From: Natrinema versiforme JCM 10478
GTDB taxonomy: Archaea > Halobacteriota > Halobacteria > Halobacteriales > Natrialbaceae
Assembly: GCF_000337195.1 (NCBI RefSeq)
Contig: NZ_AOID01000047.1
Span: 29,303-93,302 of the forward strand
DNA: 64,000 nt
Direction of reading: 5' to 3'
The notes under the pieces are model-generated. The model did not search any database. It worked only from the letters and a program-made list of their open reading frames with translations, and was not told the DNA's origin. This document shows, in pieces, positions 1 through 64,000 of this stretch. Position numbers and translations under genes: made by a program. How positions within the stretch are numbered: position 1 is the first letter of the stretch; the number at the start of each line of letters is the position of its first letter.

Positions 1-30
1 CGCGCCATCAGAGATGTGTATAAGAGACAG
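1..30. other. Sequencing adapter (Tn5/Nextera mosaic end) at contig edge
   Basis: Positions 12-30 are exactly the 19-bp Tn5 mosaic end used in Nextera libraries (AGATGTGTATAAGAGACAG). The 11 bases before it are not recognisably genomic. The hemL reading frame runs through this stretch and gains the artefactual tail VSYTHL before a stop at 8-10. This is library residue left at a contig end. It is not a transposon and not genomic sequence. Confidence 0.96.
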
Positions 31-1357
31 CCTCGAGGGTCTCCTCGACGTCGTCCTCGGTGTGGCCGTAGCTGACGAACTGGCACTCGAACTGGTTCTG
101 TGAGAGGAAGACGTCCTGGTCTTTCATCTGCCCCCAGAAGATCCGTCGCCAGCGCTCGGTTTCGGCGTTTTTCACGTCGCCGGCGTTTTTGGGACTGTAG
201 TCATAGCGCGGGCAGGTCGGGTCCTGCCGGCAGCCCGCCGGACACTGCTCCTCGAGCGAGTCCGGGCCCGGCCCCTCGCGCGTGAAGATGACCTTGAACA
301 TGCTGTCGGTGCCGGTGACGGTGTAGCTGGGAGCTTGATCCGCGACGATGTCAGTCAGTCCGCGGCGGAGCCGGTCACCGAGGCCGTTGACGTGCTCGTA
401 GACGTCGTTTTCCGCGGCGAACTGCAGGGTCTCGAGGCCGGCGGCCATCGTGACGGGGTGGCCGGAGAAGGTGCCGGCTTGGAAGATGTCGCCGGAGGGG
501 GTAAAGTGCTCGACGATCTCAGCGCGGCCGCCGATCGCGCCGACGGGGAACCCGCCGCCGATGATCTTTCCGAACGTGGTCAGGTCGGGCGTGACGCCGA
601 ACTCGCTTTGGGCACAGCCGAGCCCGCCGACGCGGAAGCCGGTGATGACCTCGTCGAAGATCAGCAAGGAGCCGTGCTCGTCGGTGATCTCGCGGAGGAA
701 CTCGTGGTACCCCTCCTCGGGGTAGACGATACCGTAGTTGCCCAGAATCGGCTCGGTGAGGACCGCGGCGATGTCGTCGCCGTGTTCCTCGAACACCTCG
801 CGCATGGCGTCTTCGTCGTTAAAGGGCACCGGGAGCGTGTGCTCGGAGAACGACTGTGGAATCCCCGCGGAGGACGGCTTCGGATCGTCGGCGTCGCCCT
901 CCACCAGCGTCGACTCCTGTGCGCCGTGGTAGCCGCCCTGCATGACGACGATCTTGTTCCGGCCGGTGTAGCCGCGCGCCAGTCGCACGGCGGACGTGGT
1001 CGCCTCCGTACCGGAGTTGACGAAGCGGATCTTCTCGACGCTCGGCACGTGGCGGACGACGAACTCCGCGAGATCGACCTCGACCTCGGTCGGGGTGCCG
1101 TACATCGGCCCCTCGCTGGCCTTCCGCTGGATCGCCGCCTGCACGGGCTCGGGCAAATCGTGGCCCAAAAGCAGCGGGCCGAGTCCCATCACCCAGTCGA
1201 TATACCGGTTGCCGTCGGCGTCGATCACGTGACCGCCCTCGCCTTTCTGGACGAAGAACGGATAGGGTTCGATCGCCGCGCGGACCGCCGAGTTGACGCC
1301 GCCGGGCATCACCGACAGCGCCCGGTCGTACAGCTCGCGTGAGTTGTCCTCGGTCAT
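31..1357 (-). CDS. hemL: Glutamate-1-semialdehyde 2,1-aminomutase, 3' end missing
   Basis: PLP enzyme converting glutamate-1-semialdehyde to 5-aminolevulinate, the entry to tetrapyrroles in the C5 pathway. About 442 residues are visible. They include the N-terminal [20 protein letters not shown] block, the cofactor region [14 protein letters not shown], the [10 protein letters not shown] strand and the PLP-lysine segment [12 protein letters not shown]. The start at 1357 (MTEDNSRE) fits the family. An upstream ATG at 1435 would add 26 residues that look like noise. The last few codons are lost because the contig ends in adapter. hemB lies 2.4 kb upstream on the same strand, with the ammonium transporter between them. 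Confidence 0.95.
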
Positions 1358-1622
1358 GTGCGCCACTTCGGATTCGGACGGCAAAGTAGTACCGAGGTCC
1401 GTCTCCGAAGCGCTCGCTGCTCCGAACGTGTGCACCTCGAGGAATCGTCACGGACCGCGAGAAAAGCGACGCAATCACATCAAGTCCAGTACAGCGTCAC
1501 ACCATCGAACGCACGGAACTGCACTGGGTGTCGGCCGCGAGCCGAGACGGCCCCGGCCGACCGTGACGCCCGGTCGGACCGAGCGTCGATTCGCCGACGA
1601 ATGGTTGCCAGTGGCCTCGAGC

Positions 1623-3296
1623 TTAGACGGCGTCGGGACCGGTCTTGCCGGTGCGGATCTGCGTCGCGCCCTCGACGGGCATGACGAAGATCTTGCCGTC
1701 GCCGGGTTCGCCGGTTTCCGCGCCCTCGCGGATGGCGTCGACGACCTCTTGGGCCGGGATGTCGGCGACGACGCACTCGATTTTGACCTTCTGGTGGAGG
1801 TCGACCGTGTACTCCTCACCGCGCCACTGGCCCTTCTTTGCGGGCTGGGAGCCGCGGCCGGAGACGTTGGTAACCGTCAGCGACGGTGCGCCGGCTTCGG
1901 CCAGTGACTGCTTGATATCGCCGAGTCGGTCGGGGCGAACGATTGCGGTGACCATCTTGATCTGGCCGTCGTTCGGCTCGCCACCATCGGCGCGGATGAT
2001 TTCGTCGCCACCGTCGGTGGCGATGTCGGGTTCGCCGAATTCGGGGTAGGTGTCGACGCCGTGTTCGGAGACGTCGAGCCCGTCGCGTTCGTGTTCGGGC
2101 GAGACGCGGGCCTGTCCCATGGCCTTCAGCCCGCCGAAGACTGCCGCGGTTGCGACGACCGTCCAGACGGTGATTGCCACGACGCCAGCGAGTTGTGCGA
2201 TGAACGCATTGGCGACGCTATCGACCATGCCCGGAGCGGCAACGAACGGGAACAGCAGCGTCCCGAGGACGCCCGCGGAGCCGTGGACGGGGAAGACCGC
2301 ACAGACGTCGTCGATCTTGAGTCGCTGTTCGACGAAACCGAAGACGAGCGGCAGTTGTGCGCCGGCCAGCAGACCGACGACCATGGCACCCCACCACGCC
2401 GCGACGTCGGGAATCGCCGTGATGCCGACGAGCCCGGCCAGCAGGCCGTTTGCGACGTAGAGCGTGTCGACTTTGCCGGTTTTCAGGAGGGCGACTGCGC
2501 CGGAGCCGATGGCACCCATCGCCATCGCTAGCGTCGTCGTCAGCACGACGCGGCCGAGGACGGCCCCGTTGAACACCATGTCTCCGGCGCTGTTCTCGAC
2601 GAAGATTCCCGCCGTCCCGACGTTGAACCCGTACCAGCCGAAGGCGAGGAGGAGGGTTCCCAGCACGGCGAACGTCATCGAGTGACCGGGAATGACGTTG
2701 ACGCTGCCGTCACTGTTGTATCGGTCCATACGCGGACCGAGCACCCAGGCTGCGGTGAGACCGGCGATACCGCCCATACCGTGGACGATCATCCCGCCGG
2801 CGAAGTCCTGAAAGCCGGTTCCGAGGTATTCACCGATGTACGCACCGGACCACGTAATTCCAGTGACGACCGGGTAGATGACCGCCGCTAGCAGGACGGT
2901 GTACGCTACGTACGCGCGGAGTTTCGCGCGTCCGGCGACCGCACCGGAGACGATCGTCGCCGCCGTCATTGCGAAGACGGCCCCGTAAAACCAGCCGCTG
3001 GCCCAGGAGCTGGGATCGTTACCGGCGACCCAGTTGAAGCCGCCTCCGCCGACGAGGCTGCTTACACCGGCTCCGACGAGGAAGAACGCGACGACCCCGA
3101 CCGACCAGGTCAGCAGATTCTTCGTCAGCTGGTTGGCGACGTTCTTCGATCGAACCTGACCGGCCTCCAGCATCGCGAAGCCCGCGTGCATGAAGAAGAT
3201 CAGGAAACACACCACCAGGATCCACGTGTAATTGAGTGCATTGACGAGGACGCCAACGTCGGCGACCTCTCCGGACTGCAGAAGCGTCGGATCCAT
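1623..3296 (-). CDS. amt: Ammonium transporter fused to a C-terminal P-II (GlnK) domain
   Basis: A 557-residue fusion. Residues 1 to about 410 are an Amt/Mep channel with about 11 membrane helices, the signature around [19 protein letters not shown] and the usual tail [15 protein letters not shown]. After an acidic linker, residues 446-557 form a full-length P-II domain that can be numbered directly on GlnK. The T-loop has RGEEY with Tyr51, the B-loop is [10 protein letters not shown], and the C-loop is IRTG. GlnK normally plugs AmtB in trans, so the fusion puts channel and gate in one chain. The start at 3296 has GGAGAGGTGA just upstream and overlaps the stop of a 26-codon leader ORF. Confidence 0.95.
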
Positions 3297-3376
3297 CAGA
3301 CGTTCACCTCTCCGTTCCACGCAGCGCTGCATTCAGCGACCAAACGATCGTCCCCTTCCAGTGCAATTCCGTTCAT
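3296..3376 (-). CDS. 26-residue leader mini-ORF upstream of amt-PII
   Basis: An ORF of 26 codons (begins MNGIALEG, ends NGEVNV) with a strong GGAGG site at 3383-3387, six bases before its ATG. Its TGA shares one base with the amt ATG (TGATG), the classic geometry of translational coupling. A TATA-like TTAAAT lies about 45 nt upstream of the ATG, so the ORF would sit in the 5' leader of the amt mRNA. I know of no homologue. It may be a regulatory leader peptide or simply a ribosome-loading device. The evidence is the Shine-Dalgarno site and the overlap, not conservation. Confidence 0.55.
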
Positions 3377-3417
3377 GTTTGTCCTCCAAATCACGTTCGA
3401 GTCAGTTGTACTTGTTT

Positions 3418-3428
3418 CATTTAAGGGT
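3418..3428 (-). promoter_or_regulatory. Probable promoter (TATA) of the leader-ORF/amt transcript
   Basis: Reading the minus strand, CCCTTAAATGA is the best TATA-like element upstream of amt. It predicts a start of transcription near 3397, about 10 nt before the GGAGG site of the mini-ORF and 100 nt before amt. A P-II-linked gene should respond to nitrogen, but no clear inverted-repeat operator is visible. Confidence 0.4.
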
Positions 3429-3792
3429 TAGCGTTGACAGATCTGCAAAATAACGGGCGTAATAGGGTAATCCGTCCAAAGCTAAATCAGATCTAATGTG
3501 TATAAGGGTATTGAAAATCACGTCTTTTTCGAGCGACGGTTATATTCTACCCGTTTGTCAACCAGTGGTGAGCGGTCAAACCGTTCACAATCGGGATGAT
3601 TACCGGTAGATTGCCGCTCGAGCGGGGCGTATCGGTGCCTCTCCGCTCGCGCGCGGCAGATATTGCCACCCCGGTTTGCGAGCCGGACTCGAGATTGACA
3701 TTCGTCTAATCGCCGATCCTGTGTGGTGGAGAATGGTCGCTTCCCGAGCGTACGAGTCCGACCGAACCCGGCGACGGAAGACGCGCTCGTCC
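3429..3792. other. Non-coding stretch between amt and hemB
   Basis: Fairly AT-rich up to about 3540, then GC-rich. Open frames here lack acidic composition and ribosome sites, and I regard them as noise. The AT-rich part may hold upstream control of amt. I see no convincing palindrome, tRNA or repeat. Confidence 0.5.
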
Positions 3793-4806
3793 CTACAGCC
3801 GTTGTGCGACGTCCTCGGCGAAGTACGTCAGAATCAGATCCGCACCGGCCCGCTTGATCGACAGCAGCGACTCGAGGCCGACCGCCTCGAGATCGAGCCA
3901 CCCCTTCTCGGCGGCGGCGTGGAGCATGGCGTACTCGCCGGAGACGTTGTAGGCGGCGACGGGGTGGTCGAACTCCCGGCGGACGGCGCTGATAATGTCC
4001 AGATACGGCAGTGCGGGTTTGACCATCATCACGTCCGCACCCTGCTCGGCATCGAGTCGGACCTCTCGCATGGCTTCCCGCGAGTTCGCGGGGTCCATCT
4101 GGTAGTGCCGCCGGTTACCGAACGAGGGCGCGCCGTCGGCGGCGTCCCGGAAGGGGCCGTAGAACGCGCTCTCGTACTTGGCCGCGTAGCTCATGATCGG
4201 GACGTGCTCGAACCCCGCCCCGTCCAGCGCCTCGCGGATGACCTCGACCATGCCGTCCATCATCCCGCTCGGGGCCACCATGTCCGCGCCCGCACGAGCG
4301 TGGGACGTGACGATCCGCTTGAGGGCCTCGAGCGTCGCGTCGTTATCGACGGTCATCGTCGGTTCGCAAGCGGGGCCGTCCGCGTCGACGATGTCCTCGC
4401 TCCGTAACTCCTCCTCGAGCGGGCCGCAGTGCCCGTGGTCGGTGTACTCACAGAGACAGACGTCGGTGATGACGTAGGCGTCGGTCTCGCTCGTAATTCG
4501 GCGCAGCGCCTCCTGAATGACGCCGTCGTCGGCCCACGCGCGGCTTCCCTCGGGGTCTTTCGACGCAGGAATCCCGAACAGCATGATCGCCTCGACGCCG
4601 GTCTCGAGGACTTCCTCGACCCGACCGACGATCCCGTCGATCGGCACGCGGTCGTGGCCGGGCATCGACTCGATCGGCCGGCGTTCGTCGGTCGTCGCGT
4701 CGACGAAGACGGGTGCGATCAGGTCGGCGGGCTCGAGGCTCGTCTCGCTGACGAGGCCGCGAACGCGGTCCTGTCGGAGCCGTCGGGGGCGGTGAGTGAG
4801 ATCCAT
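3793..4806 (-). CDS. hemB: Porphobilinogen synthase (delta-aminolevulinate dehydratase)
   Basis: Condenses two 5-aminolevulinates to porphobilinogen, the step after HemL. The protein has 337 residues, a normal length. The zinc-dependent type is indicated by Cys117, Cys119 and Cys127 in [14 protein letters not shown]. Lys210 ([14 protein letters not shown]) and Lys263 ([11 protein letters not shown]) are the catalytic lysines, the latter forming the Schiff base. The start at 4806 ([11 protein letters not shown]) matches the family N-terminus. Upstream in-frame codons reaching 5280 are not protein-like. Together with hemL it covers two early heme/siroheme/cobalamin steps in this window. Confidence 0.96.
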
Positions 4807-5018
4807 AGCCGTGTATTCGACGGGAGTCGCAAAAGCGATGCGCTCGATGCCCCGCGGGTCGCGGCCGACCTGGCGGCGCGCTGTCAGTGCGTGGTGTCCC
4901 GCCGACGCTCGGCGATCTCCTGTCCCATCGAACTGCGATCCAGCACCGCCTGCCGAGAACAATACCCTCATCCGTCGGAATCGATGAACCACGAGTGATT
5001 GCCGCTTTCCGACGCGTG

Positions 5019-5054
5019 ATGATTGTGATGACAGGACTCCTCGAGGTCGACTGA
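5019..5054 (+). CDS. 11-residue mini-ORF overlapping the MFS transporter start
   Basis: ATGATTGTG opens an 11-codon frame whose TGA (5052-5054) shares a base with the ATG of the transporter (TGATG). The transporter's own ribosome site GAGG lies inside the mini-ORF. No good TATA box is visible about 25 nt upstream, so expression is uncertain. It is listed because the same overlap recurs before amt, the siroheme reductase and the siderophore operon. Confidence 0.3.
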
Positions 5055-6226
5055 TGCGCTGGCGATACAAGGAAACCGTCCTCGCGATGTGTACGCTCGC
5101 CTTCCTGGCGACGATGGCCGGCCGGCTGGTGATCAGCCCGGTGGTGCCACGGATCACCGCGGAGTTCGGCATCTCGAACTCGGTGATCGGCCTCGCGCTG
5201 ACGGGAATGTGGATGGCGTACTTCTGCTCGCAGTTTCCCAGCGGCGTCTTCGCGGACAAGTACGGCGAGCGGCGGATCATTCTGGTCGCCGTCGGCGGGA
5301 CGGCCGTCGCGAGCGCCTTCCTCGCGGTCGCGCCGCTGTTTCCGGTCTTCGTCGTCGGGACTGTCGCGCTCGGGGCCGTCGCGGGCCTCCACTACAGCGT
5401 CGCGACGTCACTGCTGACCCGTACCTATGACGAGATCGGGGTCGCGATCGGCGTCCACAACAGCGGCGGCCCGATTGCGGGGCTCATTGCGCCGCCGGTC
5501 GCCGCGTGGGTCGCAGTTCGGTACGGCTGGCGCGCCGCGATCGCGGTCGGCACCGTCGTCGCCGTGCCGATCTTCGTCCTGTTCGCCCGCTCGGTGCGGC
5601 CGACCGAACCCCAGCGGCCCGACCAACCGATGGCCTCGCGCTTCGAACTCGCGCCGCTCGTCGAACTGCTCTCCCGGCCGAAGATCGCCTTCACCTGCGT
5701 CCTCGCGATTCTGGGCGACTTCGTCTGGCAGGCGACCTCCTCGTTCCTGCCGACCTTCCTCGTCGCCTATCGCGGCCAGTCCGCGACGACGGCGAGTCTC
5801 GTCTTCGGCGGCTACTTCGTCGTCCAAGGGATCACGCAGGTCGGCGTGGGCGCGGCCTCCGACCGGTACGGCCGGGAGAGTTCCACGGCGGCCTGTATGG
5901 CGCTCTCGGTCGCCGGCTTCCTCCTGTACATCGCCGTTCCGGGAATCGTCTCCGTCGTCGCGGGGACCGTCCTCCTCGGGATCGGCCTCGGCTGGGGTGC
6001 GGCACTCTTGCCCCGGTTCATGGACGAACTCTCCGCGGCCGAGCGCAGCGCGGGGTTCGGACTCGTTCGGACCGTCTACGGCTTCGTCGGCGCGCTGGGG
6101 TCGGTGGTGACCGGTACGCTGGCGGATCTGTTCGGCTGGGGCGTCTCCTTTGGCTTTCTCGCCGCGTTACTCGCCGTCGTCTTCGCCGCACTGGCGGTCA
6201 ACTGGGCGTTCTCGCTCGGCTACTAA
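5054..6226 (+). CDS. MFS transporter, 12 membrane helices
   Basis: A 390-residue major facilitator superfamily permease. The motif A region [11 protein letters not shown] follows helix 2, and a related [11 protein letters not shown] loop lies in the second half, giving the usual 6+6 arrangement. There are few soluble insertions. The substrate cannot be told from sequence, and the neighbours (hemB, a zinc ribbon, a TrmB regulator) do not point to one. The start at 5054 is preceded by GAGG at a suitable distance. Confidence 0.85.
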
Positions 6227-6332
6227 TTCCGGCTCGAGGCCCGTGCGGTTGTTGTTACGGCAGAAATAGGTGACCCGTGACTCCCGTCGAACTCGCAGGC
6301 TGCTTATGTGCTGTCCGGGCGAACTACGCTCC

Positions 6333-6482
6333 ATGGAAGCACAGTCACGGCGGAAGGGCGCAGCGCGATGTACGGACTGTGGGAGGGCGCTCGCGGTCTG
6401 GGTCTCGTCGGACGGGATTCGGCCGATCGGGAGCACGGACGGCTGTCCCTGCGGCAGCACCTCCTTCCGAGTGTTCTCCTGA
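6333..6482 (+). CDS. Small zinc-ribbon protein
   Basis: 49 residues. CTDCGRALAVWVSSDG and, 20 residues on, CPCGSTSF give a CxxC...CxCG zinc ribbon. This is a typical haloarchaeal orphan zinc finger of unknown partner. The start at 6333 (MEAQSRRKGA) is 25-30 nt behind GCTTATGTG, which fits leaderless expression. An in-frame ATG at 6270 would add Arg-rich residues that look non-coding. It sits 64 bp before the TrmB-type regulator on the same strand. Confidence 0.6.
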   Translation: MEAQSRRKGAARCTDCGRALAVWVSSDGIRPIGSTDGCPCGSTSFRVFS

Positions 6483-6546
6483 GTGATGTTAACGGGGCGG
6501 CGTTCGAAAGCCGCGCCCTTTCCCCCGTTCTGATCCTGTTCCAACC

Positions 6547-7786
<1,240 letters not shown>

Positions 7787-7792
7787 CGCGCC

Positions 7793-7957
7793 TTATTCGG
7801 CGCGATCCACGTCGACTTTCTCCTTCAGGCTCTCGAGTCCGTCTGCCTCCGCGAGCTCTTGGAGCCGCTCCCGGAAGTGCTCCTCACAGAGGCCAACTTT
7901 GAGTCCGTCGGACTCCGCGGCGAAGGCAGCCTCGCGGTCGCAATAGTGGCAGTTCAT
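7793..7957 (-). CDS. Small Cys/His zinc-binding protein (DUF6757-like)
   Basis: 54 residues, starting MNCHYCDREAAF and continuing with GLCEEHF, so CxxC...CxxH gives a zinc finger. The C-terminal half is an acidic amphipathic helix. From memory this is a conserved haloarchaeal family (DUF6757). The function is unknown. The gene converges on the ferredoxin gene with 6 bp between stops. Confidence 0.7.
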   Translation of the reverse strand: MNCHYCDREAAFAAESDGLKVGLCEEHFRERLQELAEADGLESLKEKVDVDRAE

Positions 7958-8013
7958 ACACCGTCGTATGGCCCACGATGCATTGAACCCTCCGCTAGCG
8001 GCCATGATTTGGG

Positions 8014-8793
8014 TTAGTCGGCTGTCAGCTCGAGTCGGTCGAACGCCTCGCGGGAGAGCCCGTCGACGCCGAGTCGCTCGTCGTGGGCGTCGCTGCCGCC
8101 GGTCGCGAGCAGGCCGTGGCGCTCGATCGCTCGCTCGACGGGGTCGCGATCGACCTCGCGACCATAGGGGTACTGCAGTTCGACGGCGTCGAGTTCTGCG
8201 GCCAGGGCGAGCGCGCTTTCGGGGTCGCGGTACCGCAACGGGTGGGCAAGCGAGACGAGCCGACACGACTCGGATAACGCCGCCTGCCCGCGCTCGAACG
8301 ACGGGACCGCTCTGGGGACGTAACACGGACAATCGGAGCCGATGACGTGATCGAACGCGCCCTGATAGTCGTAGTCGGTTCCGGGATGGGCCTCGATCGC
8401 CCGCGCGATATGTGGCCGTCCGAACCCGCCGTCGATGGTCACGTCGAGATCGACGTCCAGCCGCGACTCCACGCAGTCGACGATCGCCCGGCCGCGCTCG
8501 ATGCGATTCTCCTGAATCGTCCCGAGGATCGCCTCGAGTTCCGTGCTCGGCTCGAGGCCGTAGCCGAGCAGGTCGATCCGCTGTCCCCCTGGCGTCTCGA
8601 CGCGCAACTCGATTCCGTGGAGCAGCGTCACGCCGTCGCGCTCGACGACCGGCCCGTCGAACGGCTGTACCCGATCGTGGTCCGTCACCGCGACGACATC
8701 GACGCCGCCGCGCCGGGCGGCGTCGGGGACGGCCTCGAGCTCGAGGCTCCCGTCCGAGCGCGTCGTGTGGACGTGTAAATCCGCATACGGCAT
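8014..8793 (-). CDS. PHP-domain metal-dependent phosphoesterase
   Basis: 259 residues. DLHVHTTRSDG at the N-terminus, VTDHDR, the later SLAHPLRYRD and GGSDAHDE are the four PHP motifs that bind two or three metals. Relatives hydrolyse phosphoesters such as nucleoside 3',5'-bisphosphates or histidinol phosphate. The substrate here is not evident. The start at 8793 (MPYADLHVHT) places the HxH motif at the expected position. A longer version from 8841 has no support. Confidence 0.88.
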   Translation of the reverse strand: MPYADLHVHTTRSDGSLELEAVPDAARRGGVDVVAVTDHDRVQPFDGPVVERDGVTLLHGIELRVETPGGQRIDLLGYGLEPSTELEAILGTIQENRIERGRAIVDCVESRLDVDLDVTIDGGFGRPHIARAIEAHPGTDYDYQGAFDHVIGSDCPCYVPRAVPSFERGQAALSESCRLVSLAHPLRYRDPESALALAAELDAVELQYPYGREVDRDPVERAIERHGLLATGGSDAHDERLGVDGLSREAFDRLELTAD

Positions 8794-8916
8794 ACGGTAT
8801 CCGAACGGGCCCGCTCGTAAAGGCGTTACTCCAATTTGCACCCGTCGCCCTCTATCTCTAGGGGACTATTAGGTGTATAAGGTATCCAGTGCTACTAGGA
8901 AACATACGTGGACAAT

Positions 8917-8926
8917 GTTTATAATT
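8917..8926 (+). promoter_or_regulatory. TATA box of the DUF5789 gene
   Basis: GTTTATAATT is centred 28-29 nt before the ATG at 8951, which predicts a leaderless transcript. Confidence 0.65.
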
Positions 8927-8950
8927 ATCGTTCACAGAAGATAGGGTGTA

Positions 8951-9238
8951 ATGCTGCTCAACGGCACCGGCGATGTCATCGACGACCACGAGTACCCCGC
9001 CACGACCGAGGAACTGATCGAGGAGTACGGCGACCGTACCCTCGAACTCCCGAACGGTAGCGAGACGGTCGCCGATGTACTCGCCCGCCTCGAGTCCGAA
9101 ACCTTCGACAACGCCGAGGACGCGCGCTTTGCCGTCTACTCCGCCGTCAGCAACAAGGCCATCGGCCGCGTCGGCTACAGCGACCGCGATCCGACCCCGG
9201 TCGGCAGCCCGTACTCGCCCGACGCGGTTTCGTTCTAG
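8951..9238 (+). CDS. Conserved haloarchaeal protein (DUF5789-like)
   Basis: 95 residues, acidic, with the family-like block HEYPATTEELIEEYGDRTLELPNGSE near the N-terminus and a conserved tail GYSDRDPTPVGSPYSPDAVSF. From memory this resembles DUF5789. The function is unknown. It is preceded by its own TATA box and followed by an oligo-T run. Confidence 0.8.
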   Translation: MLLNGTGDVIDDHEYPATTEELIEEYGDRTLELPNGSETVADVLARLESETFDNAEDARFAVYSAVSNKAIGRVGYSDRDPTPVGSPYSPDAVSF

Positions 9239-9247
9239 GGAACGAAG

Positions 9248-9253
9248 TTTTTT
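9248..9253 (+). terminator. Oligo-T termination site after the DUF5789 gene
   Basis: A T6 run 10 nt after the stop at 9238. Archaeal RNA polymerase terminates at such U-runs without needing a hairpin. Confidence 0.5.
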
Positions 9254-9306
9254 CACGGGGTCCTCACTCGCTTCGCTCGCTCGAACCCCGCCAAAAAAAT
9301 TCGATT

Positions 9307-9339
9307 AAAAAAGGCCGAGCGCGCCAGCGGCGCGCTCGG
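9307..9339 (-). terminator. Intrinsic-type terminator: 11-bp hairpin plus T6
   Basis: Positions 9315-9325 and 9329-9339 are perfect 11-bp inverted arms (CCGAGCGCGCC / GGCGCGCTCGG) with a 3-nt loop. On the minus strand the stem is followed directly by T6 (9307-9312) and then, after AATCGAA, by T7 (9293-9299). This points to termination of minus-strand transcription coming from the dehydrogenase gene about 180 nt away. Confidence 0.6.
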
Positions 9340-9463
9340 TACGACTACTTGCGTTCAACACTGCGGTCACCGCAAGCACCCGCGAGCGACCGTAGGGAGC
9401 GAGCGGGCCGACGACTGATGTGAGCGAGCATCGCGAGCGAACGGAAGGAGGAGTGCTTTTATA

Positions 9464-9514
9464 CTAAATTTTGCCGAGGGCGCGGCGAAGCCGTGCCCGC
9501 AGAGCAAAATTTAG
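9464..9514. repeat. Nested inverted repeat behind the alcohol dehydrogenase
   Basis: The outer arms CTAAATTTTGC (9464-9474) and GCAAAATTTAG (9504-9514) are perfect. Inside, GGGCGCGGC pairs with GCCGTGCCC (one mismatch, GAA loop). The element begins 4 bp beyond the dehydrogenase stop and could form a long transcript-end hairpin in either direction. The flanking Arg/Ser-codon-like GAGCGA repeats are common filler in haloarchaeal intergenic DNA. Confidence 0.6.
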
Positions 9515-9517
9515 GTT

Positions 9518-10585
9518 CTAGAAATTGTCGATGACTGGAATCCCGACCGTTTCGAAGTCGGTCATCGACTCGAGTTTGTCGCTGACGTCCTCGAGACCGA
9601 TGGTTTCGGAGACGACGGCTTCGGGCTCGAGTTTGCCGGTCGCGACCATGCGGAAGATTTCGTCGTAGCGGGTCGGGGGCATGCCCAGCGAGCCGATGAA
9701 CTCGATTTCGCTCATGACCATCGCGTCCGATGGGAGGGTGATCATCCCTTGCTCGTCTTGGGTGGTGAGTCCGACCTGGATGTGCTGGCCGCGGGTGCCG
9801 AGGCTCATTACGGAGTTCTGGCTGGTCGTTTCGATACCGAGGGCGTCCATTGCGATGCCGGCTCCGCCGTCGGTGATCGATGTGACCTCGCCGGGCACGT
9901 TCTCGACGTCTTCGGCGTTGACCGTTTCGACGGCCCCGAGTTCCTCGGCTTTCTCGAGTTTCTCGTCTTTCAGGTCGACCGCGACGACGTTGCCGCCCAG
10001 CGCGTCGGCGATGTGGACCGCAGAGAGGCCGACGCCACCGCAGCCGTGGATCGCGACCCAGTCGCCGGCACCGATATCGGCGCGGTGTGCCAGCGCGTGA
10101 AACGAGGTCATGAACCGACAGCCGAGCCCGGCCATGTCGACCGAGGAGACGCCGTCGGGGAGTTTCACGAGATTATGGTCGGCCACGGGAACGTGGAGTT
10201 GCTCGGCGAAGGCACCCTGTGCCTCCTCGATGAAGCCAAGCGGCATCACGTTCTCACAGGTATTGGAGTGGCCCCGCTGGCACTGCGGGCAGACACCGTC
10301 GCCGAGGTTGAACGGAACCGCGACGTGGTCGCCTTCGGAGACCTGCTCGACATCGTCGCCGACGGCGATGACCCGGCCGGCGGGCTCGTGGCCGAGGATC
10401 TGGCCGGGCTGGGTCTCGAGTCCGAGCCATCCCCAGTCGCCCTGCCAGCCGTGCCAGTCGCTCCGGCAGACGCCGCAGGCTTCGACGTCGACGACCGCGC
10501 CGTTCGGTGCCGGCTCCGGGGCGTCGACCTCTTCGATCGATAGCGGTTCCGCGTGCTCCTCGAGGACTGCTGCGCGCATGTACAT
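9518..10585 (-). CDS. Zinc-dependent alcohol dehydrogenase
   Basis: 355 residues, medium-chain dehydrogenase family. Catalytic zinc ligands are in GVCRSDWHGW, the GHEPAG His-Glu pair and GLGCRF. The structural zinc uses the lobe from CPQCQRGHSNTCENV, of which three Cys are clear. The Rossmann motif is IHGCGGVGLSAV. The position after the nucleotide-binding strand is an acidic Asp (VAVDLKDEK), suggesting NAD. The substrate is unknown. ATG codons at 10585 and 10579 are both possible starts. The predicted promoter lies immediately upstream and includes a perfect palindrome. Confidence 0.9.
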   Translation of the reverse strand: MYMRAAVLEEHAEPLSIEEVDAPEPAPNGAVVDVEACGVCRSDWHGWQGDWGWLGLETQPGQILGHEPAGRVIAVGDDVEQVSEGDHVAVPFNLGDGVCPQCQRGHSNTCENVMPLGFIEEAQGAFAEQLHVPVADHNLVKLPDGVSSVDMAGLGCRFMTSFHALAHRADIGAGDWVAIHGCGGVGLSAVHIADALGGNVVAVDLKDEKLEKAEELGAVETVNAEDVENVPGEVTSITDGGAGIAMDALGIETTSQNSVMSLGTRGQHIQVGLTTQDEQGMITLPSDAMVMSEIEFIGSLGMPPTRYDEIFRMVATGKLEPEAVVSETIGLEDVSDKLESMTDFETVGIPVIDNF

Positions 10586-10590
10586 GATTA

Positions 10591-10603
10591 ACTATGTCAT
10601 AGT
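10591..10603. promoter_or_regulatory. 13-bp palindrome between TATA and start of the dehydrogenase
   Basis: ACTATG-T-CATAGT is a perfect palindrome, 6 bp before the ATG at 10585. A TATA-like GTATTTGTAC (minus strand, about 10604-10613) lies just beyond it. A repressor bound here would block polymerase. The regulator is unknown. Confidence 0.5.
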
Positions 10604-10678
10604 ACAAATACACCCCACCTCGTCGCAGGCAGTGAGAGGACGGCGAAGCCGACAGTATCGAGCGCGGTAGCGATCGAT

Positions 10679-11713
10679 TCAGTCCAAAAACTCCATCGCG
10701 TCGCCCAACTCGAGGGGGACCGCGCCCTTCCGATACCCCTCGACGTGGCCGTTCGGCCGGACGCGGTAGACGACTGCGGGGCGGTGGCGCACGTCGGGCT
10801 GTTCGCCGCGGACCGCACTCCACGAATCGTCTCGGAAGCTCGAGCAGTCGACGAACAGCACCGCGCCGCCGCCGTGTTCGGCCAGTTGGCCGTTGGTCTT
10901 GGTCTCGGCGGTGTCGCGGACGGCCGCCACGGGACCCGAGGCGGCGCGGTTGCCCGGCGGTTGCGGGCGAGTGACTTCGACGAGGACGTTGGTCTCGCCG
11001 CGTTCGGCCCGGAAATCCAGCGAGTGCCCGGTCGTGACTTCGATCTCCGGGACGACGCCGTACCCCGCGTCGGTGAGGATCTTCGCGGCGATGAACTCGG
11101 CCATCGCGGCGCTCATCCGGACGCGGTCGACGTGGTCGCTGGTTCCGAGCTTGCCCGACATGACGTGTCGGTACTCGTCGAGAACGCCACTCTGGAGGAA
11201 TTCCTCGAAGAAACGAGTGGTCTCTCGCCGGCCGGCATCGGGAAAGCCGGCGGCGTGCTCGCGGAAGAACGCTCGAGTCGAGTGACGGCCGTCTTTGGAC
11301 ATGAAAACCGGCAGGAAGAACCACGAGAGGTGCGGGTAATCGGCGAGCCACGGGTCTTCTTCGTGGAGCGTCGCGGTCAGCTCCCGTTGGGCCCACCGCG
11401 AGACGTGGTAGGGGACTTCCCGCCAGCCGAACTTATCAGTCTTCCAGAGCGCGGAGGGCGTTTCGGTGTTGCCCATCCAGTAGGCTTCCGAGTCGGTGCG
11501 TGCAAAGAGGGAGATGTCGCCGTTTTGCATCTCGAAGCGGTGTGTCTGCCAGTCGCCGCCGATCTTGAACCACGGCGAGACGGCTTGGGCACCGATGTTC
11601 GATTGGAGCGACTGGAGAATGTCGTGTCGTACTCGCCCGTCGCTCCACGACTGGGGCGAATAGCGAAAGCGAAGCGGCCGTGCCACGGGCGGTATTACGC
11701 CGCGGGGACGCAT
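10679..11713 (-). CDS. Haloarchaeal DUF5784-like protein with nuclease-like C-terminal half
   Basis: 344 residues. The N-terminal half is of unknown fold. Residues from about 205 on show a helix ending AAKILTDAGYGVVPEIEV, then HSLDF, and about 12 residues later VLVEVTR, the order of the PD-(D/E)xK nuclease core with Thr in place of the usual Lys. It therefore resembles a restriction-endonuclease-like fold, possibly inactive. From memory the family is DUF5784. It is transcribed toward the dehydrogenase but separated by the latter's promoter. The start at 11713 appears leaderless and a few codons downstream remain possible. Confidence 0.7.
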   Translation of the reverse strand: MRPRGVIPPVARPLRFRYSPQSWSDGRVRHDILQSLQSNIGAQAVSPWFKIGGDWQTHRFEMQNGDISLFARTDSEAYWMGNTETPSALWKTDKFGWREVPYHVSRWAQRELTATLHEEDPWLADYPHLSWFFLPVFMSKDGRHSTRAFFREHAAGFPDAGRRETTRFFEEFLQSGVLDEYRHVMSGKLGTSDHVDRVRMSAAMAEFIAAKILTDAGYGVVPEIEVTTGHSLDFRAERGETNVLVEVTRPQPPGNRAASGPVAAVRDTAETKTNGQLAEHGGGAVLFVDCSSFRDDSWSAVRGEQPDVRHRPAVVYRVRPNGHVEGYRKGAVPLELGDAMEFLD

Positions 11714-11851
11714 ATATCGTTCGTTGTCACCTGTCGCACGAATCGTCCGATTCGACGCCGAATTCGTGTAATCGTTACGGGAACCGCGATACGTTTTACG
11801 CGATCAGCGGATGTGATAGACCGTTACATTAATAATCGCGACGGCCCTACC

Positions 11852-12040
11852 ATGTCTATACTTACCATGCCAATGGGTGCCTATGACGAAGACGAACACG
11901 AGCGCCGCGAACAACAAGCCTCGAAGGTCGACACCGATTTCGACGACGAGCGGACGATTTACCGCGGCGAAGTCGAGTACGATTCCGGCGACTCCACCGA
12001 GGAACTGCTCGACCGGTTCGAACAGATGAAGTCGGACTAG
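11852..12040 (+). CDS. Small conserved haloarchaeal protein (DUF5786-like)
   Basis: 62 acidic residues with the block MGAYDEDEHERREQQ and the tail EYDSGDSTEELLDRFEQMK, which I recognise as DUF5786-like. The function is unknown. A TATA-like CATTAATAAT at about 11826-11835 sits 22-26 nt before the ATG at 11852, favouring that start. ATGs at 11867 and 11873 give the length more usual for the family. Confidence 0.75.
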   Translation: MSILTMPMGAYDEDEHERREQQASKVDTDFDDERTIYRGEVEYDSGDSTEELLDRFEQMKSD

Positions 12041-12186
12041 TGCCGACCGACGGTGGGCTTCTCCTCCTCTTTTCGTCGGGGTTTCCGCAGGGTGAGTGTC
12101 CAGTCCAGTCGTTCCGAGTCCCAACTGCGCTCGAGTACGTCCGCCGTCGAATTCCGACGAACTCAACCGAACTCGAGTCGAACCGG

Positions 12187-13239
12187 TCACTCGAGGTCGT
12201 CCCAGCCCGGTGTTTCGGGTGCGCCGCGATCCGTTTCGACGATGTCGGCGACGGTCGGTGACGGAACGGTCTCGCCGGCCGCCCGGTAGCGCCGGGTCCA
12301 GTCGCGGATCGCCGGGCCGACCCAGGCCGTCTCCTCTGCAGCGGTCGAGTCGCCGTCATTGTCCGTCCTCTCGAGCACCTGTGCTTTCGCCCGCTCGTAG
12401 TGATGGTCGGAGATCGCCAGCGTTCCGGGACTCGAGCCGGCGGCGACCGCGATGGCTTCCGCTCGATCCGCCCGCGTGAGGTCGCCGCTTGCGGCTCGGT
12501 CGATGATCCCCTCGAGAGCAGCCGGCTCCGGGTGGCAGAAGAGTTTCGCGCCGATCGCCTGTGAACCGAGCAACAGTCCGTCCGGATCGTCGTGATCGGC
12601 CTCGAGCAGCCGATCACCGCCGAACGCCGCCTCGACGCGTTCGCATTCCGTCGCCTGCTCGAGTGCGAGGTTGTGTTCGGGGTAGGCCCTGCACTCGTCG
12701 GGATAACGGTCGCTCCCGTGGATCCGACACTGCAGCGTCGTCGGATCGAGAAAGACGCAGGTTGAGAGCCACGTCGGCTCCTCGCGCCCGAACGGGGCCA
12801 CCGGTTTCGGCGGTTTTCGGAGGCCGACGAAGAAGACCGGTCGGCCCGCGATGGCGGCGACAGTGTGGTCGTCGATGTCGACGCCCTCACCATCGCCCTC
12901 GTCCTCTCCGGGGGACGCATCGCCTGAACGCTCGTCGCGGGCGTCCCAGAACCGCGGCGTCAGCGCGTCGGCCATCCCTACCTCGAGGAAGGCCCGCACC
13001 TCGTCGCGGGTCAAGGGGACGAAGTTCGCGTCGTCGTCGAGCGGCTCACGAGCCGATTCCCGGTCGTCGTCGCGCTCGCCGAACGGCTTGCGGCGTCGCT
13101 TGCGTCGGTAACTGGCCTCGCTCTTGCCCTCGGTTTCGGCGTCGGTACCTCGAGTGGCGGCCGTCGCGTCGTCCTCGCCGTCGAGCAGCGGCCGCCAGTC
13201 CATGCAACAGCCCGCACAGCCCTCGCAGTTCACCTCCAT
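12187..13239 (-). CDS. YkgJ-type cysteine-cluster protein
   Basis: 350 residues. CEGCAGCCMDW at the N-terminus, CVFLDPTTLQCRIHGSDRYPDECRAYPEHN in the middle and later Cys/His positions (FCHPEP) match the YkgJ (CxxCxxCC) zinc/iron-chelating family. A long acidic and basic insertion of about 70 residues follows the first motif. The role is unknown and metal-cluster binding is likely. The start at 13239 places the first Cys at residue 5. The extended upstream frame is not protein-like. Confidence 0.82.
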   Translation of the reverse strand: MEVNCEGCAGCCMDWRPLLDGEDDATAATRGTDAETEGKSEASYRRKRRRKPFGERDDDRESAREPLDDDANFVPLTRDEVRAFLEVGMADALTPRFWDARDERSGDASPGEDEGDGEGVDIDDHTVAAIAGRPVFFVGLRKPPKPVAPFGREEPTWLSTCVFLDPTTLQCRIHGSDRYPDECRAYPEHNLALEQATECERVEAAFGGDRLLEADHDDPDGLLLGSQAIGAKLFCHPEPAALEGIIDRAASGDLTRADRAEAIAVAAGSSPGTLAISDHHYERAKAQVLERTDNDGDSTAAEETAWVGPAIRDWTRRYRAAGETVPSPTVADIVETDRGAPETPGWDDLE

Positions 13240-13362
13240 AGGCGGCGGTATGCCGCTGTGGCCTATAACAGCTGTGCGGGCTCGCGCCGCCGCGGGGGCT
13301 CGAGCGCCCCGACCGAGTCCGACGGGAGAACGACTTTCACCGTCGGCCACCCACGCCACCGT

Positions 13363-13608
13363 ATGTCGAAGGATTCCTGTGACGGCTGCGGCCGAACGGT
13401 CACGGTGTCGGGCGGGATCGCCAACCTCTGGTCGTTCGGCACCGACGCCGGCACCGTCGGGACCGCGATGACGCTGGAACTCGAGGACGGATCGTCGCAC
13501 CTGCTGTGTTATCCCTGTATCGAGGCGCTGCCGGACTATCCCACCGTCGAGGACATCGAGCGGTTAGAGCAGGTCGACGAGGAGACCTCGCAACTCGGCG
13601 TGCTCTAG
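13363..13608 (+). CDS. Small zinc-finger-like haloarchaeal protein
   Basis: 81 residues: CDGCGRTVTVSGG near the start and CYPCIEALPDYP later give two CxxC pairs about 40 residues apart. The C-terminus is an acidic helix. It looks like a conserved haloarchaeal orphan of unknown function. The start at 13363 (MSKDSCDGCG) is 123 bp from the divergent YkgJ gene. Confidence 0.75.
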   Translation: MSKDSCDGCGRTVTVSGGIANLWSFGTDAGTVGTAMTLELEDGSSHLLCYPCIEALPDYPTVEDIERLEQVDEETSQLGVL

Positions 13609-13684
13609 CATCGATCGTGGCGACTCGGCCACAGTCGTCGGCCGCAAAAATGTCGGAGCGGAGCGTGGAGGCGAGTGTGACGGT

Positions 13685-13703
13685 CACGGCGCACTGCGCC
13701 GTG
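13685..13703. terminator. 8-bp GC hairpin between two converging transcripts
   Basis: CACGGCGC, loop ACT, GCGCCGTG. It lies between the stop of the zinc-finger gene (13608, plus strand) and the 3' end of the tRNA-like gene (minus strand). No T-run follows, so a terminator role is only plausible. Confidence 0.3.
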
Positions 13704-13755
13704 GCGATGCGAGCATGACGGCCCGTAGCCGTCCACGGCATACCGTAACCGTGAG

Positions 13756-13844
13756 CGGAAGGGGTGGGATTTGAACGCCACGGGGCGAAATGCCGCCGCG
13801 GAACCAAGTGGCACCGCGGTGCTCTACCGCTGAGCGACCCTTCC
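13756..13844 (-). tRNA. tRNA-like gene, isotype unresolved
   Basis: The minus strand gives a 7-bp acceptor GGAAGGG/CCCTTCC (extendable to 9 bp), T8, a D arm GCTC-AGCGGTA-GAGC, and a T loop TTCAAAT before CCCAC. Two parts are non-canonical. The anticodon region is a 6-bp stem CCGCGG/CCGCGG closing a 12-nt loop that contains TGCCAC, so a Gly GCC anticodon is possible. The T stem reads GTGGC with an extra base. The total of 89 nt leaves about 15 nt for an intron or a long variable arm. I could not produce one consistent cloverleaf. It could be an intron-bearing tRNA, an odd class II tRNA or a decayed copy. Confidence 0.5.
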
Positions 13845-14045
13845 GCACCTCGATCCGACGGCGGAGTTCGTCTTTGTAATCAGCTGATTACCCGCTCGCT
13901 GACAGCCAATCGTCTCCCGTAGGTGGGCGATACCCGACGGTAGCCGGTGGTTTCGACGTTCATATCGCCGTCCGTGGTTCGAAGATCTCGCACCGGCCGC
14001 AACGGTCCGCAGCATTTAGGACGCGGCCGCCCCGTGAGTCCAACG

Positions 14046-15902
14046 GTGAATCCCGAGCGGATCTTCGAGGAGTTTCCCGCGCCGAGTTACCGCGGGACCC
14101 AACAGCAGGCCCTCCGCGACATTCGCGACGCGTTCGCGGCCGGCAACGATGTCGTGCTCGTTCGCGCGCCGACGGGCAGCGGCAAGTCCCTGCTCGCCCG
14201 CGCCGTCGCCGGGTGTGCCCGCCGCGCGGACGAGGGCGACCCCAGCGACGCCACCCGGGCCTACTACACGACCCCGCAGGTCTCCCAGTTGGACGACGTG
14301 GCGGCCGACGACTTACTGGCCGATCTCAACGTCATCCGCGGGAAATCGAACTACACCTGCATCCTGCCGGAGGAACGCGACACGCCGGTCAATCAGGCCC
14401 CCTGCGTGCGAGAGCGGGGCTACGACTGTTCGGTCAAACACCGGTGTCCGTACTTCTCGGACCGGGCCATCGCGTCGAACCGCGAAATCGCGGCGATGAC
14501 GCTGGCCTACTTCATGCAGACCGCCGGGAGCGAAGTCTTCCGCAAACGCGACGTCGTCGTCGTCGACGAGGCCCACGGCCTCGCCGAGTGGGCCGAGATG
14601 TACGCGACCATCCAGCTCGGCCCGCGAACCGTCTCGTTCTGGGACGACCTCCGCGTCCCCGAGATCGACGGCATCGAACGCGCTGTCCGCTACGCCGAGA
14701 ACCTCGCCGGCACCTGTGAGCGCCGCAAGGACGAACTGCTCGCACAGGACTCGCTATCCCCCGGCGAGGTGCGTGAACGCGACCGCTTGCAGGAACTCAT
14801 CGGCGAACTCGAGTGGTTCGTCTCGGACTACCGCGATCCCCAGAGTCCGACAACGTGGCTGGTCGATCAGTCCGAACTGCGGTCGGGCACACGCAATGGC
14901 GATGCTGAGAGTGACGAACCGCAGGGCGGCCCGCTGACGATCAAGCCGATGAACCCCGAGAAGTACCTCCAGCACACCGTCTGGGATCGGGGCAACAAGT
15001 TCGCGCTGCTCTCGGCGACGATCCTCAACAAGGCCGCGTTCTGTCGACAGGTCGGGCTCGACCCCGACGATGTCGCGCTGGTCGACGTCGAACACACGTT
15101 CCCCGTGGAGAACCGGCCACTGTACGACGTGACACAGGGGAAGATGACCTACGAGGAGCGCGACGAAACGACGCCCAAAATCGCCCGCACCATCGTCCGG
15201 CTGATGCAACACCACCCCGACGAGAAGGGGCTGGTACACGCCCACTCCTACAACATTCAGGAGCGCCTCGCCGACCTCCTGCGGGACTTCGGCGTCGGCG
15301 ACCGGATTCGGACTCACGACCGCGACGGCCGCGACGCCGCCCTCGAGGAGTGGAAAGCCAGCGACGACCCCGACGTCTTCCTCTCGGTGAAGATGGAGGA
15401 AGCGCTGGATCTCAAGGGCGACCTCTGTCGCTGGCAGGTCCTCTGTAAGGCCCCCTTCCTCAACACCGGCGACTCGCGGGTGGCCCACCGACTCGAGGAG
15501 GGCCAGTGGGCGTGGTACTACCGCACGGCGCTCAGAACCGTCATTCAGGGCTGTGGCCGGGTCGTCCGCGCGCCCGACGACTACGGGGCGACGTATCTCG
15601 CGGACTCGAGTCTGGTGGACCTGTTCGACCGCGCGAAGACGGACATGCCGGACTGGTTCGAGGCGCAGGTCGACCGCATGGAGCGGCCGGACCTGCCGGC
15701 GTTCGAGCCGCGGTCGGCGCTGGACGGGACGGCGTCGGGAACCGGCGGTCGATCCGGTTCGGGCTCTGGAACTGCGAGTCGAGGACGAGCCAACGAGGCA
15801 GACTCCGGCGGCCGCGACGGCCGATCGTCGTCGCGCTCGAGTCGATCGGGACGATCCTCTCGCTCGAGTCCGTTGGCGGACGTTTGGGATACGGACGAAT
15901 AG
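14046..15902 (+). CDS. XPD/DinG-type ATP-dependent DNA helicase
   Basis: 618 residues from a GTG start. Walker A is APTGSGKS, motif II is VDEAH, and motif VI is QGCGRVVR. Between motifs I and II, four cysteines (YTCIL, APCV, YDCS, HRCPY) match the Fe-S domain of superfamily 2 XPD/DinG helicases, which unwind DNA 5' to 3' in repair. The C-terminal 70 residues are a Ser/Gly/Arg-rich disordered tail. The upstream in-frame ATG at 13947 precedes non-acidic sequence, so the GTG at 14046 (VNPERIFEEFP) is preferred. Confidence 0.92.
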   Translation: MNPERIFEEFPAPSYRGTQQQALRDIRDAFAAGNDVVLVRAPTGSGKSLLARAVAGCARRADEGDPSDATRAYYTTPQVSQLDDVAADDLLADLNVIRGKSNYTCILPEERDTPVNQAPCVRERGYDCSVKHRCPYFSDRAIASNREIAAMTLAYFMQTAGSEVFRKRDVVVVDEAHGLAEWAEMYATIQLGPRTVSFWDDLRVPEIDGIERAVRYAENLAGTCERRKDELLAQDSLSPGEVRERDRLQELIGELEWFVSDYRDPQSPTTWLVDQSELRSGTRNGDAESDEPQGGPLTIKPMNPEKYLQHTVWDRGNKFALLSATILNKAAFCRQVGLDPDDVALVDVEHTFPVENRPLYDVTQGKMTYEERDETTPKIARTIVRLMQHHPDEKGLVHAHSYNIQERLADLLRDFGVGDRIRTHDRDGRDAALEEWKASDDPDVFLSVKMEEALDLKGDLCRWQVLCKAPFLNTGDSRVAHRLEEGQWAWYYRTALRTVIQGCGRVVRAPDDYGATYLADSSLVDLFDRAKTDMPDWFEAQVDRMERPDLPAFEPRSALDGTASGTGGRSGSGSGTASRGRANEADSGGRDGRSSSRSSRSGRSSRSSPLADVWDTDE

Positions 15903-15922
15903 CGGCGACTGGCGGGTCGATT

Positions 15923-16378
15923 CTATCGCTCGAGTTCTCGTTTCGCCTGCCGAATCTCGTCGTACTTCTCATCCGCGCCGTCGACGCGAGCGAGGCCCTC
16001 CGCGGCCTCGAGGGTGCGGACGCCGTTATCGAGGAAGGAGAGCACGTCGCCCGAATAGGCATACACCATGTAGTCGTCGGTCATCACGTCGACGATCGCG
16101 TCCGGCCCGAGCCCCTGTGCGCGTAGTTCGAGCAGATACTTGATGAACTTCCGCTCCGGGCAGCCACAGTAGGGATTGTTGTCACACCCGCAGTCGAGGA
16201 AATCCTGCGTGAAATCGAGCACCCGATCGCGGGTCGCGTCGTCGAGTTTCTCGAGGCCGTCACCCTGGAAGAGCATGTCGAGCGTCGCGCCCTTGAACGC
16301 TCCCCTGGGGATATTCGTCTCGAGCTGGGAGCTGAGCTGCCGGTGGTTCTTGATGTAGATCTTGTCGGTGATAGCCAC
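15923..16378 (-). CDS. Conserved haloarchaeal Cys-cluster protein (DUF5814-like)
   Basis: 151 residues with a GTG start. KIYIKNHRQLSSQLETNIPRG begins the protein, and the core CGCDNNPYCGCPERKF has four close cysteines that probably bind a metal or Fe-S cluster. From memory, similar sequence occurs as a terminal domain of some haloarchaeal DEAD/DEAH helicases (DUF5814). It converges on the XPD-type helicase gene with 20 bp between stops. The function is unknown. Confidence 0.72.
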   Translation of the reverse strand: MAITDKIYIKNHRQLSSQLETNIPRGAFKGATLDMLFQGDGLEKLDDATRDRVLDFTQDFLDCGCDNNPYCGCPERKFIKYLLELRAQGLGPDAIVDVMTDDYMVYAYSGDVLSFLDNGVRTLEAAEGLARVDGADEKYDEIRQAKRELER

Positions 16379-16557
16379 GCGTTGGCGATCCTAGGGGCTG
16401 TGGGTCGAAAAACGTCCCGGTCGCGAGCGGACACGAGTGCGACGAGAGAGTCCGACCCGCACGCGGCGGCCGGAATCGCGCGGTATGGCTCCCCACACCG
16501 TATCGAAGAGTCGTAACGTATTTGAGTCCAACCGGCCGTAGGATAACCTGTACGCGT

Positions 16558-16630
16558 GTCCGGGTTGGGGTAGTGGTTATCCTTCAGCCTTGTGGAGGCT
16601 GAGACGCGGGTTCGATTCTCGCACCCGGAC
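16558..16630 (+). tRNA. tRNA-His (GTG) with encoded G-1
   Basis: A full cloverleaf: acceptor TCCGGGT/ACCCGGA, anticodon stem CAGCC/GGCTG with loop TTGTGGA (anticodon GTG), and T arm GCGGG-TTCGATT-CTCGC. G at 16558 pairs with C73 at 16630, the G-1:C73 identity pair of tRNA-His. No CCA is encoded. The 3' 22 nt are repeated twice just downstream. Confidence 0.97.
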
Positions 16631-16671
16631 TTTGTCGCCGCGAACAAATCCGTGAGCGGCGCAAATCCTCA

Positions 16672-16684
16672 GAGAATCGAACCC
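16672..16684 (-). repeat. Inverted copy of the tRNA-His T arm
   Basis: GAGAATCGAACCC is the exact reverse complement of 16608-16620 inside tRNA-His. It can pair with the downstream direct copy (to 16743) to form an imperfect hairpin with CCTCTCCC/GGGAGAGG arms. Confidence 0.75.
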
Positions 16685-16731
16685 TGGGAGAGGCAGCCCG
16701 CGCAACGGAGTGAGCAGGAACCTCTCCCTTC

Positions 16732-16753
16732 GGTTCGGTTCTCGCACCCGGGC
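16732..16753 (+). repeat. First downstream copy of the tRNA-His 3' end (att-like)
   Basis: Matches tRNA-His 16609-16630 at 20 of 22 positions. It includes the T loop and the whole acceptor 3' strand ending CACCCGGGC. It lies 123 nt from the tRNA copy. Confidence 0.8.
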
Positions 16754-16841
16754 TTTTTCACGACGTCCATCGGGCAGAGTGGCAAAGCTGGACGGCGAGA
16801 TCGAACCAGACGAGTCGCGCGCAGCGGGCACGTCTCGGCGT

Positions 16842-16863
16842 GGTTCGGTTCTCGCACCCGGAC
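16842..16863 (+). repeat. Second downstream copy of the tRNA-His 3' end (att-like)
   Basis: Matches tRNA-His 16609-16630 at 21 of 22 positions, 110 nt after the first copy. It is preceded by an inverted partial copy (CGAACCA at 16803, CGTCT/AGACG arms), so the hairpin-plus-copy unit occurs twice. No integrase gene is nearby. Confidence 0.8.
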
Positions 16864-16905
16864 CGATCGAAGCTCGAGGACGAACCGGTTCGCTGACGCG
16901 CAGGT

Positions 16906-16916
16906 TTTTATATATC
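16906..16916 (+). promoter_or_regulatory. TATA box of the 117-residue protein gene
   Basis: TTTTATATATC, centred about 25 nt before the ATG at 16935. A strong leaderless promoter. Confidence 0.65.
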
Positions 16917-16934
16917 GTTCCGTCAGTAGCAGAC

Positions 16935-17288
16935 ATGACTCGCGGATTGGAGCCCACGGAGGAGTACGACGGCTCCATCGTCGTTCGGCTGTTAGACGAC
17001 CAGAGCGGAACCGAGCGGGTTCGCTGTCCATCGTACGAGGACGCGATCGCCGTCGTCAAGGAACACCACCGCTCGGTCACGGTCGCGAAGATCGTCGACC
17101 GGGACGGCGAGGTCGTCTTTACCTCCGCCGGGATGGATATCGACGACTGGGCGACGGAGTGGGAGCACGCGAAACGTCGCCTCTCCGTCGACGTCGAGGA
17201 GTACGACTGCCCGTACGACAACATCGCCTGTGTCGCCGACGACCACTGCATCCAGTGTCAGATCGACGCGGTACAGGAACAGTACTGA
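16935..17288 (+). CDS. Conserved haloarchaeal protein of unknown function
   Basis: 117 acidic residues. The N-terminal half is an alternating strand/helix pattern (SIVVRLLDDQSGTERV...VAKIVDRDGEVVFTSAG). The C-terminus has CPYDNIACVADDHCIQCQID with four Cys, likely a metal site. I do not recognise a named family with certainty. The start at 16935 is supported by the TATA box; the upstream frame overlaps the tRNA-derived repeats. Confidence 0.72.
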   Translation: MTRGLEPTEEYDGSIVVRLLDDQSGTERVRCPSYEDAIAVVKEHHRSVTVAKIVDRDGEVVFTSAGMDIDDWATEWEHAKRRLSVDVEEYDCPYDNIACVADDHCIQCQIDAVQEQY

Positions 17289-17321
17289 ACTCGAGTTCTA
17301 CGGTTGTCAAGGACGACTCGT

Positions 17322-18170
17322 TTACGCCGCATCTTCGAGAAATTCGGTCAATCGTTCGACGAAGTAGTCTGGTCGTTCCTCCGGGATCCAGTGGCCGGCA
17401 CGCTCGACGACCTCGCCGTCGACATCGGTCGCGACCCGTTCCATGTCCCTGATCGGGAGCTCGCGAAAAGAGGCTTCGCCGCCGAGCGCGAGAACGGGAA
17501 TCTCGAGGAGGTCTTCGGCGTGGTCCCGATTGTGCTCGGCGTCGGTCTCGTACGCGCGGTAGTACTCGAAGCCGCCCCGCAGGCCGCCGGCCTGCGAGTA
17601 ACAGCGAACGTACTCGTCACGGGCGTCGTCGTCGATCGCAGACGGGTCATACGCCCCTTCCCCGTAGAACCAGTCGAGATAGAGCCGTTCCCGGCCAGCA
17701 ACCAGCCGTTCCGGGAGGTCGCGGACGCCGTGAAAGCGGGTATGCCAGAGCTTTCGTTTCCCGTCCTCGTTGATCCCGGGAAGGCCCGCCTCGAGGACAC
17801 AGAGTGCGCGTACCTCGTCGCGGTACTGGGCGGCGTACGCGTAGGCCGTCGGCATCCCCCAGTCGTGGCCGACGAGCGCGATTGGTTCGCCGTCGAACTT
17901 GAGGTGGGAAACCAGTTCGCGGACGTCGGTTGCGACGGTATCTTTGTCGTACCCCGAAACGGGTGTCTCGGAGTCGCCCAGCCCGCGGAGGTCCGGTGCG
18001 ATGACGGTATAGTCGTCGGCTAAGGCGGGAATGACGTCTCGCCACTCGTACCACGTCTGTGGCCAGCCATGGAGCAACACCAGCGGCGGGCCCGCGCCGG
18101 CGGTCACGTAGTGCAGTTTCGTTCCGTTGACGCGGGCCCGGCCGTGTTCGATACTGTCACACGAAACCAT
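17322..18170 (-). CDS. Alpha/beta hydrolase, epoxide-hydrolase/dehalogenase type
   Basis: 282 residues. The oxyanion motif is HGWPQTWYEW (HGxP), and the nucleophile elbow is VGHDWG, so the nucleophile is Asp rather than Ser. The catalytic His is in ERAGHWIPEERP. Asp nucleophile plus HGxP is the pattern of soluble epoxide hydrolases and haloalkane dehalogenases. The cap domain has Tyr residues that could activate an epoxide. The natural substrate is unknown. Confidence 0.88.
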   Translation of the reverse strand: MVSCDSIEHGRARVNGTKLHYVTAGAGPPLVLLHGWPQTWYEWRDVIPALADDYTVIAPDLRGLGDSETPVSGYDKDTVATDVRELVSHLKFDGEPIALVGHDWGMPTAYAYAAQYRDEVRALCVLEAGLPGINEDGKRKLWHTRFHGVRDLPERLVAGRERLYLDWFYGEGAYDPSAIDDDARDEYVRCYSQAGGLRGGFEYYRAYETDAEHNRDHAEDLLEIPVLALGGEASFRELPIRDMERVATDVDGEVVERAGHWIPEERPDYFVERLTEFLEDAA

Positions 18171-18429
18171 ACGACAACATTACGAGGTCGAGGTATCAGT
18201 GTTCGGGCGCGACTCTCTCGGACCCGCGACTGACCGTATCCCCAGACAGAGGTCCGTCCGCGCGCTCCTATCGATCGAGAACGGAAATAGACGATCCAGC
18301 CGAGTGTCTCCTGTGACGGAATCCTCCCGTTCGATGAAGCCTACGGACGAAAACGATGGGCGAATAGTTGGACCGGTCGGCGGCTTTGTCATGCGCCCGC
18401 GTTTAGGAGCGCCGGCCCGTACCGCGCGT

Positions 18430-19710
18430 ATGGCGGATACCCAGCACGGCGGCATGCTCGGCAACACGCAGCAGAACGCGGCGCTCGCCTGGGTAATCAC
18501 GGTCGCGCTCGTCGTGCTCGCACTCAATCACGGGCTCGCTGATTCGTACCGCTGGCTTGCCTTTACCGGCTTTGCGGTCGCGATCGTCTTGCTCCCGGCC
18601 GCCGCGTTTCGGGATCCGCTCGTGATGCCGCCGTGGGAACTGCTGGTCCTCGTCTTGCTCCCCGTCGTCGACGCGACGGTCCTCGGCGAGACGTTTCTGA
18701 CGTCGATCGCGATCTACGTCGCCGTCGCCGCGATCGCGCTCGTCGTCACCGTCGAGATCGATCGGTTCACCGCGGTCCGTATGAATCACGCCTTCGCGGT
18801 CGTGCTGGTCGTACTCACGACGCTGGCCGTCGCCGGCGCGTGGCACGTCGCCCAGTGGCTCGCCGACGTGACATTCGGGACGAACTACATTCTCGACGGG
18901 CGGTCACAGGACGTGGCCAACCACGACCTGATGGTCAACTTCGCGTACGCGGCGATCGCCGGCCTGTTCGCGGGCGTGGTCTTCAGCCGGTACTTCGGAT
19001 CCTACGGAGATGCTATCGAGACCCAGCGGACGCCGACGCCGCGGGAGACCTCCCCCGATTCCGAACCGGACCCCGTCCCGACGCTGATCCGCGATCAGCT
19101 AGACGCCCCAGAAGCAGTTGTTCGGGGGCTCTCCCGGGTCATGCAGGTTTCCCTCGCCGTCCTCCTGCTGTACGGGTTCGTCACCCTCGATCTGACGACG
19201 GTCTCGAACGCCGCCATCGCGCTCGGGATCACCTTCCTCCCCGCCATCCTCGAGCGGGACTACCGGCTCACGCTCGAGCCGGGGCTCGTGTTCTGGCTCA
19301 CCGCAGCGGTGTTTCTTCACGCGCTCGGCTCGGCCGGTCTGTACGCGCTTATCAGTTCGTGGGATAGCCTGACGCATACGATTTCGGCGTCGATCGTCGC
19401 CGCGGCGGGGTATGCCGTCGTCCGGGCGATCGACCTCCACACCGACGAGATCTATTTCCCGCCGGCGATGCTGTTCGCGTTCATCCTCGTCTTCGTCCTC
19501 GCCTTCGGCGTCGCCTGGGAGCTGCTTGAGTTTACCCTCGACTGGAGCGCACAGCAACTCGGTATCGAGGCCGTCGTCGCCCAACACGGCCTGAACGATA
19601 CGATCGTCGACCTCGTCTACGACGTCGTCGGGGCCGTCGTCGCCGCGGTCTGGGGCTCGTTCTACCTCACCGCGCTCTCCCAGCGTCTCGCCGCTCAACT
19701 CGACGGCTAA
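18430..19710 (+). CDS. Polytopic membrane protein with duplicated YjdF (DUF2238)-like halves
   Basis: 426 residues, about 11-12 membrane helices. The C-terminal half has the YjdF/DUF2238 features: DSLTHTISASIV, then VAWELLEFTLDW, then GLNDTIVDLVYDVVGA. The N-terminal half shows a weaker version (AWHVAQWLADVTFGTNY ... NHDLMVNFAYAAIAG). The halves are joined by a Pro/Thr-rich soluble loop at residues 195-225. The function of YjdF proteins is unknown. The start at 18430 (MADTQHGG) is chosen because upstream codons are Arg-rich noise. Confidence 0.78.
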   Translation: MADTQHGGMLGNTQQNAALAWVITVALVVLALNHGLADSYRWLAFTGFAVAIVLLPAAAFRDPLVMPPWELLVLVLLPVVDATVLGETFLTSIAIYVAVAAIALVVTVEIDRFTAVRMNHAFAVVLVVLTTLAVAGAWHVAQWLADVTFGTNYILDGRSQDVANHDLMVNFAYAAIAGLFAGVVFSRYFGSYGDAIETQRTPTPRETSPDSEPDPVPTLIRDQLDAPEAVVRGLSRVMQVSLAVLLLYGFVTLDLTTVSNAAIALGITFLPAILERDYRLTLEPGLVFWLTAAVFLHALGSAGLYALISSWDSLTHTISASIVAAAGYAVVRAIDLHTDEIYFPPAMLFAFILVFVLAFGVAWELLEFTLDWSAQQLGIEAVVAQHGLNDTIVDLVYDVVGAVVAAVWGSFYLTALSQRLAAQLDG

Positions 19711-19768
19711 CGGCCGCGATGTCACTCGAGTCGACGAACGACTCGGCAGCAATCGAAACCGGAGCGGC

Positions 19769-20632
19769 TCAGTCCGCCGCTTCGGTCAGTCGCTGTACCT
19801 CGTCTTCGGCGAGCGAGAACTGCGAGGCGGCGACGTTCGACTCGAGGTGGTCCGGGTCCGACGTGCCCGGGATCGGGAGGATGACCTCGGAACGCTCGAG
19901 CAGCCACGCCAGCCCGACCTGTCGGCGCGTCGCGTCGTGTTCCGCGGCGATCTCGTCGAGGAGGTCGCCGTGTTCGTCCAGGTCATCGCCGTTGATCGGA
20001 GCCCACGGGATGAAGCCGATGCCCTCGTCGTCACAGATATCGAGGACCTCTTGGCTCCCGCGGTCGTCGAGGTTGTACCGGTTCTGGACGGTCGCGATCT
20101 CGACCTGTTCGCGGGCTCGATCGAGGAGTTCGGCGGAGACGTTGCTGACGCCGACCTCGTCGACGACGCCCTCGTCTTTGAGTTCCGCGAAGGCCGCGAC
20201 GGAGTCCTCGAAGGGGGTGTCCTCGTCGTCGGGCCGGTGGAACTGGTAGAGGTCGATGGTATCGGTCTGGAGCCGATCGAGCGACGTCAGCGCCTGATTC
20301 CGGATGTAATCGGGATCGCCGTGGGCGATCCAGTCGCCGTCGCGGTTGCGCAGGAGTCCGGCCTTGGTCGCGACCAACACGTCTTCGGGGTCGCCGATCG
20401 CCTCGCCGATGAGGCGCTCGCTGGCGGCGGGGCCGTAGGAGTCGGCCGTGTCGATGAGATCGACACCGCAGTCGACGGCGTGTCGGACGACCTCGCGTGC
20501 GAGCTCCTCGTCGTCGGGCGCACCGATGATGTCCTCGCCGGTGAGCCGCATCGCGCCGAATCCCAGCCGGTGGACGGTCGAATCGCCGATTTCGAACGTG
20601 TCGCTCTCGTTTGTGATCGAGTTGCTGCTCAC
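19769..20632 (-). CDS. Aldo/keto reductase
   Basis: 287 residues from a GTG start. The catalytic tetrad can be seen: Asp and Tyr in DTADSYGP, Lys in LVATKAGL, and His in LYQFHRPD. The NAD(P) site is in the tail (LPIPGTSDPDHLESNV). The substrate is undetermined. It resembles the general-oxidoreductase AKR subgroup common in haloarchaea. The stretch to 20817 upstream holds no other ORF. Confidence 0.88.
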   Translation of the reverse strand: MSSNSITNESDTFEIGDSTVHRLGFGAMRLTGEDIIGAPDDEELAREVVRHAVDCGVDLIDTADSYGPAASERLIGEAIGDPEDVLVATKAGLLRNRDGDWIAHGDPDYIRNQALTSLDRLQTDTIDLYQFHRPDDEDTPFEDSVAAFAELKDEGVVDEVGVSNVSAELLDRAREQVEIATVQNRYNLDDRGSQEVLDICDDEGIGFIPWAPINGDDLDEHGDLLDEIAAEHDATRRQVGLAWLLERSEVILPIPGTSDPDHLESNVAASQFSLAEDEVQRLTEAAD

Positions 20633-20817
20633 GGGCGTACTGACAGCCTCGCGCCCCTTGAGGGGCAGGCTTCCCCGAACGGAATGCCGGTTCCCCTCGA
20701 CCAGCACACTCGAGGCCGTCGTCGATACGGACTCGGGATGAGAATAGCTGGCTCGCTGTTTCTGGTTTCCCAGTGTGTCCGTTCTGTGGGACTGTGAGCC
20801 AGCGGTCAGTCGGGGCC

Positions 20818-20904
20818 TCAGAAGATCGCCGTCGCGCCCCACGCGACCATCGAGGACACCATGAGAACCGCGAAGACGAGCGCGATGAGCTGATTCTTGT
20901 CCAT
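20818..20904 (-). CDS. 28-residue single-span membrane peptide
   Basis: MDKNQLIALVFAVLMVSSMV begins a peptide that is almost wholly one membrane helix with a charged N-terminus. Similar 27-30-residue haloarchaeal peptides are familiar to me. The function is unknown. It is too short for ordinary gene finders and the start at 20904 is the only sensible one. Confidence 0.55.
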   Translation of the reverse strand: MDKNQLIALVFAVLMVSSMVAWGATAIF

Positions 20905-20980
20905 AGATAACGGGATTCGCTCCGCGTGTATCAATCTCACGACCGCCGCCGCGAGCCCGTCGCGGGCCGCTGGCGACCCG

Positions 20981-22147
20981 CTACGCGAACCGGGCGTCGA
21001 CAACGACGTGTGCGACGCCCGCGCTGTGGCTCTTTACGCGGCGTTTCTCGAGTACCTCGAGTTCGCGCCCGGCGGCGGTGCCGGCGGCCTCGAGTCGCTC
21101 GAGCGGCCGGTCCCAGAGCCGCGACTCGGGGGTCGCCTCGTGGTAGTGGACGACGCCGCCGGGGACGAGCGCCGCGAGGGCGTCTTCGAGGAAGTCGTGT
21201 GCTTCGTCCGTTCGCGAGCCGTGGTCCGGGCTCTCGTCCTCGGCCCTCGAGCCGTCGGAACTGCCGTAGTAACCCATGACGACCCGGTCGGCCTCGATCT
21301 CCCCGGCGAGGTCCCGACAGTCGGTCATGTAGGCGTCGACCCGGTCGCCGACGTCGTTGAGCACGGCGTTCTCGAGCAGGTAGCGGAAGGCGGTCGGGTT
21401 GATCTCGGTCGCGGTCACCCGTGCGCCGGCCCGGGCCATCGGGAGCGTGAAGTAGCCGATGCCGGCGAACATGTCGAAGACGTGCTCGTCGGCGCTCCCG
21501 ATGTCGCCCATCCGAACGCGCTCGGCCTGATTGCCCGGCGAGAACATCACCGTCGCGGGGTCGAGTCCGTACCGCGTTCCGTGCTCGGTGTGGATCGTCT
21601 CCGTGTCCTGCTGGCCCGCGATGAGCCGGGTGCGGGGCTCGCGGAAGGTGCCTGCCGCACCCTCGTTCGCGATCCCCTCGTCGGCCAGTACGCTGTCGGC
21701 CTCGCCGTGGAGTTCGAGCAGCGCCTCGCCCAGTTCGGCCTCGTCGGGACAGCCCTCGGGTACCGTCACGAGGATCACCGAGCCGATCACCGCCCACGAG
21801 CCCGGCACCGACTCGAGGTCTGCGTCGCTCCAGCCCCGATCGGCAAGCAGGGCTTCCAGATCCGGATTCCGCGGCTCGGGCTCGAGTTGCCGGACGACCT
21901 CGAGCACGTCGGTTTCGGCTGGCGGCTCGGTGACCGGGAGCGCGACCCTGTCGGGGCCGTCTTCGCGCACGCGCCGCGAATCGTCGTACACCCCCTCGGC
22001 GCGGAGCGACTCGGCGGCCGCCTCCGCTCGGGGTTTCTCGACGACCGCGGCCAGCGGGCCGTCGGCCGTCGCCCGCTCGAGGACCTCGTCGACCGCGGGC
22101 TCGAGGGCGTCGTCTGTCGACGGGTCCGCCGCGTCCTCGTCAGTCAT
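20981..22147 (-). CDS. taw2: tRNA(Phe) wyosine aminocarboxypropyltransferase-type enzyme (Taw2/TYW2)
   Basis: 388 residues, Trm5/TYW2 family. The segment THTEHGTRYGLDPATVMFSPGN before the Rossmann motif DMFAGIGYFTLP is typical, and the ATEINPTAFRYL strand binds the SAM ribose. The MFSPGN block resembles TYW2 more than the Trm5 form. Taw2 transfers the aminocarboxypropyl group of SAM to the tricyclic base at position 37 of tRNA-Phe. The long acidic N-terminal domain (about 150 residues) is usual in halophiles. The start overlaps the nmd3 stop by 8 nt, so the two form an operon. Confidence 0.82.
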   Translation of the reverse strand: MTDEDAADPSTDDALEPAVDEVLERATADGPLAAVVEKPRAEAAAESLRAEGVYDDSRRVREDGPDRVALPVTEPPAETDVLEVVRQLEPEPRNPDLEALLADRGWSDADLESVPGSWAVIGSVILVTVPEGCPDEAELGEALLELHGEADSVLADEGIANEGAAGTFREPRTRLIAGQQDTETIHTEHGTRYGLDPATVMFSPGNQAERVRMGDIGSADEHVFDMFAGIGYFTLPMARAGARVTATEINPTAFRYLLENAVLNDVGDRVDAYMTDCRDLAGEIEADRVVMGYYGSSDGSRAEDESPDHGSRTDEAHDFLEDALAALVPGGVVHYHEATPESRLWDRPLERLEAAGTAAGRELEVLEKRRVKSHSAGVAHVVVDARFA

Positions 22148-23273
22148 TGCTCTCGTCGCCCTCGTCGGGCAGAATGTGCAGCCCAGCGCGGCTCTTCAGG
22201 ACTGGCACGGTCTCGACCCCGGGATCGAAGTAGTCCGGCCGCGAGACCGTTTTGGCTTGAAACGTCTCCGGGTCGAGTACCTGCACCGCGTTGTCGTCCT
22301 CGACGGTGACGACCGTCGCTTCGGCCGCGTCCTCGAGGTCGCCGAGCCTGCGCGCCTCGGGCGAATTCCCCTCCTCGTAACTCGCCTCGTAGCGCTCGCC
22401 GGTCGTCACGCGGACGCCCTTGAGGTTGCCGCGGGCGCTGCGGACGAGGACGGGGCCGCCGTCGTCGTCGGCGAGGTCGATGACGTCGCCGGGAGTGTAG
22501 GGCGGCAGGCGGACGGCGAATGTGACCCGATAGACCTCGTTGCCGTCCTCGTCTTCCGTGACCAGCGTCTCGGCGTCGTTGACGGTGCCGCCGAACTCCT
22601 CGATCATCTTGTTCGAGATCTTCTTCCCGATCTTGTTGGTCGAGACCTTGACGTTCAGCCCGTCGTCGGTCTCGCCGACCTCGGTGACGAAGGCGTTGCG
22701 GTCGCCCGTGGCCTCCATGTCGGCGACGATCTGGTTCGCGATCTCTTTCGCTCGGTCGATCTCCTCGGTCGTCGGGGTCCGATCTTCGGCGCGGATCTGG
22801 ACGATGCTGGCGTAGTAGTCGCCGGCGATCCGTCCACACCGGGTACAGGTCTGGCGGGCGATCTTGACCGGTACCGTCACCTGCTCTTCGACCGGCGTTC
22901 CCCGCACGACGCCCGTGAAGTAACAGTGCATCCGGATCGTGTTCTGGTCGACCTGCTCGGGATCGATCTGCCACGCGACGTCCTCGACGTCGACGTGGAC
23001 GCCGAGCGCCTCGCTGACCTCCTCGATCGCGATGTCGGTGTAATCTTCCGCACCGACATCGACCCACCGGTTGCCCCGGTGGACCGCACCGCACCGGGAA
23101 CAGACGCGAACGTCGATCCGGTCCGGGGCGTCGACGAAGTCGAAGTCCTCGAAGTAACAGGCGTCACAGAGCTCGACTTCCGCACCGGGCCGCAACGGAT
23201 CGTTCGCGTCGCTCGCCGACCGCTCGGGAACTGGGTCCCCACACCGGGGACAGAACGCACGCGATTCACTCAT
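22140..23273 (-). CDS. nmd3: NMD3-family ribosome biogenesis protein
   Basis: 377 residues. The N-terminus has three to four CxxC zinc pairs (CPRCGDP, CDACYF, CSRCGAVHRG, CTRCGRIAG), as in NMD3. The OB-like and SH3-like domains follow. In eukaryotes NMD3 is the 60S export adaptor; in archaea it is thought to act on the large subunit with IF-6, which is also in this window (31965-32630). The start at 23273 (MSESRAFCPRCG) puts the first zinc pair at the usual place. Confidence 0.93.
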   Translation of the reverse strand: MSESRAFCPRCGDPVPERSASDANDPLRPGAEVELCDACYFEDFDFVDAPDRIDVRVCSRCGAVHRGNRWVDVGAEDYTDIAIEEVSEALGVHVDVEDVAWQIDPEQVDQNTIRMHCYFTGVVRGTPVEEQVTVPVKIARQTCTRCGRIAGDYYASIVQIRAEDRTPTTEEIDRAKEIANQIVADMEATGDRNAFVTEVGETDDGLNVKVSTNKIGKKISNKMIEEFGGTVNDAETLVTEDEDGNEVYRVTFAVRLPPYTPGDVIDLADDDGGPVLVRSARGNLKGVRVTTGERYEASYEEGNSPEARRLGDLEDAAEATVVTVEDDNAVQVLDPETFQAKTVSRPDYFDPGVETVPVLKSRAGLHILPDEGDESND

Positions 23274-23396
23274 TGGCCCCGTTTGGGGTCTCACGGAGTT
23301 AAGGACCCCGTTCTCCCGACTCGAGGGAATCGCCCACGGATACCGTGTCCGCAATCGTAAGCCACATATCACGTCCGGGGAGTATCACGCCGCGTA

Positions 23397-23468
23397 ATGC
23401 AGGACGCGACTGTCGCCCGATCGATGGCTTGCTCGAGTCGACCGGCTCGCCGCGGAGGCGAGCGCTGA
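23397..23468 (+). CDS. 23-residue mini-ORF ending 3 nt before the AEC transporter
   Basis: The ATG at 23397 lies about 30 nt behind CACATATC, a weak TATA that would make it leaderless. The frame (MQDATVAR...GGER) stops at 23466-23468, three bases before the transporter ATG. GGAGG lies inside it at 23457. The sequence is Arg/Ser-rich and may be incidental. Confidence 0.25.
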   Translation: MQDATVARSMACSSRPARRGGER

Positions 23469-23471
23469 CCG

Positions 23472-24431
23472 ATGGCGGACCTCGTCGCGATCTTCGGCTC
23501 CGCGGTCGGGCCGATCGTCGCTATCGCGGCCGTCGGGTACGTACTGGCCACGGTCAAGGAGATCAACCCGGAGCCGCTGAACACGGCCGTGGTCTACGTA
23601 CTGGCACCCGCGCTGGTCTTTCACAGCCTCGCCGTTACCGAACTCGCGGCGTCGACGCTCCTCCGGGTGACGGTCGGTATCGGTGTCTTTACCGCGGCCA
23701 TGTGGGGGATCGCCGAAGTCGTCGGCCGCGCCACCGGCGAGCGAGAGCCGGCGCTGAGCGGGCTCGTCCTCGTCGCGATCTTCACCAACTCGGGGAACCT
23801 CGGCATCCCCGTCTCCGACTTCGCGTTCGGCGAAGTCGGCCGCCAGACCGCGGTCCTCTTTCTCTCGGTCCAGTCCGTGCTGATGTACACCGTCGGCGTC
23901 TACGTCGCCTCCCGGAGCAGCGGCTCGGCCGGCCTCGAGGGCGTCCGGCGGGTGTTCTACATCCCGCTCGTCTACGCGGTTATCGCGGCGCTGATCGCGC
24001 GAGCGCTGGATCTGGTCCCGCCCGCGGACGCGGCGGCGATGGAGACGCTCCAGCTCGTCGGCGACTCTTCGATCCCGCTCATGTTGCTCATCCTCGGCAT
24101 CCAACTCGCCCGGGCCGACACCGCCTCGGCGGTCTCCCGTGCGTGGCCCGCGACGGCGCTCAAGATGGTGATCGCGCCCGTCGTCGGTCTCGGCATCGCG
24201 CTCCTCGTCGGCTTCGAGAACCCGACCGTCGCGCGCGTGTTCGTCCTCGAGACGGCGATGCCGGCCGCCGTGACGCCGCTGATTCTGGCCATCGAGTTCG
24301 CCGGCAGCGCCCGCACTGACGGGGTGCTTGTCTCCGAGTACGTCTCGACCTGCGTGTTCCTCACGACGCTGCTGGCGATCCCGGTGTTGACCGTGTTGAT
24401 CGCGATTCTCCAGTCCGGCGTCGTCATCTGA
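23472..24431 (+). CDS. AEC-family (auxin efflux carrier-like) transporter
   Basis: 319 residues, ten predicted membrane helices in a 5+5 arrangement. The family motif SGNLGIPVSDFAFGE and the matching TAMPAAVTPLILAIEF in the second half are clear. Bacterial relatives export malate, lactate or other small organic acids. The substrate here is unknown. Confidence 0.9.
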   Translation: MADLVAIFGSAVGPIVAIAAVGYVLATVKEINPEPLNTAVVYVLAPALVFHSLAVTELAASTLLRVTVGIGVFTAAMWGIAEVVGRATGEREPALSGLVLVAIFTNSGNLGIPVSDFAFGEVGRQTAVLFLSVQSVLMYTVGVYVASRSSGSAGLEGVRRVFYIPLVYAVIAALIARALDLVPPADAAAMETLQLVGDSSIPLMLLILGIQLARADTASAVSRAWPATALKMVIAPVVGLGIALLVGFENPTVARVFVLETAMPAAVTPLILAIEFAGSARTDGVLVSEYVSTCVFLTTLLAIPVLTVLIAILQSGVVI

Positions 24432-24461
24432 GCCGGGGAGCCGACGACCGGCCTCGCGGCG

Positions 24462-24623
24462 TCACTCAGTCGTTTCGTCGTCGCCGATCGGGAGCCGGAT
24501 GGTCCGGTCGCTGGCGAAGAGCACGAACAGCGCGAAGAGGCCGTACAGCGCTGGCTCGTTCGTCCAGACACCGATAATTCCGAGGATTCCCAGAACGCCG
24601 AGTCGACTCACTGGAACGCGCAT
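24462..24623 (-). CDS. 53-residue two-helix membrane protein
   Basis: The sequence VPVSRLGVLGILGIIGVW and EPALYGLFALFVLFASD give two membrane spans with an acidic tail. Such short proteins are common in haloarchaea, resembling DUF3796 fragments. The start at 24623 is about 20 nt behind ACTATATTCC on the minus strand. The function is unknown. Confidence 0.6.
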   Translation of the reverse strand: MRVPVSRLGVLGILGIIGVWTNEPALYGLFALFVLFASDRTIRLPIGDDETTE

Positions 24624-24727
24624 ACTGGAATATAGTTGACAAGTACTGAAGTGTCTTCGGCTGCTTCCAGCGACGCAAAAATCGTGTCCGAAACTGAAAC
24701 CGAGGCGACGCGGCCGTTGGTCGACCG

Positions 24728-26344
24728 TTAGTGACCGTCGTCGTGCGGGTTCAGCGTCGTCCCGTAGTTCTCGGCGTGGTCGGTGTACTCGATGAATCGC
24801 GGCGCGTCGGGGTCGAAGGGACGCTCGAGGCTCTCGAAGGCCTTCTTCTTGTCCCATCCCTGGAGCTTGCCGACCGCGGACTTGTCTTCGAGGTCGTGGT
24901 AGTCGAGCTTGGACTCGGTCAGCTCCCACGCGTCCATCCCCTGCTCGGTGCGGACGATGACGCTCGAGTAGTCGTCGGCGGAGCCGACGGAGCCGACGGT
25001 GATGTCCGAACAGAAGCCGGTGAAGTCGGCACACTCGTCACAGCCCTTGAGCGCGGCGTCGTGGAAGTTCTCGATGTCTTCCTCGACGATCATCTCGCCC
25101 TCGTGGTCGTAGACCATCATCTTGCCGTTGAGGACGTCCATCTTGCCGATCTCCGACGGCGAGATGCCGCGTTGTTCCTCCAACTGCTCGCCCATGAGGC
25201 TGTGGTAGTTGAAGTTCTTCGTACACATCAGCGCGATCGTGTAGTCGACCGCGCGGATGCCCTCCTCGTGGCCCTGATAGTCCCACTCGAAGTCCTGCAG
25301 GGCGCGGATGCCCTCGATCTCACACGGCGTGCCGACGATCGCGATGCTGAGTTCGTCCCAGGACTTGTCGGGGAGCTTGTGCTCCCACTGGCCGAGGTCG
25401 AGGTTGCCAAGCGCCATCGTCTGGTTGTAGACGGTGCCGGCGTTTTCGATGAGTTCCTCGGTCGTGGTCGCGAGGTAGCTCTCGGCTTTCCACTCCTGTT
25501 CGTCGCTCTCGGTCGCGACGAGCGCGCCGTCGATCTCGCCCTCCTCGAGCAGCGTCGAGAGGATGCCGGTTACGACGCCGCCGTCCTGGGCCTGATCGGT
25601 CCAGTCGTCCTCGACCTTCGCGGAGAACTCCGTGATCGGGTCGCCCGCGCCCTTGACGTTGTCCTCGCCGCCGGTGATCTTCCACTGGCGCTCGTAGCGC
25701 AGGCCGCCGCGGGGACAGAAGTCCCAACACATCGAACAGCCGGTACACATCTTGACCAGTTCCGGGTGGCCGTCGTCGCCGATGCCGATCGAGTCCGACG
25801 GGCAGGCGGCGACACAGGTCCCACACTGGATACACCGCCCCTCGTCGATGACGGCCTCGTCCAGTTCCATGAACCAGGTCTTCTCGTCCGGCGTCTCGAT
25901 GTCGTTCATCCGCGATCGAATCGAGTACTCCGGCGTCTCGAGGTCGACGCCGTCCGGAATCCCGACGCGGGTATCCGGCGAGTCGTCGTAGACGTCCTGA
26001 CTGACGTCCTCGGCGGGCTCGGTGAACTCGAGGTCGCCGAGTTCGCCCATCTCGTCGACGTTGGCGACGCCTGCTCCGTCGGTGGCGACGGGCTTGTCGC
26101 CGGTCGATTCGGCCGCCGGTTCAGCGGTCTTCTCGCCGCAGGTACAGGTGTCCGGCGAGCAGCTCTCGCCGCTCGCACCGTCGGCACCGCCGTCCGTCGC
26201 GATTGCGCCCTCTCGAGCGTGGTCCGTTCCCTCTCGAGAGCGAGATCCACCGCTGCCGGCGTCGGGGACCATGACCGCGTCGTCATCGTCGTCCGAGTCG
26301 GGAACGCGGGGGAAGCGGCGTTCGTCCTCGCCGTTAATCCCCAT
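24728..26344 (-). CDS. FrhB/FdhB-type coenzyme F420 oxidoreductase subunit with two 4Fe-4S clusters
   Basis: 538 residues. Residues 1-150 are an acidic extension with Cys62, Cys67 and Cys69 (CSPDTCTC). Residues 171-181 and 200-210 are two [4Fe-4S] motifs (CIQCGTCVAACP, CTGCSMCWDFCP). The rest is the FrhB fold, with TPCEIEGIR and the signature KGCDECADFTGFCSDITVGSVG that binds FAD and F420. Homologues move electrons between F420H2 and Fe-S partners. The ATG at 26344 has GAGGTG six bases upstream and lies inside the end of the siroheme reductase gene, so the two are co-translated. It is probably that enzyme's electron donor. Confidence 0.88.
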   Translation of the reverse strand: MGINGEDERRFPRVPDSDDDDDAVMVPDAGSGGSRSREGTDHAREGAIATDGGADGASGESCSPDTCTCGEKTAEPAAESTGDKPVATDGAGVANVDEMGELGDLEFTEPAEDVSQDVYDDSPDTRVGIPDGVDLETPEYSIRSRMNDIETPDEKTWFMELDEAVIDEGRCIQCGTCVAACPSDSIGIGDDGHPELVKMCTGCSMCWDFCPRGGLRYERQWKITGGEDNVKGAGDPITEFSAKVEDDWTDQAQDGGVVTGILSTLLEEGEIDGALVATESDEQEWKAESYLATTTEELIENAGTVYNQTMALGNLDLGQWEHKLPDKSWDELSIAIVGTPCEIEGIRALQDFEWDYQGHEEGIRAVDYTIALMCTKNFNYHSLMGEQLEEQRGISPSEIGKMDVLNGKMMVYDHEGEMIVEEDIENFHDAALKGCDECADFTGFCSDITVGSVGSADDYSSVIVRTEQGMDAWELTESKLDYHDLEDKSAVGKLQGWDKKKAFESLERPFDPDAPRFIEYTDHAENYGTTLNPHDDGH

Positions 26345-28034
26345 GAGCAACACCTCGTGCGACCGGCGCGTCCGCGTCTTGCATGATCGACCGAAGCTGC
26401 CCGTTGTCGACGCCGCGACACCACTCGTAGAACTCCTCTTCGTCGTCGCGGTCCGCGGAGTAGGCCTCGAACAGCTGTTCGAGGGCCGGGATCACGGCGT
26501 CGGCGGGGACGGCGCTCTCGACCCAGTCGAGGAACTCGTTGTCGGCACCGAGCGAGCCGCCGAGGCCGAAGTCCATCCCTTCGACGATGTTGTCGCCCTC
26601 GGCGTTGGTGGAGTTCTCGTCCTCGAGTTTGACCGTCTCGCCCCGGAAACCGATGTCCGCGATCTGGGGCTGGGCACAGGAGGCCGAGCAGCCGGACATG
26701 TGCATCCGGATGGACTCGATGTCGTCGGGCACGTCGATGCGGTCATCGAGTTCGCGGGCCCAGCGCTTGGTGCGCTTTTTGGTCTCGATGATGGCGTAGT
26801 TACAGAACTCGTTGCCCGTACAGCCGACCGCGCCGCGGGAGAACGGCCCCGGATCGGGGCTGTACTCCTGTGCGAACGGTTCGGCCAGCAGGTCGTCGAC
26901 GTTCTCGTCGGGGATGTGGGTGATCAGGAAGTTCTGATCGGTTGCGAGGCGGACGGAGGCGTCCTCGGTCCCGTACTTCTCGGCGGCCCGGGCCGCCGCG
27001 GCGAACTCGTCGCCGCCCATGCGGCCGGCGATGACGTTGAAGCCGACGTAGTTGAGCCCGTCCTGTTTCTGCTCGTGGACGCCGACGTGGTCGCTCTGGT
27101 AGCCGACGGTCAGGTTCTCGCCGCCGGTGGGCAGGTCGATCTGACAGCGGTCGCGGACGGCTTCCTCGAACTTCTCGGGGCCCATCTGCTCGACGAGGTA
27201 CCGCATGCGGCAGACGCCGCGGTTGTTGCGGTCGCCCAGTTCCTTGAACGTCTGGGCGACGGCGCGGCAGAACTCGACGGTGTCTTCGGGTCGGATGAAG
27301 ACGTCGAGTTCCGAACCCATTCGCGGGCCGTCGGAGAGGCCGCCGCCGACGCGGGCGTGGAAGCCGTAGAGGTACTCACCGTCGATCTCCTTCTTCGCCG
27401 GGACGAGCCCGACGTCGTTGATCTGGGACTGCGCGCAGTCGTGGGCACAGCCGGTGATCGTGATCTTGAACTTCCGCGGGAGGTTGGCGTACTCGCGGTT
27501 CTCGGTGAAGAAGTCAGAGACCGCCTCGATGACTGGCTGTGCGTTGAAACACTCGTGGTCGTCGAGCCCGGCCGCGGGGCAGCCGAGGACGTTTCGGGCC
27601 GAGTCACCGCAGCCCTGCACCGTCGTCAGGCCGACCTCGTCGTAGCGCTCCCACATCTCGGGCACGTCCTCGACGCGGATCCAGTGTTTCTGGATGTCCT
27701 GTCGGGTCGTGATGTCGAGGTAGGCGTCGCCCCAGAGCTCGTTCTGTTCCTCGCCGCCGTACTCCTCGGGGGCGACTGCGAGGTCGTCGGTGACCTCGCC
27801 GATCACTTCTGCCTGCTCCGGCGTGAGCTTCCCGCCGGGGACCTTCGTCCGGATCATGAAGTAGCCCTCCTGCTTTTGGGCGTACATGCCGGCCCACTTC
27901 AGACGCTCCCACTCGCCGCCGCCGGCGCGCTCCTCGATTTCCTCGAAGGAGAGCTCCTCGTCGGCGTAGTCGTAGACATCGTCGATAACGTCGAGCGGGT
28001 GCTTGTTCTGCTTGTATTGTTCCGTCGTATTCAC
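26334..28034 (-). CDS. nirA: Siroheme nitrite/sulfite reductase
   Basis: 566 residues with the two pseudo-symmetric NiR/SiR halves. Cys405-x5-Cys411 (CTGNEFC) and Cys449-x3-Cys453 (CSASC) hold the coupled [4Fe-4S]-siroheme. The first half retains CAHDCAQSQINDVG. It does six-electron reduction of nitrite to ammonia or sulfite to sulfide. Sequence inspection alone does not separate the two, and the NirA name follows the usual haloarchaeal assignment. The start is GTG at 28034, with GAGGTG 6 nt upstream, set within a hairpin and overlapping the stop of a 26-codon leader ORF (GTGA). Confidence 0.9.
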   Translation of the reverse strand: MNTTEQYKQNKHPLDVIDDVYDYADEELSFEEIEERAGGGEWERLKWAGMYAQKQEGYFMIRTKVPGGKLTPEQAEVIGEVTDDLAVAPEEYGGEEQNELWGDAYLDITTRQDIQKHWIRVEDVPEMWERYDEVGLTTVQGCGDSARNVLGCPAAGLDDHECFNAQPVIEAVSDFFTENREYANLPRKFKITITGCAHDCAQSQINDVGLVPAKKEIDGEYLYGFHARVGGGLSDGPRMGSELDVFIRPEDTVEFCRAVAQTFKELGDRNNRGVCRMRYLVEQMGPEKFEEAVRDRCQIDLPTGGENLTVGYQSDHVGVHEQKQDGLNYVGFNVIAGRMGGDEFAAAARAAEKYGTEDASVRLATDQNFLITHIPDENVDDLLAEPFAQEYSPDPGPFSRGAVGCTGNEFCNYAIIETKKRTKRWARELDDRIDVPDDIESIRMHMSGCSASCAQPQIADIGFRGETVKLEDENSTNAEGDNIVEGMDFGLGGSLGADNEFLDWVESAVPADAVIPALEQLFEAYSADRDDEEEFYEWCRGVDNGQLRSIMQDADAPVARGVAHGD

Positions 28035-28111
28035 GCGAACCACCTCGTGGTTCGTGCGGAGCCGGAAGTACCTACGCTTTCGGCGTTCTGCGTGCTCTTT
28101 TGAAGGCCCAT
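28031..28111 (-). CDS. 26-residue leader mini-ORF upstream of the siroheme reductase
   Basis: ATG at 28111 starts 26 codons (MGLQKSTQ ... RTTRWFA) whose TGA overlaps the reductase start as GTGA. A TATA-like GTATAG (minus strand, 28139-28144) predicts transcription starting near 28115, so this ORF would be read as a leaderless message. Its last codons form the right arm of the hairpin that covers the reductase ribosome site. The product is unlike any protein I know. The geometry suggests a cis-acting leader. Confidence 0.55.
   Translation of the reverse strand: MGLQKSTQNAESVGTSGSARTTRWFA
28036..28054 (-). promoter_or_regulatory. Hairpin covering the ribosome-binding site of the siroheme reductase
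   Basis: CGAACCAC / GTGGTTCG, perfect 8-bp arms with loop GAG in the transcript. The Shine-Dalgarno GAGGTG spans the loop and the first bases of the 3' arm, two bases from the GTG start. Folding would hide the site; a ribosome finishing the leader ORF would melt it. Confidence 0.6.
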
Positions 28112-28138
28112 TGTTTAGCGGGTAATACCACCCCACAC

Positions 28139-28144
28139 CTATAC
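28139..28144 (-). promoter_or_regulatory. TATA-like element for the leader/siroheme reductase/FrhB transcript
   Basis: GTATAG on the minus strand, about 26 nt before the expected start at 28115. The palindrome GGTAATACC (28121-28129) between it and the start is a possible operator. A related ATATTACCCC lies at 28192-28201. The rest up to 28347 shows no gene. Confidence 0.4.
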
Positions 28145-28347
28145 ACCCCCGTAACTCGGCGAATCATGACGTTGGTCGTTTTCACCGGAAAATATTACCC
28201 CATCATTCGGCTATCGACGACGGTGCCGACGAAAAACCGCCGGCAGACGTGGGAACGCGCCCTCGAGGACCACTGCCGGTGATATATGCGTCGATTATTC
28301 CGGCAACAATGACCTGTAACGACGGACCACACTGACTGCGCGAGCCC

Positions 28348-28980
28348 TCAGTCGAAACACGCGACGAGGTCGCCCTGGGTACGTGGGTCGGGATCGACCG
28401 CCAGCCCCTCGGTCACGCCGTTGTACCGCGCTCGGAGCAGCAGCCGCTCATCGAGATAGTAGGTGACCCGGATGTTCCACTCGTCGCGCGGGGTGACGGC
28501 GTTTGGTTGCGTCTCCATTGTCAGGTCGTACCGGAGCGCTACCAACACGGCCTCTCGGTTCGTCTCCGATTCGATCGGGATCGTTCGATATCCCGTTCGC
28601 TGCAGGTCGAAGGTTCGCGTCGCGGACTGGTACCGGTCGAGAAACGCGTTCCGTCGATACGCTCGTTCGAACGCCGTCACGTACCGGCTCGCACCGTACA
28701 CCAGCGACGACACGCTTTCCGGCGACTTGCCGTCCTCGCCGGCACTCGTCTTCCACGGTGGCGACGGGTACGCTCGAGGCTCGAGTGCGTCCTCGTCGGT
28801 CGTCGGGTCGGGTTCGGGGCGATCGACGTCGCTGCACTCGTATTGGTCCGCGGGGACGAGTCCGTCCGCGAGATCCGTCCCGGACACGCCGCTCGAGTCG
28901 TACTCGAACCCGCCCGTCCCGACCGCTGCGGTCGTCGCTATCGACGCGAGAAGCGTTCGCCGAGAGCGAGGGCGGTTCAT
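28348..28980 (-). CDS. Predicted Tat-exported protein of unknown function
   Basis: 210 residues. NRPRSRRTLLASIATTAAVGTGG is a twin-arginine-like signal (RR, then an Ala/Thr hydrophobic core) of the type most haloarchaeal secreted proteins use. The mature part is acidic, with an Asp/Glu/Pro-rich stretch (residues 40-85) and a beta-rich C-terminal domain containing WNIRVTYYLDERLLLRARYNG. I do not recognise a family. It stands alone, divergent from nothing nearby. Confidence 0.7.
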   Translation of the reverse strand: MNRPRSRRTLLASIATTAAVGTGGFEYDSSGVSGTDLADGLVPADQYECSDVDRPEPDPTTDEDALEPRAYPSPPWKTSAGEDGKSPESVSSLVYGASRYVTAFERAYRRNAFLDRYQSATRTFDLQRTGYRTIPIESETNREAVLVALRYDLTMETQPNAVTPRDEWNIRVTYYLDERLLLRARYNGVTEGLAVDPDPRTQGDLVACFD

Positions 28981-29045
28981 ACGACAACTTCTCAGACGGA
29001 TAATAAGTGTCTTCTGAAATCACGGACCGTTGACGGGACTGGGCG

Positions 29046-30701
29046 CTAGTCCTCGTCGGCCAGCAGCCGGTCGATCATCTCGTCGGGGTCGAACCGCTCT
29101 AAGTCGTCATAGCCCTGTCCGACGCCGAGGAACAGGATCGGTTTCCCGGTGACGTGGGCGACCGAGATGGCCGCACCGCCGTTGGAGTCGGCGTCGGCTT
29201 TCGTCAGGATCGCGCCGTCGATTTCGGCGGCGTCGTTGAACTCGCGGGCGCGATTGACCGCGTCCTGTCCGGCGACGGCCTCGTCGACGAACAGCGTCAT
29301 GTTGGGGTCGACGACGCGGCCGATCTTCTCGAGTTGGTCCATCAGGCCCTCGTTGGTGTGGAGCCGACCCGCCGTGTCGCCGAGGACGACGTCGATGTCG
29401 TTTGCCTCGGCGTACTCGACGGCGTCGTACAGTACCGCCGCCGGGTCGCCGCCCTGCTCGTGGCTAATACACTTCGTGTCGAGCGCGTCGGCATGTTCTT
29501 GGATCTGCTCGTTGGCCCCGGCGCGGTAGGTGTCGCCGTTTGCCATCACCGTCGAGTAGCCCCGTTCCTCGAAGTAGCGGCTCATCTTGGCGATCGAGGT
29601 GGTCTTCCCGACGCCGTTGACGCCGGTGAAGATGATGGTCACGGGCTTGTCCTCGATTGCGATGCGCTCGTCGAAGTCGAACTGCCCGACGCTGATCACG
29701 TCGTAGATCGCGTTGTGCAGCGCCTCCTCGACGACCTCGCCGGTCGAGGTCGTAAACGTCCGCGTCTCGCCGACCAGTTCGTCGCGGATGTTGTCGAGGA
29801 TCTCCTCGGCGACGCCCATCTCGACGTCGCTCGAGAGCAGGGCCATCTCGAGTTCGTGGAGCGGGCCCTCAAGGTCCTCCTCCTCGATGACGAACTTCCC
29901 CTTGACGAGGGATTTGGCCTTGGCACCGAAGCCGGTGCTGCCGTCGTCGGCTTCCTCGGTTGCGTCGGCAGCCGCGGTGTCGGGCGACGGCTCGTCGTCG
30001 GCCGCGACATCGTCGGTCGCCGTCTCGTCGGGAGTCGGCTCGCTGGGCGTCGCCGTGTCGGCCGACGCGTCGTCCGCGGTCGCCGTCTCGGCGGCCGCCT
30101 CGTCGACGGCGGGCGTCTCGGCCGGCTCCTCGTCCGGAGTCTCGTCGTCCGTCTCCGTCTCTGTGTCGTCCGACGAGCCCGAAAAGAGGGATCGCGCTCG
30201 AGCACCGATCCCGGTCCGTCCGCCGTCATCGGCGTCGTCCTCGGTCTCGTCGACTTCCTCAGCCTCGTTGGCTTCGTCGGGAGCCGCCGCATCGGGTTCC
30301 TCCGCGTCGGATACGTCCGCCGCGGACGGCTCCGCTTCGTCGGACTCGAGGGAATCGGAATCGGCCGCCGGTTCCTGCCCCGCAGACTCGGCTGCATCCG
30401 CGGTCGCAGACTCGGTCGTCGCTCCCGTCTCTGATTCCGGTTCGGAGTCGGACTCTAACTCCGTCTCCGGTTCCACGTCGGCCGTCGCCTGGGCCGCCGA
30501 GTCGGCGGACTCGGCCGCCGCCGGTTGAGCGGTAGTATCGGTCGCTTCCGCGTCCGCCGAGGCCGCCGCTGTGTCCGGCTCGACCGCCTCGAGCTCCTCG
30601 TCCTCGAGGTCGTCCTCGTCGACTTCCTCGACGTTCTCCTCGGCGGCTTCTTCCGCGTCGTCGCGGAAGCTACCGAGCTTGTCCTTCAGGTTGTCGAACA
30701 T
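29046..30701 (-). CDS. ftsY: Signal recognition particle receptor FtsY
   Basis: 551 residues. About 260 N-terminal residues are extremely Asp/Glu/Ala-rich low-complexity sequence. The NG domain follows: an N-domain helix bundle (LEMALLSSDVEMGVAEEIL), then G1 TGVNGVGKTTSIAKM, the DTYRAGANEQ insertion box, DTAGRLH and TKADADSNGG. It binds SRP54 at the membrane. The long acidic A-region is a halophile form of the membrane-contact domain. It is the last gene of the L20a-pfdA-ftsY operon, 28 bp after pfdA. Confidence 0.96.
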   Translation of the reverse strand: MFDNLKDKLGSFRDDAEEAAEENVEEVDEDDLEDEELEAVEPDTAAASADAEATDTTAQPAAAESADSAAQATADVEPETELESDSEPESETGATTESATADAAESAGQEPAADSDSLESDEAEPSAADVSDAEEPDAAAPDEANEAEEVDETEDDADDGGRTGIGARARSLFSGSSDDTETETDDETPDEEPAETPAVDEAAAETATADDASADTATPSEPTPDETATDDVAADDEPSPDTAAADATEEADDGSTGFGAKAKSLVKGKFVIEEEDLEGPLHELEMALLSSDVEMGVAEEILDNIRDELVGETRTFTTSTGEVVEEALHNAIYDVISVGQFDFDERIAIEDKPVTIIFTGVNGVGKTTSIAKMSRYFEERGYSTVMANGDTYRAGANEQIQEHADALDTKCISHEQGGDPAAVLYDAVEYAEANDIDVVLGDTAGRLHTNEGLMDQLEKIGRVVDPNMTLFVDEAVAGQDAVNRAREFNDAAEIDGAILTKADADSNGGAAISVAHVTGKPILFLGVGQGYDDLERFDPDEMIDRLLADED

Positions 30702-30729
30702 GGGTATCGATGGGAGTCCCTACGCCGCG

Positions 30730-31176
30730 TTATTCGTCGGGCTGGCCCTGGCCCATGCCCTGCATCTGCTGTTGCATCGCCTGCTGTTGGAGCTGCTGGG
30801 CCTGCTGCTCGAGCTCGCTACTCTCGGTCTCGAGTTCGGCGATCTCCTCGTTGAGTTCGTCGATCTGGTCGTCGAGGTGCTCTTTCTTGTTCTCGAGGGC
30901 GTCGACGGCGTCGTCTTCCTCGAACTCCGCGGCGTAATCGGCACCGAGATCGACGATGACCTCGTCGATGTTCTCGATCGTCGTTCGGAGGTACGCGCCG
31001 CCGCCGAGGGGCATCTGCACCGTCGAGCCGGTCTCGAGCGAGCCGAGCGCTTCGATGGCCTCGTCGACTTCGGTCTTCTCCTGCTGGACGGCCTCGACGT
31101 TCGCCTGAAGGCCTTCGATCTGTTCTTCGAGCTCCTGAAGCTCCTGGGACAGTTGCTGTAGTTGCTGCTGACTCAT
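30730..31176 (-). CDS. pfdA: Prefoldin subunit alpha
   Basis: 148 residues. Two long coiled-coil helices (residues 1-50 and 88-140) flank a beta hairpin region (STVQMPLGGGAYLRTTI), the alpha-type prefoldin layout. With beta subunits it forms the hexameric jellyfish chaperone. The start at 31176 overlaps the L20a stop (ATGA). The C-terminal tail is Gln/Met-rich. Confidence 0.95.
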   Translation of the reverse strand: MSQQQLQQLSQELQELEEQIEGLQANVEAVQQEKTEVDEAIEALGSLETGSTVQMPLGGGAYLRTTIENIDEVIVDLGADYAAEFEEDDAVDALENKKEHLDDQIDELNEEIAELETESSELEQQAQQLQQQAMQQQMQGMGQGQPDE

Positions 31177-31349
31177 TGTTGGGTTACCTCCTCGAGTTCG
31201 ATTTCGGTACGCTTGAGCCCGTGCTGGCTGCCGAGCTGGGTGTAGGTGTGTTCGCGGGCGACGTTCTCGTTTTCGGCGTCGATCGACGTCTCGAATTCCG
31301 CGAAGCCGTCGCGGCTCTTGAACCGACCACTGACCGTAAATTGACTCAT
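31173..31349 (-). CDS. rpl20A: Large-subunit ribosomal protein L20a (LX/L18Ae)
   Basis: 58 residues, MSQFTVSGRFKSRDGFAEFE..., ending with LKRTEIELEEV. The length and beta-alpha-beta pattern match the archaeal LX protein. It is first in a three-gene operon with pfdA (4-nt overlap) and ftsY. Confidence 0.93.
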   Translation of the reverse strand: MSQFTVSGRFKSRDGFAEFETSIDAENENVAREHTYTQLGSQHGLKRTEIELEEVTQQ

Positions 31350-31500
31350 GTCTCTCCATCCGGCAGGCAGTCGGAAGAATCTTCCCTTCCCATTCGGAGG
31401 GCCGTATCCTCCACGGGATGTCGAGAGACCTGCTCCGGTCGCCGGTTTCCCGACGAGCGGAGGCTCAACGATTTTACCGCGCCGGATCGAAGCCGGGAGC

Positions 31501-31812
31501 ATGAGCGAACTCGAGCCCGGCGAGTTGTTGCCGAGCGATCGAATGCAGAGTCAGGTCGTCGACGGGGAGGTCACACAGATCCACCGCGGCCACCAGTACG
31601 CCGAGGAAGGCGATACGTTCGCGATCGACGGGACGATCTTCGAAGTGACCGACATCCGCGAGCGCACGCTCGGGGATCTGACCGACGAGGACGCACGGGC
31701 CGAAGGGATGGAGAATTTGGAGGCTTACGAGCGACTGCTTGAGCGCGCCCACGAGGACTTCGAGTGGGACGACGACAGCGAGGTCATGTTACACCGGTTC
31801 GAGCAGCGATAA
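31501..31812 (+). CDS. ASCH-domain protein
   Basis: 103 residues with the ASCH fold pattern: LLPSDRMQSQVVDGEVTQIHRGHQYAEEGDTFAIDG, then a long helix ending YERLLERAHEDFEWDDDSEVMLHRFE. ASCH domains resemble PUA and are thought to bind RNA, and some act as N4-acetylcytidine amidohydrolases. The gene lies on the opposite strand, inside an otherwise conserved ribosome/secretion gene cluster. The ATG at 31501 begins the homologous part. Confidence 0.78.
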   Translation: MSELEPGELLPSDRMQSQVVDGEVTQIHRGHQYAEEGDTFAIDGTIFEVTDIRERTLGDLTDEDARAEGMENLEAYERLLERAHEDFEWDDDSEVMLHRFEQR

Positions 31813-31964
31813 GGAGCGGAGAAATCGAGAGCAAGCGAATCGGGTTCAGTCCCCAAACCGGGAGCCGGCGTGGGTGTCGCCGCCCGCGGCGAGCGATGCC
31901 GCTCGAGTCGGAGTACGGATCACGCCGAGAAACGGACGCCGCCGAGAAATCGACCGGCAGCGAC

Positions 31965-32630
31965 TCAGTCGAGATAGCCCAGCGCGTCTTCTATCCGGCC
32001 CAGTTCGGGCCCGGTCGTGTCCTCGCCGACCACGTAGCCGGCCTCGTTTGCGATCAGCCCGGAGCCGACGAGCGGCGCGCCGTAGTTGACCGTGCCGACG
32101 TCGGCTCGGACGTCTAAGGCGTCTTCGAGGACGTCGAGTTCCTCGTCGGTCGCTTTCGGGTGACAGAGCACGCCGGTGTTCGTCGCCACCGCGGCGGTAC
32201 CGACGGTCCTGACTCCGGCGAGGTCGCCGCGTTCGATCGGCACCTCGAGCGTGTCCTTGACGATCTGGGTCGCCTCGCGGGGCAGGTCCGGATGGACGTA
32301 GGCCCCGTAGTCGTTCGCGAGCACGACGTTGCCGGCGGCGTTGATGTTGCCCGGCAACTCGGTGACGGGTACCTCGACCGATTCCTCGAGGGCCTCGCGT
32401 TCGTACTCGAGGACTCGAGAGCTGACGAGCAGCCCGTTTTCGTTACCCGTAGCTAGCGCGCCGACCGTCGAGGACCCGCCGACGGTCGTCTGGATGGCGG
32501 GCACCTCGAGTTCGTCGGACAGGTCGGCGGCAACGTCGTCGTCGACGTCGTGGCGAACGAGTACGCACGAGTCGGTCGCACGGGCGAAGACGCCGACGTA
32601 GGCCGACCCGGCGAATGCGAGGCGCTGCAA
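31965..32630 (-). CDS. tif6: Translation initiation factor IF-6 (ribosome anti-association factor)
   Basis: 221 residues. It has five repeats of the pentein fold, with family blocks [37 protein letters not shown] and [17 protein letters not shown]. It binds the large subunit and prevents premature joining. The start appears to be TTG at 32630, 2 bp beyond the L31e stop. No ATG is available near the conserved N-terminus ([14 protein letters not shown]). Confidence 0.96.
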
Positions 32631-32632
32631 GT

Positions 32633-32911
32633 TTAGTCTGCGACCTCGGCCTCGACGACGGCTTCACCCTCTTCGTCGAAGCGGGCTGCGCGGACGCGCA
32701 GCTTTCGCGGCGGGTTCGAGCGCCCGTTCGACCAGACTTCCTCGTTGATCGAGGGGTCCAGACGGATGGCGTCCTCGTCGACCGCGAAGTGTTTCGCGAG
32801 GTGCTCGCGGACCAGGCGCATCGCGTAGTCGGCGGCCTCGTGGTTGGCTCCCTTCTTGACGTCTCGCAGTGGAACGGTGACGACACGTTCCTCGAAATCA
32901 CTTGCACTCAT
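32633..32911 (-). CDS. rpl31e: Large-subunit ribosomal protein L31e
   Basis: 92 residues. [31 protein letters not shown] is the typical N-terminal half, and [28 protein letters not shown] is the C-terminus. It sits between L39e (2 bp) and IF-6 (2 bp) in a tight operon. Confidence 0.96.
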
Positions 32912-32913
32912 CG

Positions 32914-33066
32914 TTATTCGTCGGTGTCGTTACGCCGCCAGTTGCGTCGCTTCGGGTTCCGCTGGACTTCCATGTCCGTCTTCATCATAACCCAGGCAGG
33001 CACGCGGCTGTTCTGATTCTCGAGTTTGGCAAGTCGCTTCTTCTTGCCCTTCGATTTCTTACCCAT
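32914..33066 (-). CDS. rpl39e: Large-subunit ribosomal protein L39e
   Basis: 50 residues starting [19 protein letters not shown], containing [23 protein letters not shown]. It is very basic, like all L39e, and lines the exit tunnel. The ATG at 33066 is standard; longer frames are spurious. First gene of the L39e-L31e-IF6 operon. Confidence 0.96.
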
Positions 33067-33192
33067 AGTAGCCCGACGTAGCCCGTGCTGGCTTAAAATC
33101 TTGTCCATCTTGCAGGGGCAGCGGGGCGAAACGGCGACCGATCGGGCCGAATCGCCGGCGAAATCGCGATCGGATCGCCCACGAGAGCGGTC

Positions 33193-34176
33193 TCAGGGCT
33201 CGAATCGCCGCTCGAGAAACCGGGTAACCCCCTCGCACGTGGCGTCGCTGAGTTCGGTCGTGTAGGTCCAGTTTTCGATGCCGTCGGTGCCATCGTGGCG
33301 AACGAACCGGCTCCGATCGCAGCAGCCGGTACCGTGAAAACGGGTGCCGCCGCCGATCCGGTCCGGGCCGGCGTAGGCGGTCGCGATCGGCGACACCTCC
33401 AGCGTGTTCGCATCGGTCCGAACTGCCGTCCCGAGCTCGTGATCGCAGTATGCCTCACCGATCGACTCGACGATATCGTCCGGGAGAAACGTATGAATCG
33501 TCTCGTGGATCGCCATATTCCGTGTCACCGCCCTGGAGTCCCAGACCTCGGTCGCGCCGACGTTGGCGACCGTCTGTGCGTCGCCGCTTGCCCGTTCGTC
33601 ATCGCCGTCGCTGTCGGCGGTCACGCCGGTAAGAGAGTTCGGCGACAGTGTTCCCCCGTATCCGATCCGGTAATTCAGCGGCGACCAGCACAGGAGGGCG
33701 TGACAGGCCCGGCCGGTGAGCGCGTCGCGTTTCCGCAACCGCCCGCGAAACCGGTCGAGCAGTCCCTCAAGCGAGGGCAGCACGGCGTCGGTCGACAGCG
33801 GCGTCTCCGAGGGCGGAAACCGGATCGGATCGCCGCGCTCGACACTGATCTCGAGGGACTCGAGCCGTGCGCGCTCGCCGGCGTACGCGAGCACCTGGTC
33901 GAATGCCGCGTCGATGGCCGAAAACGCGTCGCGAAGCGGGGGCGGCCAGTCGCGACGCAGTTCCTCGAGGCCGTACCGCAGTCGGGCCTGCAGCGGTACA
34001 TGGCCGGGATAGACCCGGATGCGAACGGGCGCGTCGCCGCGATCGATCGCCGTCTCCGATGCGCCGACCGACGAGGCGAGCGCCGCGCCGCCGACCGCGG
34101 CGAGGGCCTCCCGCCGAGTGACCCGCCACCGACCGCCTGCGCGCTCGGTCGGCCCATCCTCGAGTCCGGAGCCCAT
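33193..34176 (-). CDS. Predicted Tat-exported HExxH metalloprotease-like protein
   Basis: 327 residues. VTRREALAAVGGAALASSVGA is a twin-arginine signal. In the mature protein, MAIHETIHTFLPDD has an HExxH zinc motif, and GEAYCDHELG 17 residues later offers a Glu or Asp/His as third ligand. A Cys pair (GTGCCDRS) follows near the end. It may be a secreted or surface zinc protease. No family comes to mind. The start at 34176 gives the signal peptide the right N-terminal position. Confidence 0.65.
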   Translation of the reverse strand: MGSGLEDGPTERAGGRWRVTRREALAAVGGAALASSVGASETAIDRGDAPVRIRVYPGHVPLQARLRYGLEELRRDWPPPLRDAFSAIDAAFDQVLAYAGERARLESLEISVERGDPIRFPPSETPLSTDAVLPSLEGLLDRFRGRLRKRDALTGRACHALLCWSPLNYRIGYGGTLSPNSLTGVTADSDGDDERASGDAQTVANVGATEVWDSRAVTRNMAIHETIHTFLPDDIVESIGEAYCDHELGTAVRTDANTLEVSPIATAYAGPDRIGGGTRFHGTGCCDRSRFVRHDGTDGIENWTYTTELSDATCEGVTRFLERRFEP

Positions 34177-34323
34177 GGTACCGGATTCGCTACGCCGAAC
34201 GCCGTCTTGATACCCCGGTCTGTATTTCTTGACTATCGCCCGGAGCGGCGGGGTAATGGTCACATTCGGGAGACTGTCGCTCTGCTAGAAACAGACGGGC
34301 GTGGCGAACGGAGGGGGACTCCG

Positions 34324-34881
34324 TCACTCGAGCGGGAACGATTCGACCGTCGAGTAGACCGGTCCCTCGTCCGTGAGCGTGCTCTCGGTCAGGCGGAGTT
34401 CCTCGACTCGCGTCTCGCCGACCGTCGGATCGCGCTCCCGGACGAGTTCCTGGACCAGTTCCTTCCCGCCGGCGTGTTCCATCCGCGCGAGCGTGACGTG
34501 AGGGGTGAAGTCGTGATCCTCGGCGTCGAACCCCATCGCCGTCGTCCGCTCTTCGATGGCCTCGTGGAGCCGCGTGAGTTCCTCGCCACCTTGTTCGACA
34601 CCCAGCCAGACGACGCTGATGTAGTCGGGACTCGGAAAGACGCCCAGCCCACCGTAGCGAACGGAAAAGGGGTCGATATCCGCATCCTCGACGGCGGCGG
34701 CGAGTTCCCGCTCGAGCGCGGGCAGTCGGTCCTCCTCGACGTCCCCGAGGAATTTCATCGTAATGTGGGCCTGCTCGGGGTCGGTGAAAGTGAGTCCGCT
34801 GGCGTCGGCGAACTCGTCTTGCAGGTCGGCGACCGGTTCCGCGAGGTCGTCGGGCAGGTCGACGCTGACGAACAGTCGCAT
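34324..34881 (-). CDS. thpR: RNA 2',3'-cyclic phosphodiesterase (LigT/ThpR)
   Basis: 185 residues with the two HxTx motifs of the 2H phosphoesterases: HITMKFLGD near residue 40 and HVTLARM near 130. MRLFVSVDLPDD is the typical N-terminus. The enzyme opens 2',3'-cyclic phosphates on RNA ends. Its biological target in archaea is not settled. Confidence 0.93.
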   Translation of the reverse strand: MRLFVSVDLPDDLAEPVADLQDEFADASGLTFTDPEQAHITMKFLGDVEEDRLPALERELAAAVEDADIDPFSVRYGGLGVFPSPDYISVVWLGVEQGGEELTRLHEAIEERTTAMGFDAEDHDFTPHVTLARMEHAGGKELVQELVRERDPTVGETRVEELRLTESTLTDEGPVYSTVESFPLE

Positions 34882-35010
34882 ACGCGAGTGCTCGTGAGCG
34901 GCGTACTCAAGGGTAACGGGGGCGGCGGTTCGTCTCCAACGACGGCAGGGTAGACACTCGATTCATGGTTAGGGACGCCCGTTATTTCCGTCGCGTGCCG
35001 AGCACAGTCA

Positions 35011-36678
35011 ATGACCGACGTTGTCGTCCTAGGCGGCGGAATCGGCGGGCTCTCCGCGGCGCAGGAACTCGCCGAGCGCGGGTTCGCGGTGACCGTCTTC
35101 GAGGCGAACGACCGCTTCGGCGGGAAGGCCCGATCGATGCCGATCGCGGACGAGCCGACCGCGTTACACGGCGAACACGGCTTCCGGTTCTTTCTGGCGT
35201 TCTACCGGCACGTCATCGACACGATGGAGCGGATTCCGGACGGCACTGGAACCGTCGCGGACAACCTCGTCGAGACCGAGGCGACGCTGATCGCGAGTTC
35301 GACGGGACCGAGCCGGATCGCCGAGACGCGCACGCCCGACACGGTGCGGGGCTGGCTTGAGGCGCTTCGCCCCGCGTTCGCCGAGGACCTGCCTCGAGAG
35401 GACGTTCGCTTCCTGCTCGAGCGACTCCTCTACCTGCTGACCGCGTGCGACGATCGCCGGGAGGGCGAACTCGACGATGTCTCGTGGTGGGAGTTCATCG
35501 ACGCCGAGCACCGCTCGCAGGCGTTCCGCGACCGGCTCGCCTACGCCACGCAGGCCCTCGTCGCGCTCCGGCCGCAGGTCGGCAGCGCCCGCACGGTCGG
35601 CGCAATCTACCTGCAGTTGCTGTTCGGCCAGCTCGATCCGACCTCGCCGACCGAGCGCGTCTTGAACGCGCCGACGTCGGAGGCGTGGATCGAACCGTGG
35701 CTCGACTACCTCGAGGGTCTCGGCGTCGAGTTCCGGCCGAACACCCCTGCACGAGGGCTCGAGTTCGACGGCCGGCGGATCACGGGTGCCACGCTGGCGG
35801 GCGGGGAGACAGTCACGGCCGACGACTACGTCCTCGCGGTGCCGGTCGAGGTCGCCCCCGACTTCGTCACGCCGGAACTGGGACGGGCCGCACCCGAACT
35901 GGCTCGGATCGACCGGCTCGAGACGGCGTGGATGAACGGGATCCAGTTCTATCTCACCGACGACGTCGAACTGACTCGTGGCCATCAGGTCTACACCGAT
36001 TCCCCGTGGGCGCTGACCTCGATCTCACAGCGGCAGTTCTGGACCGACGTCGACCTCGAGAACCGCGGCCCCGACGCGGTCGAGGGTGTCCTCTCGGTGA
36101 TCGCTTCGGACTGGGACACGCCGGGTATCGTCCACGAGAAGCCGGCTCGAGCGTGTACGCGCGAGGAAATTGCCGAGGAGATCTGGGCGCAACTGAAGGT
36201 TCATCTGAACGGGCCCGACGACCGATTGCGCGACGACATGCTCGTCGAGTGGTTCCTCGATCCGTCGATCGTGGAAAGCGTTGCGTCGGAGACGCAACGA
36301 GCAGACGGCGCAGCCGTCGACGCTGCCGGCGTCGAGAACCGCTCGCCGCTGCTGATCAACACCGTGGGCTCGCTGCGCAACCGGCCGCCGGCCGATGTCG
36401 GCGTGGGGAATCTCACGCTGGCAAGTGACTACGTGCGGACGAACTCGGATCTTGCTTCGATGGAGTCGGCCGCAGAAGCCGGCCGGCGCGCGGCGAACGC
36501 CATCTTCGAGCGCCGCGGGGTCCGGGACCGGGCGGCGATCTGGGACCTCGAGGAACCCGCGGTGTTCGAGCCGCTCAAACGGCAGGACCGGGTTCGGTAT
36601 CGGCTCGGGCTTCCCCACCCGGCGGAAGTAACACAGTCGTTACGGGGCGTCACCAGACGCCTCGGCGGGCGGGTGTAA
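35011..36678 (+). CDS. FAD-dependent amine-oxidase/phytoene-desaturase-like oxidoreductase
   Basis: 555 residues. The N-terminal dinucleotide fold VVVLGGGIGGLSAAQELAERG with ribose-binding VFEANDRFGGKA is followed by the substrate domain. The family includes phytoene desaturases and HpnE-type hydroxysqualene dehydroxylases. The C-terminal FAD-contact segment (NLTLASDYVRTNSDLASMESAAEAGRRAANAI) is intact. It could act on a carotenoid or squalenoid, but no isoprenoid gene is adjacent. The start is leaderless-like: a CGTTATTTCC element lies about 30 nt upstream. Confidence 0.85.
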   Translation: MTDVVVLGGGIGGLSAAQELAERGFAVTVFEANDRFGGKARSMPIADEPTALHGEHGFRFFLAFYRHVIDTMERIPDGTGTVADNLVETEATLIASSTGPSRIAETRTPDTVRGWLEALRPAFAEDLPREDVRFLLERLLYLLTACDDRREGELDDVSWWEFIDAEHRSQAFRDRLAYATQALVALRPQVGSARTVGAIYLQLLFGQLDPTSPTERVLNAPTSEAWIEPWLDYLEGLGVEFRPNTPARGLEFDGRRITGATLAGGETVTADDYVLAVPVEVAPDFVTPELGRAAPELARIDRLETAWMNGIQFYLTDDVELTRGHQVYTDSPWALTSISQRQFWTDVDLENRGPDAVEGVLSVIASDWDTPGIVHEKPARACTREEIAEEIWAQLKVHLNGPDDRLRDDMLVEWFLDPSIVESVASETQRADGAAVDAAGVENRSPLLINTVGSLRNRPPADVGVGNLTLASDYVRTNSDLASMESAAEAGRRAANAIFERRGVRDRAAIWDLEEPAVFEPLKRQDRVRYRLGLPHPAEVTQSLRGVTRRLGGRV

Positions 36679-36766
36679 GTGCTCTCGGCGGCCGATCCGA
36701 ACGCCGACACAACGCGGTGCTACCCGGGTCGCAGGCCTTAACAGTCGTCACCGCCACATTCGGATA

Positions 36767-37756
36767 ATGACTGACCGAGACGACGACAGCGACCATCACT
36801 TCTCCGAAGGAGAGGGATTCGGCGATCCGTACGACGATTTCGATCTGGATCCGCCGGAACTCGGCGTCGACCCGTCGAAGGTCGACCCCGTCGACTCCCG
36901 CGTCGTCACCGACACGCTCGACCAGCATAACATCGACCAGGACGAGGTCGACGCCAGCGAACTGCTCGATGTCGGCCTGAACTACATGCAGATCAACCGC
37001 TACGAGCAGGCCACCGACGCCTTCGACCGGACTGCCAGCTACGCCGAGGACGAGAAACTCGAGCAGGAGGCGTGGGTCAACAAGGGCGTCGCCCACGGCG
37101 AACTCGAGGAGTGGGACGAGGCCATCGGTGCTCACCGCGAGGCCCTGCGGATCGACGACTCGAGCGAGCACGCCGCGACCGCCGAGACAAACCTCGCCTA
37201 CGCCCTCTGGGAGTTCGGCGAGACGACCGAGGCCTTAGAGCACGCCGAGAAGGCCATCGAGATCGACGAGCGCTTCGCCGCGGGCTGGTTTAACCGCGCC
37301 TTCTTCCTCTCGGAGCGCGGCCTCTCCGAGGAGGCGCTGAACTGCGTCGACAACGCGATCCGGCTGGGGCTGCGCAACGCCAAGGTCCTCGAGACGAAAG
37401 CCGAGATCCTTGAGGAACTCGGCGAGTTCGACGAGGCCGAAGAGATCGCCGAGGAGGCGAACGAGATGCGCGAGCAGGCCGAACAGGAGATGATCGACGA
37501 CCGCGAAGAGATGTACGGCCAAGGCCAGGGCGCTGGTGGTGCCGGGGCCGGCCGCGGCGCTGGCGCTGGACGCGGCGGTCGCGGCGGTGCTGGAGCCGGT
37601 CGCGGTGGTGCTGGACGCGGCGGTGCCGGTGCCGGCGGCCGCGGCATGGGCGGCCAGTCGCCTCGCGGGGGTGACATCGGCTTGGACGACCTCGGCGTCG
37701 CCGACCTCGGCATCGATCTCGACGACGAGGACGAGAGCGAGCGGGAACGCGAGTAA
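36767..37756 (+). CDS. Tetratricopeptide-repeat protein with Gly/Arg-rich linker
   Basis: 329 residues. Residues 60-230 contain about five TPR units (for example GLNYMQINRYEQATDAFDRT, GVAHGELEEWDEAIGAHREA). They are followed by a charged helix and a 45-residue Gly/Ala/Arg low-complexity stretch rich in GAGRG and GRGG repeats. The last 25 residues, starting DIGLDDLGVADLGIDLDD, look like a short binding motif. It is probably a scaffold or chaperone-like adaptor. The DUF424 gene follows 4 bp later, so the two are likely co-transcribed. Confidence 0.85.
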   Translation: MTDRDDDSDHHFSEGEGFGDPYDDFDLDPPELGVDPSKVDPVDSRVVTDTLDQHNIDQDEVDASELLDVGLNYMQINRYEQATDAFDRTASYAEDEKLEQEAWVNKGVAHGELEEWDEAIGAHREALRIDDSSEHAATAETNLAYALWEFGETTEALEHAEKAIEIDERFAAGWFNRAFFLSERGLSEEALNCVDNAIRLGLRNAKVLETKAEILEELGEFDEAEEIAEEANEMREQAEQEMIDDREEMYGQGQGAGGAGAGRGAGAGRGGRGGAGAGRGGAGRGGAGAGGRGMGGQSPRGGDIGLDDLGVADLGIDLDDEDESERERE

Positions 37757-37760
37757 TCGG

Positions 37761-38054
37761 ATGATCGTCAACGAACGCGAGACACAGGAAGGGCTGCTGG
37801 TCGCCGTCTGCGACGAGGACGTCCTCGGCGAGACCTTCGAGGAGGACGACCTCTCCCTGACCGTCACCGAGGAGTTCTACGGCGGCGAGACGGTCGACGA
37901 GAACGCGGTGGTCGAGAGCCTCGCCCGGGCAGCGGTCGCCAACATCGTCGGCACCCGTGCCGTCGAACTCGCCGTCGAGGAGGGGTTCGTCGACGAGGCG
38001 AACGTCCTCGAGGTGGGCCAGACGCTGCACGCGCAGTTGCTGCGGATGTCCTAA
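37761..38054 (+). CDS. DUF424 family protein
   Basis: 97 residues. MIVNERETQEGLLVAVCDEDVLGETFEEDD and LARAAVANIVGTRAVELAVEEGFVDEANVLEV are the DUF424 hallmarks. The family is archaeal, of unknown role and often near translation genes. It follows the TPR gene directly. Confidence 0.88.
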   Translation: MIVNERETQEGLLVAVCDEDVLGETFEEDDLSLTVTEEFYGGETVDENAVVESLARAAVANIVGTRAVELAVEEGFVDEANVLEVGQTLHAQLLRMS

Positions 38055-38113
38055 GGCGGCCCGACCGCGCCGCGAGTGCCGGCGATTGATTTTTCGCACT
38101 CGACTCGAGTGAC

Positions 38114-38989
38114 CTACAAATCCGCTCGCTGGAACCGATAGTAGCCGATCGCGACGGGCACGACGAGCCAGAACAGCAGGACGACGACGCCAAACCAGTC
38201 CTGCAGGTAGAACGGCGCGTCGCCCGGATAGCGCTCGGCGGGGGTCAGCCCGTAGGCTTCCGTCGACTGCAGTCCGTACTGGAACTGGAAGGGGAAGATC
38301 GAGCCCTCGACGATGGTGTTGGCCAGATTGGTGTAGGCGAAGATCGGATTGAACTGGTCGAGAACGAGATACCACGTCTCGGGTTCGACCGGCGGTCCTT
38401 CGTCGTAGATGAGGTAGTACGGCCCGGCGGTGAGCAGTTCCCAGAGGGCGACGAACACCATGTACAGCCCGACGACGATGGCCATCGATTTTCCCCGCGT
38501 GGCGACACCGGCGGAGACGCCGACGGCGAGTCCGACGAACGTCGTTCCAAAGAGCACCGACACCGCGGCGAAGCCGAGCCAGTCGACGAACGGGACCGAG
38601 CCGAAGAAGACGGCCCCGAGGACGAGCGAGACGAGGAAGGCGAGGCCGACGGCGAGCCCGACGACGGCCGTGCGGCCGAGCAGCTTGCCGAAGACGATGT
38701 CGGTCCGGTTCGGCGGGAGCCCCAACAGGAGCTTGATGCTCCCCGAGCGCCGCTCCCCGACGACGGCCATGTAGCCGGCGATCAGCGCCGCGATTGGGAT
38801 GATTACCTGCAGCGGCGTCCCGACGAAGCTGAGCGCCTCGGCCGCGGTCACATCGTCGACCGTGTACCAGATCGCGGTGTAGCCGATCACGACGAGGCCG
38901 ACGAGCAGTCCGATCAGCGACCAGAGGAGCTTCGACCGGCCGGCGTCGTCGAACTCCTTGCGCGCGACGATCGGGATGTGCGAACTCAT
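38114..38989 (-). CDS. ABC-2 type transporter permease
   Basis: 291 residues with six membrane helices. RKEFDDAGRSKLLWSLIGLL starts it, and GERRSGSIKLLLGLPPNRTDIVFGKLLGR is the conserved ABC-2 cytoplasmic loop. Its start overlaps the ATPase stop by 4 nt (ATGA). Together they form an exporter of unknown substrate, as with other haloarchaeal NosY/NatB-like pairs. Confidence 0.9.
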   Translation of the reverse strand: MSSHIPIVARKEFDDAGRSKLLWSLIGLLVGLVVIGYTAIWYTVDDVTAAEALSFVGTPLQVIIPIAALIAGYMAVVGERRSGSIKLLLGLPPNRTDIVFGKLLGRTAVVGLAVGLAFLVSLVLGAVFFGSVPFVDWLGFAAVSVLFGTTFVGLAVGVSAGVATRGKSMAIVVGLYMVFVALWELLTAGPYYLIYDEGPPVEPETWYLVLDQFNPIFAYTNLANTIVEGSIFPFQFQYGLQSTEAYGLTPAERYPGDAPFYLQDWFGVVVLLFWLVVPVAIGYYRFQRADL

Positions 38990-39969
38990 CGGGCCACCTC
39001 CGTTTCCGTCTCCGGCCCGCCGGCACCGATCCCCTCGGCATCGCCCGCCGCGTCGGCCTCGTCGCCGTTGGTCAGCGCGGTGAACAGCGACTCGAGGGAG
39101 ACCTCTTCGATCCGCACGTCTTCGATCGTCGTCCCCGCGCCCGCGAGCGCGGTCACGACCTCGGCTTTCGCCGCCGGATCGGTGATCGTACACTCGAGCG
39201 TGCGCCCGGACGCGGTGACTTCGGTTACTCCCGGGACCGAGCCGGCGACCTCCCGTGCCTCGGCCGTCCCATCGGCGAGCGTCAGCGTCATCGTCGCGCC
39301 GCCGCCGATCTCCTCGCGGAGACCATCTATCGTGTCGACGGCGACGAGTCGCCCCTCGTTCAAGACGCCGACGCGGTCACAGACCGCCTCGACGTGCTCT
39401 AAGATGTGACTCGAGAAGAAGACGGTCGTGCCGCGTTCGGCCTCGCTGCGGACGAGGTCTTGCATCTCGCGGATGCCGTGGGGGTCGAGCCCGGTCGAGG
39501 GTTCGTCCATGATGAGCAGGTCAGGGTCGCCGACCAGCGCCATGCCGGTCGCGAGCCGCTGGCGCATCCCCTTGGAGTAGTCGCCGGCCGGGCGGTCGGC
39601 GTCGTCGGCCGAGAGCCCGACTCGGCGCAGGATCGCCTCGGGATCGTCGTCGGCGGCTTTCGTCTTGGCCGCGAACTCGATGTGGCGTCGCCCCGACAGC
39701 CGCGGGTAGATGTCAAACCCCTCCGGGAGCACGCCGACGCGAGGACTGATCGAATCCGATTCCGCCTGTGCGTCGTAGCCGAGCACCGTCGCCGACCCCG
39801 CCGTCGGACGGGTAAAATCCAGCAGCATGTTGATCGTCGTCGACTTCCCCGCTCCGTTCGGGCCGAGAAAGCCGAACACCTCGCCGTCGTCGACGGTGAG
39901 GTCGAGGTCGTCGACGGCCGTGAGGTCGCCGTACTCCTTCGTCAAGCCGGATATTTCAATCGCGGACAT
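38986..39969 (-). CDS. ABC transporter ATP-binding protein
   Basis: 327 residues. Walker A is GPNGAGKST, the signature is YSKGMRQRLA, Walker B is LLIMDEPSTGLDP and the H-loop is SSHILEH. A C-terminal domain of about 90 residues and an acidic tail follow. A TATA box (GGATTATACAG, minus strand, about 39994-40004) predicts a leaderless transcript from about 39972. The gene is divergent from the helix-turn-helix gene at 40072, which may control it. Confidence 0.93.
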   Translation of the reverse strand: MSAIEISGLTKEYGDLTAVDDLDLTVDDGEVFGFLGPNGAGKSTTINMLLDFTRPTAGSATVLGYDAQAESDSISPRVGVLPEGFDIYPRLSGRRHIEFAAKTKAADDDPEAILRRVGLSADDADRPAGDYSKGMRQRLATGMALVGDPDLLIMDEPSTGLDPHGIREMQDLVRSEAERGTTVFFSSHILEHVEAVCDRVGVLNEGRLVAVDTIDGLREEIGGGATMTLTLADGTAEAREVAGSVPGVTEVTASGRTLECTITDPAAKAEVVTALAGAGTTIEDVRIEEVSLESLFTALTNGDEADAAGDAEGIGAGGPETETEVAR

Positions 39970-40040
39970 CTCGAGAACCCCTTCACCATCCCGCTGTATA
40001 ATCCACGGGCCACGATTTCACCGCGGGAAATTGTGGGGTC

Positions 40041-40050
40041 TTTTATATCG
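40041..40050 (+). promoter_or_regulatory. TATA box of the helix-turn-helix gene
   Basis: TTTTATATCG, centred about 26 nt before the ATG at 40072 (leaderless). The ABC ATPase promoter lies back to back about 45 nt away, so a shared operator in 40000-40040 is possible. Confidence 0.6.
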
Positions 40051-40071
40051 TCCTGTCATACGAACGACGCA

Positions 40072-40413
40072 ATGCCAGACGATGAGGACCGAGAAGTGCT
40101 CGCCTTGCTCGAAGACGAGTATGCGCGTCGCATCCTCATCGCCGCCAGCGAGGAACCGATGTCCGTCGACCGACTCACCGACCGCTGTAACGCGTCGCCG
40201 CCGACGATTTACCGGCGGATCGAGCGGCTCGCGGACCAAGGGTTCCTCGAGGAGTACCAAGAGCTCGATCCCGATGGACACCACTACAAGACCTACAGCA
40301 CGCGACTCGAGCACGTGGCGATCGAGATCGCCGAGGGCTCGATGGAGATGGACGTGTACCGCCGCGACGAAGATCCGGCCGACCGGTTTACCCGGCTGTT
40401 CGAGGACCTGTGA
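40072..40413 (+). CDS. Winged-helix transcriptional regulator (ArsR-like)
   Basis: 113 residues. VLALLEDEYARRILIAASEEPMSVDRLTDRCNASPPTIYRRIERLADQGFLEE is a complete helix-turn-helix with wing. The remainder is a short helical dimer arm. It is co-transcribed with the membrane-protein gene that follows (GTGA overlap), a familiar haloarchaeal pairing. It may sense a membrane signal or repress the divergent ABC exporter. Confidence 0.9.
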   Translation: MPDDEDREVLALLEDEYARRILIAASEEPMSVDRLTDRCNASPPTIYRRIERLADQGFLEEYQELDPDGHHYKTYSTRLEHVAIEIAEGSMEMDVYRRDEDPADRFTRLFEDL

Positions 40414-40742
40414 TCGCCATGTTCGGACCCCTACTGCAGACGGTCGAGAGCGAGGGTGGGTCGACGACGATCGCCGTCGCCGTCTTCCTCGGACAGGCGA
40501 CCGCGTTCGTGATCGCCTGCTGGATCGCAAAGCGGTCCTACGACGGCTACCGGGACGCCCGCCGGCCTTCGTTGCTCTGGCTCGCGCTCGGCATCTCGCT
40601 GCTCGCCGCGGTGCCGACGGTCCTTCGGTTCCTGTTGCCGACGCTGCTCGGTGCGTCGTCGGTGACGACGACCGTTCTCGCGAGCAGCAGCGAGATCGCC
40701 GGCCTCGTGGCGATCCTCTATACGGTCTACGGCCGGCCATGA
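40410..40742 (+). CDS. Three-helix membrane protein (DUF7521-like), copy 1
   Basis: 110 residues from GTG at 40410 (overlapping the regulator stop) or 107 from ATG at 40419. It has three membrane helices and a KRSYDGYRDARRPSLLWLALGISLL loop. The next gene encodes a paralogue. From memory, similar proteins follow small HTH regulators in many haloarchaea (DUF7521). They may form a membrane-sensor/regulator pair. Confidence 0.72.
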   Translation: MIAMFGPLLQTVESEGGSTTIAVAVFLGQATAFVIACWIAKRSYDGYRDARRPSLLWLALGISLLAAVPTVLRFLLPTLLGASSVTTTVLASSSEIAGLVAILYTVYGRP

Positions 40743-40749
40743 CATCGAG

Positions 40750-41178
40750 GTGCGGCCCTCTGATATCGAGGTACGACCGGTCGACCACGGCGCGCCCAAC
40801 GCGCTCGAGGTGGAGGAGATGAGTGCGAGTGTCGGCGGACTCGGCGGCGACCCAACTGCCGTCCTCGAGATGGCGATGTCGACGGTGCTCGGTCTCGACG
40901 AGACGACGACGATCTTCTTTGCGGGCCTGGCCAGTGCCGCGCTCGGCACCGTCGTGGCGTGGACGGCCTACCGTGGCTATACCCGCAACGATAGCCGGCC
41001 GATGCTGTTTCTGGCCGTCGGCGTCGCCTTCCTCACCGTCGTCCCGTTCGCGCTCTCCCATGCGTTCGACCAGGCGACCGACGCGACCGACGCGTCGGTG
41101 TTGCTCGTCGTCACCGTCTGTCATCTGCTCGGACTGCTCGCGATCGTCCGCTCGTTCAGGAGGCCTGATTCGACATGA
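40750..41178 (+). CDS. Three-helix membrane protein (DUF7521-like), copy 2
   Basis: 142 residues from GTG at 40750, or 119 from ATG at 40819, which has GGAGGA just before it and is the better start. AYRGYTRNDSRPMLFLAVGVAFLTVVPFALSH aligns with the YDGYRDARRPSLLWLALGISLLAAVPTVLR segment of the preceding protein, so the two are tandem paralogues. Its stop overlaps the next start. Confidence 0.68.
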   Translation: MRPSDIEVRPVDHGAPNALEVEEMSASVGGLGGDPTAVLEMAMSTVLGLDETTTIFFAGLASAALGTVVAWTAYRGYTRNDSRPMLFLAVGVAFLTVVPFALSHAFDQATDATDASVLLVVTVCHLLGLLAIVRSFRRPDST

Positions 41179-42035
41179 AATCAACGCCTACGTCATCGTC
41201 ACTCGACACCGTTGGAACCGTTTTCGACCGCCTTCGGGCGTGGAGCCGCTGGTTTTTCGGCGTCGTCGCCCGTAAGCAGACCTACGCCAACATCGCGTAC
41301 CTGTTGCTGTCGTTCCCGCTCGGGATCGGCTACTTCACCGTCCTCGTGACCGGCGCGGCGATCCCGATCGGGCTCGGATTCGCGTTCATTGATATGGCCG
41401 TCTCGGAGCCGCTCGCGCTGCTTTTCGCCGGGATTCCGCTGTTGCTGGTCCTGCTGTGTATCGGCGGCCCGCTCGTCGCTATCGTCCTGTTGGCCTCGAT
41501 CGAACTGACCGCCCTCGAGCGGGTCCTCGCCGATCGGTTGCTCGCGCTCGAGATTCCGCTGTCCGAGCCGGCCACGAGCATCCGCGAGCGGGTTCGCCGA
41601 CTCGTCTTCGATCGGGGGACGTGGAAAGGCGTCGGGTACCTGTTCAGTAAATTCGTGCTCGGAATTGCCTCGTTCGTTCTGCTCGCCTTCGGGGCTGCGT
41701 TTACGTACGCATTGGTCGCCGCGCCGCTGCACTACCGGAACCAGTTGGTCGGTATCCACATCGGCGACCCGATCGAGTTCGTCCCGGAACTCACGTACCA
41801 ACACGACGGCTGGATCATCGACATCGCCCCGGTCACGCTCTCGGTCGCCGACGGCGAACTGATCTCGCTGTACGTCGACTCGCTCGGCGCGGCACTGGCC
41901 GTCTCGGCGGTCGGCGTCCTCGTCGGTCTCGTCGTCCTCCACCTGTTCAACGCCGTCGCGTGGCTGTACGCGCGGTACACGGCACTCCTGCTTCGGAACA
42001 CACAGCCCTCGCTCTTTACCGATCCGCCGACGTAA
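41175..42035 (+). CDS. Membrane protein with putative sensor domain
   Basis: 286 residues. RKQTYANIAYLLLSFPLGIGYF opens a domain that resembles the putative sensor domain found before some histidine kinases, with a large extracytoplasmic loop (residues 190-230) and a final membrane pair. No kinase module is attached. It overlaps the previous gene by 4 nt and ends a four-gene cluster with the regulator and the two small membrane proteins. Confidence 0.72.
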   Translation: MKSTPTSSSLDTVGTVFDRLRAWSRWFFGVVARKQTYANIAYLLLSFPLGIGYFTVLVTGAAIPIGLGFAFIDMAVSEPLALLFAGIPLLLVLLCIGGPLVAIVLLASIELTALERVLADRLLALEIPLSEPATSIRERVRRLVFDRGTWKGVGYLFSKFVLGIASFVLLAFGAAFTYALVAAPLHYRNQLVGIHIGDPIEFVPELTYQHDGWIIDIAPVTLSVADGELISLYVDSLGAALAVSAVGVLVGLVVLHLFNAVAWLYARYTALLLRNTQPSLFTDPPT

Positions 42036-42187
42036 CGCGTCGCAGTGACTCCCACGGGTTGCGGTCCGAGTCGAGTCACGGCCAGTAGTTACTTGCTGTC
42101 CGACTGGCGGATACCAAACTTGTTTGGAGATACCGGTTTCCCCGACGCTCTCCAAGTCCCTATTGCGGCAGGGCACCCACCAGGGTA

Positions 42188-42251
42188 CCCCCACCACTCC
42201 CCCCCTGCCGTTGACCTCCCCATCCCCATCCTCCCCTCCCCACTCCACCCC
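42188..42251 (-). other. G-quadruplex-prone tract in the gap before sufS
   Basis: The 42036-42395 gap contains no gene. Within it, seven C-runs on the plus strand make G-runs on the minus strand. The core 42218-42251 reads GGGG-N6-GGGG-N1-GGGG-N5-GGGG-N2-GGGG, enough for a four-layer quadruplex, and two longer G-runs follow at 42199-42205 and 42188-42192. It ends about 145 nt before sufS. Confidence 0.7.
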
Positions 42252-42395
42252 TTCCGTTTTCGCGCTCGAGTAGCACCCGCTCCGTCGTCCGGCTCCGCTC
42301 GCGGAGGCAAGCGGAGCCGGTTCGACGCGATTCCGGAAAAATCGGCCACGTTCGGACCGAAGGAGTGTTTTGTGTGCGGTCCGTGGTACTCACCA

Positions 42396-43643
42396 ATGAG
42401 TCAACAGAACCTCGAGTCGCTCGATGTCGGGGCGATCCGAGAGGAGTTCCCGATCCTCCAGCGGGAGTTCAACGGCGAGCAACTCGTCTATCTCGATAAC
42501 GCGGCGACGACGCAGACGCCCGATTCGGTTGTCGATGCGATGAGCGACTATTACCGGGAGTTCAACGCCAACGTCCACCGCGGCATCCACCACCTGAGCC
42601 AGGAGGCTTCGGTCGCCTACGAGGAGGCCCACGACCGCGTCGCCGAGTTCATCGGCGCGAGCGGCGGCCGCGAGGAAGTCATCTTCACCAAGAACACGAC
42701 CGAGGCGGAGAACCTGGTCGCCTACTCGTGGGGCCTGAACGAACTCGGCCCCGGCGACGAGATCGTCCTCACCGAGATGGAACACCACGCCTCGCTGGTC
42801 ACGTGGCAACAGATCGGCAAGCGCACCGGTGCCGACGTGAAGTATATTCGGGTCACGGAAGACGGCCGCCTCGACATGGACCACGCCCGCGAGTGCATCA
42901 CCGACGACACCGCGATGCTCTCGGCGGTCCACGTCTCGAACACCCTCGGCACCGTCAACCCGGTCTCCGAACTGGTCGACATCGCCCACGACCACGACGC
43001 GCTGGCCTTCATCGACGGCGCACAGGCCGTCCCCAACCGGCCCGTCGACGTCGAGGCCATCGACGCCGACTTCTATGCGTTCTCCGGGCACAAGATGTCC
43101 GGTCCCACCGGCATCGGCGCGCTCTACGGCAAGCGGGACCTGCTCGAGGAGATGCAGCCCTACCTCTACGGCGGCGGCATGATCCGCAAGGTCACCTTCG
43201 AGGACTCGACGTGGGACGACCTCCCCTGGAAATTCGAGCCCGGGACCCCTCAGATCGCCGAGGCCGTTGGCCTCGTCGCCGCGATCGACTGGCTCGAGGA
43301 GATCGGCATGGAGCGCATTCAGGCCCACGAGGAGGAGATCGCCCGCTACGCCTACGACCGGCTGACCGCGGAACCGGACGTCGAGGTCTACGGCCCCGAA
43401 CCGGGGCCGGAACGCGGCGGACTCGTCGGGTTCAACCTCGAGAGTGTCCACGCCCACGACCTCGCCTCGATCATGAACGACCACGCGGTCGCGATCCGCG
43501 CTGGCGACCACTGTACCCAGCCGCTCCACGACAAGCTGGGCGTCGCCGCGTCGGCTCGAGCGTCTTTCTACGTCTACAACACGAAAGAAGAAGTCGACAA
43601 GTTGGTCGACGCCATCGACGACGCGCGTCAGCTGTTCGCGTAA
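42396..43643 (+). CDS. sufS: Cysteine desulfurase SufS
   Basis: 415 residues. PLP Lys233 is in FSGHKMSGPTG. The catalytic Cys373 is in RAGDHCTQPLH. NTTEAENLV and TEMEHHASLVTWQ are group II desulfurase features. It takes sulfur from cysteine for Fe-S assembly. The ATG at 42396 gives the family N-terminus; the upstream frame runs through the C-rich tract. The scaffold gene sufU follows 0.8 kb later, with a receiver gene between. The promoter is weak: GTTTTGTG about 28 nt upstream. Confidence 0.95.
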   Translation: MSQQNLESLDVGAIREEFPILQREFNGEQLVYLDNAATTQTPDSVVDAMSDYYREFNANVHRGIHHLSQEASVAYEEAHDRVAEFIGASGGREEVIFTKNTTEAENLVAYSWGLNELGPGDEIVLTEMEHHASLVTWQQIGKRTGADVKYIRVTEDGRLDMDHARECITDDTAMLSAVHVSNTLGTVNPVSELVDIAHDHDALAFIDGAQAVPNRPVDVEAIDADFYAFSGHKMSGPTGIGALYGKRDLLEEMQPYLYGGGMIRKVTFEDSTWDDLPWKFEPGTPQIAEAVGLVAAIDWLEEIGMERIQAHEEEIARYAYDRLTAEPDVEVYGPEPGPERGGLVGFNLESVHAHDLASIMNDHAVAIRAGDHCTQPLHDKLGVAASARASFYVYNTKEEVDKLVDAIDDARQLFA

Positions 43644-43795
43644 GCGAACACTGACTGCGAGGAGCTGTCGATGATGTCTTCGCGACCGAAGTGAGCACCC
43701 CTCTTTTGGAAACACGCTCTCACAGCATCGAGAAAACGGACTGTTCACTGGAGATTACATCGGCGTTTTACCTCCGGATACGATAACTGGTGCAG

Positions 43796-44245
43796 ATGAC
43801 TACGGAAGACGAACAGGTGGACGAACCGATCGATATCCTCTTGGTCGAACCGAACCCCGGCGACAGTCGGCTCTTCGAAGAGAAGTTCACGGACGCGAAA
43901 CTCCTGAACACCATCCACACCGTCTCCGACGGGCAGTCCGCGCTGGATTTCGTCCGCCAGCGAAACGAGTATACGGACGAACCGCGCCCGGACATCATCC
44001 TCCTCGAGCCACAGCTCCCCGGGAAGAGCGGGATCGACGTCCTCTCGGAACTGAAAAACGAGCCGACGCTCGACGGGATCCCAGTGGTCGTGCTCACGAG
44101 TTCGGACGCCGGCGAGAAGATCGTTCAGTCCCACGGCCTCGAGGCGGACACCTACATTCAGAAGCCGGTCGAACCCGAGGACTTCGTCGAGTTCGTGCAG
44201 TCGATCGAGGACTTCTGGTTCGCGATCGTGCAGAAGCCGGCGTAG
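43796..44245 (+). CDS. Degenerate single-domain response regulator (pseudo-receiver)
   Basis: 149 residues, Rcp1-like receiver fold. Compared with the canonical VEDNPGD and LLDLNLPGKDG, this one has VEPNPGD and LLEPQLPGKSG. One of the two acidic metal ligands is Pro19, and the phospho-acceptor is Glu71. Thr101 (LTSS) and Lys123 (QKPV) remain. It therefore probably cannot be phosphorylated normally and may be locked active. A TTTTA box about 28 nt upstream supports a leaderless ATG at 43796. No kinase is adjacent. Confidence 0.85.
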   Translation: MTTEDEQVDEPIDILLVEPNPGDSRLFEEKFTDAKLLNTIHTVSDGQSALDFVRQRNEYTDEPRPDIILLEPQLPGKSGIDVLSELKNEPTLDGIPVVVLTSSDAGEKIVQSHGLEADTYIQKPVEPEDFVEFVQSIEDFWFAIVQKPA

Positions 44246-44449
44246 TACCCTGTCGACTCGTCTTCCGTACCTGCTCGGACGAACCGACAACCTCCTGCCA
44301 CGCTCGATGAATCCGAGTCCAGTGACCGCTAACCGGACCGTCGGAGTCCGGACATCGCGGGCGGATACTGACGCCGCAGAAGGTGACGTGACCGCCCGTG
44401 TCGCCCCCCGGAACCCTTTTACAATTCACTCACCTATCCGTTTCCAACG

Positions 44450-44872
44450 ATGGGACTGGGCTCCGATATGTACCGACAGCAGATCCTCGACCACTACAAG
44501 AACCCCCGTAACTACGGGGAACTCGAGGATCCCACCTTCACCCACATCGGCGAAAACCCGATGTGCGGCGACGAGATTCGCATGGACGTCGTCCTTGACG
44601 ACGACGAGGAGACGATCGAGCGGGTCGCGTTCAAAGGCGACGGCTGTGCGATCAGTCAGGCCTCCGCCAGCATGCTCTCGGGGAAACTCGCCGGCAAGAC
44701 CCTCGAGGAACTCCACGAGATGGATCGCGACGACGTGATCGACATGCTCGGCGTCGACATCTCGCCGATGCGAGTCAAGTGTGCGGTGCTGGCCGAGAAG
44801 GTCGCACAGGACGGCGCGGAGATCTACCAGGGCGACCTCGACGTGGACAAGACGACGACCGAAGACGACTGA
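44450..44872 (+). CDS. sufU: Fe-S assembly scaffold SufU (IscU-like)
   Basis: 140 residues. The three ligand cysteines are in NPMCGDEIRM, GDGCAISQAS and VKCAVL. MYRQQILDHYKNPRNYGEL is the family N-terminus. It accepts sulfur from SufS, as a zinc-dependent sulfurtransferase or scaffold. The start could be 44450 or the ATG at 44468 (MYRQQIL). Confidence 0.93.
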   Translation: MGLGSDMYRQQILDHYKNPRNYGELEDPTFTHIGENPMCGDEIRMDVVLDDDEETIERVAFKGDGCAISQASASMLSGKLAGKTLEELHEMDRDDVIDMLGVDISPMRVKCAVLAEKVAQDGAEIYQGDLDVDKTTTEDD

Positions 44873-44963
44873 CGCCGCTCGTCTCCGGCGGCAACCAAAA
44901 TCGAGAGCCGCGTTCTCTTTTCCCGATCGTCGCTGCCGATCTCGAAGCGCGTTGCTGGTGCCG

Positions 44964-46859
44964 TTACCGCTCAGGACGGACCTCGTACAGCGGGTTCGGA
45001 ACGGTGCCGTGCTCGACCGCGTGGGGGCGCTTGGGGCGGTCGCCGTAGCCGATGTCGACGATCCGGTTGCGGTTCAGGGTCAGCTTCGGGACCGTCGGCT
45101 CGAGCAGGTCGAACAGTTCGAACCGGTCCTCGAGTTCGGGGAACTGCGCGTGGTAGTCCTTGACGGCGTCCCGGACCTGCTCCCAGAAGCGCTCTTCGGG
45201 GTAGTCGTGATGGCGGGCCAGCAGGTCCGCGAGGTACCGATAGACGCCGACGAACAGGCCGTAGACGACGAACAGGCGCAGTTCCTCCGGCGGCACGGAC
45301 AGCAACACGTCCTCGAGATCCTCCGGAAGCCCCTGTAGTTCCTCGAGGGGCGCTTCGGCCACGTTGACGTCGTCGACGAAGTCCTTGACGGCGAGCCGCG
45401 ACGGCCGGTCGTCCTCGAGAACGAGGATCGTGTTCTCGCCGTGGGGCGAGAAGGCGGTTCCGTACCGATAGAGGTAGTGCAACAGCGGCGGGAGCATCGT
45501 GGCGAACAGTTCGTCGAGCCACTCGGAGAGCTCGAGGTCGGAGCGCTCAACCAGCTTCGAGATCACGGGTTCGCCGTCCTCGACGTGCAGTAGCGCGGAG
45601 AGGGTCATCGCGCGCTCGCCCTCGTCGATCAGGTCCGTGACGCTCTCGCGCCAGACACACCCCAGCAGCTCGTTGTACTGATAGGCCGGGGCCTCGAGCG
45701 CGTCGAACGTCGGGTGATCGAAGTTCACGCCAGCGATCTCGCCGGGGAGGACGACCTCGCACTCCTCGCGCAGGAACGGATCCGAGTCCCGCACGTCCTT
45801 GACGTACTCCGTGACCAGCGGCGCGGCTTCGGTCCGCTCGCCGGGCAGCCCCCGCCAGACGAGCGTGTTGATGATCTGCATCGGGAGCTTGACGTTGTGC
45901 TTCGCCGGCTCGTCGGCGTTGACGAGCGTTCGGACCGACTGCATGGGCAGGTAGTCGTCCGGCCCTTCGCCCAGCGGGACGATGTCGTCCGTCGCGAGCT
46001 CTCTGCCGAACAGCGGCACGATGGCGTTCTCCCACTGCCAGTCGTGGACCGGCAAGAAGAGATACTCGTCGGGGTCAAGGTCGCGGCCCTCGAGTTCCGC
46101 GCGGAACCGGTCGTACCGGTTCCCGAGTTCCGACTCGAGCAGCGCCTCGTGATCGAGCCCCTCGACGCTGACGAACTCGGCGGCCTCGCGCGAGACGGCA
46201 CACCACGAGAGCCGGATCGACTCGCCGCGCTCGGGCGCGTAGTCGCGGTAGTCGTCGTACCCCCAGCCGACCCGGCCCTTGTTGAACGTGAGCCACGGGT
46301 GACCGGTCATCTCGCCCTCGATCTCGGGGTAGGACATGTCGAGGACCGATTTACCGTCGTCGGTTGAGCTGCCATCCCCGCCGTTGTCGGCGTTCTCGGC
46401 GTCGATGTGGGCGTCCGCGAGCAGCGTGTTCGTGTACTCGCGGACGAGGTGACTGGCCGTGATCGAGTCCATGTCGATCGTCGGCTCGAGGTCGACGACG
46501 AACTGCAGCGGATCGTCGGCGGGTTCGAACCCGTCGCCCGCGTCACGTTCGATCGAGTCGACGCGAACGCTGAGGCTGTCCCAGAACCGCTCGACGGCCT
46601 CGAAGCGATAGCGCGTTCCCTCGAGGTCGACTTCGTAAGTGCTCCACTCCGTCGAGTAGGCAGCCGGGTCGTTCGAGTCGTCCGCGATCCGTTCCGGCTC
46701 GAGGATGTCCTCGTAGGTAAACTCCCGGAGGATCTTGGCGAGCAGTTCCCGCCCGGCGTCGGCCCAGCGGTCCGCGGTCAGCACGTCGTCTAGCGTGTCG
46801 ATTCCGTCGAGTCCGTACTCGGTCTCGTCTTGGTCGATAGTGTGTGGTGTGTTCTGCAT
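44964..46859 (-). CDS. iucC: NIS siderophore synthetase (IucC/RhbF-like)
   Basis: 631 residues. The IucA/IucC fold motifs are GHPWLTFNKGRVGWGYDDY (ATP site), LPVHDWQWENAIVP and SPHGENTILVLEDDRPSRLAVKDFVDD. It joins a hydroxylated, acylated diamine to citrate or a citryl intermediate, using ATP. It is last in the six-gene operon and starts 3 bp after the monooxygenase stop. It probably makes the second amide of a schizokinen-like citrate siderophore. Confidence 0.92.
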   Translation of the reverse strand: MQNTPHTIDQDETEYGLDGIDTLDDVLTADRWADAGRELLAKILREFTYEDILEPERIADDSNDPAAYSTEWSTYEVDLEGTRYRFEAVERFWDSLSVRVDSIERDAGDGFEPADDPLQFVVDLEPTIDMDSITASHLVREYTNTLLADAHIDAENADNGGDGSSTDDGKSVLDMSYPEIEGEMTGHPWLTFNKGRVGWGYDDYRDYAPERGESIRLSWCAVSREAAEFVSVEGLDHEALLESELGNRYDRFRAELEGRDLDPDEYLFLPVHDWQWENAIVPLFGRELATDDIVPLGEGPDDYLPMQSVRTLVNADEPAKHNVKLPMQIINTLVWRGLPGERTEAAPLVTEYVKDVRDSDPFLREECEVVLPGEIAGVNFDHPTFDALEAPAYQYNELLGCVWRESVTDLIDEGERAMTLSALLHVEDGEPVISKLVERSDLELSEWLDELFATMLPPLLHYLYRYGTAFSPHGENTILVLEDDRPSRLAVKDFVDDVNVAEAPLEELQGLPEDLEDVLLSVPPEELRLFVVYGLFVGVYRYLADLLARHHDYPEERFWEQVRDAVKDYHAQFPELEDRFELFDLLEPTVPKLTLNRNRIVDIGYGDRPKRPHAVEHGTVPNPLYEVRPER

Positions 46860-46862
46860 GAA

Positions 46863-48404
46863 TTACTCCGTATCGAGCGGTCGCGGTCGCGCCTCGTCCG
46901 TGCGAACCGGCGCGTGGTCGGCGAACTGTTCGACGTCGAAATCCTGGAAGACGGTGTCGCGGTCGATCGGATACACCTCGCGGCCGGCGAGCCGATCGAT
47001 AATCACCGCGTTTCGGTGACAGCCGAGTCCGAGGTCCGGCGTGCCGACGCCGTGGGTGTGCATCTCGGCGTTCTGGACGAACACGCGGCCGCCGCCGTCC
47101 GGGCCGCCGAACTCGCCCTCGAGGCGGTAGTCCTCGGTCACGCGGACCCGGCCCCGGTCGTCGAACGCGATCCGGTCGGCGATCGGCTCGAGGAAGGTCG
47201 GCGTCGGTCGCTGGTAGCCCGTGCCGAAGATCACGGCGTCGGTCTCGAGGGCGAACTGCTGTTCTTGCTGTCGTTGCTTGCACTCGAGCCAGTAGCTGCC
47301 CTCGATTCGCTCGAGGTCGCGGACCGCGGTCGTCGCGAGCATGCCGAAGTCGGGGTCGCGGTCGCCGATCGACCGCTCGTAGAGGGTGTCGTAGATCCGC
47401 TCGCTGGTCTCGGGGTCGATCCCCTTGTACAGCAGGTCCTGCTCGGCCAGCAGGTCGTCCTTGCGCGACTGGGGCAGATCATAGAAGTACGCCGTGTACT
47501 CGGGCGTGAAGTGCTGGAGCCCGAGCTTCGAGTACTCCATCGGGAAGAAGCCGTCCGAACGGGTGAGCCAGTCGAGCCGGTAGTCGCGGGCGGACTGGCG
47601 CTCGAGCAGGTCGAGGACGACCTCGGCGGCGCTCTGCCCGGAGCCGACGACGGTGATCGAGTCGGCCGCGAGGACGTCCGCGCGGCGCTCGAGGTAGTCG
47701 GCGGTATGGAACACGCGATCGTCTCCCGGCACGTCGGCGTCGGTGTACTCGCGGGCGAACTCGGGTACGGCGGGCCGGGAGCCGACGCCCATCACGAGGT
47801 CATCGGCGCGGTAGCGATAGCGCTGGCCCGTTTCGGGGGCGACGGCCTCGACGATGAACATTCCGTCGTCGTCCGTTCCGTCGCTTTCCGTCCCGTCGGA
47901 CTCGTCACGTCCGCCGCTCGCGCCCGCCTCGACGTACTCGACGTGCGTCACCTCCCGTCCGAACTGGGTCGTCGGCACGGTCTCGGCCACCCAGCGCAGG
48001 TACTCGTCGTACTCCCGGCGCGGGAGCTGGAACGTCTCGTAGAAGTAGAACTCGTAGATCCGATCGCGCTCGCGGACGTAGTTGAGGAAGCTGTAGGGGT
48101 TCGTGGGATCGGCCATCGTCACCAGATCCGCGATGAACGGCACCTCGAGCGTGACGCCCTCGATTAGCATCCCCTTATGCCACGCGAACTCAGGGTCGCG
48201 CTCTAAGAAGATCGCGTCGAGGTCGAGAGCCGGGTCCGCGCCGTCGAGCAGCGCCGCGAGGCCGAGGTTGAACGGGCCGAGGCCGACGCCGAGCACGTCG
48301 TAGCGGCCGCGGTCGATGACGGTGTCGGAGTCGTCTCGGTCGACGGCGTCCCCGTCGTCTCGATCGCCGTCGACGACGGCGATCGATTTGCCCTGCTCAG
48401 TCAT
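46863..48404 (-). CDS. iucD: FAD-dependent amine N-monooxygenase (IucD/RhbE-like)
   Basis: 513 residues. The FAD motif is VLGVGLGPFNLGLAALL, the NADPH motif is ITVVGSGQSAAEVVLDLL, and the IFGTGYQRPTPTFL segment is typical of lysine/ornithine N-hydroxylases. In this operon the likely substrate is 1,3-diaminopropane. The N-terminal 30 residues are an acidic extension. It overlaps the acetyltransferase gene by 8 nt. Confidence 0.93.
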   Translation of the reverse strand: MTEQGKSIAVVDGDRDDGDAVDRDDSDTVIDRGRYDVLGVGLGPFNLGLAALLDGADPALDLDAIFLERDPEFAWHKGMLIEGVTLEVPFIADLVTMADPTNPYSFLNYVRERDRIYEFYFYETFQLPRREYDEYLRWVAETVPTTQFGREVTHVEYVEAGASGGRDESDGTESDGTDDDGMFIVEAVAPETGQRYRYRADDLVMGVGSRPAVPEFAREYTDADVPGDDRVFHTADYLERRADVLAADSITVVGSGQSAAEVVLDLLERQSARDYRLDWLTRSDGFFPMEYSKLGLQHFTPEYTAYFYDLPQSRKDDLLAEQDLLYKGIDPETSERIYDTLYERSIGDRDPDFGMLATTAVRDLERIEGSYWLECKQRQQEQQFALETDAVIFGTGYQRPTPTFLEPIADRIAFDDRGRVRVTEDYRLEGEFGGPDGGGRVFVQNAEMHTHGVGTPDLGLGCHRNAVIIDRLAGREVYPIDRDTVFQDFDVEQFADHAPVRTDEARPRPLDTE

Positions 48405-49062
48405 TGCCGCTCACCTCGGCGGGGTCCGTCGCTTCGCCGTCGGCGGTCGGTGGCCAGATCTCGCGTTCGAATCGTTCGCGCGAGCAGACGATCAGATTCG
48501 CCGTCTTCGACTCCTCGGGGAACGCGAACTCGCCGCGGGACTCGAAGCCACAGCGCTCCGCGGTCGCGAGGACCGCGTCGTTGCGAGCGTCGGGTTCGCC
48601 GACGACCCGATCGGTCTCGGGGTGGCCGAACTGGAAGGCCACCATTGCGCGGAGGAGGGCCACCGCGTACCCCTCGCCGACGTACTCCGGCGGACCGAAC
48701 AGGAGATGAACCCCTTGATCGGCCGGCTCGGCGTCGTAGTACGCCGCCAGCTCGTCCTCTACGGCCCAGTAGCGCTCCCAGTAGCTCACCGGGACGTGAT
48801 CCAGACAGCCGATATACAGCGTCTGGTGGTCGTCCGTGAGTTTCTCGCGGAACGTTTCGCGGAACGCGGGTAACGGCTCGTCGAGATCCCACGAGGGCTT
48901 GACGTGATCCGAGCCGAGCCACGCGTGCAGCCGGCCGAGATCACGCTCGAGCGAGACCGGCCGGAAGCCGATGTGGCGGTCGATCGTCTCGTCGTAGTAC
49001 TCGAAGTCGTATTCCGAGACGACCGTGGCGTGCGGGCCGCGGGACGGCTCTCGCGCCGTCAT
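48397..49062 (-). CDS. iucB: Siderophore N-acetyltransferase (IucB/RhbD-like GNAT)
   Basis: 221 residues. YYDETIDRHIGFRPVSLERDLGRLHAWLGSDHVKPSWDL is typical of the siderophore GNAT subfamily, and VGEGYAVALLRAMVAFQFG holds the acetyl-CoA loop. It acylates the hydroxylated diamine to the hydroxamate. The start at 49062 overlaps the upstream synthetase by 4 nt; a longer frame to 49239 is spurious. Confidence 0.9.
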   Translation of the reverse strand: MTAREPSRGPHATVVSEYDFEYYDETIDRHIGFRPVSLERDLGRLHAWLGSDHVKPSWDLDEPLPAFRETFREKLTDDHQTLYIGCLDHVPVSYWERYWAVEDELAAYYDAEPADQGVHLLFGPPEYVGEGYAVALLRAMVAFQFGHPETDRVVGEPDARNDAVLATAERCGFESRGEFAFPEESKTANLIVCSRERFEREIWPPTADGEATDPAEVSGND

Positions 49063-50972
49063 CGACTCACCTCCGTCCCGGCGTCGTCGGCCGCGGCCGA
49101 ACCGTGTGACTCCGCCGCTTCCGGCGTCTCTGCGTCGACGAGCGGGTTCCGTACGTCGGCGTAGACCGACTGCTCGTCGAGCGAGGGCGCGTCGAGTTCG
49201 TCTAACCCCCGGAAGCGAGTCAGCAGGTTCGCCTTGCACGGCACGGTCGCCGACTCAAGCAGCGGGTCCAGAATCGACGTGCCGGGCCGGTCGAACTCCC
49301 GGAGCGACTCGAGTTCCGCCCGGAGGACGGCGAGCAGCCGGTGTTCGTCGACTAGTCCCGCGGTCCCGAAGGCGTTGATCACACCGAACGCGTTGTTGAG
49401 GATGATGTAGTACCGAATCCGCTCGTCGGCGACCGTGTCGGGACAGACGCTGCCGGCCCGCTCGCCGACGCCGGGCAGCAGGGACTCGAGTCGCTCGTAC
49501 GCGCTTTCGGGGAAGTAGTAGCCCTGATTGTCCCGGTAGCGGAACTCGTCGGGGTAGCCCGCCTCGTCCAGCGTGAGCATGCTGTTTTGCTGGTGGGCCT
49601 CGAGGCCGATCCCCCGCTCGAGGTAGAGCCATAGCAGCGGCCGCACCGAGATCGACAGATAGCGCCGGAACCACTCCTCGCTGACCGCGGCGGCGTCGCG
49701 ACCCTCGCGGTCGGCGATGGCGCGGACGACGCGGCCGAGCCGTGAGTCGCTGTCGCCGATCCCGTCCTGACAGAGCGCGACGACCGGCGTCGCCCGCCGG
49801 GCGTCCGCACCGCGGAAGGGGTTCTCCCGGAGGACGATCTCGAAGCCGGATTCGTCGCCCTCGAGGCCCAGCGCGTCCGGATCGATCGTCAGGTAGGCCG
49901 GGTCTCGGACCACGTCGAATCCGGGGTATCGCTCGCGCAGGTCGTCGCCGAGGTCGGTCGCCAGCAGGTCCGAGATCGCGACCCCGCGCTCGAGTTCCGG
50001 GCGCTTGTTCGTCCGCAACGAGTTGGTGATCTCGACGGCGAGCGAGCCCTTGACCATGAACGGCGAGTCTGGCGCGTACAGCGTCCGCACGGACGTCGTC
50101 GGGTAGAACTCCCGGCCAAGTTCCCCCAGCGACTCGAGTTCGCCCGCGGCGACCAGTTCCTGCACTGCGTCGCGCTCGAATAGCCGCTCGGCCTGCCACG
50201 GATGCACGGGCAGAATAACGTCGTCCTCAGCGAGGTATCCGTCGAGGACGGACTCGGCGACGGCCGGATCCTCTCGCAGCGCCTTGCGGACCCATTCTGC
50301 CGCGGAGTCCTCGCGGGCGGACTCGCTCTCGACGATTTCGGGAGCCGCGCGGACGTAGTGCAGCGGGAACGAGCCCTCGAGTTCCGGCGCGTAGCGCTCG
50401 GCGTCGCGCTCCATCCCCCGACGACTCTTCGGCGTCGGATGCCGGAGGTGGCCGAAGACGAGCGACTGCTCGGCCTCGCGGAACGTGAAGTCGGTGCCGT
50501 ACAGAGCGTCTTCGTCCCCCGAACGGGCGTCGACGTACCGCTCGATGCTCCGACAGGATCGCACCACTCGCTCGAGGAGATCGTCGCGGCTCCCGTCCGC
50601 GCCGCGTTCGATCTCGAGTTCCTTCGTCGCGAGCGCCGCGAGCGTGGCGTAGTCGAGTTCGACCGGCTCGCCGCTACCACCGGCCCGATAGGACGCGGGA
50701 AGCTCGAACAGATGGCGGCCAGTCGGGGAGCGGTACGCGACGGGAACGAATAGCTCGATCCCCTGATTCGGCAGCGGGCACCGCAGGACGAGCCCGCTCG
50801 CCGGTTGGCAGTCGATCGGAACGTCCACGGCGGCGACGAACTCGCCGGTCCCGGTCTCGTGGCAGTAGCAGTTCAGGAAGCTATGCACCGTCGCCTCGCG
50901 GGCGACTCGCGTCGCGTCGACATCGCGCTCGTCGGTCGCCGTCGTCGGTGTGGGTGAATGTGGTTGTGTCAT
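49059..50972 (-). CDS. iucA: NIS siderophore synthetase (IucA/RhbC-like)
   Basis: 637 residues. GHLRHPTPKSRRGM near residue 185, ILPVHPWQAERL, TTSVRTLYAPDSPFMVKGSLAVEITNSLRTNKRPEL and GIGLEAHQQNSMLTLDEAG are IucA/IucC family blocks. It probably catalyses the first condensation with citrate. It lies directly after the decarboxylase with a 4-nt overlap. Confidence 0.92.
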   Translation of the reverse strand: MTQPHSPTPTTATDERDVDATRVAREATVHSFLNCYCHETGTGEFVAAVDVPIDCQPASGLVLRCPLPNQGIELFVPVAYRSPTGRHLFELPASYRAGGSGEPVELDYATLAALATKELEIERGADGSRDDLLERVVRSCRSIERYVDARSGDEDALYGTDFTFREAEQSLVFGHLRHPTPKSRRGMERDAERYAPELEGSFPLHYVRAAPEIVESESAREDSAAEWVRKALREDPAVAESVLDGYLAEDDVILPVHPWQAERLFERDAVQELVAAGELESLGELGREFYPTTSVRTLYAPDSPFMVKGSLAVEITNSLRTNKRPELERGVAISDLLATDLGDDLRERYPGFDVVRDPAYLTIDPDALGLEGDESGFEIVLRENPFRGADARRATPVVALCQDGIGDSDSRLGRVVRAIADREGRDAAAVSEEWFRRYLSISVRPLLWLYLERGIGLEAHQQNSMLTLDEAGYPDEFRYRDNQGYYFPESAYERLESLLPGVGERAGSVCPDTVADERIRYYIILNNAFGVINAFGTAGLVDEHRLLAVLRAELESLREFDRPGTSILDPLLESATVPCKANLLTRFRGLDELDAPSLDEQSVYADVRNPLVDAETPEAAESHGSAAADDAGTEVSR

Positions 50973-52558
50973 GCGGAATCGATCACCTCGCGTTCGAGGG
51001 CCTCGCCGCGGTCGACGATCGAATCGAGGGCCTCGCGGAGGTTGGAAACGGTCGTCTTCGGGTTCAGAAGGGTGAACTTCAGCGCGGCGGTACCGTCGAC
51101 TTCGGTGCGAGCGAGGACGACCTCGCCGTCGGCCAACAGCTCGTCGCGAATCGCGCGGTTCACGCGGTCGACGGGCGGGGTGGCAGGTTCGTCTCCTGCG
51201 TCCCGCCCGCCGGCCTCGCTCGCTCGAGTCAGCCGGTCCGAGCGGTACCGGAAGACCACCGCGCTCAGCTCGGGCTCACAGCACAGTTCCAGCGCCGGCT
51301 CGGCTCGAATCTCGTCGGCGACCGCGTCGGCCAGTTCGCAGACGTACTCGACGCAGTCGGCCACGCCGGCCCGGCCCAGCGCGTTGAACGTCACGAACGG
51401 CTTCAGCGCGTCGAATCGGCGCGTCGTCTGCGTCGATTTCGAGACGAGGTTCGGCACCCCTGCCGCGTCGTCGCGCTCGGGGTTGAGGTAGGCCGCGTTG
51501 CGCTCGAGGAACCGATACTTGTCGCCGTCGCGCAACAGAAACGCGCCGCAGCTGATCGGCTGGTAGAACAGCTTGTGGAAGTCGACGGCGATCGAGTCGG
51601 CGCAGTCGATGCCCGTGAGTTTCGATCGGAGGCGGTCGCTGATCGCACACGCACCGCCATAGGCGGCGTCGACGTGGAACCACAGGCCCTGATCGGCGGC
51701 CCGATCGGCGAGCGCGCGAAGCGGGTCGATACTGCCGAAGTCGGTCGTCCCGGCGGTGCCGATGAGCGCGAACGGGTGCCGGCCGTCGGCCTCGAGGCGC
51801 TCGAGCGTCTCGTCCAGCGCCACGAGATCGATACGGCGGTCGCTGTCGGTCGGTACCGTGACGACCGCGTCCTCGCCGAGCCCGAGGTGGTGGGCGGCCT
51901 GCTCGGCCGTGAAGTGGGCGGCGTCCGAACAGAGCACGCGAAGGTCCGAGGCCTCGGGCGGCAGTCCGTCGGTCTGGACGGTCCGGTCGAATTCCGTCTC
52001 GCAGTACCAGTCGCGGGCCAGCAAGAGCCCGAGGAAGTTCGACGCCGTGCCCCCGCCCGTGAAGACGCCGTCCGCGCCGGCCGGATACCCGAACAGCGCA
52101 CAGCAGGCGTCGACGACGCGCTCCTCGAGGACCGAGGCCGCAGGGGCCTGATCGAACGAGTCCATCGACTGGTTCGTCCCCGAAAGCAGCAGTTCCGCGG
52201 CCAGCGCTGGGATCGCTGGCGGGCAGTGGAGATGAGCGATGCAGCCGGGGTCGTGGACCCGAACTGAATCCCCAAGCACCTCGTCGGCGACCGTCTCGAG
52301 GACGCTCTCGAGCGAGTCGCCCTCGTCCGGGAAGACCGCGAGGTCGTCGATGCGCTCGCGCAGCGTCTCGTGGTCGGTCCCCTCGTAGGGGTCCGTCGCG
52401 GTTGCGAACGACTCGACGAGATGCTCGCGCGCCCGGTCGATCGCGTCCTCGTAGGCGGCGTTGCCCGCTTCGTCGCCGAGGAACGCGCTCGCGGCGTCCG
52501 GCGGCGTCGGTTCGTCAGGGTCCGAACGGACCCGGCCTGCAAACTCGTTACCCGTCAT
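50969..52558 (-). CDS. ddc: PLP-dependent 2,4-diaminobutyrate decarboxylase
   Basis: 529 residues, group II decarboxylase. The PLP Lys is in VDFHKLFYQPISCGAF. WFHVDAAYGGACAIS and FTGGGTASNFLGLLLARD are family motifs. With the aminotransferase it turns aspartate semialdehyde, via 2,4-diaminobutyrate, into 1,3-diaminopropane, the amine unit of schizokinen-type siderophores. The ATG at 52558 overlaps the aminotransferase stop by 4 nt; the longer frame to 53221 is noise. Confidence 0.92.
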   Translation of the reverse strand: MTGNEFAGRVRSDPDEPTPPDAASAFLGDEAGNAAYEDAIDRAREHLVESFATATDPYEGTDHETLRERIDDLAVFPDEGDSLESVLETVADEVLGDSVRVHDPGCIAHLHCPPAIPALAAELLLSGTNQSMDSFDQAPAASVLEERVVDACCALFGYPAGADGVFTGGGTASNFLGLLLARDWYCETEFDRTVQTDGLPPEASDLRVLCSDAAHFTAEQAAHHLGLGEDAVVTVPTDSDRRIDLVALDETLERLEADGRHPFALIGTAGTTDFGSIDPLRALADRAADQGLWFHVDAAYGGACAISDRLRSKLTGIDCADSIAVDFHKLFYQPISCGAFLLRDGDKYRFLERNAAYLNPERDDAAGVPNLVSKSTQTTRRFDALKPFVTFNALGRAGVADCVEYVCELADAVADEIRAEPALELCCEPELSAVVFRYRSDRLTRASEAGGRDAGDEPATPPVDRVNRAIRDELLADGEVVLARTEVDGTAALKFTLLNPKTTVSNLREALDSIVDRGEALEREVIDSA

Positions 52559-53928
52559 GCGGGTGCCTCCGCCCGGCGTTGCCCGCCCTCGACGGCCGCG
52601 CGAACGCTCTCGTGAACGATCTCGCCGACCTCGTCGATCCGCGACGCCGAGATCGTCAGCGGCGGGAGGAACCGAACGACGCTCCCGCGGCGGCCCCCCG
52701 TCTCGATCACGAGCCCGCGATCGAACGCTGCCGACTGGACGGCCGACGCGAGATCGCCGTCGGCGGGGAAGTGACCCAGCGAGTCCGGATCCCCGGCGGG
52801 ATCGACGACCTCCATTCCGAGCAACAATCCGCGCCCGCGAACGTCGCCGACCGCCTCGAACGTCGCGGCCGTCTCCTCGAGGTGAGCCCGGAGCCGGTCG
52901 CCCATTGCCGCCGCGTGCTCGTCGAGGTCGTGCTCGAGGACGTGTTCGATCGTCGCGGTACCGGCGGCCATCCCGAGCTGGTTGCCCCGGAACGTCCCGG
53001 CGTGTGCGCCGGGTTCCCAGACGTCGAGTGACTCGTCGTAGACGACGACCGATAGCGGGAGCCCGCCGCCGATCGCCTTCGAGAGCGTCAGCACGTCCGG
53101 GACGATATCGGCGTGCTCGAACCCGTACAGCTCGCCGGTACGGCCGAGCCCGGTCTGGATCTCGTCGACGATCAGCGGCACGTCCCGCTCGCGGGTCACC
53201 CGGCGCATCTCCCGGAGCCACTCGGCGGGTGCCGGGATCGCACCGCCCTCGCCTTGGACCGGCTCGAGGACCATCCCCGCGGGATCGACGATTCCACCGT
53301 CGGGATTCGACAGCGTGCGGTCGACGTACTCCGCGCTCGTCCGCCAGCAGTCCTCGCCCCCGAGCCCGAACGGACAGCGGTACTCGTAGGGGTAAGGCAG
53401 GTGGTGGACGTCCGGCATTAGTCCCGGAACCGGCTCCTTCGCTGCCGTATCGCCCATCAGGCTGAGCGCGCCAGTGGTCATCCCGTGGTAGCCGCCCTGA
53501 AACGCCAGCATCGACCGGTTTCCCGTCGCCGTCTTGACGAGTTTCAGCGCAGCCTCGACGGCGTCGGTGCCGGCCGGGCTACAGAACTGTACTTTCGCCG
53601 TCTCGGCGAACTCGTCGGGCAGACTCTCGAGCAGCCGGTCGACGAACCGTTCCTTGATCGGGGTCGTTAGATCGAGCGTGTGGACGGCCCGTTCGCGTTC
53701 GAGTAGGGCTTCCATTCGCTCGACGACCGCGGGGTGGTTGTGGCCGAGCGCGAGCGTTCCCGCGCCCGCCAGGCAGTCGATATACTCGTTTCCGTCGACG
53801 TCCTCGAGGATCGCTCCCTCGGCGCGCTCGATCGCGAGCGGTAGCGAGCGCGGATAGGTCCGTGCGTTCGACTCCCGCCGCGCCTGCTGTGCGAGGAGTC
53901 CCTCGGCCGACGACCCGCCATCGGTCAC
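52555..53928 (-). CDS. dat: 2,4-diaminobutyrate aminotransferase
   Basis: 457 residues, class III aminotransferase. DGNEYIDCLAGAGTLALGHNHP, the Asp in LIVDEIQTGLGRTG and the PLP Lys in TLSKAIGGGLPLSV are visible. It makes 2,4-diaminobutyrate from aspartate semialdehyde. First gene of the siderophore operon. GTG start at 53928 with GGTGGTGAG about 6 nt before it. That start overlaps the stop of a 22-codon leader ORF. Confidence 0.93.
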   Translation of the reverse strand: MTDGGSSAEGLLAQQARRESNARTYPRSLPLAIERAEGAILEDVDGNEYIDCLAGAGTLALGHNHPAVVERMEALLERERAVHTLDLTTPIKERFVDRLLESLPDEFAETAKVQFCSPAGTDAVEAALKLVKTATGNRSMLAFQGGYHGMTTGALSLMGDTAAKEPVPGLMPDVHHLPYPYEYRCPFGLGGEDCWRTSAEYVDRTLSNPDGGIVDPAGMVLEPVQGEGGAIPAPAEWLREMRRVTRERDVPLIVDEIQTGLGRTGELYGFEHADIVPDVLTLSKAIGGGLPLSVVVYDESLDVWEPGAHAGTFRGNQLGMAAGTATIEHVLEHDLDEHAAAMGDRLRAHLEETAATFEAVGDVRGRGLLLGMEVVDPAGDPDSLGHFPADGDLASAVQSAAFDRGLVIETGGRRGSVVRFLPPLTISASRIDEVGEIVHESVRAAVEGGQRRAEAPA

Positions 53929-53993
53929 GGCAACTCACCACCGTCGGATGCCTGATCAGCGGTTCGGTCTAATGGTAATTGTCTCTGCGGCAT
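53925..53993 (-). CDS. 22-residue leader mini-ORF of the siderophore operon
   Basis: ATG at 53993 begins 22 codons (MPQRQLPL ... DGGELP). The TGA overlaps the aminotransferase GTG (GTGA). The operon TATA box predicts transcription starting at about 53995, so this ORF would be leaderless, and the aminotransferase Shine-Dalgarno lies within its last codons. It has the same layout as the leaders of the siroheme reductase and amt. No known homologue. Confidence 0.55.
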   Translation of the reverse strand: MPQRQLPLDRTADQASDGGELP

Positions 53994-53999
53994 GCGATC

Positions 54000-54015
54000 T
54001 TTAGGCCAACCTAAA
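54000..54015. promoter_or_regulatory. DtxR/IdeR-type iron box, downstream of TATA
   Basis: TTTAGG-CCAA-CCTAAA, perfect 6-bp arms, matches the TTAGGNNNNCCTAA core of DtxR-family operators. It lies between the TATA box and the predicted transcription start of the siderophore operon, so binding of an Fe(II)-loaded repressor would block initiation. Confidence 0.8.
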
Positions 54016-54016
54016 A

Positions 54017-54025
54017 CAATAAAAG
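54017..54025 (-). promoter_or_regulatory. TATA box of the siderophore operon
   Basis: CTTTTATTG on the minus strand, flanked on both sides by iron boxes. It predicts initiation about 26 nt downstream, near 53995. Confidence 0.7.
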
Positions 54026-54033
54026 CGTATCGG

Positions 54034-54053
54034 ATTTTAGGCTAACCTAAAAT
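54034..54053. promoter_or_regulatory. DtxR/IdeR-type iron box, upstream of TATA
   Basis: ATTTTAGG-CTAA-CCTAAAAT, a perfect 20-bp palindrome with 8-bp arms, nearly the DtxR consensus. It lies about 10 bp upstream of the TATA box, where it would block TFB/TBP loading. The remaining 54054-54410 shows no gene; a 30-codon frame from 54056 has no supporting features. Confidence 0.82.
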
Positions 54054-54410
54054 TTATGCCCGGAGCACTGAGCGGGCCGAATGCGGCGCGTAGCGACACG
54101 GTGTGGCGGTCGCGATCGCGATCGATGGACGCCTCGATCACCGGCTGATCGCGTACTGATGGCTCAGTGTCAACTCCGATATCGGGACGAACAGGCGACG
54201 ATACGCGGAAACTGACCGGAACGGAGACCAGAGACAAATATGTTTAGGTTGATAGGATGGGCTCTACACGGGAGATTCGTTTAACTAGGTCGCAACGCGA
54301 GTGGCGTCGAACCGCGGCGATCTGTAACTACAGGTATACCTTTCGCTCGAGGGGATTGCCTTCTCGAGCAGAACAAACGAAATCAGGAATCCGCCGCGAC
54401 CGGTCGCGCT

Positions 54411-55442
54411 CTATTCGGGCTTCAGGCCTTCGTCCTGAACCCGCATGACTGCCTCCCCGTCGGCGAGGTTCGGCGCGTCGACCAGTTTGACGATCCGCTT
54501 GTCGCCCTTGGACTTGCGCAGATACATCCGGAACGTGGACTTGTGGCCGAGGATGTTGCCACCGATCGGCTGGGTCGGGTCGCCGAAGTAGGAGTCGGGG
54601 TTCGAGGCGACCTGATTGGTGACGATGACGGCGGCGTTGTAGAGGTTGCCGACCTTGTCTAAGTCGTGGAGGTGCTTGTTGAGCTTCTGCTGTCGGTCCG
54701 CGAGTTCGCCGCGGCCGACGTACTCCGCGCGGAAGTGGGCGGTCAGCGAGTCCACACAGAGGAGTCGAACGGGGTACTCCGAATCCTCGTGTTCGCCCGC
54801 GAGTTCCTTCGCCTTCTCGGCGAGCAGCATCTGATGGTTGGAGTTGAACGCCTTCGCGACATGGATCTTCTCGAGGACGTCCTCGACGAGCGCGTCGACT
54901 GCCTCCTCGTCGTCGGCCGAGCCCTCGATCTCGCGGTCCTCGAGGGTCGCGTCAATCGCGTCGTCGGGCAGGCCACGGACCATGTCGTCGACCCGCTCGG
55001 GGCGGAAGGTATCCTCGGTGTCCACGAAGATGGCGCTGCCGTGGAGGCCGCCGACCTCCTGTGGGAGCTGGACGTTAACGGCCATCTGGTGGGTGACCTG
55101 GGACTTGCCGGCACCGAACTCGCCGTAGACTTCGGTGATCGACTGGGTCTCGATCCCGCCGCCGAGCAGGTCGTCGATCTCGTCGATGTGCCAGCTCAGT
55201 TTGCCGATTTCGTTCCGTCGCTCGAGTACTGTCGAGCCGGTTTCGAAGCCGCCGATGTCGGCGGCATCGCGGGCGGCGCGAACGATGTCTGCGGCCGTGG
55301 AATCGCCGACATCGGCCGTGTTCGACAGTTCCGACGGGGCGGCGACGGCGAGGCTCTGATAGGAGTCAAACCCTGCATCGTGGAGTTTGTCTGCGGTCGC
55401 CGGTCCGACGCCGGGGAGTTCCTCGAGATCTGATTCGGGCAT
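54411..55442 (-). CDS. radA: DNA repair and recombination protein RadA
   Basis: 343 residues. The N-terminal helix-hairpin-helix domain ([20 protein letters not shown]) precedes the ATPase. Walker A is GEFGAGKSQ, Walker B is [12 protein letters not shown], and loop L2 lies around [20 protein letters not shown]. The archaeal Rad51/RecA strand-exchange protein. The start at 55442 ([11 protein letters not shown]) is the usual N-terminus. An in-frame ATG at 55469 would add nine residues. Confidence 0.97.
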
Positions 55443-55642
55443 ACTCCCTGCTTGTGCCGGACCCCCCATAAACCCTCGTTAACAGGGTAGTGAAAGTGAA
55501 AGTGCCGGCAGGCAGCGGGGGAAACCGAGACGGCAGCAGTGGGTTTAGAAGGAAAGGCGCGCGTCGGCGACGCGTCTCGGAGCCGATCGCTCAGTACGGC
55601 ACGGTGTGGCGGCTTCGTGTCGGACTGCGAATCACTGGCGGC

Positions 55643-56848
55643 TCAGTGGAGTTGCTCGTCGGCGTCCCACTCGAGGCAGTAGAGGCGCTCGTCGTCGCTG
55701 CCGACGTAGAGCCGTTCCGGGGCGATCGCTGGCGTTCCCCTGATGGCGTCGGCGGCGGCGAAGTGCCAGTAGGGGTCGGGATCGGTGACGTCGATGCCGT
55801 AGAGCGACCCGCTCGCGTCCCCGACACAGAGCACGTCGCCCGCGACGACGGGACAGGAACTGGCCGCGCCGTCGAGTTCGATCCCTTTGCGCGAGAACAG
55901 CCAGCCGCGCAGTTTGCGCCGACCGACGGTCGTATCGGTGACGTGGAGGTAGCCGTCCGCGGCCCCGATAAAGGTGGTCTCCGCGGCCGGGAGCACGGTC
56001 GCGGAGGTGGTAAAGCCGTCGCGGATCTCGTAGGTGAACCACGTCTGGCCAGTGGCGGCATCCAGCGCGACCATCGTCCCCTCGTCGTCACCGACGTAGA
56101 CCCGCCCGTCGGCGATCGTCGGCCCGGCCGCGACCGTGCCGCCGACCGGTGCCGTCCAGACTTCTTCGCCGGTTGTTGCCTCGAGCGACACCACCGCCCC
56201 GTCCGCGGTCCCGATGAAGACTCGCTCCTCCGTCGCCGCCCACCGACGATCCGGCTCCTGGTCGCGCTCGGCCGCGAGCAGGCCGGAATCCATCGACTCG
56301 AGGACGTCTTCGTCCGCTCCCTCCAGTGCCGACCGGCGCTGTTCTCCCTCCCGCCCGTCGGCGATCGCGGGCGAACCGATGACGGCAGACTCGGTCTCGT
56401 GGGTCCACAGTTCGGTCCCCGTCTCGGCCTCGAGCGCGGAGAGACCGCCCCCGTGGCCGGCGTAGAGCCGACTCTCCGAGAGCGCGAGCGGGGACTCGAG
56501 CGCCCCCGGAAGCTCCGCCCGCCACTCCGTCTCGCCGGTACTGACATCGAGCGCGCGGACGGTGCCGTCCGCCGTCGCACAATACAGCCGATCGCGGCCG
56601 ACGACCGGTGCTGTGTCGGTCCCACTTTGCGTCTCGAACACCCACCGACGGCGACCGGTCTCCCGCTCGAGCGCGTAGCAGTTTCCGCGGCTCGTTCCGA
56701 CGTAGACGGTGTCGCGGTCGAGGACCGGCGAGCCGACCGGGCCGACGAGGTCGGCTGTCCACGCTTCCTCGAGCCGAGCGGGTCCCTCGATGTCGCGCCG
56801 GAGCCCCGAGTTTCGCGAATCGCCCTTGTACTGGTTCCACTCCGTCAC
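55643..56848 (-). CDS. PQQ-type beta-propeller repeat protein
   Basis: 401 residues from GTG at 56848. Seven or eight propeller blades of the BamB/PQQ-dehydrogenase kind, each with a pattern like VYVGTSRGNCYALERETGRRRWVFET and ADGTVRALDVSTGETEWRAELPG. No signal peptide, so probably cytoplasmic. An acidic insertion (residues 165-210) interrupts one blade. A CATTATACC TATA box about 28 nt upstream supports a leaderless GTG. Role unknown; PQQ enzymes are not adjacent. Confidence 0.85.
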   Translation of the reverse strand: MTEWNQYKGDSRNSGLRRDIEGPARLEEAWTADLVGPVGSPVLDRDTVYVGTSRGNCYALERETGRRRWVFETQSGTDTAPVVGRDRLYCATADGTVRALDVSTGETEWRAELPGALESPLALSESRLYAGHGGGLSALEAETGTELWTHETESAVIGSPAIADGREGEQRRSALEGADEDVLESMDSGLLAAERDQEPDRRWAATEERVFIGTADGAVVSLEATTGEEVWTAPVGGTVAAGPTIADGRVYVGDDEGTMVALDAATGQTWFTYEIRDGFTTSATVLPAAETTFIGAADGYLHVTDTTVGRRKLRGWLFSRKGIELDGAASSCPVVAGDVLCVGDASGSLYGIDVTDPDPYWHFAAADAIRGTPAIAPERLYVGSDDERLYCLEWDADEQLH

Positions 56849-56948
56849 TGGCCGGGAGTACCGACCGAACCGGTATAATGGATGTGGAACGGCGACCGGG
56901 CCGACGATCGGACGGTGGCCGATCGAGTCGGGAGTCGAACCGAAGACG

Positions 56949-58574
56949 TCAGGCGGCGCGCACAGGGGAGTCGGCCTCCTCGACGCCGGCGAACTCGAAG
57001 CGGGCACCGCCCTCGGGGCTTTCGCCGACCGAGACGTCCCACCCGTGGGCGTCGGCGATGCTTCGGACGATGTTGAGTCCGAACCCGGTCCCGTCGTCGT
57101 TCGTCGTGTACCCCATCTCGAACACCGTCTGCCGTTCCTCCGGTGGGATTCCGGGTCCATCGTCCTCGACGACGAATCCCACGCTCGTTCGGCGAACGGT
57201 AACAGTCGCGTCCGGGCCCGCGTGTTCGATACTGTTGCGAAACAGGTTCTCGAGCAGTTGTCGCAGCCGTTTTTGGTCGCAGGATATCGTCCCGAGATCG
57301 CCGTCGATCCGAAGTCTCGCCTCGGACGCTTCGATCGTCGACCACGCCCTGTCGACGGTGGGCTGAAGCGGCACGGAGCGGCATTCGTCGACCGTCTTCC
57401 CCTGTCGCGAGAGCGTTAGCAGGTCCTGAATGAGGTCTTCCATGCGGTCTAACGCCTCCGCGGCCTGGGACAGGTTCTCGTCCACTCTCTCCCCATTCCC
57501 GTTCCCATCACCGTCTCGCTGTTCGCGCGCGAGCTCGAGATGTCCCGTCGCAACGTTCAGCGGGTTTCGGAGGTCATGGGAGACGACGCCGGCGAACGCG
57601 TCCAACCGCTCGTTCTGTCTGGCGAGTTCGCGCTCGTGGTCTGCCAGCCGCCGTCTGGCTTCGATCGACGCGACGGCGTGGCCGATCGTCTCGCCGAGTT
57701 CCGTCAGCACCTCCTGTTCGTGTTCGTCGAAGACGTTCTGACGGTCCGCATAGATACTGAAAAAGCCGTAGACGGTCTCGCCGTGGACGATCGGGACGAC
57801 CGCCAGCGACTGCACGCCGCGGCTCTCGAGTAAGTCCCACCACGGCTCCATCGTCGGGTCCGCGAACACGTCGGGGACACACTGTATCTCCCCCGTCTTG
57901 ATGGCGCGACCGCCGGCACCGCCGCCGGTCGGGCTGTCGTCGATGGTGACAGTGATCGACTCGACGTATTCGTCGTCCAAGCCGGCCCATGCGGCGGGGC
58001 GAACGCGCTCTGTGCCGTCTTCGTACCGTCCGATCCAGACGCCCTCGTAGGGCTCGGACTCGCTCAACCGGTCACAGACGGCCTGCTCGAGGTCGGCCCG
58101 ATCGGTCTTGTTCACTACCTCTTGGGTCGCGATTCGGATCGTGTCGTTGATGCGATTCAGCCGCTTGATGGACTGCTGTCGCTCCAGTCCCCGAACGTCG
58201 TAGACGCCGACCAGCAGGCCGGCGAGGGCACCGAACGTCGCGACGTTGAGCATCGGGACGAACGGATTGACCAGCGGGATCCCGATAATGACGGCCGACC
58301 CGAGCAGCCATGTGCCCAGCGTCGAGACCGCCAGCACGCCGGCACCCGCCCACGCCAGCAGCCGGCCGACGAACTGATTCGGGACCAGTCGGTCTCGAGC
58401 GAGCAACGCGCCAGCGATCGCCACGACTATCGAGAGGAGAATCGGGGCACCGTCGATGAGCACCCGCACGGGCGTCGTCTCGAACCTGACGACGTTGACG
58501 AGATGAAGGGTGGTGAGGAGGCCGCCGATCACGGTGATCAGCCGGCCGACGAACCGATTGGAAGTGACCGTCAT
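56949..58574 (-). CDS. Membrane sensor histidine kinase with GAF domain
   Basis: 541 residues. Four N-terminal membrane helices to about residue 125, a GAF domain (about 150-300), a HisKA helix with FAGVVSHDLRNPLNVATGH (phospho-His), and an HATPase domain with N box ENLFRNSIEHAG, G1 DDGPGIP and G2 DGTGFGLNIV. No receiver gene is adjacent. The degenerate receiver at 43796 is 13 kb away. The TATA box CTATATATCC about 28 nt upstream fits a leaderless start. Confidence 0.93.
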   Translation of the reverse strand: MTVTSNRFVGRLITVIGGLLTTLHLVNVVRFETTPVRVLIDGAPILLSIVVAIAGALLARDRLVPNQFVGRLLAWAGAGVLAVSTLGTWLLGSAVIIGIPLVNPFVPMLNVATFGALAGLLVGVYDVRGLERQQSIKRLNRINDTIRIATQEVVNKTDRADLEQAVCDRLSESEPYEGVWIGRYEDGTERVRPAAWAGLDDEYVESITVTIDDSPTGGGAGGRAIKTGEIQCVPDVFADPTMEPWWDLLESRGVQSLAVVPIVHGETVYGFFSIYADRQNVFDEHEQEVLTELGETIGHAVASIEARRRLADHERELARQNERLDAFAGVVSHDLRNPLNVATGHLELAREQRDGDGNGNGERVDENLSQAAEALDRMEDLIQDLLTLSRQGKTVDECRSVPLQPTVDRAWSTIEASEARLRIDGDLGTISCDQKRLRQLLENLFRNSIEHAGPDATVTVRRTSVGFVVEDDGPGIPPEERQTVFEMGYTTNDDGTGFGLNIVRSIADAHGWDVSVGESPEGGARFEFAGVEEADSPVRAA

Positions 58575-58639
58575 CGAAGTCCTCGGATGTTAATCGGATA
58601 TATAGAGCCGCGAATATAGGCTCTCTGGCTTGCTGTGAA

Positions 58640-58800
58640 ATAAACGACCAGTCGGCTCGACACTTTCTGTGATGGACCCGGATGACGCTGTCCGAGTCCG
58701 GGACTGGTCGGAAATGAGAGGGCGGCAGGAAACGGGAGCAACTGGTGTATGGCGCAGTTGTGATGATGTGGGTTTGATGTGGCTTCCTGCCGCGTACGTC
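58640..58800. other. Gene-free stretch with nested inverted repeats
   Basis: Within the 58575-58930 gap: GACCAGT (58646-58652) with ACTGGTC (58703-58709) encloses CCCGGA (58677) with TCCGGG (58697-58702). Then GCGGCAGGAA (58722-58731) with TTCCTGCCGC (58784-58793) encloses CAACTG (58739-58744) with CAGTTG (58755-58760). Two neighbouring nested hairpins suggest a structured RNA or a decayed mobile-element end. No ORF fits. Confidence 0.4.
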
Positions 58801-58930
58801 TCCGTATGCGCGGGTCCGCAATACCGGTGACTCCTACACGATTTGGGAGTCCGCCGGCCGGGCGGACGAAACCGGGAGACGGAACACCGGTCGCGTCAGA
58901 GCCGAATCCACACGCCGGACTCGCGAGCCG

Positions 58931-59581
58931 TCACTCCCACGGATGGGTCCCGCCCTCGCTGGGCCAGAGCGGGTACCAGTACTCCTTCTCGCGCTCGATC
59001 TCGAGTTCGCCGTCTAAGGCCGACTCGAGGGTAAATTCCGCGCTCGAGTCCCGTTCCCGGCCGGATTTCGGGACGAAGGGGTAGAAGGCCCCACGGCGGA
59101 ACGAGTAGATCCAGTACGCCGACTCGCCCGTGCTGGTGCTTTCGCCGTCGTCTCGGGTGCTTAACGCGCCGCCGCGCTTTGCGTACGCGAAGACGGCCGC
59201 CAGCAGCCGCGAGCCGTAGCCGTGTTCGATGAACGTGTCCGTCGCGAAGTGCATGCTGGTGATCAGATCCTCGGGATCGTCGTCCGCGAGGACGACCCAG
59301 TGGTAGCCGTGATCGTCGCTGGTGACCGAAAACTCCGTGCCGGTCTCCTCGCGGCCGGCCTCGAGGATCGCTTCGACCTCGTCGACGGCCTCCCGGAAGT
59401 CGCTCGAGTCGACGCCGGAAAAGCAGAGCGCGCCGACGTCGAGCGACTCGTAGCCGAGATCGGCCTCCATCGTGAGGTAGGCGGTGCTCATCCCGAAGAG
59501 ATCGTCCGGATCGGCGTCGCGTCCGGCGTCGGTCTCGGCGCGCGACCCGAGGATAGCGCGGAGTCCGTCCAGTAGTCCCAT
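58931..59581 (-). CDS. pspAB: PspA-associated protein PspAB
   Basis: 216 residues. MGLLDGLRAILGSRAETD, the FGMSTAYLTMEADLGYESLDVGALCFSG segment and the tail EREKEYWYPLWPSEGG fit the PspAB family. This family accompanies HtpX and PspA-type envelope-stress genes. It follows htpX after 24 bp on the same strand, forming an htpX-pspAB operon. Its exact role is unknown. Confidence 0.82.
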   Translation of the reverse strand: MGLLDGLRAILGSRAETDAGRDADPDDLFGMSTAYLTMEADLGYESLDVGALCFSGVDSSDFREAVDEVEAILEAGREETGTEFSVTSDDHGYHWVVLADDDPEDLITSMHFATDTFIEHGYGSRLLAAVFAYAKRGGALSTRDDGESTSTGESAYWIYSFRRGAFYPFVPKSGRERDSSAEFTLESALDGELEIEREKEYWYPLWPSEGGTHPWE

Positions 59582-59605
59582 GTCTCGAGTAGCGAGGGCC
59601 ACCCC

Positions 59606-60505
59606 TTAGAAGGTCTGCATTTCGCGCTCGAGGCTCCGGAGTTGTTCGACGCGCTTCTCCGTCGGCGGGTGTGTCGAGAAGAGCCGGCCGATGACGCCGG
59701 ACTTGATCGGGATGATGAAGAAGGCGTTCATCTCGGCTTCCTCGCGCATGTCGTCTTTCGGGACCTTGTCCATCTCGCCCGAAATCTTCAGGAGTGCGGA
59801 GGCGAGCGCCGACGGATTACCGGTAATCGCGGCCGCGCCCCGGTCGGCGGAGTACTCGCGGTACCGCGAGAGCGCCCGAATCAGCAGGTAGCTGATGATC
59901 CAGACGACCAGCGAAACGAGGATGGCGACGATGATGCCGCCGCCCCCACCTTCTCGGCCGCCGCCGCGGCTGTGGCCGCCGCCGAAGAACGCGCCCCAGC
60001 GGACCATCATGAACGCGATGGTCGAGAGGAACGAGGCGATGGTCATCACCATCATGTCGCGGTTCTTGACGTGGGCGAGTTCGTGGGCGAGGACGCCGTC
60101 GAGTTCGTCCTGCTCGAGCGTGTTCATGATCCCGGTCGTCACGCAGACGGCCGCGTTGCGCTGGTTGCGCCCGGTCGCGAAGGCGTTTGGCACCTTGGAG
60201 TCGACGACCGCGACCTTCGGTTTCGGGAGGTCGGCCTGCTGTGAGAGCCGTTCGATCGAGGCGTGTAGTTGCGGGTACTCGTCGGCCGAGACCGTCTTCG
60301 CGCCCATGCTCCGCAGCGTGAGCGTGTCGCTGAAGTAGTACTGCACGAGCGAGAACCCGCCGAAGAGCATCCCGAAGATGAGCAGGTTCGCACCGCCCGC
60401 AATGTACGCCGTAAGCACCCCGGCGAAGACGATGTACAGCGCGAACAGCAGAAACATCGTCACGAACATTCGAAGTCGCAATCCCCAGTCCGCCTGCCAG
60501 TTCAT
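59606..60505 (-). CDS. htpX: Membrane zinc metalloprotease HtpX
   Basis: 299 residues, M48 family. Two N-terminal membrane helices, the zinc motif VLAHELAHVKNRD, two more helices separated by a Gly-rich stretch (GGGHSRGGGREGGGGG), and the third-ligand Glu in YREYSADRGAA. It degrades misfolded membrane proteins. A CTTATTTC box lies about 30 nt before the start. Confidence 0.94.
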   Translation of the reverse strand: MNWQADWGLRLRMFVTMFLLFALYIVFAGVLTAYIAGGANLLIFGMLFGGFSLVQYYFSDTLTLRSMGAKTVSADEYPQLHASIERLSQQADLPKPKVAVVDSKVPNAFATGRNQRNAAVCVTTGIMNTLEQDELDGVLAHELAHVKNRDMMVMTIASFLSTIAFMMVRWGAFFGGGHSRGGGREGGGGGIIVAILVSLVVWIISYLLIRALSRYREYSADRGAAAITGNPSALASALLKISGEMDKVPKDDMREEAEMNAFFIIPIKSGVIGRLFSTHPPTEKRVEQLRSLEREMQTF

Positions 60506-60668
60506 ACCTGGACGAACGGGCTCCGGAGAAATAAGTACCTTGACGATACGCTCTCGACTCCCTCGACCGTTGCTAGCGAATATTCCTCAAACAGATCAGC
60601 GATGGAGCGGCGTCTCGGCAGTCGTCCCCGAGTTATATTTGTGTTGACTGGTTCCGTCGAAACGACGA

Positions 60669-61433
60669 ATGTCCTCCCCCGATTCGGTACTCCTCGAGGA
60701 GTGTGCGTGGCCGGAAGTCGAAACGGCGCTCGAGAACGGAACGCGGACGGCGATCGTGGCGGTCGGCTCGATCGAGCAACACGGGCCGCACCTGCCGCTG
60801 AATATGGATACTCTCGACGGCGACGAACTCTCGCGACGGATCGCCGCGGAACTCGGTGATGCACTGGCGGCGCCGACGATTCGGCCCGGATGCTCGGGTC
60901 ACCACATGGAATTCCCGGGAACGATCACGATGCCACCGGAGACGCTGATGGACGTGATCCACGCCTACTGTCGGTCGCTGGACGAGCACGGGTTCGAGCA
61001 CGTCGTCCTCGTCCCGACCCACGGCGGGAACTTCGCGCCGGTCTCGACCGTCGCGCCCGAGATCGCCCGCGAGATAGACGCGTCCGTGATCGCCCTCGCG
61101 GACCTCGACGACCACATGGAACTGCTCAACGAGGGGCTCCGCGCGGCCGGCGTGGAGTACCAACAGGACGTGATCCACGCCGGGGCCGCCGAAACGGCCA
61201 TGATCCTCGCGATCGAGGAGGGGTTCGTCCGGACGGATCGACTCGAGACGGGGCCGGAGGGAGCCATCTCCACCGCCCGCCTCCTCAGCGACGGATTCGA
61301 GTCGATCACTGAGAACGGCGTGCTGGGCGATCCCGGTGAAGGCACCGCCGACGCCGGCGAGGCGATTTTCGACGCCGTCACCGATGCGTACGTCGAACGG
61401 ATCGAAGCCGAGCGCGAGGCGGTCCGAGAGTAG
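60669..61433 (+). CDS. Creatininase-family amidohydrolase
   Basis: 254 residues. The metal-binding signature AVGSIEQHGPHLPLNMDTL and the later VLVPTHGGN and EGTADAGEAIFDA are typical. In archaea, relatives include the FAPy deformylase ArfB of F420/riboflavin synthesis and other amide hydrolases. Which one this is cannot be told here. TATA box TTATATTTG lies about 35 nt upstream. Confidence 0.88.
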   Translation: MSSPDSVLLEECAWPEVETALENGTRTAIVAVGSIEQHGPHLPLNMDTLDGDELSRRIAAELGDALAAPTIRPGCSGHHMEFPGTITMPPETLMDVIHAYCRSLDEHGFEHVVLVPTHGGNFAPVSTVAPEIAREIDASVIALADLDDHMELLNEGLRAAGVEYQQDVIHAGAAETAMILAIEEGFVRTDRLETGPEGAISTARLLSDGFESITENGVLGDPGEGTADAGEAIFDAVTDAYVERIEAEREAVRE

Positions 61434-61723
61434 AGGGTGTACTGACGGCAAGTCTATGACAGATCCCCTCATGGAGATCCGAACACACCTGCTCACAACC
61501 GATCTCGCGAACCCCTTCGTTTCGGATGGAGACCCCGTGACGCGGTCACGTCTGACGACGGCACAGCGGCGTGGTATATGACACAGGCCCGCCGCTTCTG
61601 CCAGACACCCCGCCGTTTTGCGTAGCGCGGCGTGACCGTTCCGAGCCGGAACCGATCGCGGGCTGTGAGACGTGTCGCAGTCGACTCGAGTCCGATCCCA
61701 TCTCGTCCGCGCTACCGCTCGTT

Positions 61724-61765
61724 CTTTAAGTGTCTCTGGTCACAAGGTGGAGCTATGACGGGAGG
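61724..61765 (+). repeat. Promoter-like direct repeat, copy 1
   Basis: Opens CTTTAAGTGTCTCTGG, then a TCACAAGGTGGAG block and GACGGGAGG. Aligns with copy 2 at roughly 33 of 42 positions by eye. Confidence 0.6.
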
Positions 61766-61854
61766 TCGTCGTTCTCGGCTGCACTTCACAACTTCTGCAG
61801 TCACAACGCTTTCTCTCTCTCTCAGTCGGCAAGTCCGCGCTCCCCACGATCTCC

Positions 61855-61896
61855 CTTTAAGTACCTCTGGTTACAAGGTGAAGATACGACGGAGGA
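61855..61896 (+). repeat. Promoter-like direct repeat, copy 2
   Basis: Opens CTTTAAGTACCTCTGG, then TTACAAGGTGAAG and GACGGAGG, 131 bp after copy 1. Each copy could act as TATA plus start region for a short RNA. Confidence 0.6.
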
Positions 61897-62043
61897 GCGG
61901 CCATTCTCGAGGCAGCTACGATCCACCAGCGTCCAGCATCCTATTCGTTGTGAGTCGCGGCGACCACCGTCCAGCGCCGACTCTCCACGAGTCCTCGAGC
62001 CGGCTTCAGCGAACTTATTTTCCGCCCGCGGGAACCGGCGACC

Positions 62044-62649
62044 ATGGAGTCCGACACGCGGATTCGCGTCGCGACCGCGGCGGACGCGGCCGCCGTCCGA
62101 GACATCTACGCCCCGTTCTGTGAATCCACGGCGGTCACCTTCGAGGAGACGCCGCCCGGCGAGGCCGAACTGGCCGATCGGATCGAGTCGACCCTCGAGG
62201 ACCATCCGTGGCTGGTCTGCGAGATCGACGGCGACGTTGTCGGCTACGCCTACGCGGGCCCGCTGCGCAAGCGCCGCGCCTACCAGTGGGTCGTCGAGCT
62301 ATCGGTCTACGTCGCCAAGTCGGCTCGCCAGTCCGGGGTGGGTCGCGCGCTCTACGAGTCCCTGTTCGCCGTCCTCGAGCGGCAGGGAATCCGGGACGCT
62401 TACGCCGTGACGACGGTTCCGAACCCCGAAACGGAGCGGTTCCACGAGCGGATGGGGTTCGAGCGACTGGTCGATTTCCCGCGGATCGGCTACACCCAAG
62501 ACCACTGGCAGGACGTGGCGTGGTGGCGACGCCCCCTCGCCGAGAAGTCCGACGCGCCCGATCGGCCGCGCCCGTTTCCGGCGGTTCGCGAGGACGAGGA
62601 CTGGGAGTCGCTCGTGCGGACGGGTCTCGAGTCGCTCGAGCGGTCGTAG
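62044..62649 (+). CDS. GNAT N-acetyltransferase (phosphinothricin acetyltransferase-like)
   Basis: 201 residues. IRVATAADAAAVRDIYAPFCESTAVTFEE and the acetyl-CoA segment VAKSARQSGVGRALYESLFAVLERQG match the Pat/MnaT branch. FHERMGFERLVDFPRIGYTQDHWQDVAWWRRPL is the C-terminal signature. Such enzymes acetylate phosphinothricin, methionine sulfone or similar amino acids. A C-terminal acidic tail of about 35 residues is extra. Leaderless behind CTTATTTT. Confidence 0.88.
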   Translation: MESDTRIRVATAADAAAVRDIYAPFCESTAVTFEETPPGEAELADRIESTLEDHPWLVCEIDGDVVGYAYAGPLRKRRAYQWVVELSVYVAKSARQSGVGRALYESLFAVLERQGIRDAYAVTTVPNPETERFHERMGFERLVDFPRIGYTQDHWQDVAWWRRPLAEKSDAPDRPRPFPAVREDEDWESLVRTGLESLERS

Positions 62650-62713
62650 CGCAACCTCCGAGCGGTACGTCTCGACCGAAGTCACTTAGTGCGACCACCC
62701 ACTGGTATCTTCC

Positions 62714-63379
62714 GTGAATCCCTCGAACTGGCGGACCTATCTCGTGACCCAAGCGTCGCTGTCGGCCGACCGGTCGACGCCCGATATCGTCCGCGCGGCC
62801 ATTGACGGCGGTATCGACGCCGTCCAACTGCGCGAGAAGGACACGAGCGCCCGATCGCGGTACGAACTCGGCCTCGAGGTGCGCGAGCTCACGGCCGCGG
62901 CGGGCGTCGAGCTGATCGTCAACGACCGCGTCGACATCGCGCGGGCGATCGACGCCGACGGCGTCCACGTCGGCCAGTCCGACCTGTCGGTCGCGGTCGC
63001 CCGCGATCTGCTGGGGCCGGACGCGATCGTCGGCTGTTCGGCGTCGACGGTCGCGGACGCCCGGAACGCGGAAGCCGAGGGGGCGGATTACCTCGGCGTC
63101 GGCGCGGTCTACGGAACGTCCTCGAAGGACGTCGAGCCGGACGAGAACGGAGTGGGGCCGGAACGGATCGCCGACATCGCCGACGCGGTCTCGATCCCGA
63201 TCGTCGGGATCGGCGGTATCACGGCCGACAACGCCGCCCCGGTCGTCGACGCGGGTGCGGCGGGCGTCGCCGCCATCTCCGAGATTACGGCAGCCCCGGA
63301 TCCGAAAGGTGCGACCGAAGCGCTTGCTCGCGCCGCCGAAACGACGAAGGCGGTCGACGCCGGAGGGAACGGACGATGA
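62714..63379 (+). CDS. thiE: Thiamine-phosphate synthase
   Basis: 221 residues from GTG at 62714. YLVTQASLSADRST, DAVQLREKDTSAR, NDRVDIARAIDADGVHVGQSD and GVGAVYGTSSKDV are ThiE motifs for HMP-PP and thiazole phosphate binding. The TIM barrel is of normal length. The stop overlaps the thiM start (ATGA). Confidence 0.95.
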   Translation: MNPSNWRTYLVTQASLSADRSTPDIVRAAIDGGIDAVQLREKDTSARSRYELGLEVRELTAAAGVELIVNDRVDIARAIDADGVHVGQSDLSVAVARDLLGPDAIVGCSASTVADARNAEAEGADYLGVGAVYGTSSKDVEPDENGVGPERIADIADAVSIPIVGIGGITADNAAPVVDAGAAGVAAISEITAAPDPKGATEALARAAETTKAVDAGGNGR

Positions 63380-64000
63380 GCGTTACAGACGCGACCGCCG
63401 ACGACCTCGCGGACTCGGTTCGAGCGGTTCGGGAGACGGAGCCGCTCGTCCAGCACCTGACCAACACGGTGACGATCAACGACGTGGCGAACCTGACGCT
63501 GCACTGGGGCGGGCTGCCGGTGATGGCCGACTCCTTCGGGGACGCCGGCGAGATGGCCGAGCTCGCGCGCGCGATCACGATCAACATCGGACAGGTCCCC
63601 GATGCCCGCGTCGAGGCCATGCACGAGGCCGCCCGGAAAGCGAACGAGCGCGGCATCCCGGTCGTCCTCGACCCCGTCGGCGTCGGCTCGACGCCCTCGC
63701 GCGAGGCGGTCGCCGAGAGCCTCCTCTCGGAGATCGACTTCGCCGTCATCAAGGGCAACTACGGCGAGATCAGCGCGCTCGCCGGCGTCGAAGCCGACGT
63801 GCAAGGCGTCGAATCCATCGGCGACTACGACGAGATCGAGCAGACGGCGCAATCGCTCGCCGAGTCGACCGGCGCGATCGTCGTCGCCTCGGGCGTCACG
63901 GACGTCGTTGCGGACGCCGACGGCGCGGTGCGGGTCGCCGCCGGCCACGACATGCTCGGCGAGGTCGTCGGTACCGGCTGCATGCTCGGCGCGACCGTCG
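63376..64000 (+). CDS. thiM: Hydroxyethylthiazole kinase, cut by the window end
   Basis: 208 residues visible. LVQHLTNTVTINDVANLTLHWGG, VLDPVGVGSTPSR, the segment from FAVIKGNYGEISALAGVE and GEVVGTGCMLGATV (catalytic Cys) are typical. It phosphorylates 5-(2-hydroxyethyl)-4-methylthiazole for ThiE. Typical length is 260-280 residues, so roughly 60 are missing. Confidence 0.95.
   Translation, partial: MSVTDATADDLADSVRAVRETEPLVQHLTNTVTINDVANLTLHWGGLPVMADSFGDAGEMAELARAITINIGQVPDARVEAMHEAARKANERGIPVVLDPVGVGSTPSREAVAESLLSEIDFAVIKGNYGEISALAGVEADVQGVESIGDYDEIEQTAQSLAESTGAIVVASGVTDVVADADGAVRVAAGHDMLGEVVGTGCMLGATV

Follow-up and report, generated by a model that had tools for sequence, protein, structure and literature searches.

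According to a study of mycobacteria, leaderless transcripts and small proteins are reportedly common in these bacteria, which offers a lead for comparison with the archaeal systems considered here. In Haloferax volcanii, the coupling of translation at ATGA and TGATG overlaps is strict, and Shine-Dalgarno (SD) motifs commonly aid reinitiation; an SD in a haloarchaeal 5'-UTR does not drive de novo, first-round initiation (PMC6728339). Leaderless GUG starts are native but weak, GTG yielding 2.6% of the AUG level in reporters (PMC4983044). The amt-glnK transcripts of Haloferax and other haloarchaea are induced by nitrogen limitation through a regulator described as unknown, and regulators of the NtrC and NrpR types have been reported to be absent in haloarchaea (PMC3831643; PMC6801745). 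Text searches of open-access papers gave no description of a leader of this kind at amt.

The window analyzed here, a stretch of 64,000 nucleotides from Natrinema versiforme, contains a gene for an ammonium transporter fused to a P-II domain (amt-PII, Table 1), which is the sole Amt in the 4.19-Mb genome assembly. A hemB gene (PF00490) is located upstream, on the same strand. A preliminary description of the sequence had proposed a 26-codon leader ORF that starts at ATG 3376, six bases after a GGAGG, shares one base of its stop codon with the amt ATG 3296, and carries the amt ribosome site in its last codons. All of these elements are present. As shown below, the conserved frame is longer than the one described, and the analysis suggests that it is the frame and its junction with amt, rather than the encoded peptide, that have been retained.

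Table 1. Features of the amt-PII and reductase loci, with positions in the window
Feature	Position	Strand	Remarks
amt-PII fusion gene (ammonium transporter and P-II domain)	1623..3296	-	PF00909 2.6e-92, PF00543 1e-26
TGATG overlap of leader stop and amt start	3294..3298	-	1 shared base; leader stop 3298-3296
Mini-ORF, predicted leaderless, GTG start, 32 codons	3296..3394	-	Open frame; homologues in 78/81 loci
26-codon ORF of the preliminary description	3296..3376	-	Internal in-frame ATG start of the 32-codon frame
amt Shine-Dalgarno GAGGTGA, within the last leader codons	3304..3310	-	
Motif copy 2, GACGATCGTT, +43 to +52	3343..3352	-	Palindromic consensus GACRNNYGTC; top palindromic 10-mer of the region
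Motif copy 1, GACAAACATG, +12 to +21 from GTG	3374..3383	-	Block is conserved; pairs best with copy 2 as a direct repeat
GGAGGA ahead of ATG 3376	3382..3387	-	Codons 3-5 of the 32-codon ORF
TATA box TTAAAT; first base 30 bases ahead of GTG 3394	3419..3424	-	Position kept in nearly all relatives
Ferredoxin-type nitrite/sulfite reductase gene, coupled to a 26-codon mini-ORF	26334..28034	-	PF01077, PF03460
26-codon near-leaderless mini-ORF before the siroheme reductase, MGLQKSTQNAESVGTSGSARTTRWFA	28031..28111	-	TATA at -32; GTGA overlap

A mini-ORF is conserved upstream of amt in the haloarchaea

The comparison covered 80 amt-PII loci from about 30 haloarchaeal genera, picked by Amt similarity alone, which together with the locus in the window gave a set of 81. 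At 74 of these, a GTG located 27-30 bases (mostly 30) from a TATA element opens a short frame that ends at or near the amt start. Another three loci have an ATG start and one has a degenerate TATA element, which brings the mini-ORFs of this kind to 78/81. The start codon is GTG in 75 of the 78 mini-ORFs, and the TATA element is placed at -30 from the start, with constant spacing, in nearly all loci. The length of the mini-ORF ranges from 20 to 47 codons, and despite this variation 66/78 share 1 or 4 bases with the amt start, while an SD-like element for amt is located inside the leader in 68/78. The frame-breaking changes that would have spoken against the mini-ORF were not found in the relatives. 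One locus, L077, has no leader at amt-PII.

Since GTG 3394 lies 30 bases below the TATA box, the mRNA is predicted to begin at this codon, giving a leaderless transcript with an ORF of 32 codons. The 26-codon ORF is thus real, but the conserved frame is the longer one that extends up to GTG 3394. A transcription start inside the ORF had been named as an objection to the earlier proposal; the predicted start is instead at the first codon of the longer frame. Initiation at ATG 3376 by means of the GGAGG, on a transcript with a 5'-UTR, is an improbable alternative. The SD and its spacing are good in this genome, the GTG is gone from loci L035 and L064, which keep the remaining frame from an internal ATG, and seven loci pair an ATG at codon 7 with a 5-base SD core ahead of it. 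However, such a start is rare in the relatives, with ATG at codon 7 in 21/78 loci, and an SD is reported to be non-functional in first-round haloarchaeal initiation (PMC6728339). The ATG with its GGAGG is therefore probably not the ancestral start, and it is possible that ATG-7 serves as a secondary start in some species. A start of amt itself at the in-frame ATG 3332 was rejected, because a stop in the amt frame is located 20-40 bases upstream of ATG 3296 in most relatives.

Most unfused haloarchaeal amt genes are also preceded by the same leader, with the same blocks at fixed positions. Some unfused genes have no leader according to the rule used here, and several of the missed ones show ACGAACGT-like blocks upstream. 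In three Haloferax-like genomes with tandem amt genes (L116, L120, and L126), a leader is located ahead of each of the two genes; the second of these leaders starts with ATG, and its conserved position is occupied by NMNDCP. Further upstream of the mini-ORF, about 85-110 bases from its start, the window contains another promoter-like block, CCCTTATACACATTAGATC, at about 3480-3510 on the minus strand. This block is common to several relatives (L007, L010, L013, L026, and L052) and is possibly a distal promoter or a regulator site.

The open frame compared with shifted frames and neighbouring DNA

From codon 3 to the end of the mini-ORFs, no stop was found among 1986 codons in frame, compared with 136 and 86 stops in 1908 codons of the shifted frames, counts that do not represent independent trials, as the loci are related and the definition of the ORF itself picks open frames. 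Just 3 of the 81 unselected loci failed this definition. Mini-ORFs that are TATA-anchored and overlap a long ORF numbered 65 at amt, as against a single other case in 0.90 Mb strand-bases of neighbouring DNA, which is more than chance would give; within the window, amt alone passed the strict rule for such mini-ORFs. That the arrangement is a general haloarchaeal feature was rejected on the grounds that coupled, TATA-anchored mini-ORFs are almost confined to amt and nir in the neighbouring DNA and the nir and glnA loci. The 30 glnA loci contained neither the leader nor the twin motif described below, save for one unrelated-looking short ORF in L244.

Two other short frames were observed on the minus strand of the window. 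A TATA-anchored mini-ORF of 22 codons at 53993 has a 4-base overlap with the start of a class-III aminotransferase gene (52555-53928), and another of 18 codons at 61549 has a 4-base overlap with the start of an ORF of 287 residues (60633-61496).

The peptide drifts while the frame is kept

In close pairs of leaders, divergence at the first, second, and third codon positions was 0.211, 0.192, and 0.210, as compared with 0.138, 0.108, and 0.272 for amt in the same pairs, which corresponds to an ordinary third-position bias. The pN/pS ratio of the leader in frame was about equal to that of out-of-frame controls. The equal divergence across codon positions, next to the normal bias of amt, indicates that the frame and the junction are under selection and that the peptide is free to drift. 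Consistently, a search with the peptide in the family gave matches mostly within the genus, as expected if the peptide drifts. A function at the level of the peptide was rejected, since the codon-position and pN/pS tests, with their out-of-frame and amt controls, are against it.

These results bear on two ways in which the peptide itself could matter. In the first, the nascent chain of a regulatory leader peptide would stall the ribosome on a nitrogen metabolite and thereby control the translation of amt. The 24-32 residues would be enough to fill the exit tunnel, and some residues do recur, T-N at positions 5-6 and D-x-R/C/H at positions 15-17. However, the recurring residues follow from nucleotide motifs that lie in two separate codon phases, there is no selection on the amino acids, and the C-terminus, where arrest peptides have their most important residues, varies and is shaped mainly by the amt SD. 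Nor is there an attenuator structure: RNAalifold gave an energy of 0.0 for the first 66 bases of 44 sequences, the folds of whole leaders had z about 0, and no Rfam family matched the leader above its gathering score. A riboswitch or other RNA structure was rejected on the negative alifold and Rfam results, and we consider a regulatory leader peptide to be very unlikely. In the second, the mini-ORF would encode a functional small protein with Amt or PII as its target, in the manner of Methanosarcina sP36. The mini-ORF adjoins amt, and archaeal small proteins that regulate nitrogen proteins are known (PMC10714827), but its sequence drifts even between close species, it has no Pfam match, and it is half the size of sP36, which makes this possibility an exceedingly slim one.

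The preliminary description had left the choice between a nitrogen-related leader peptide and a coupling device. The coupling part is upheld by a frame and an overlap that are kept in about 30 genera, while the leader peptide is contradicted by the equal rates at the three codon positions. As the frame and the junction are preserved and the peptide sequence is not, the mini-ORF looks less like a gene for a peptide than like an on-ramp by which ribosomes reach the transporter. We therefore think that it probably is a ribosome entry ORF, which feeds amt by termination-reinitiation.

A twin motif at fixed positions in the leader

Three blocks of the leader keep a fixed distance from the beginning of the frame. 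CGTGA is found at the start itself, ACRAAC occupies +13 to +18, and TGGACRNNYRT occupies +41 to +51. The latter two are copies of one motif, the partly palindromic GACRNNYRT, which is present twice in the leader, 31 bases apart and in different codon phases. A spacing of 31 gave the best direct-repeat scores among 8556 pairwise motif comparisons, and +43 was the best palindrome. The identity within the leader at shift 31 was 0.47 versus a mean of 0.265 (sd 0.055) for shifts 9-44. Furthermore, the wobble positions in the motif blocks are conserved as much as the other positions. The fixed spacing of the motifs shows that part of the conservation of the leader has a cause other than translation. 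Motif copy 1 has its strongest form in ACGAACGTAGC, a stretch near the leader start that distant families (L034, L040, L060, L171-L173, L175, L178, and L202) share almost to the letter.

Because amt-glnK is regulated by nitrogen through a regulator described as unknown (PMC3831643; PMC6801745), the twin motif is a concrete candidate site, and we tentatively suggest that a nitrogen regulator could bind it and act there, a short distance below the transcription start site (TSS). Taken as an explanation of the leader, this would mean that a dimeric regulator on the two GACRNNYRT sites blocks the transcription of amt when ammonium is plentiful, and that the ORF matters less. We regard this as a serious possibility, if one that falls short of probable. 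The two sites are separated by 31 bp, corresponding to about three DNA turns, and are located just downstream of the predicted TSS, and the repeat scores, the identity at shift 31, and the conserved wobble positions fit with a DNA operator. The palindrome and the fixed-spacing repeats of an operator are thus seen, but sites shared with other genes are not. The longer leader pattern has a single occurrence in this genome, at amt, and is found at no other gene; when one mismatch was allowed, a shorter two-site pattern matched 48 times, as compared with 13 for a reversed control, an excess that was taken as coding bias and is hence uninformative. With the motif missing at glnA and the longer pattern present once in the genome, no regulon is seen, and a regulon of the leader motif was rejected. 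The two copies show no covariation within lineages (p=0.37), and a site at the RNA level or for an sRNA would fit equally well. Finally, an operator leaves the open frame and the overlap unexplained.

A similar mini-ORF precedes the nitrite/sulfite reductase gene

The preliminary description had drawn attention to a 26-codon leader at a siroheme reductase gene, with a sequence different from that at amt. This leader is present, and the two peptides are unrelated. The best NCBIfam match of the reductase is ferredoxin-nitrite reductase, at a score below the cut-off of that model. The equal length of the two leaders holds in this genome and is a coincidence, as the reductase leader varies from 19 to 26 codons within the genus. 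A mini-ORF of at least 15 codons that overlaps the reductase start by 4 bases was identified in 24/25 relatives. The TATA element is located at -31 or -32 in most of the close family, and the peptide is not kept. The design shared by the amt and reductase leaders is real, and the suggested link to nitrogen holds insofar as this design is also found ahead of a nitrite/sulfite reductase gene.

Discussion

The ribosome entry ORF that we favor would operate as follows. Transcription would start at GTG 3394 itself, so that a ribosome could enter at the leaderless 5' end and make a peptide of 32 codons, which is of no importance in itself. The ribosome would then terminate atop the amt start codon and reinitiate there, assisted by the SD of amt (GAGGTGA). 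The synthesis of Amt-PII would in this way depend on leaderless GUG initiation, and since such initiation is reported to be weak, the output of this membrane protein would be kept low and controllable. A TSS at the GTG, translation of the mini-ORF, strict coupling, and low output are all inferred from sequence features: the TATA-GTG spacing, the frame, the overlap, and the SD are kept, and the peptide is not. The 1- or 4-base overlap and the position of the downstream SD inside the upstream ORF are the features expected of termination-reinitiation. Against an entry ORF, the leader may be translated at a low level only, as GTG is a poor leaderless start; the two loci without the GTG would need to use the internal ATG; and L077, as well as some unfused amt genes by the rule, have no mini-ORF.

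Taken together, the leader at the ammonium-uptake gene may consist of two layers, a GUG mini-ORF that meters ribosomes by obligatory reinitiation and a pair of nitrogen-regulator sites within its first 52 bases, with a similar, independently shaped entry ORF at the nitrite/sulfite reductase gene, although this combined picture is a rather doubtful one. If it is true, a short ORF has been kept across an archaeal class for its frame and junction alone, while its peptide drifted. The 31-bp twin motif would provide a sequence handle on the regulator that turns on haloarchaeal amt-glnK under nitrogen limitation. Moreover, mini-ORFs of this type are missed by gene annotation, and amt expression constructs without the leader may fail.

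Among the known systems, sP36 of Methanosarcina mazei is similar in that it is a small protein tied to the Amt/GlnK control of nitrogen (PMC10714827). However, sP36 is a protein of 61 residues that binds AmtB1 and GlnK1, whereas the peptide of the amt leader is not conserved. The uORFs of H. volcanii resemble the mini-ORF in being ORFs of 15-31 residues located before normal genes, including transport genes (PMC4983044). They differ in that the 16 ORFs reside in 5'-UTRs of 150-250 nt, with no amt gene among them, while the amt mini-ORF begins at the predicted 5' end of the mRNA and overlaps the gene start. The coupled genes of H. volcanii share with the amt locus the ATGA or TGATG overlap, the location of the downstream SD inside the upstream frame, and the expected dependence of the downstream gene on upstream translation (PMC6728339). 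In those pairs, however, both partners are ordinary genes, whereas the upstream partner of amt is a mini-ORF of 20-47 codons, the peptide of which is not conserved and which has apparently been kept for coupling only.

Follow-up and report, generated by a model that had tools for sequence, protein, structure and literature searches.

Two short units follow the tRNA-His gene

The window, that is, the whole stretch of 64,000 nucleotides analysed here, contains a tRNA-His(gtg) gene followed by two short units, each of which closes with a copy of the 3' part of the tRNA, T-loop through discriminator (Table 1). A sequence-only reading of the window had reported that the last 22 nt of the tRNA recur twice, that each recurrence is preceded by an inverted partial copy able to pair with it and that two units of about 110-120 nt result. 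Re-alignment confirmed both copies, which score 20/22 and 21/22 in register with tRNA bases 16609-16630. The inverted copy of unit 1 pairs with the T-arm of the tRNA (16608-16620) at 13/13 positions and that of unit 2 pairs with one bulged base, while the spacings of the tRNA 3'-end copies, 123 and 110 nt, equal the lengths of units 1 and 2. The order within a unit is a small hairpin, the inverted T-arm copy, a variable hairpin tip and the copy of tRNA positions ~53 to 73. No integrase is annotated or was found between the tRNA and its copies at this locus, the units (~110-125 bp) being too small for one.

Table 1. Features of the tRNA-His locus, in window coordinates.
Feature	Position	Strand	Basis
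Upstream neighbour gene, 151 aa, outside element	15923-16378	-	Anchor and host tree
tRNA-His(gtg), insertion target	16558-16631	+	ARAGORN; Rfam tRNA, 53.1 bits
Unit 1 hairpin 1, directly 3' of tRNA-His	16632-16664	+	Fold
Unit 1 inverted T-arm copy (5' arm of hairpin 2)	16672-16684	+	Complementarity
Unit 1 variable hairpin tip	16685-16731	+	Fold, locus comparison
Unit 1 copy of tRNA 3' end	16732-16753	+	20/22
Unit 2 hairpin 1 region, decayed	16754-16794	+	Directly 3' of tRNA in sister species
Unit 2 inverted T-arm copy, one base missing	16795-16807	+	Complementarity, one-base bulge
Unit 2 variable hairpin tip	16808-16841	+	Fold, locus comparison
Unit 2 copy of tRNA 3' end	16842-16863	+	21/22
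Downstream neighbour gene, 117 aa, outside element	16935-17288	+	Anchor

The predicted fold of unit 1 is better than that of all 200 dinucleotide shuffles (z -4.05); that of the decayed unit 2 is not outstanding (z -0.71, 43/200 shuffles equally good). The hairpin 1 stretch of unit 1 is also present in loci L032, L033 and L040, and a stretch 93% similar to it lies directly 3' of tRNA-Leu(taa) in the window genome. Both flanking genes serve as anchors, the 151-aa gene adjoining tRNA-His in 30/30 loci and the 117-aa gene lying within 15 kb 3' of it in 19 of 35 loci (the window counted). In the 4.19-Mb genome (72 contigs) a 20-nt tRNA-His end pattern with up to 3 mismatches has six matches (reversed-pattern control 0): the two window copies, three tRNA-His or tRNA-His-like genes, and C29:170345-170364 (L024), a solitary tRNA-His-like 3' end that differs at 2 positions and has no called tRNA within 1.5 kb of it. 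The tRNA-His-like genes at C41:61827-61900 (L097) and C48:153220-153291 (L098) are 91% and 86% identical to the tRNA-His of the window, and one or two such diverged copies are common among relatives. Searched with blastn, the locus gave three distant matches in plasmids (H1-H3), which lie over the tRNA (three haloarchaeal plasmids carry a tRNA-His-like gene), and one weak match in phages, to a tRNA-Gly.

Units lie behind about a third of tRNA genes in three genomes

Three genomes were analysed in depth: the window genome (G000), one of the same genus (G021) and one of another family (G060). We searched for the last 20 nt of each tRNA, with up to 4 mismatches, in its flank within 400 nt. A copy of the tRNA's own 3' end lies downstream of 18/46, 16/45 and 12/34 tRNA calls, respectively, against 2, 1 and 0 in the upstream control. 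Among the tRNAs counted by ARAGORN are some tandem genes and a small number of doubtful intron calls; one of the 18 copies in G000 is the neighbouring tRNA-Gly gene, one of the 16 in G021 is the neighbouring tRNA-Asp, and the 34 calls in G060 come from 31 loci, out of 42 Rfam matches. Thus about a third of the tRNA genes in these haloarchaeal genomes bear units. Many occurrences of the unit at loci unrelated to tRNA-His would have counted against the sequence-only reading; in the letter they exist, with units at roughly one-third of the tRNA genes examined, yet each unit carries the 3' end of its own tRNA. The elements measure roughly 80-180 bp, mostly 100-150. Aligned copies span the start of the T-loop to the discriminator or 1-2 bases beyond, their flanks being unmatched, and the sequence between tRNA and copy comprises a variable hairpin tip preceded by an inverted T-arm stretch and, next to the tRNA, a small hairpin. 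At tRNA-His itself, at least one copy lies within the 1.5-kb flank at 25 of 30 loci with an identical tRNA-His; 40 tRNA-His loci were fetched, six of which (L134-L139) were left out of one comparison, the head pattern having missed them.

An independent pattern that combines part of one tip class with one inverted and one direct T-loop, and that uses no knowledge of tRNA genes, matches in 64/391 genomes and 30/86 genera of the class (reversed control 0). Across 84,980 species it found 48 stretches, every one with a haloarchaeal title (only Halobacteria), and 46 of the 51 distinct matches in this set lie less than 400 nt behind a tRNA gene. The L325 match has a copy that agrees with a tRNA 1742 nt away, behind which it lies, and L327 (Gly(gcc)) and L328 (Arg(ccg)) have displaced copies identical to a tRNA tail of the same organism; L312 has no tRNA in 7.2 kb and the L344 match is at a contig edge. 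When the 12 bases outside the pattern were compared with the hit's own tRNA, 60 of 69 pooled hits had at most 2 mismatches, against a mean of 6.1 and a maximum of 13 hits for permuted tRNA pairings; the pool joins two collections with organisms in common, and its hits are therefore not fully independent. In one hit set an intron-bearing tRNA-Arg(tct), missed by ARAGORN without -i, was found by eye; among the other hits of that set 25 of 30 match their own tail with at most 2 mismatches, the exceptions (L206, L211, L213, L222 and L224) having at least 3. Two hairpin patterns had no match in IMG/VR viral contigs. The conclusion that the units of the window belong to a wider family of mobile hairpin units at haloarchaeal tRNA 3' ends is strongly supported.

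The tip motif GCGAACGVAGTGAGC (reversed control 0) also occurs in the window genome in hairpins without an adjoining tRNA T-loop copy, at C9:1041, C9:1337, C22:148470, C28:4914, C33:11543 and C51:158466. The hairpin style is therefore wider than the tRNA units.

Extra units adjoin the tRNA

Relatives differ at the tRNA-His locus by precise extra units. The sister genome G015 (tree support 99/94) has a single unit, orthologous to unit 2 of the window. Compared with it, the window carries precisely one more unit, of 123 bp, which lies between the tRNA and unit 2 and beyond which 540 nt align at 92.6%. Likewise, G028 compared with G021 gives 102 bp extra followed by 796 nt at 88%, and G017 compared with G002 a 57-bp remnant followed by 850 nt at 84%. 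Insertions at tRNA-His between relatives, which the sequence-only reading had anticipated, are thus found, and the possibility that none ever appears here is refuted. Among the 595 pairs of 35 tRNA-His loci, the extra unit adjoins the tRNA in 33 alignments, which share genomes and are not 33 independent events, and lies further out in none. Between G000 and G021 the extra unit also adjoins the tRNA at tRNA-Gly(tcc), Ser(gga) and Glu(ttc), and at Gly(gcc) and Asp, where it is tangled with tandem tRNA genes.

The presence of units at orthologous tRNAs is patchy. The class of the tRNA-proximal tRNA-His unit, assigned by eye, needs 17 changes on a 30-genome tree, compared with a shuffled mean of 18.1 and a value as low in 65/200 shuffles, and rapid turnover has therefore left hardly any phylogenetic signal. 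Any single presence or absence could be a loss between the 21-nt direct repeats, a process documented in a haloarchaeon (PMC3119063). However, the differing arrays among close relatives together with the one-sided position of the extra unit argue for gains as well as losses, and there is good support for insertion at the tRNA 3' end.

The tRNA-sense strand appears selected to fold

In 63 units folded with their copies, GA faces GA in 116 of 140 two-by-two internal loops (4.1 in dinucleotide shuffles), and in 86 of these both sides read pyrimidine-GA-purine. C(GNA)G triloops make up 50 of the 143 hairpin loops (1.4 in shuffles), whereas GNRA tetraloops number 1 in the 63 units compared with 6.5 in shuffles. 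With DNA energy parameters the raw counts fall to 31 GA/GA loops and 16 C(GNA)G triloops. When the copy was left out of the folding, the tRNA-sense strand was the more stable strand in 52/63 units. Moreover, tips of equal length (24 sequences) show two-sided changes, for example CG in 11 and GC in 11 at one pair, and AT in 13 and GC in 11 at another. The loop enrichment, the strand stability and the two-sided changes together indicate that the tRNA-sense strand is selected to fold.

In favour of a functional RNA under host selection, either a tRNA-like 3' trailer or a processing signal, are the conserved fold of the tRNA-sense strand with its two-sided changes and the copies, which stop at or just past the discriminator. 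We nonetheless consider such an RNA quite improbable. The patchy presence at orthologous tRNAs and the near-absence of phylogenetic signal in the tRNA-His unit class speak against host selection, GNRA tetraloops are rare and GNA triloops common, and an Rfam scan of the 64-kb window at gathering score matched the tRNA itself and none of the units. Tandem GA in DNA has a sequence preference. Triloops of the kind enriched here are termed ultra-stable in DNA (PMC11101458). The GA/GA mismatches and C(GNA)G triloops fit folded single-stranded DNA and, although the energy models do not decide the matter, we lean towards it rather than RNA as the folded form.

Relations among units and the source of the copy

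The nearest relative of a unit is one at the same tRNA type in another species in 72/118 cases, to which six further tRNA-His rows are added, and descent therefore explains part of the pattern; in some pairs, tips of 50-60 nt are 90-100% identical across tRNA types. The copy is strictly tied to its own tRNA. The 5' arm beyond the T-loop is weakly tied to it, with 5.04 of 8 pairs formed compared with 4.06 for permuted tRNAs (largest of 200 permutations, 4.35). Such a contrast is consistent with hairpin 1, arm and tip being the part that moves and the copy being derived from the target. It is possible that the copy comes instead from an attP supplying the matching tRNA end, which would give the same ~21-nt repeat as is present at the tRNA 3' end.

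Genes lie between copies at a few loci. In L116 a reading frame that by eye resembles a metallo-beta-lactamase lies 204-1154 nt behind tRNA-His, between two unit-type copies, and the unit at +1154 may thus be a gene-bearing one. In L327 (Halostagnicola sp. A56; reversed locus, 1419-5060) a 1213-aa frame, by eye like a UvrD-type helicase, lies just before two unit-type tRNA-Gly copies, a position which would fit the entry of a larger island between the tRNA and its units. We rejected the idea that gene cassettes are the rule, since other elements inserted later would equally account for the genes between copies in L101, L115, L116 and L117 and for the displaced hairpins of L325, L327 and L328.

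Canonical integrated elements and candidate enzymes

Archaeal integrases usually take the 3' end of a tRNA gene as attB (PMC8371274), and tRNA-His is among the known targets: GI 3, an island of 52 kb in Haloquadratum walsbyi, is bounded by a direct repeat of 43 nt from the 3' end of this gene (PMC3119063). GI 3 thus shares its target and its host class with the units and differs from them in its size, its genes, its phage integrase and the length of its repeat. SNJ2-type elements (Pleolipoviridae and plasmids) resemble the units in the same way, occupying tRNA 3' ends in the same host class and duplicating part of them, but are kilobases in size, carry an integrase and have marked att sites of 13-15 bp in three records.

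The units might be scars, att sites left behind when ordinary integrative viruses or plasmids, such as those of the SNJ2 type, lost their genes. One locus speaks for such scars. A ~15-kb element at tRNA-Arg(tcg) on contig C13 of G000 has at its far end an SNJ2-type integrase (374 aa; PF02899 match, PF00589 below the cut-off; 42.7% to SNJ2), beside which the far att copy (L276:9700-9806, near 31786) is split exactly at the T-loop by a ~72-nt hairpin in the style of the units. This is a single case, with a tip that lacks duplication and 5' arm, and the unit model leaves it unexplained; the search of viral contigs for relatives of the integrase yielded no confirmed one. However, the unit hairpin lies behind int in 0/11 SNJ2-type virus or plasmid sequences. 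Furthermore, the canonical elements of G021, of 13.3 kb at tRNA-Thr(ggt) and 6 kb at tRNA-Gly(tcc), have longer att copies, which reach the anticodon arm, and deletion would not yield one compact size and build at many tRNA types. We therefore regard scars as unlikely. The sequence-only reading had offered nested att remnants of lost elements or a tRNA-derived hairpin family. The units are indeed insertion products at the tRNA 3' end and do form a hairpin family, but since free SNJ2-type genomes lack the hairpin and canonical att copies are longer, they are unlikely to be what ordinary integrated viruses left behind. Separately, the flank behind tRNA-Met(cat) in L057 (G000) and L168 (G021) resembles by eye the sequence behind the attP core of SNJ2 (L290), as if left by an SNJ2-like element.

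The units could also be moved by a Y1 (IS200/605-like) transposase or by a Cas1-like casposase. REP and other IS200/605-derived palindromes are small imperfect hairpins that have spread as non-autonomous elements, and the succession of arm, hairpin and target in the units resembles the right end of IS200/605. The units differ from such palindromes in being bound to tRNA 3' ends and in their ~21-nt repeat; IS200/605 is not known to make a duplication, yet the tRNA 3' end lies on both sides here. A Cas1-like casposase would account for a target duplication. Casposons insert at the very 3' end of archaeal tRNA genes, leave direct repeats of 14-15 bp and accept single-stranded ends, but are large, encode Cas1 and have terminal inverted repeats (PMC6977970). 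Y1_Tnp matches number 3 in G000 and 0 in both G021 and G060, which have units, and Cas1 (PF01867) is absent from all three genomes. The enzyme need not be resident today; even so, we find movement by either enzyme very improbable. PF00589 matches, as a general family count that is not specific to IntI, number 11, 9 and 11. Because Cas1 is lacking in three genomes and Y1 in two and PF00589 is present in all three, we prefer a tyrosine recombinase acting in trans. This is the likeliest enzyme class and a candidate only.

Discussion

The explanation that we favour, and think probable, is that the units are gene-less, non-autonomous mobile elements with a specific insertion site, the 3' end of haloarchaeal tRNA genes. 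On this view the tRNA would stay intact at every insertion, and a second copy of its 3' end, from T-loop to discriminator, would close the element on its far side. Older units would thereby be moved outward from the tRNA, giving rise to short arrays. We infer that the folded hairpin, more probably in the form of single-stranded DNA than of RNA, would be recognized by a recombinase supplied in trans and joined to the T-loop and acceptor part of the tRNA gene. Folded integron attC sites and the hairpin attP of phage CTX are used in a comparable way.

The integron attC site is a folded, sequence-poor hairpin with an extra base and a variable tip, and a new cassette enters beside a fixed site. The units, whose tRNA-sense strand has a conserved single-strand fold, may be likened to it in these features, and differ from integron cassettes in that the fixed site is a tRNA gene and no gene is carried. 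Integrons of archaea are the subject of PMC9668308. We entertain, as a tentative and rather doubtful extension, that haloarchaeal tRNA genes are the fixed landing sites of an integron-like system, in which gene-less cassettes would enter with polarity behind the tRNA through a recombinase acting in trans and would occasionally carry or displace genes; a folded single-stranded DNA hairpin would then be the recombination site, its 5' arm paired with the T-arm.

Our literature search, which covered titles and abstract openings, found no description of tRNA-3'-end hairpin units, and this family of haloarchaeal mini-elements is apparently undescribed. tRNA 3' ends are among the principal sites at which mobile DNA enters archaeal genomes. 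If ~100-bp hairpin elements behind about a third of the tRNA genes in the genomes examined form a family that spans the class, they would account for many odd sequences behind haloarchaeal tRNA genes. Annotation is affected too, because the copies resemble broken att sites. The unit arrays would give a readable, ordered record of insertions, and the units would point to a recombinase that possibly uses folded single-stranded DNA.
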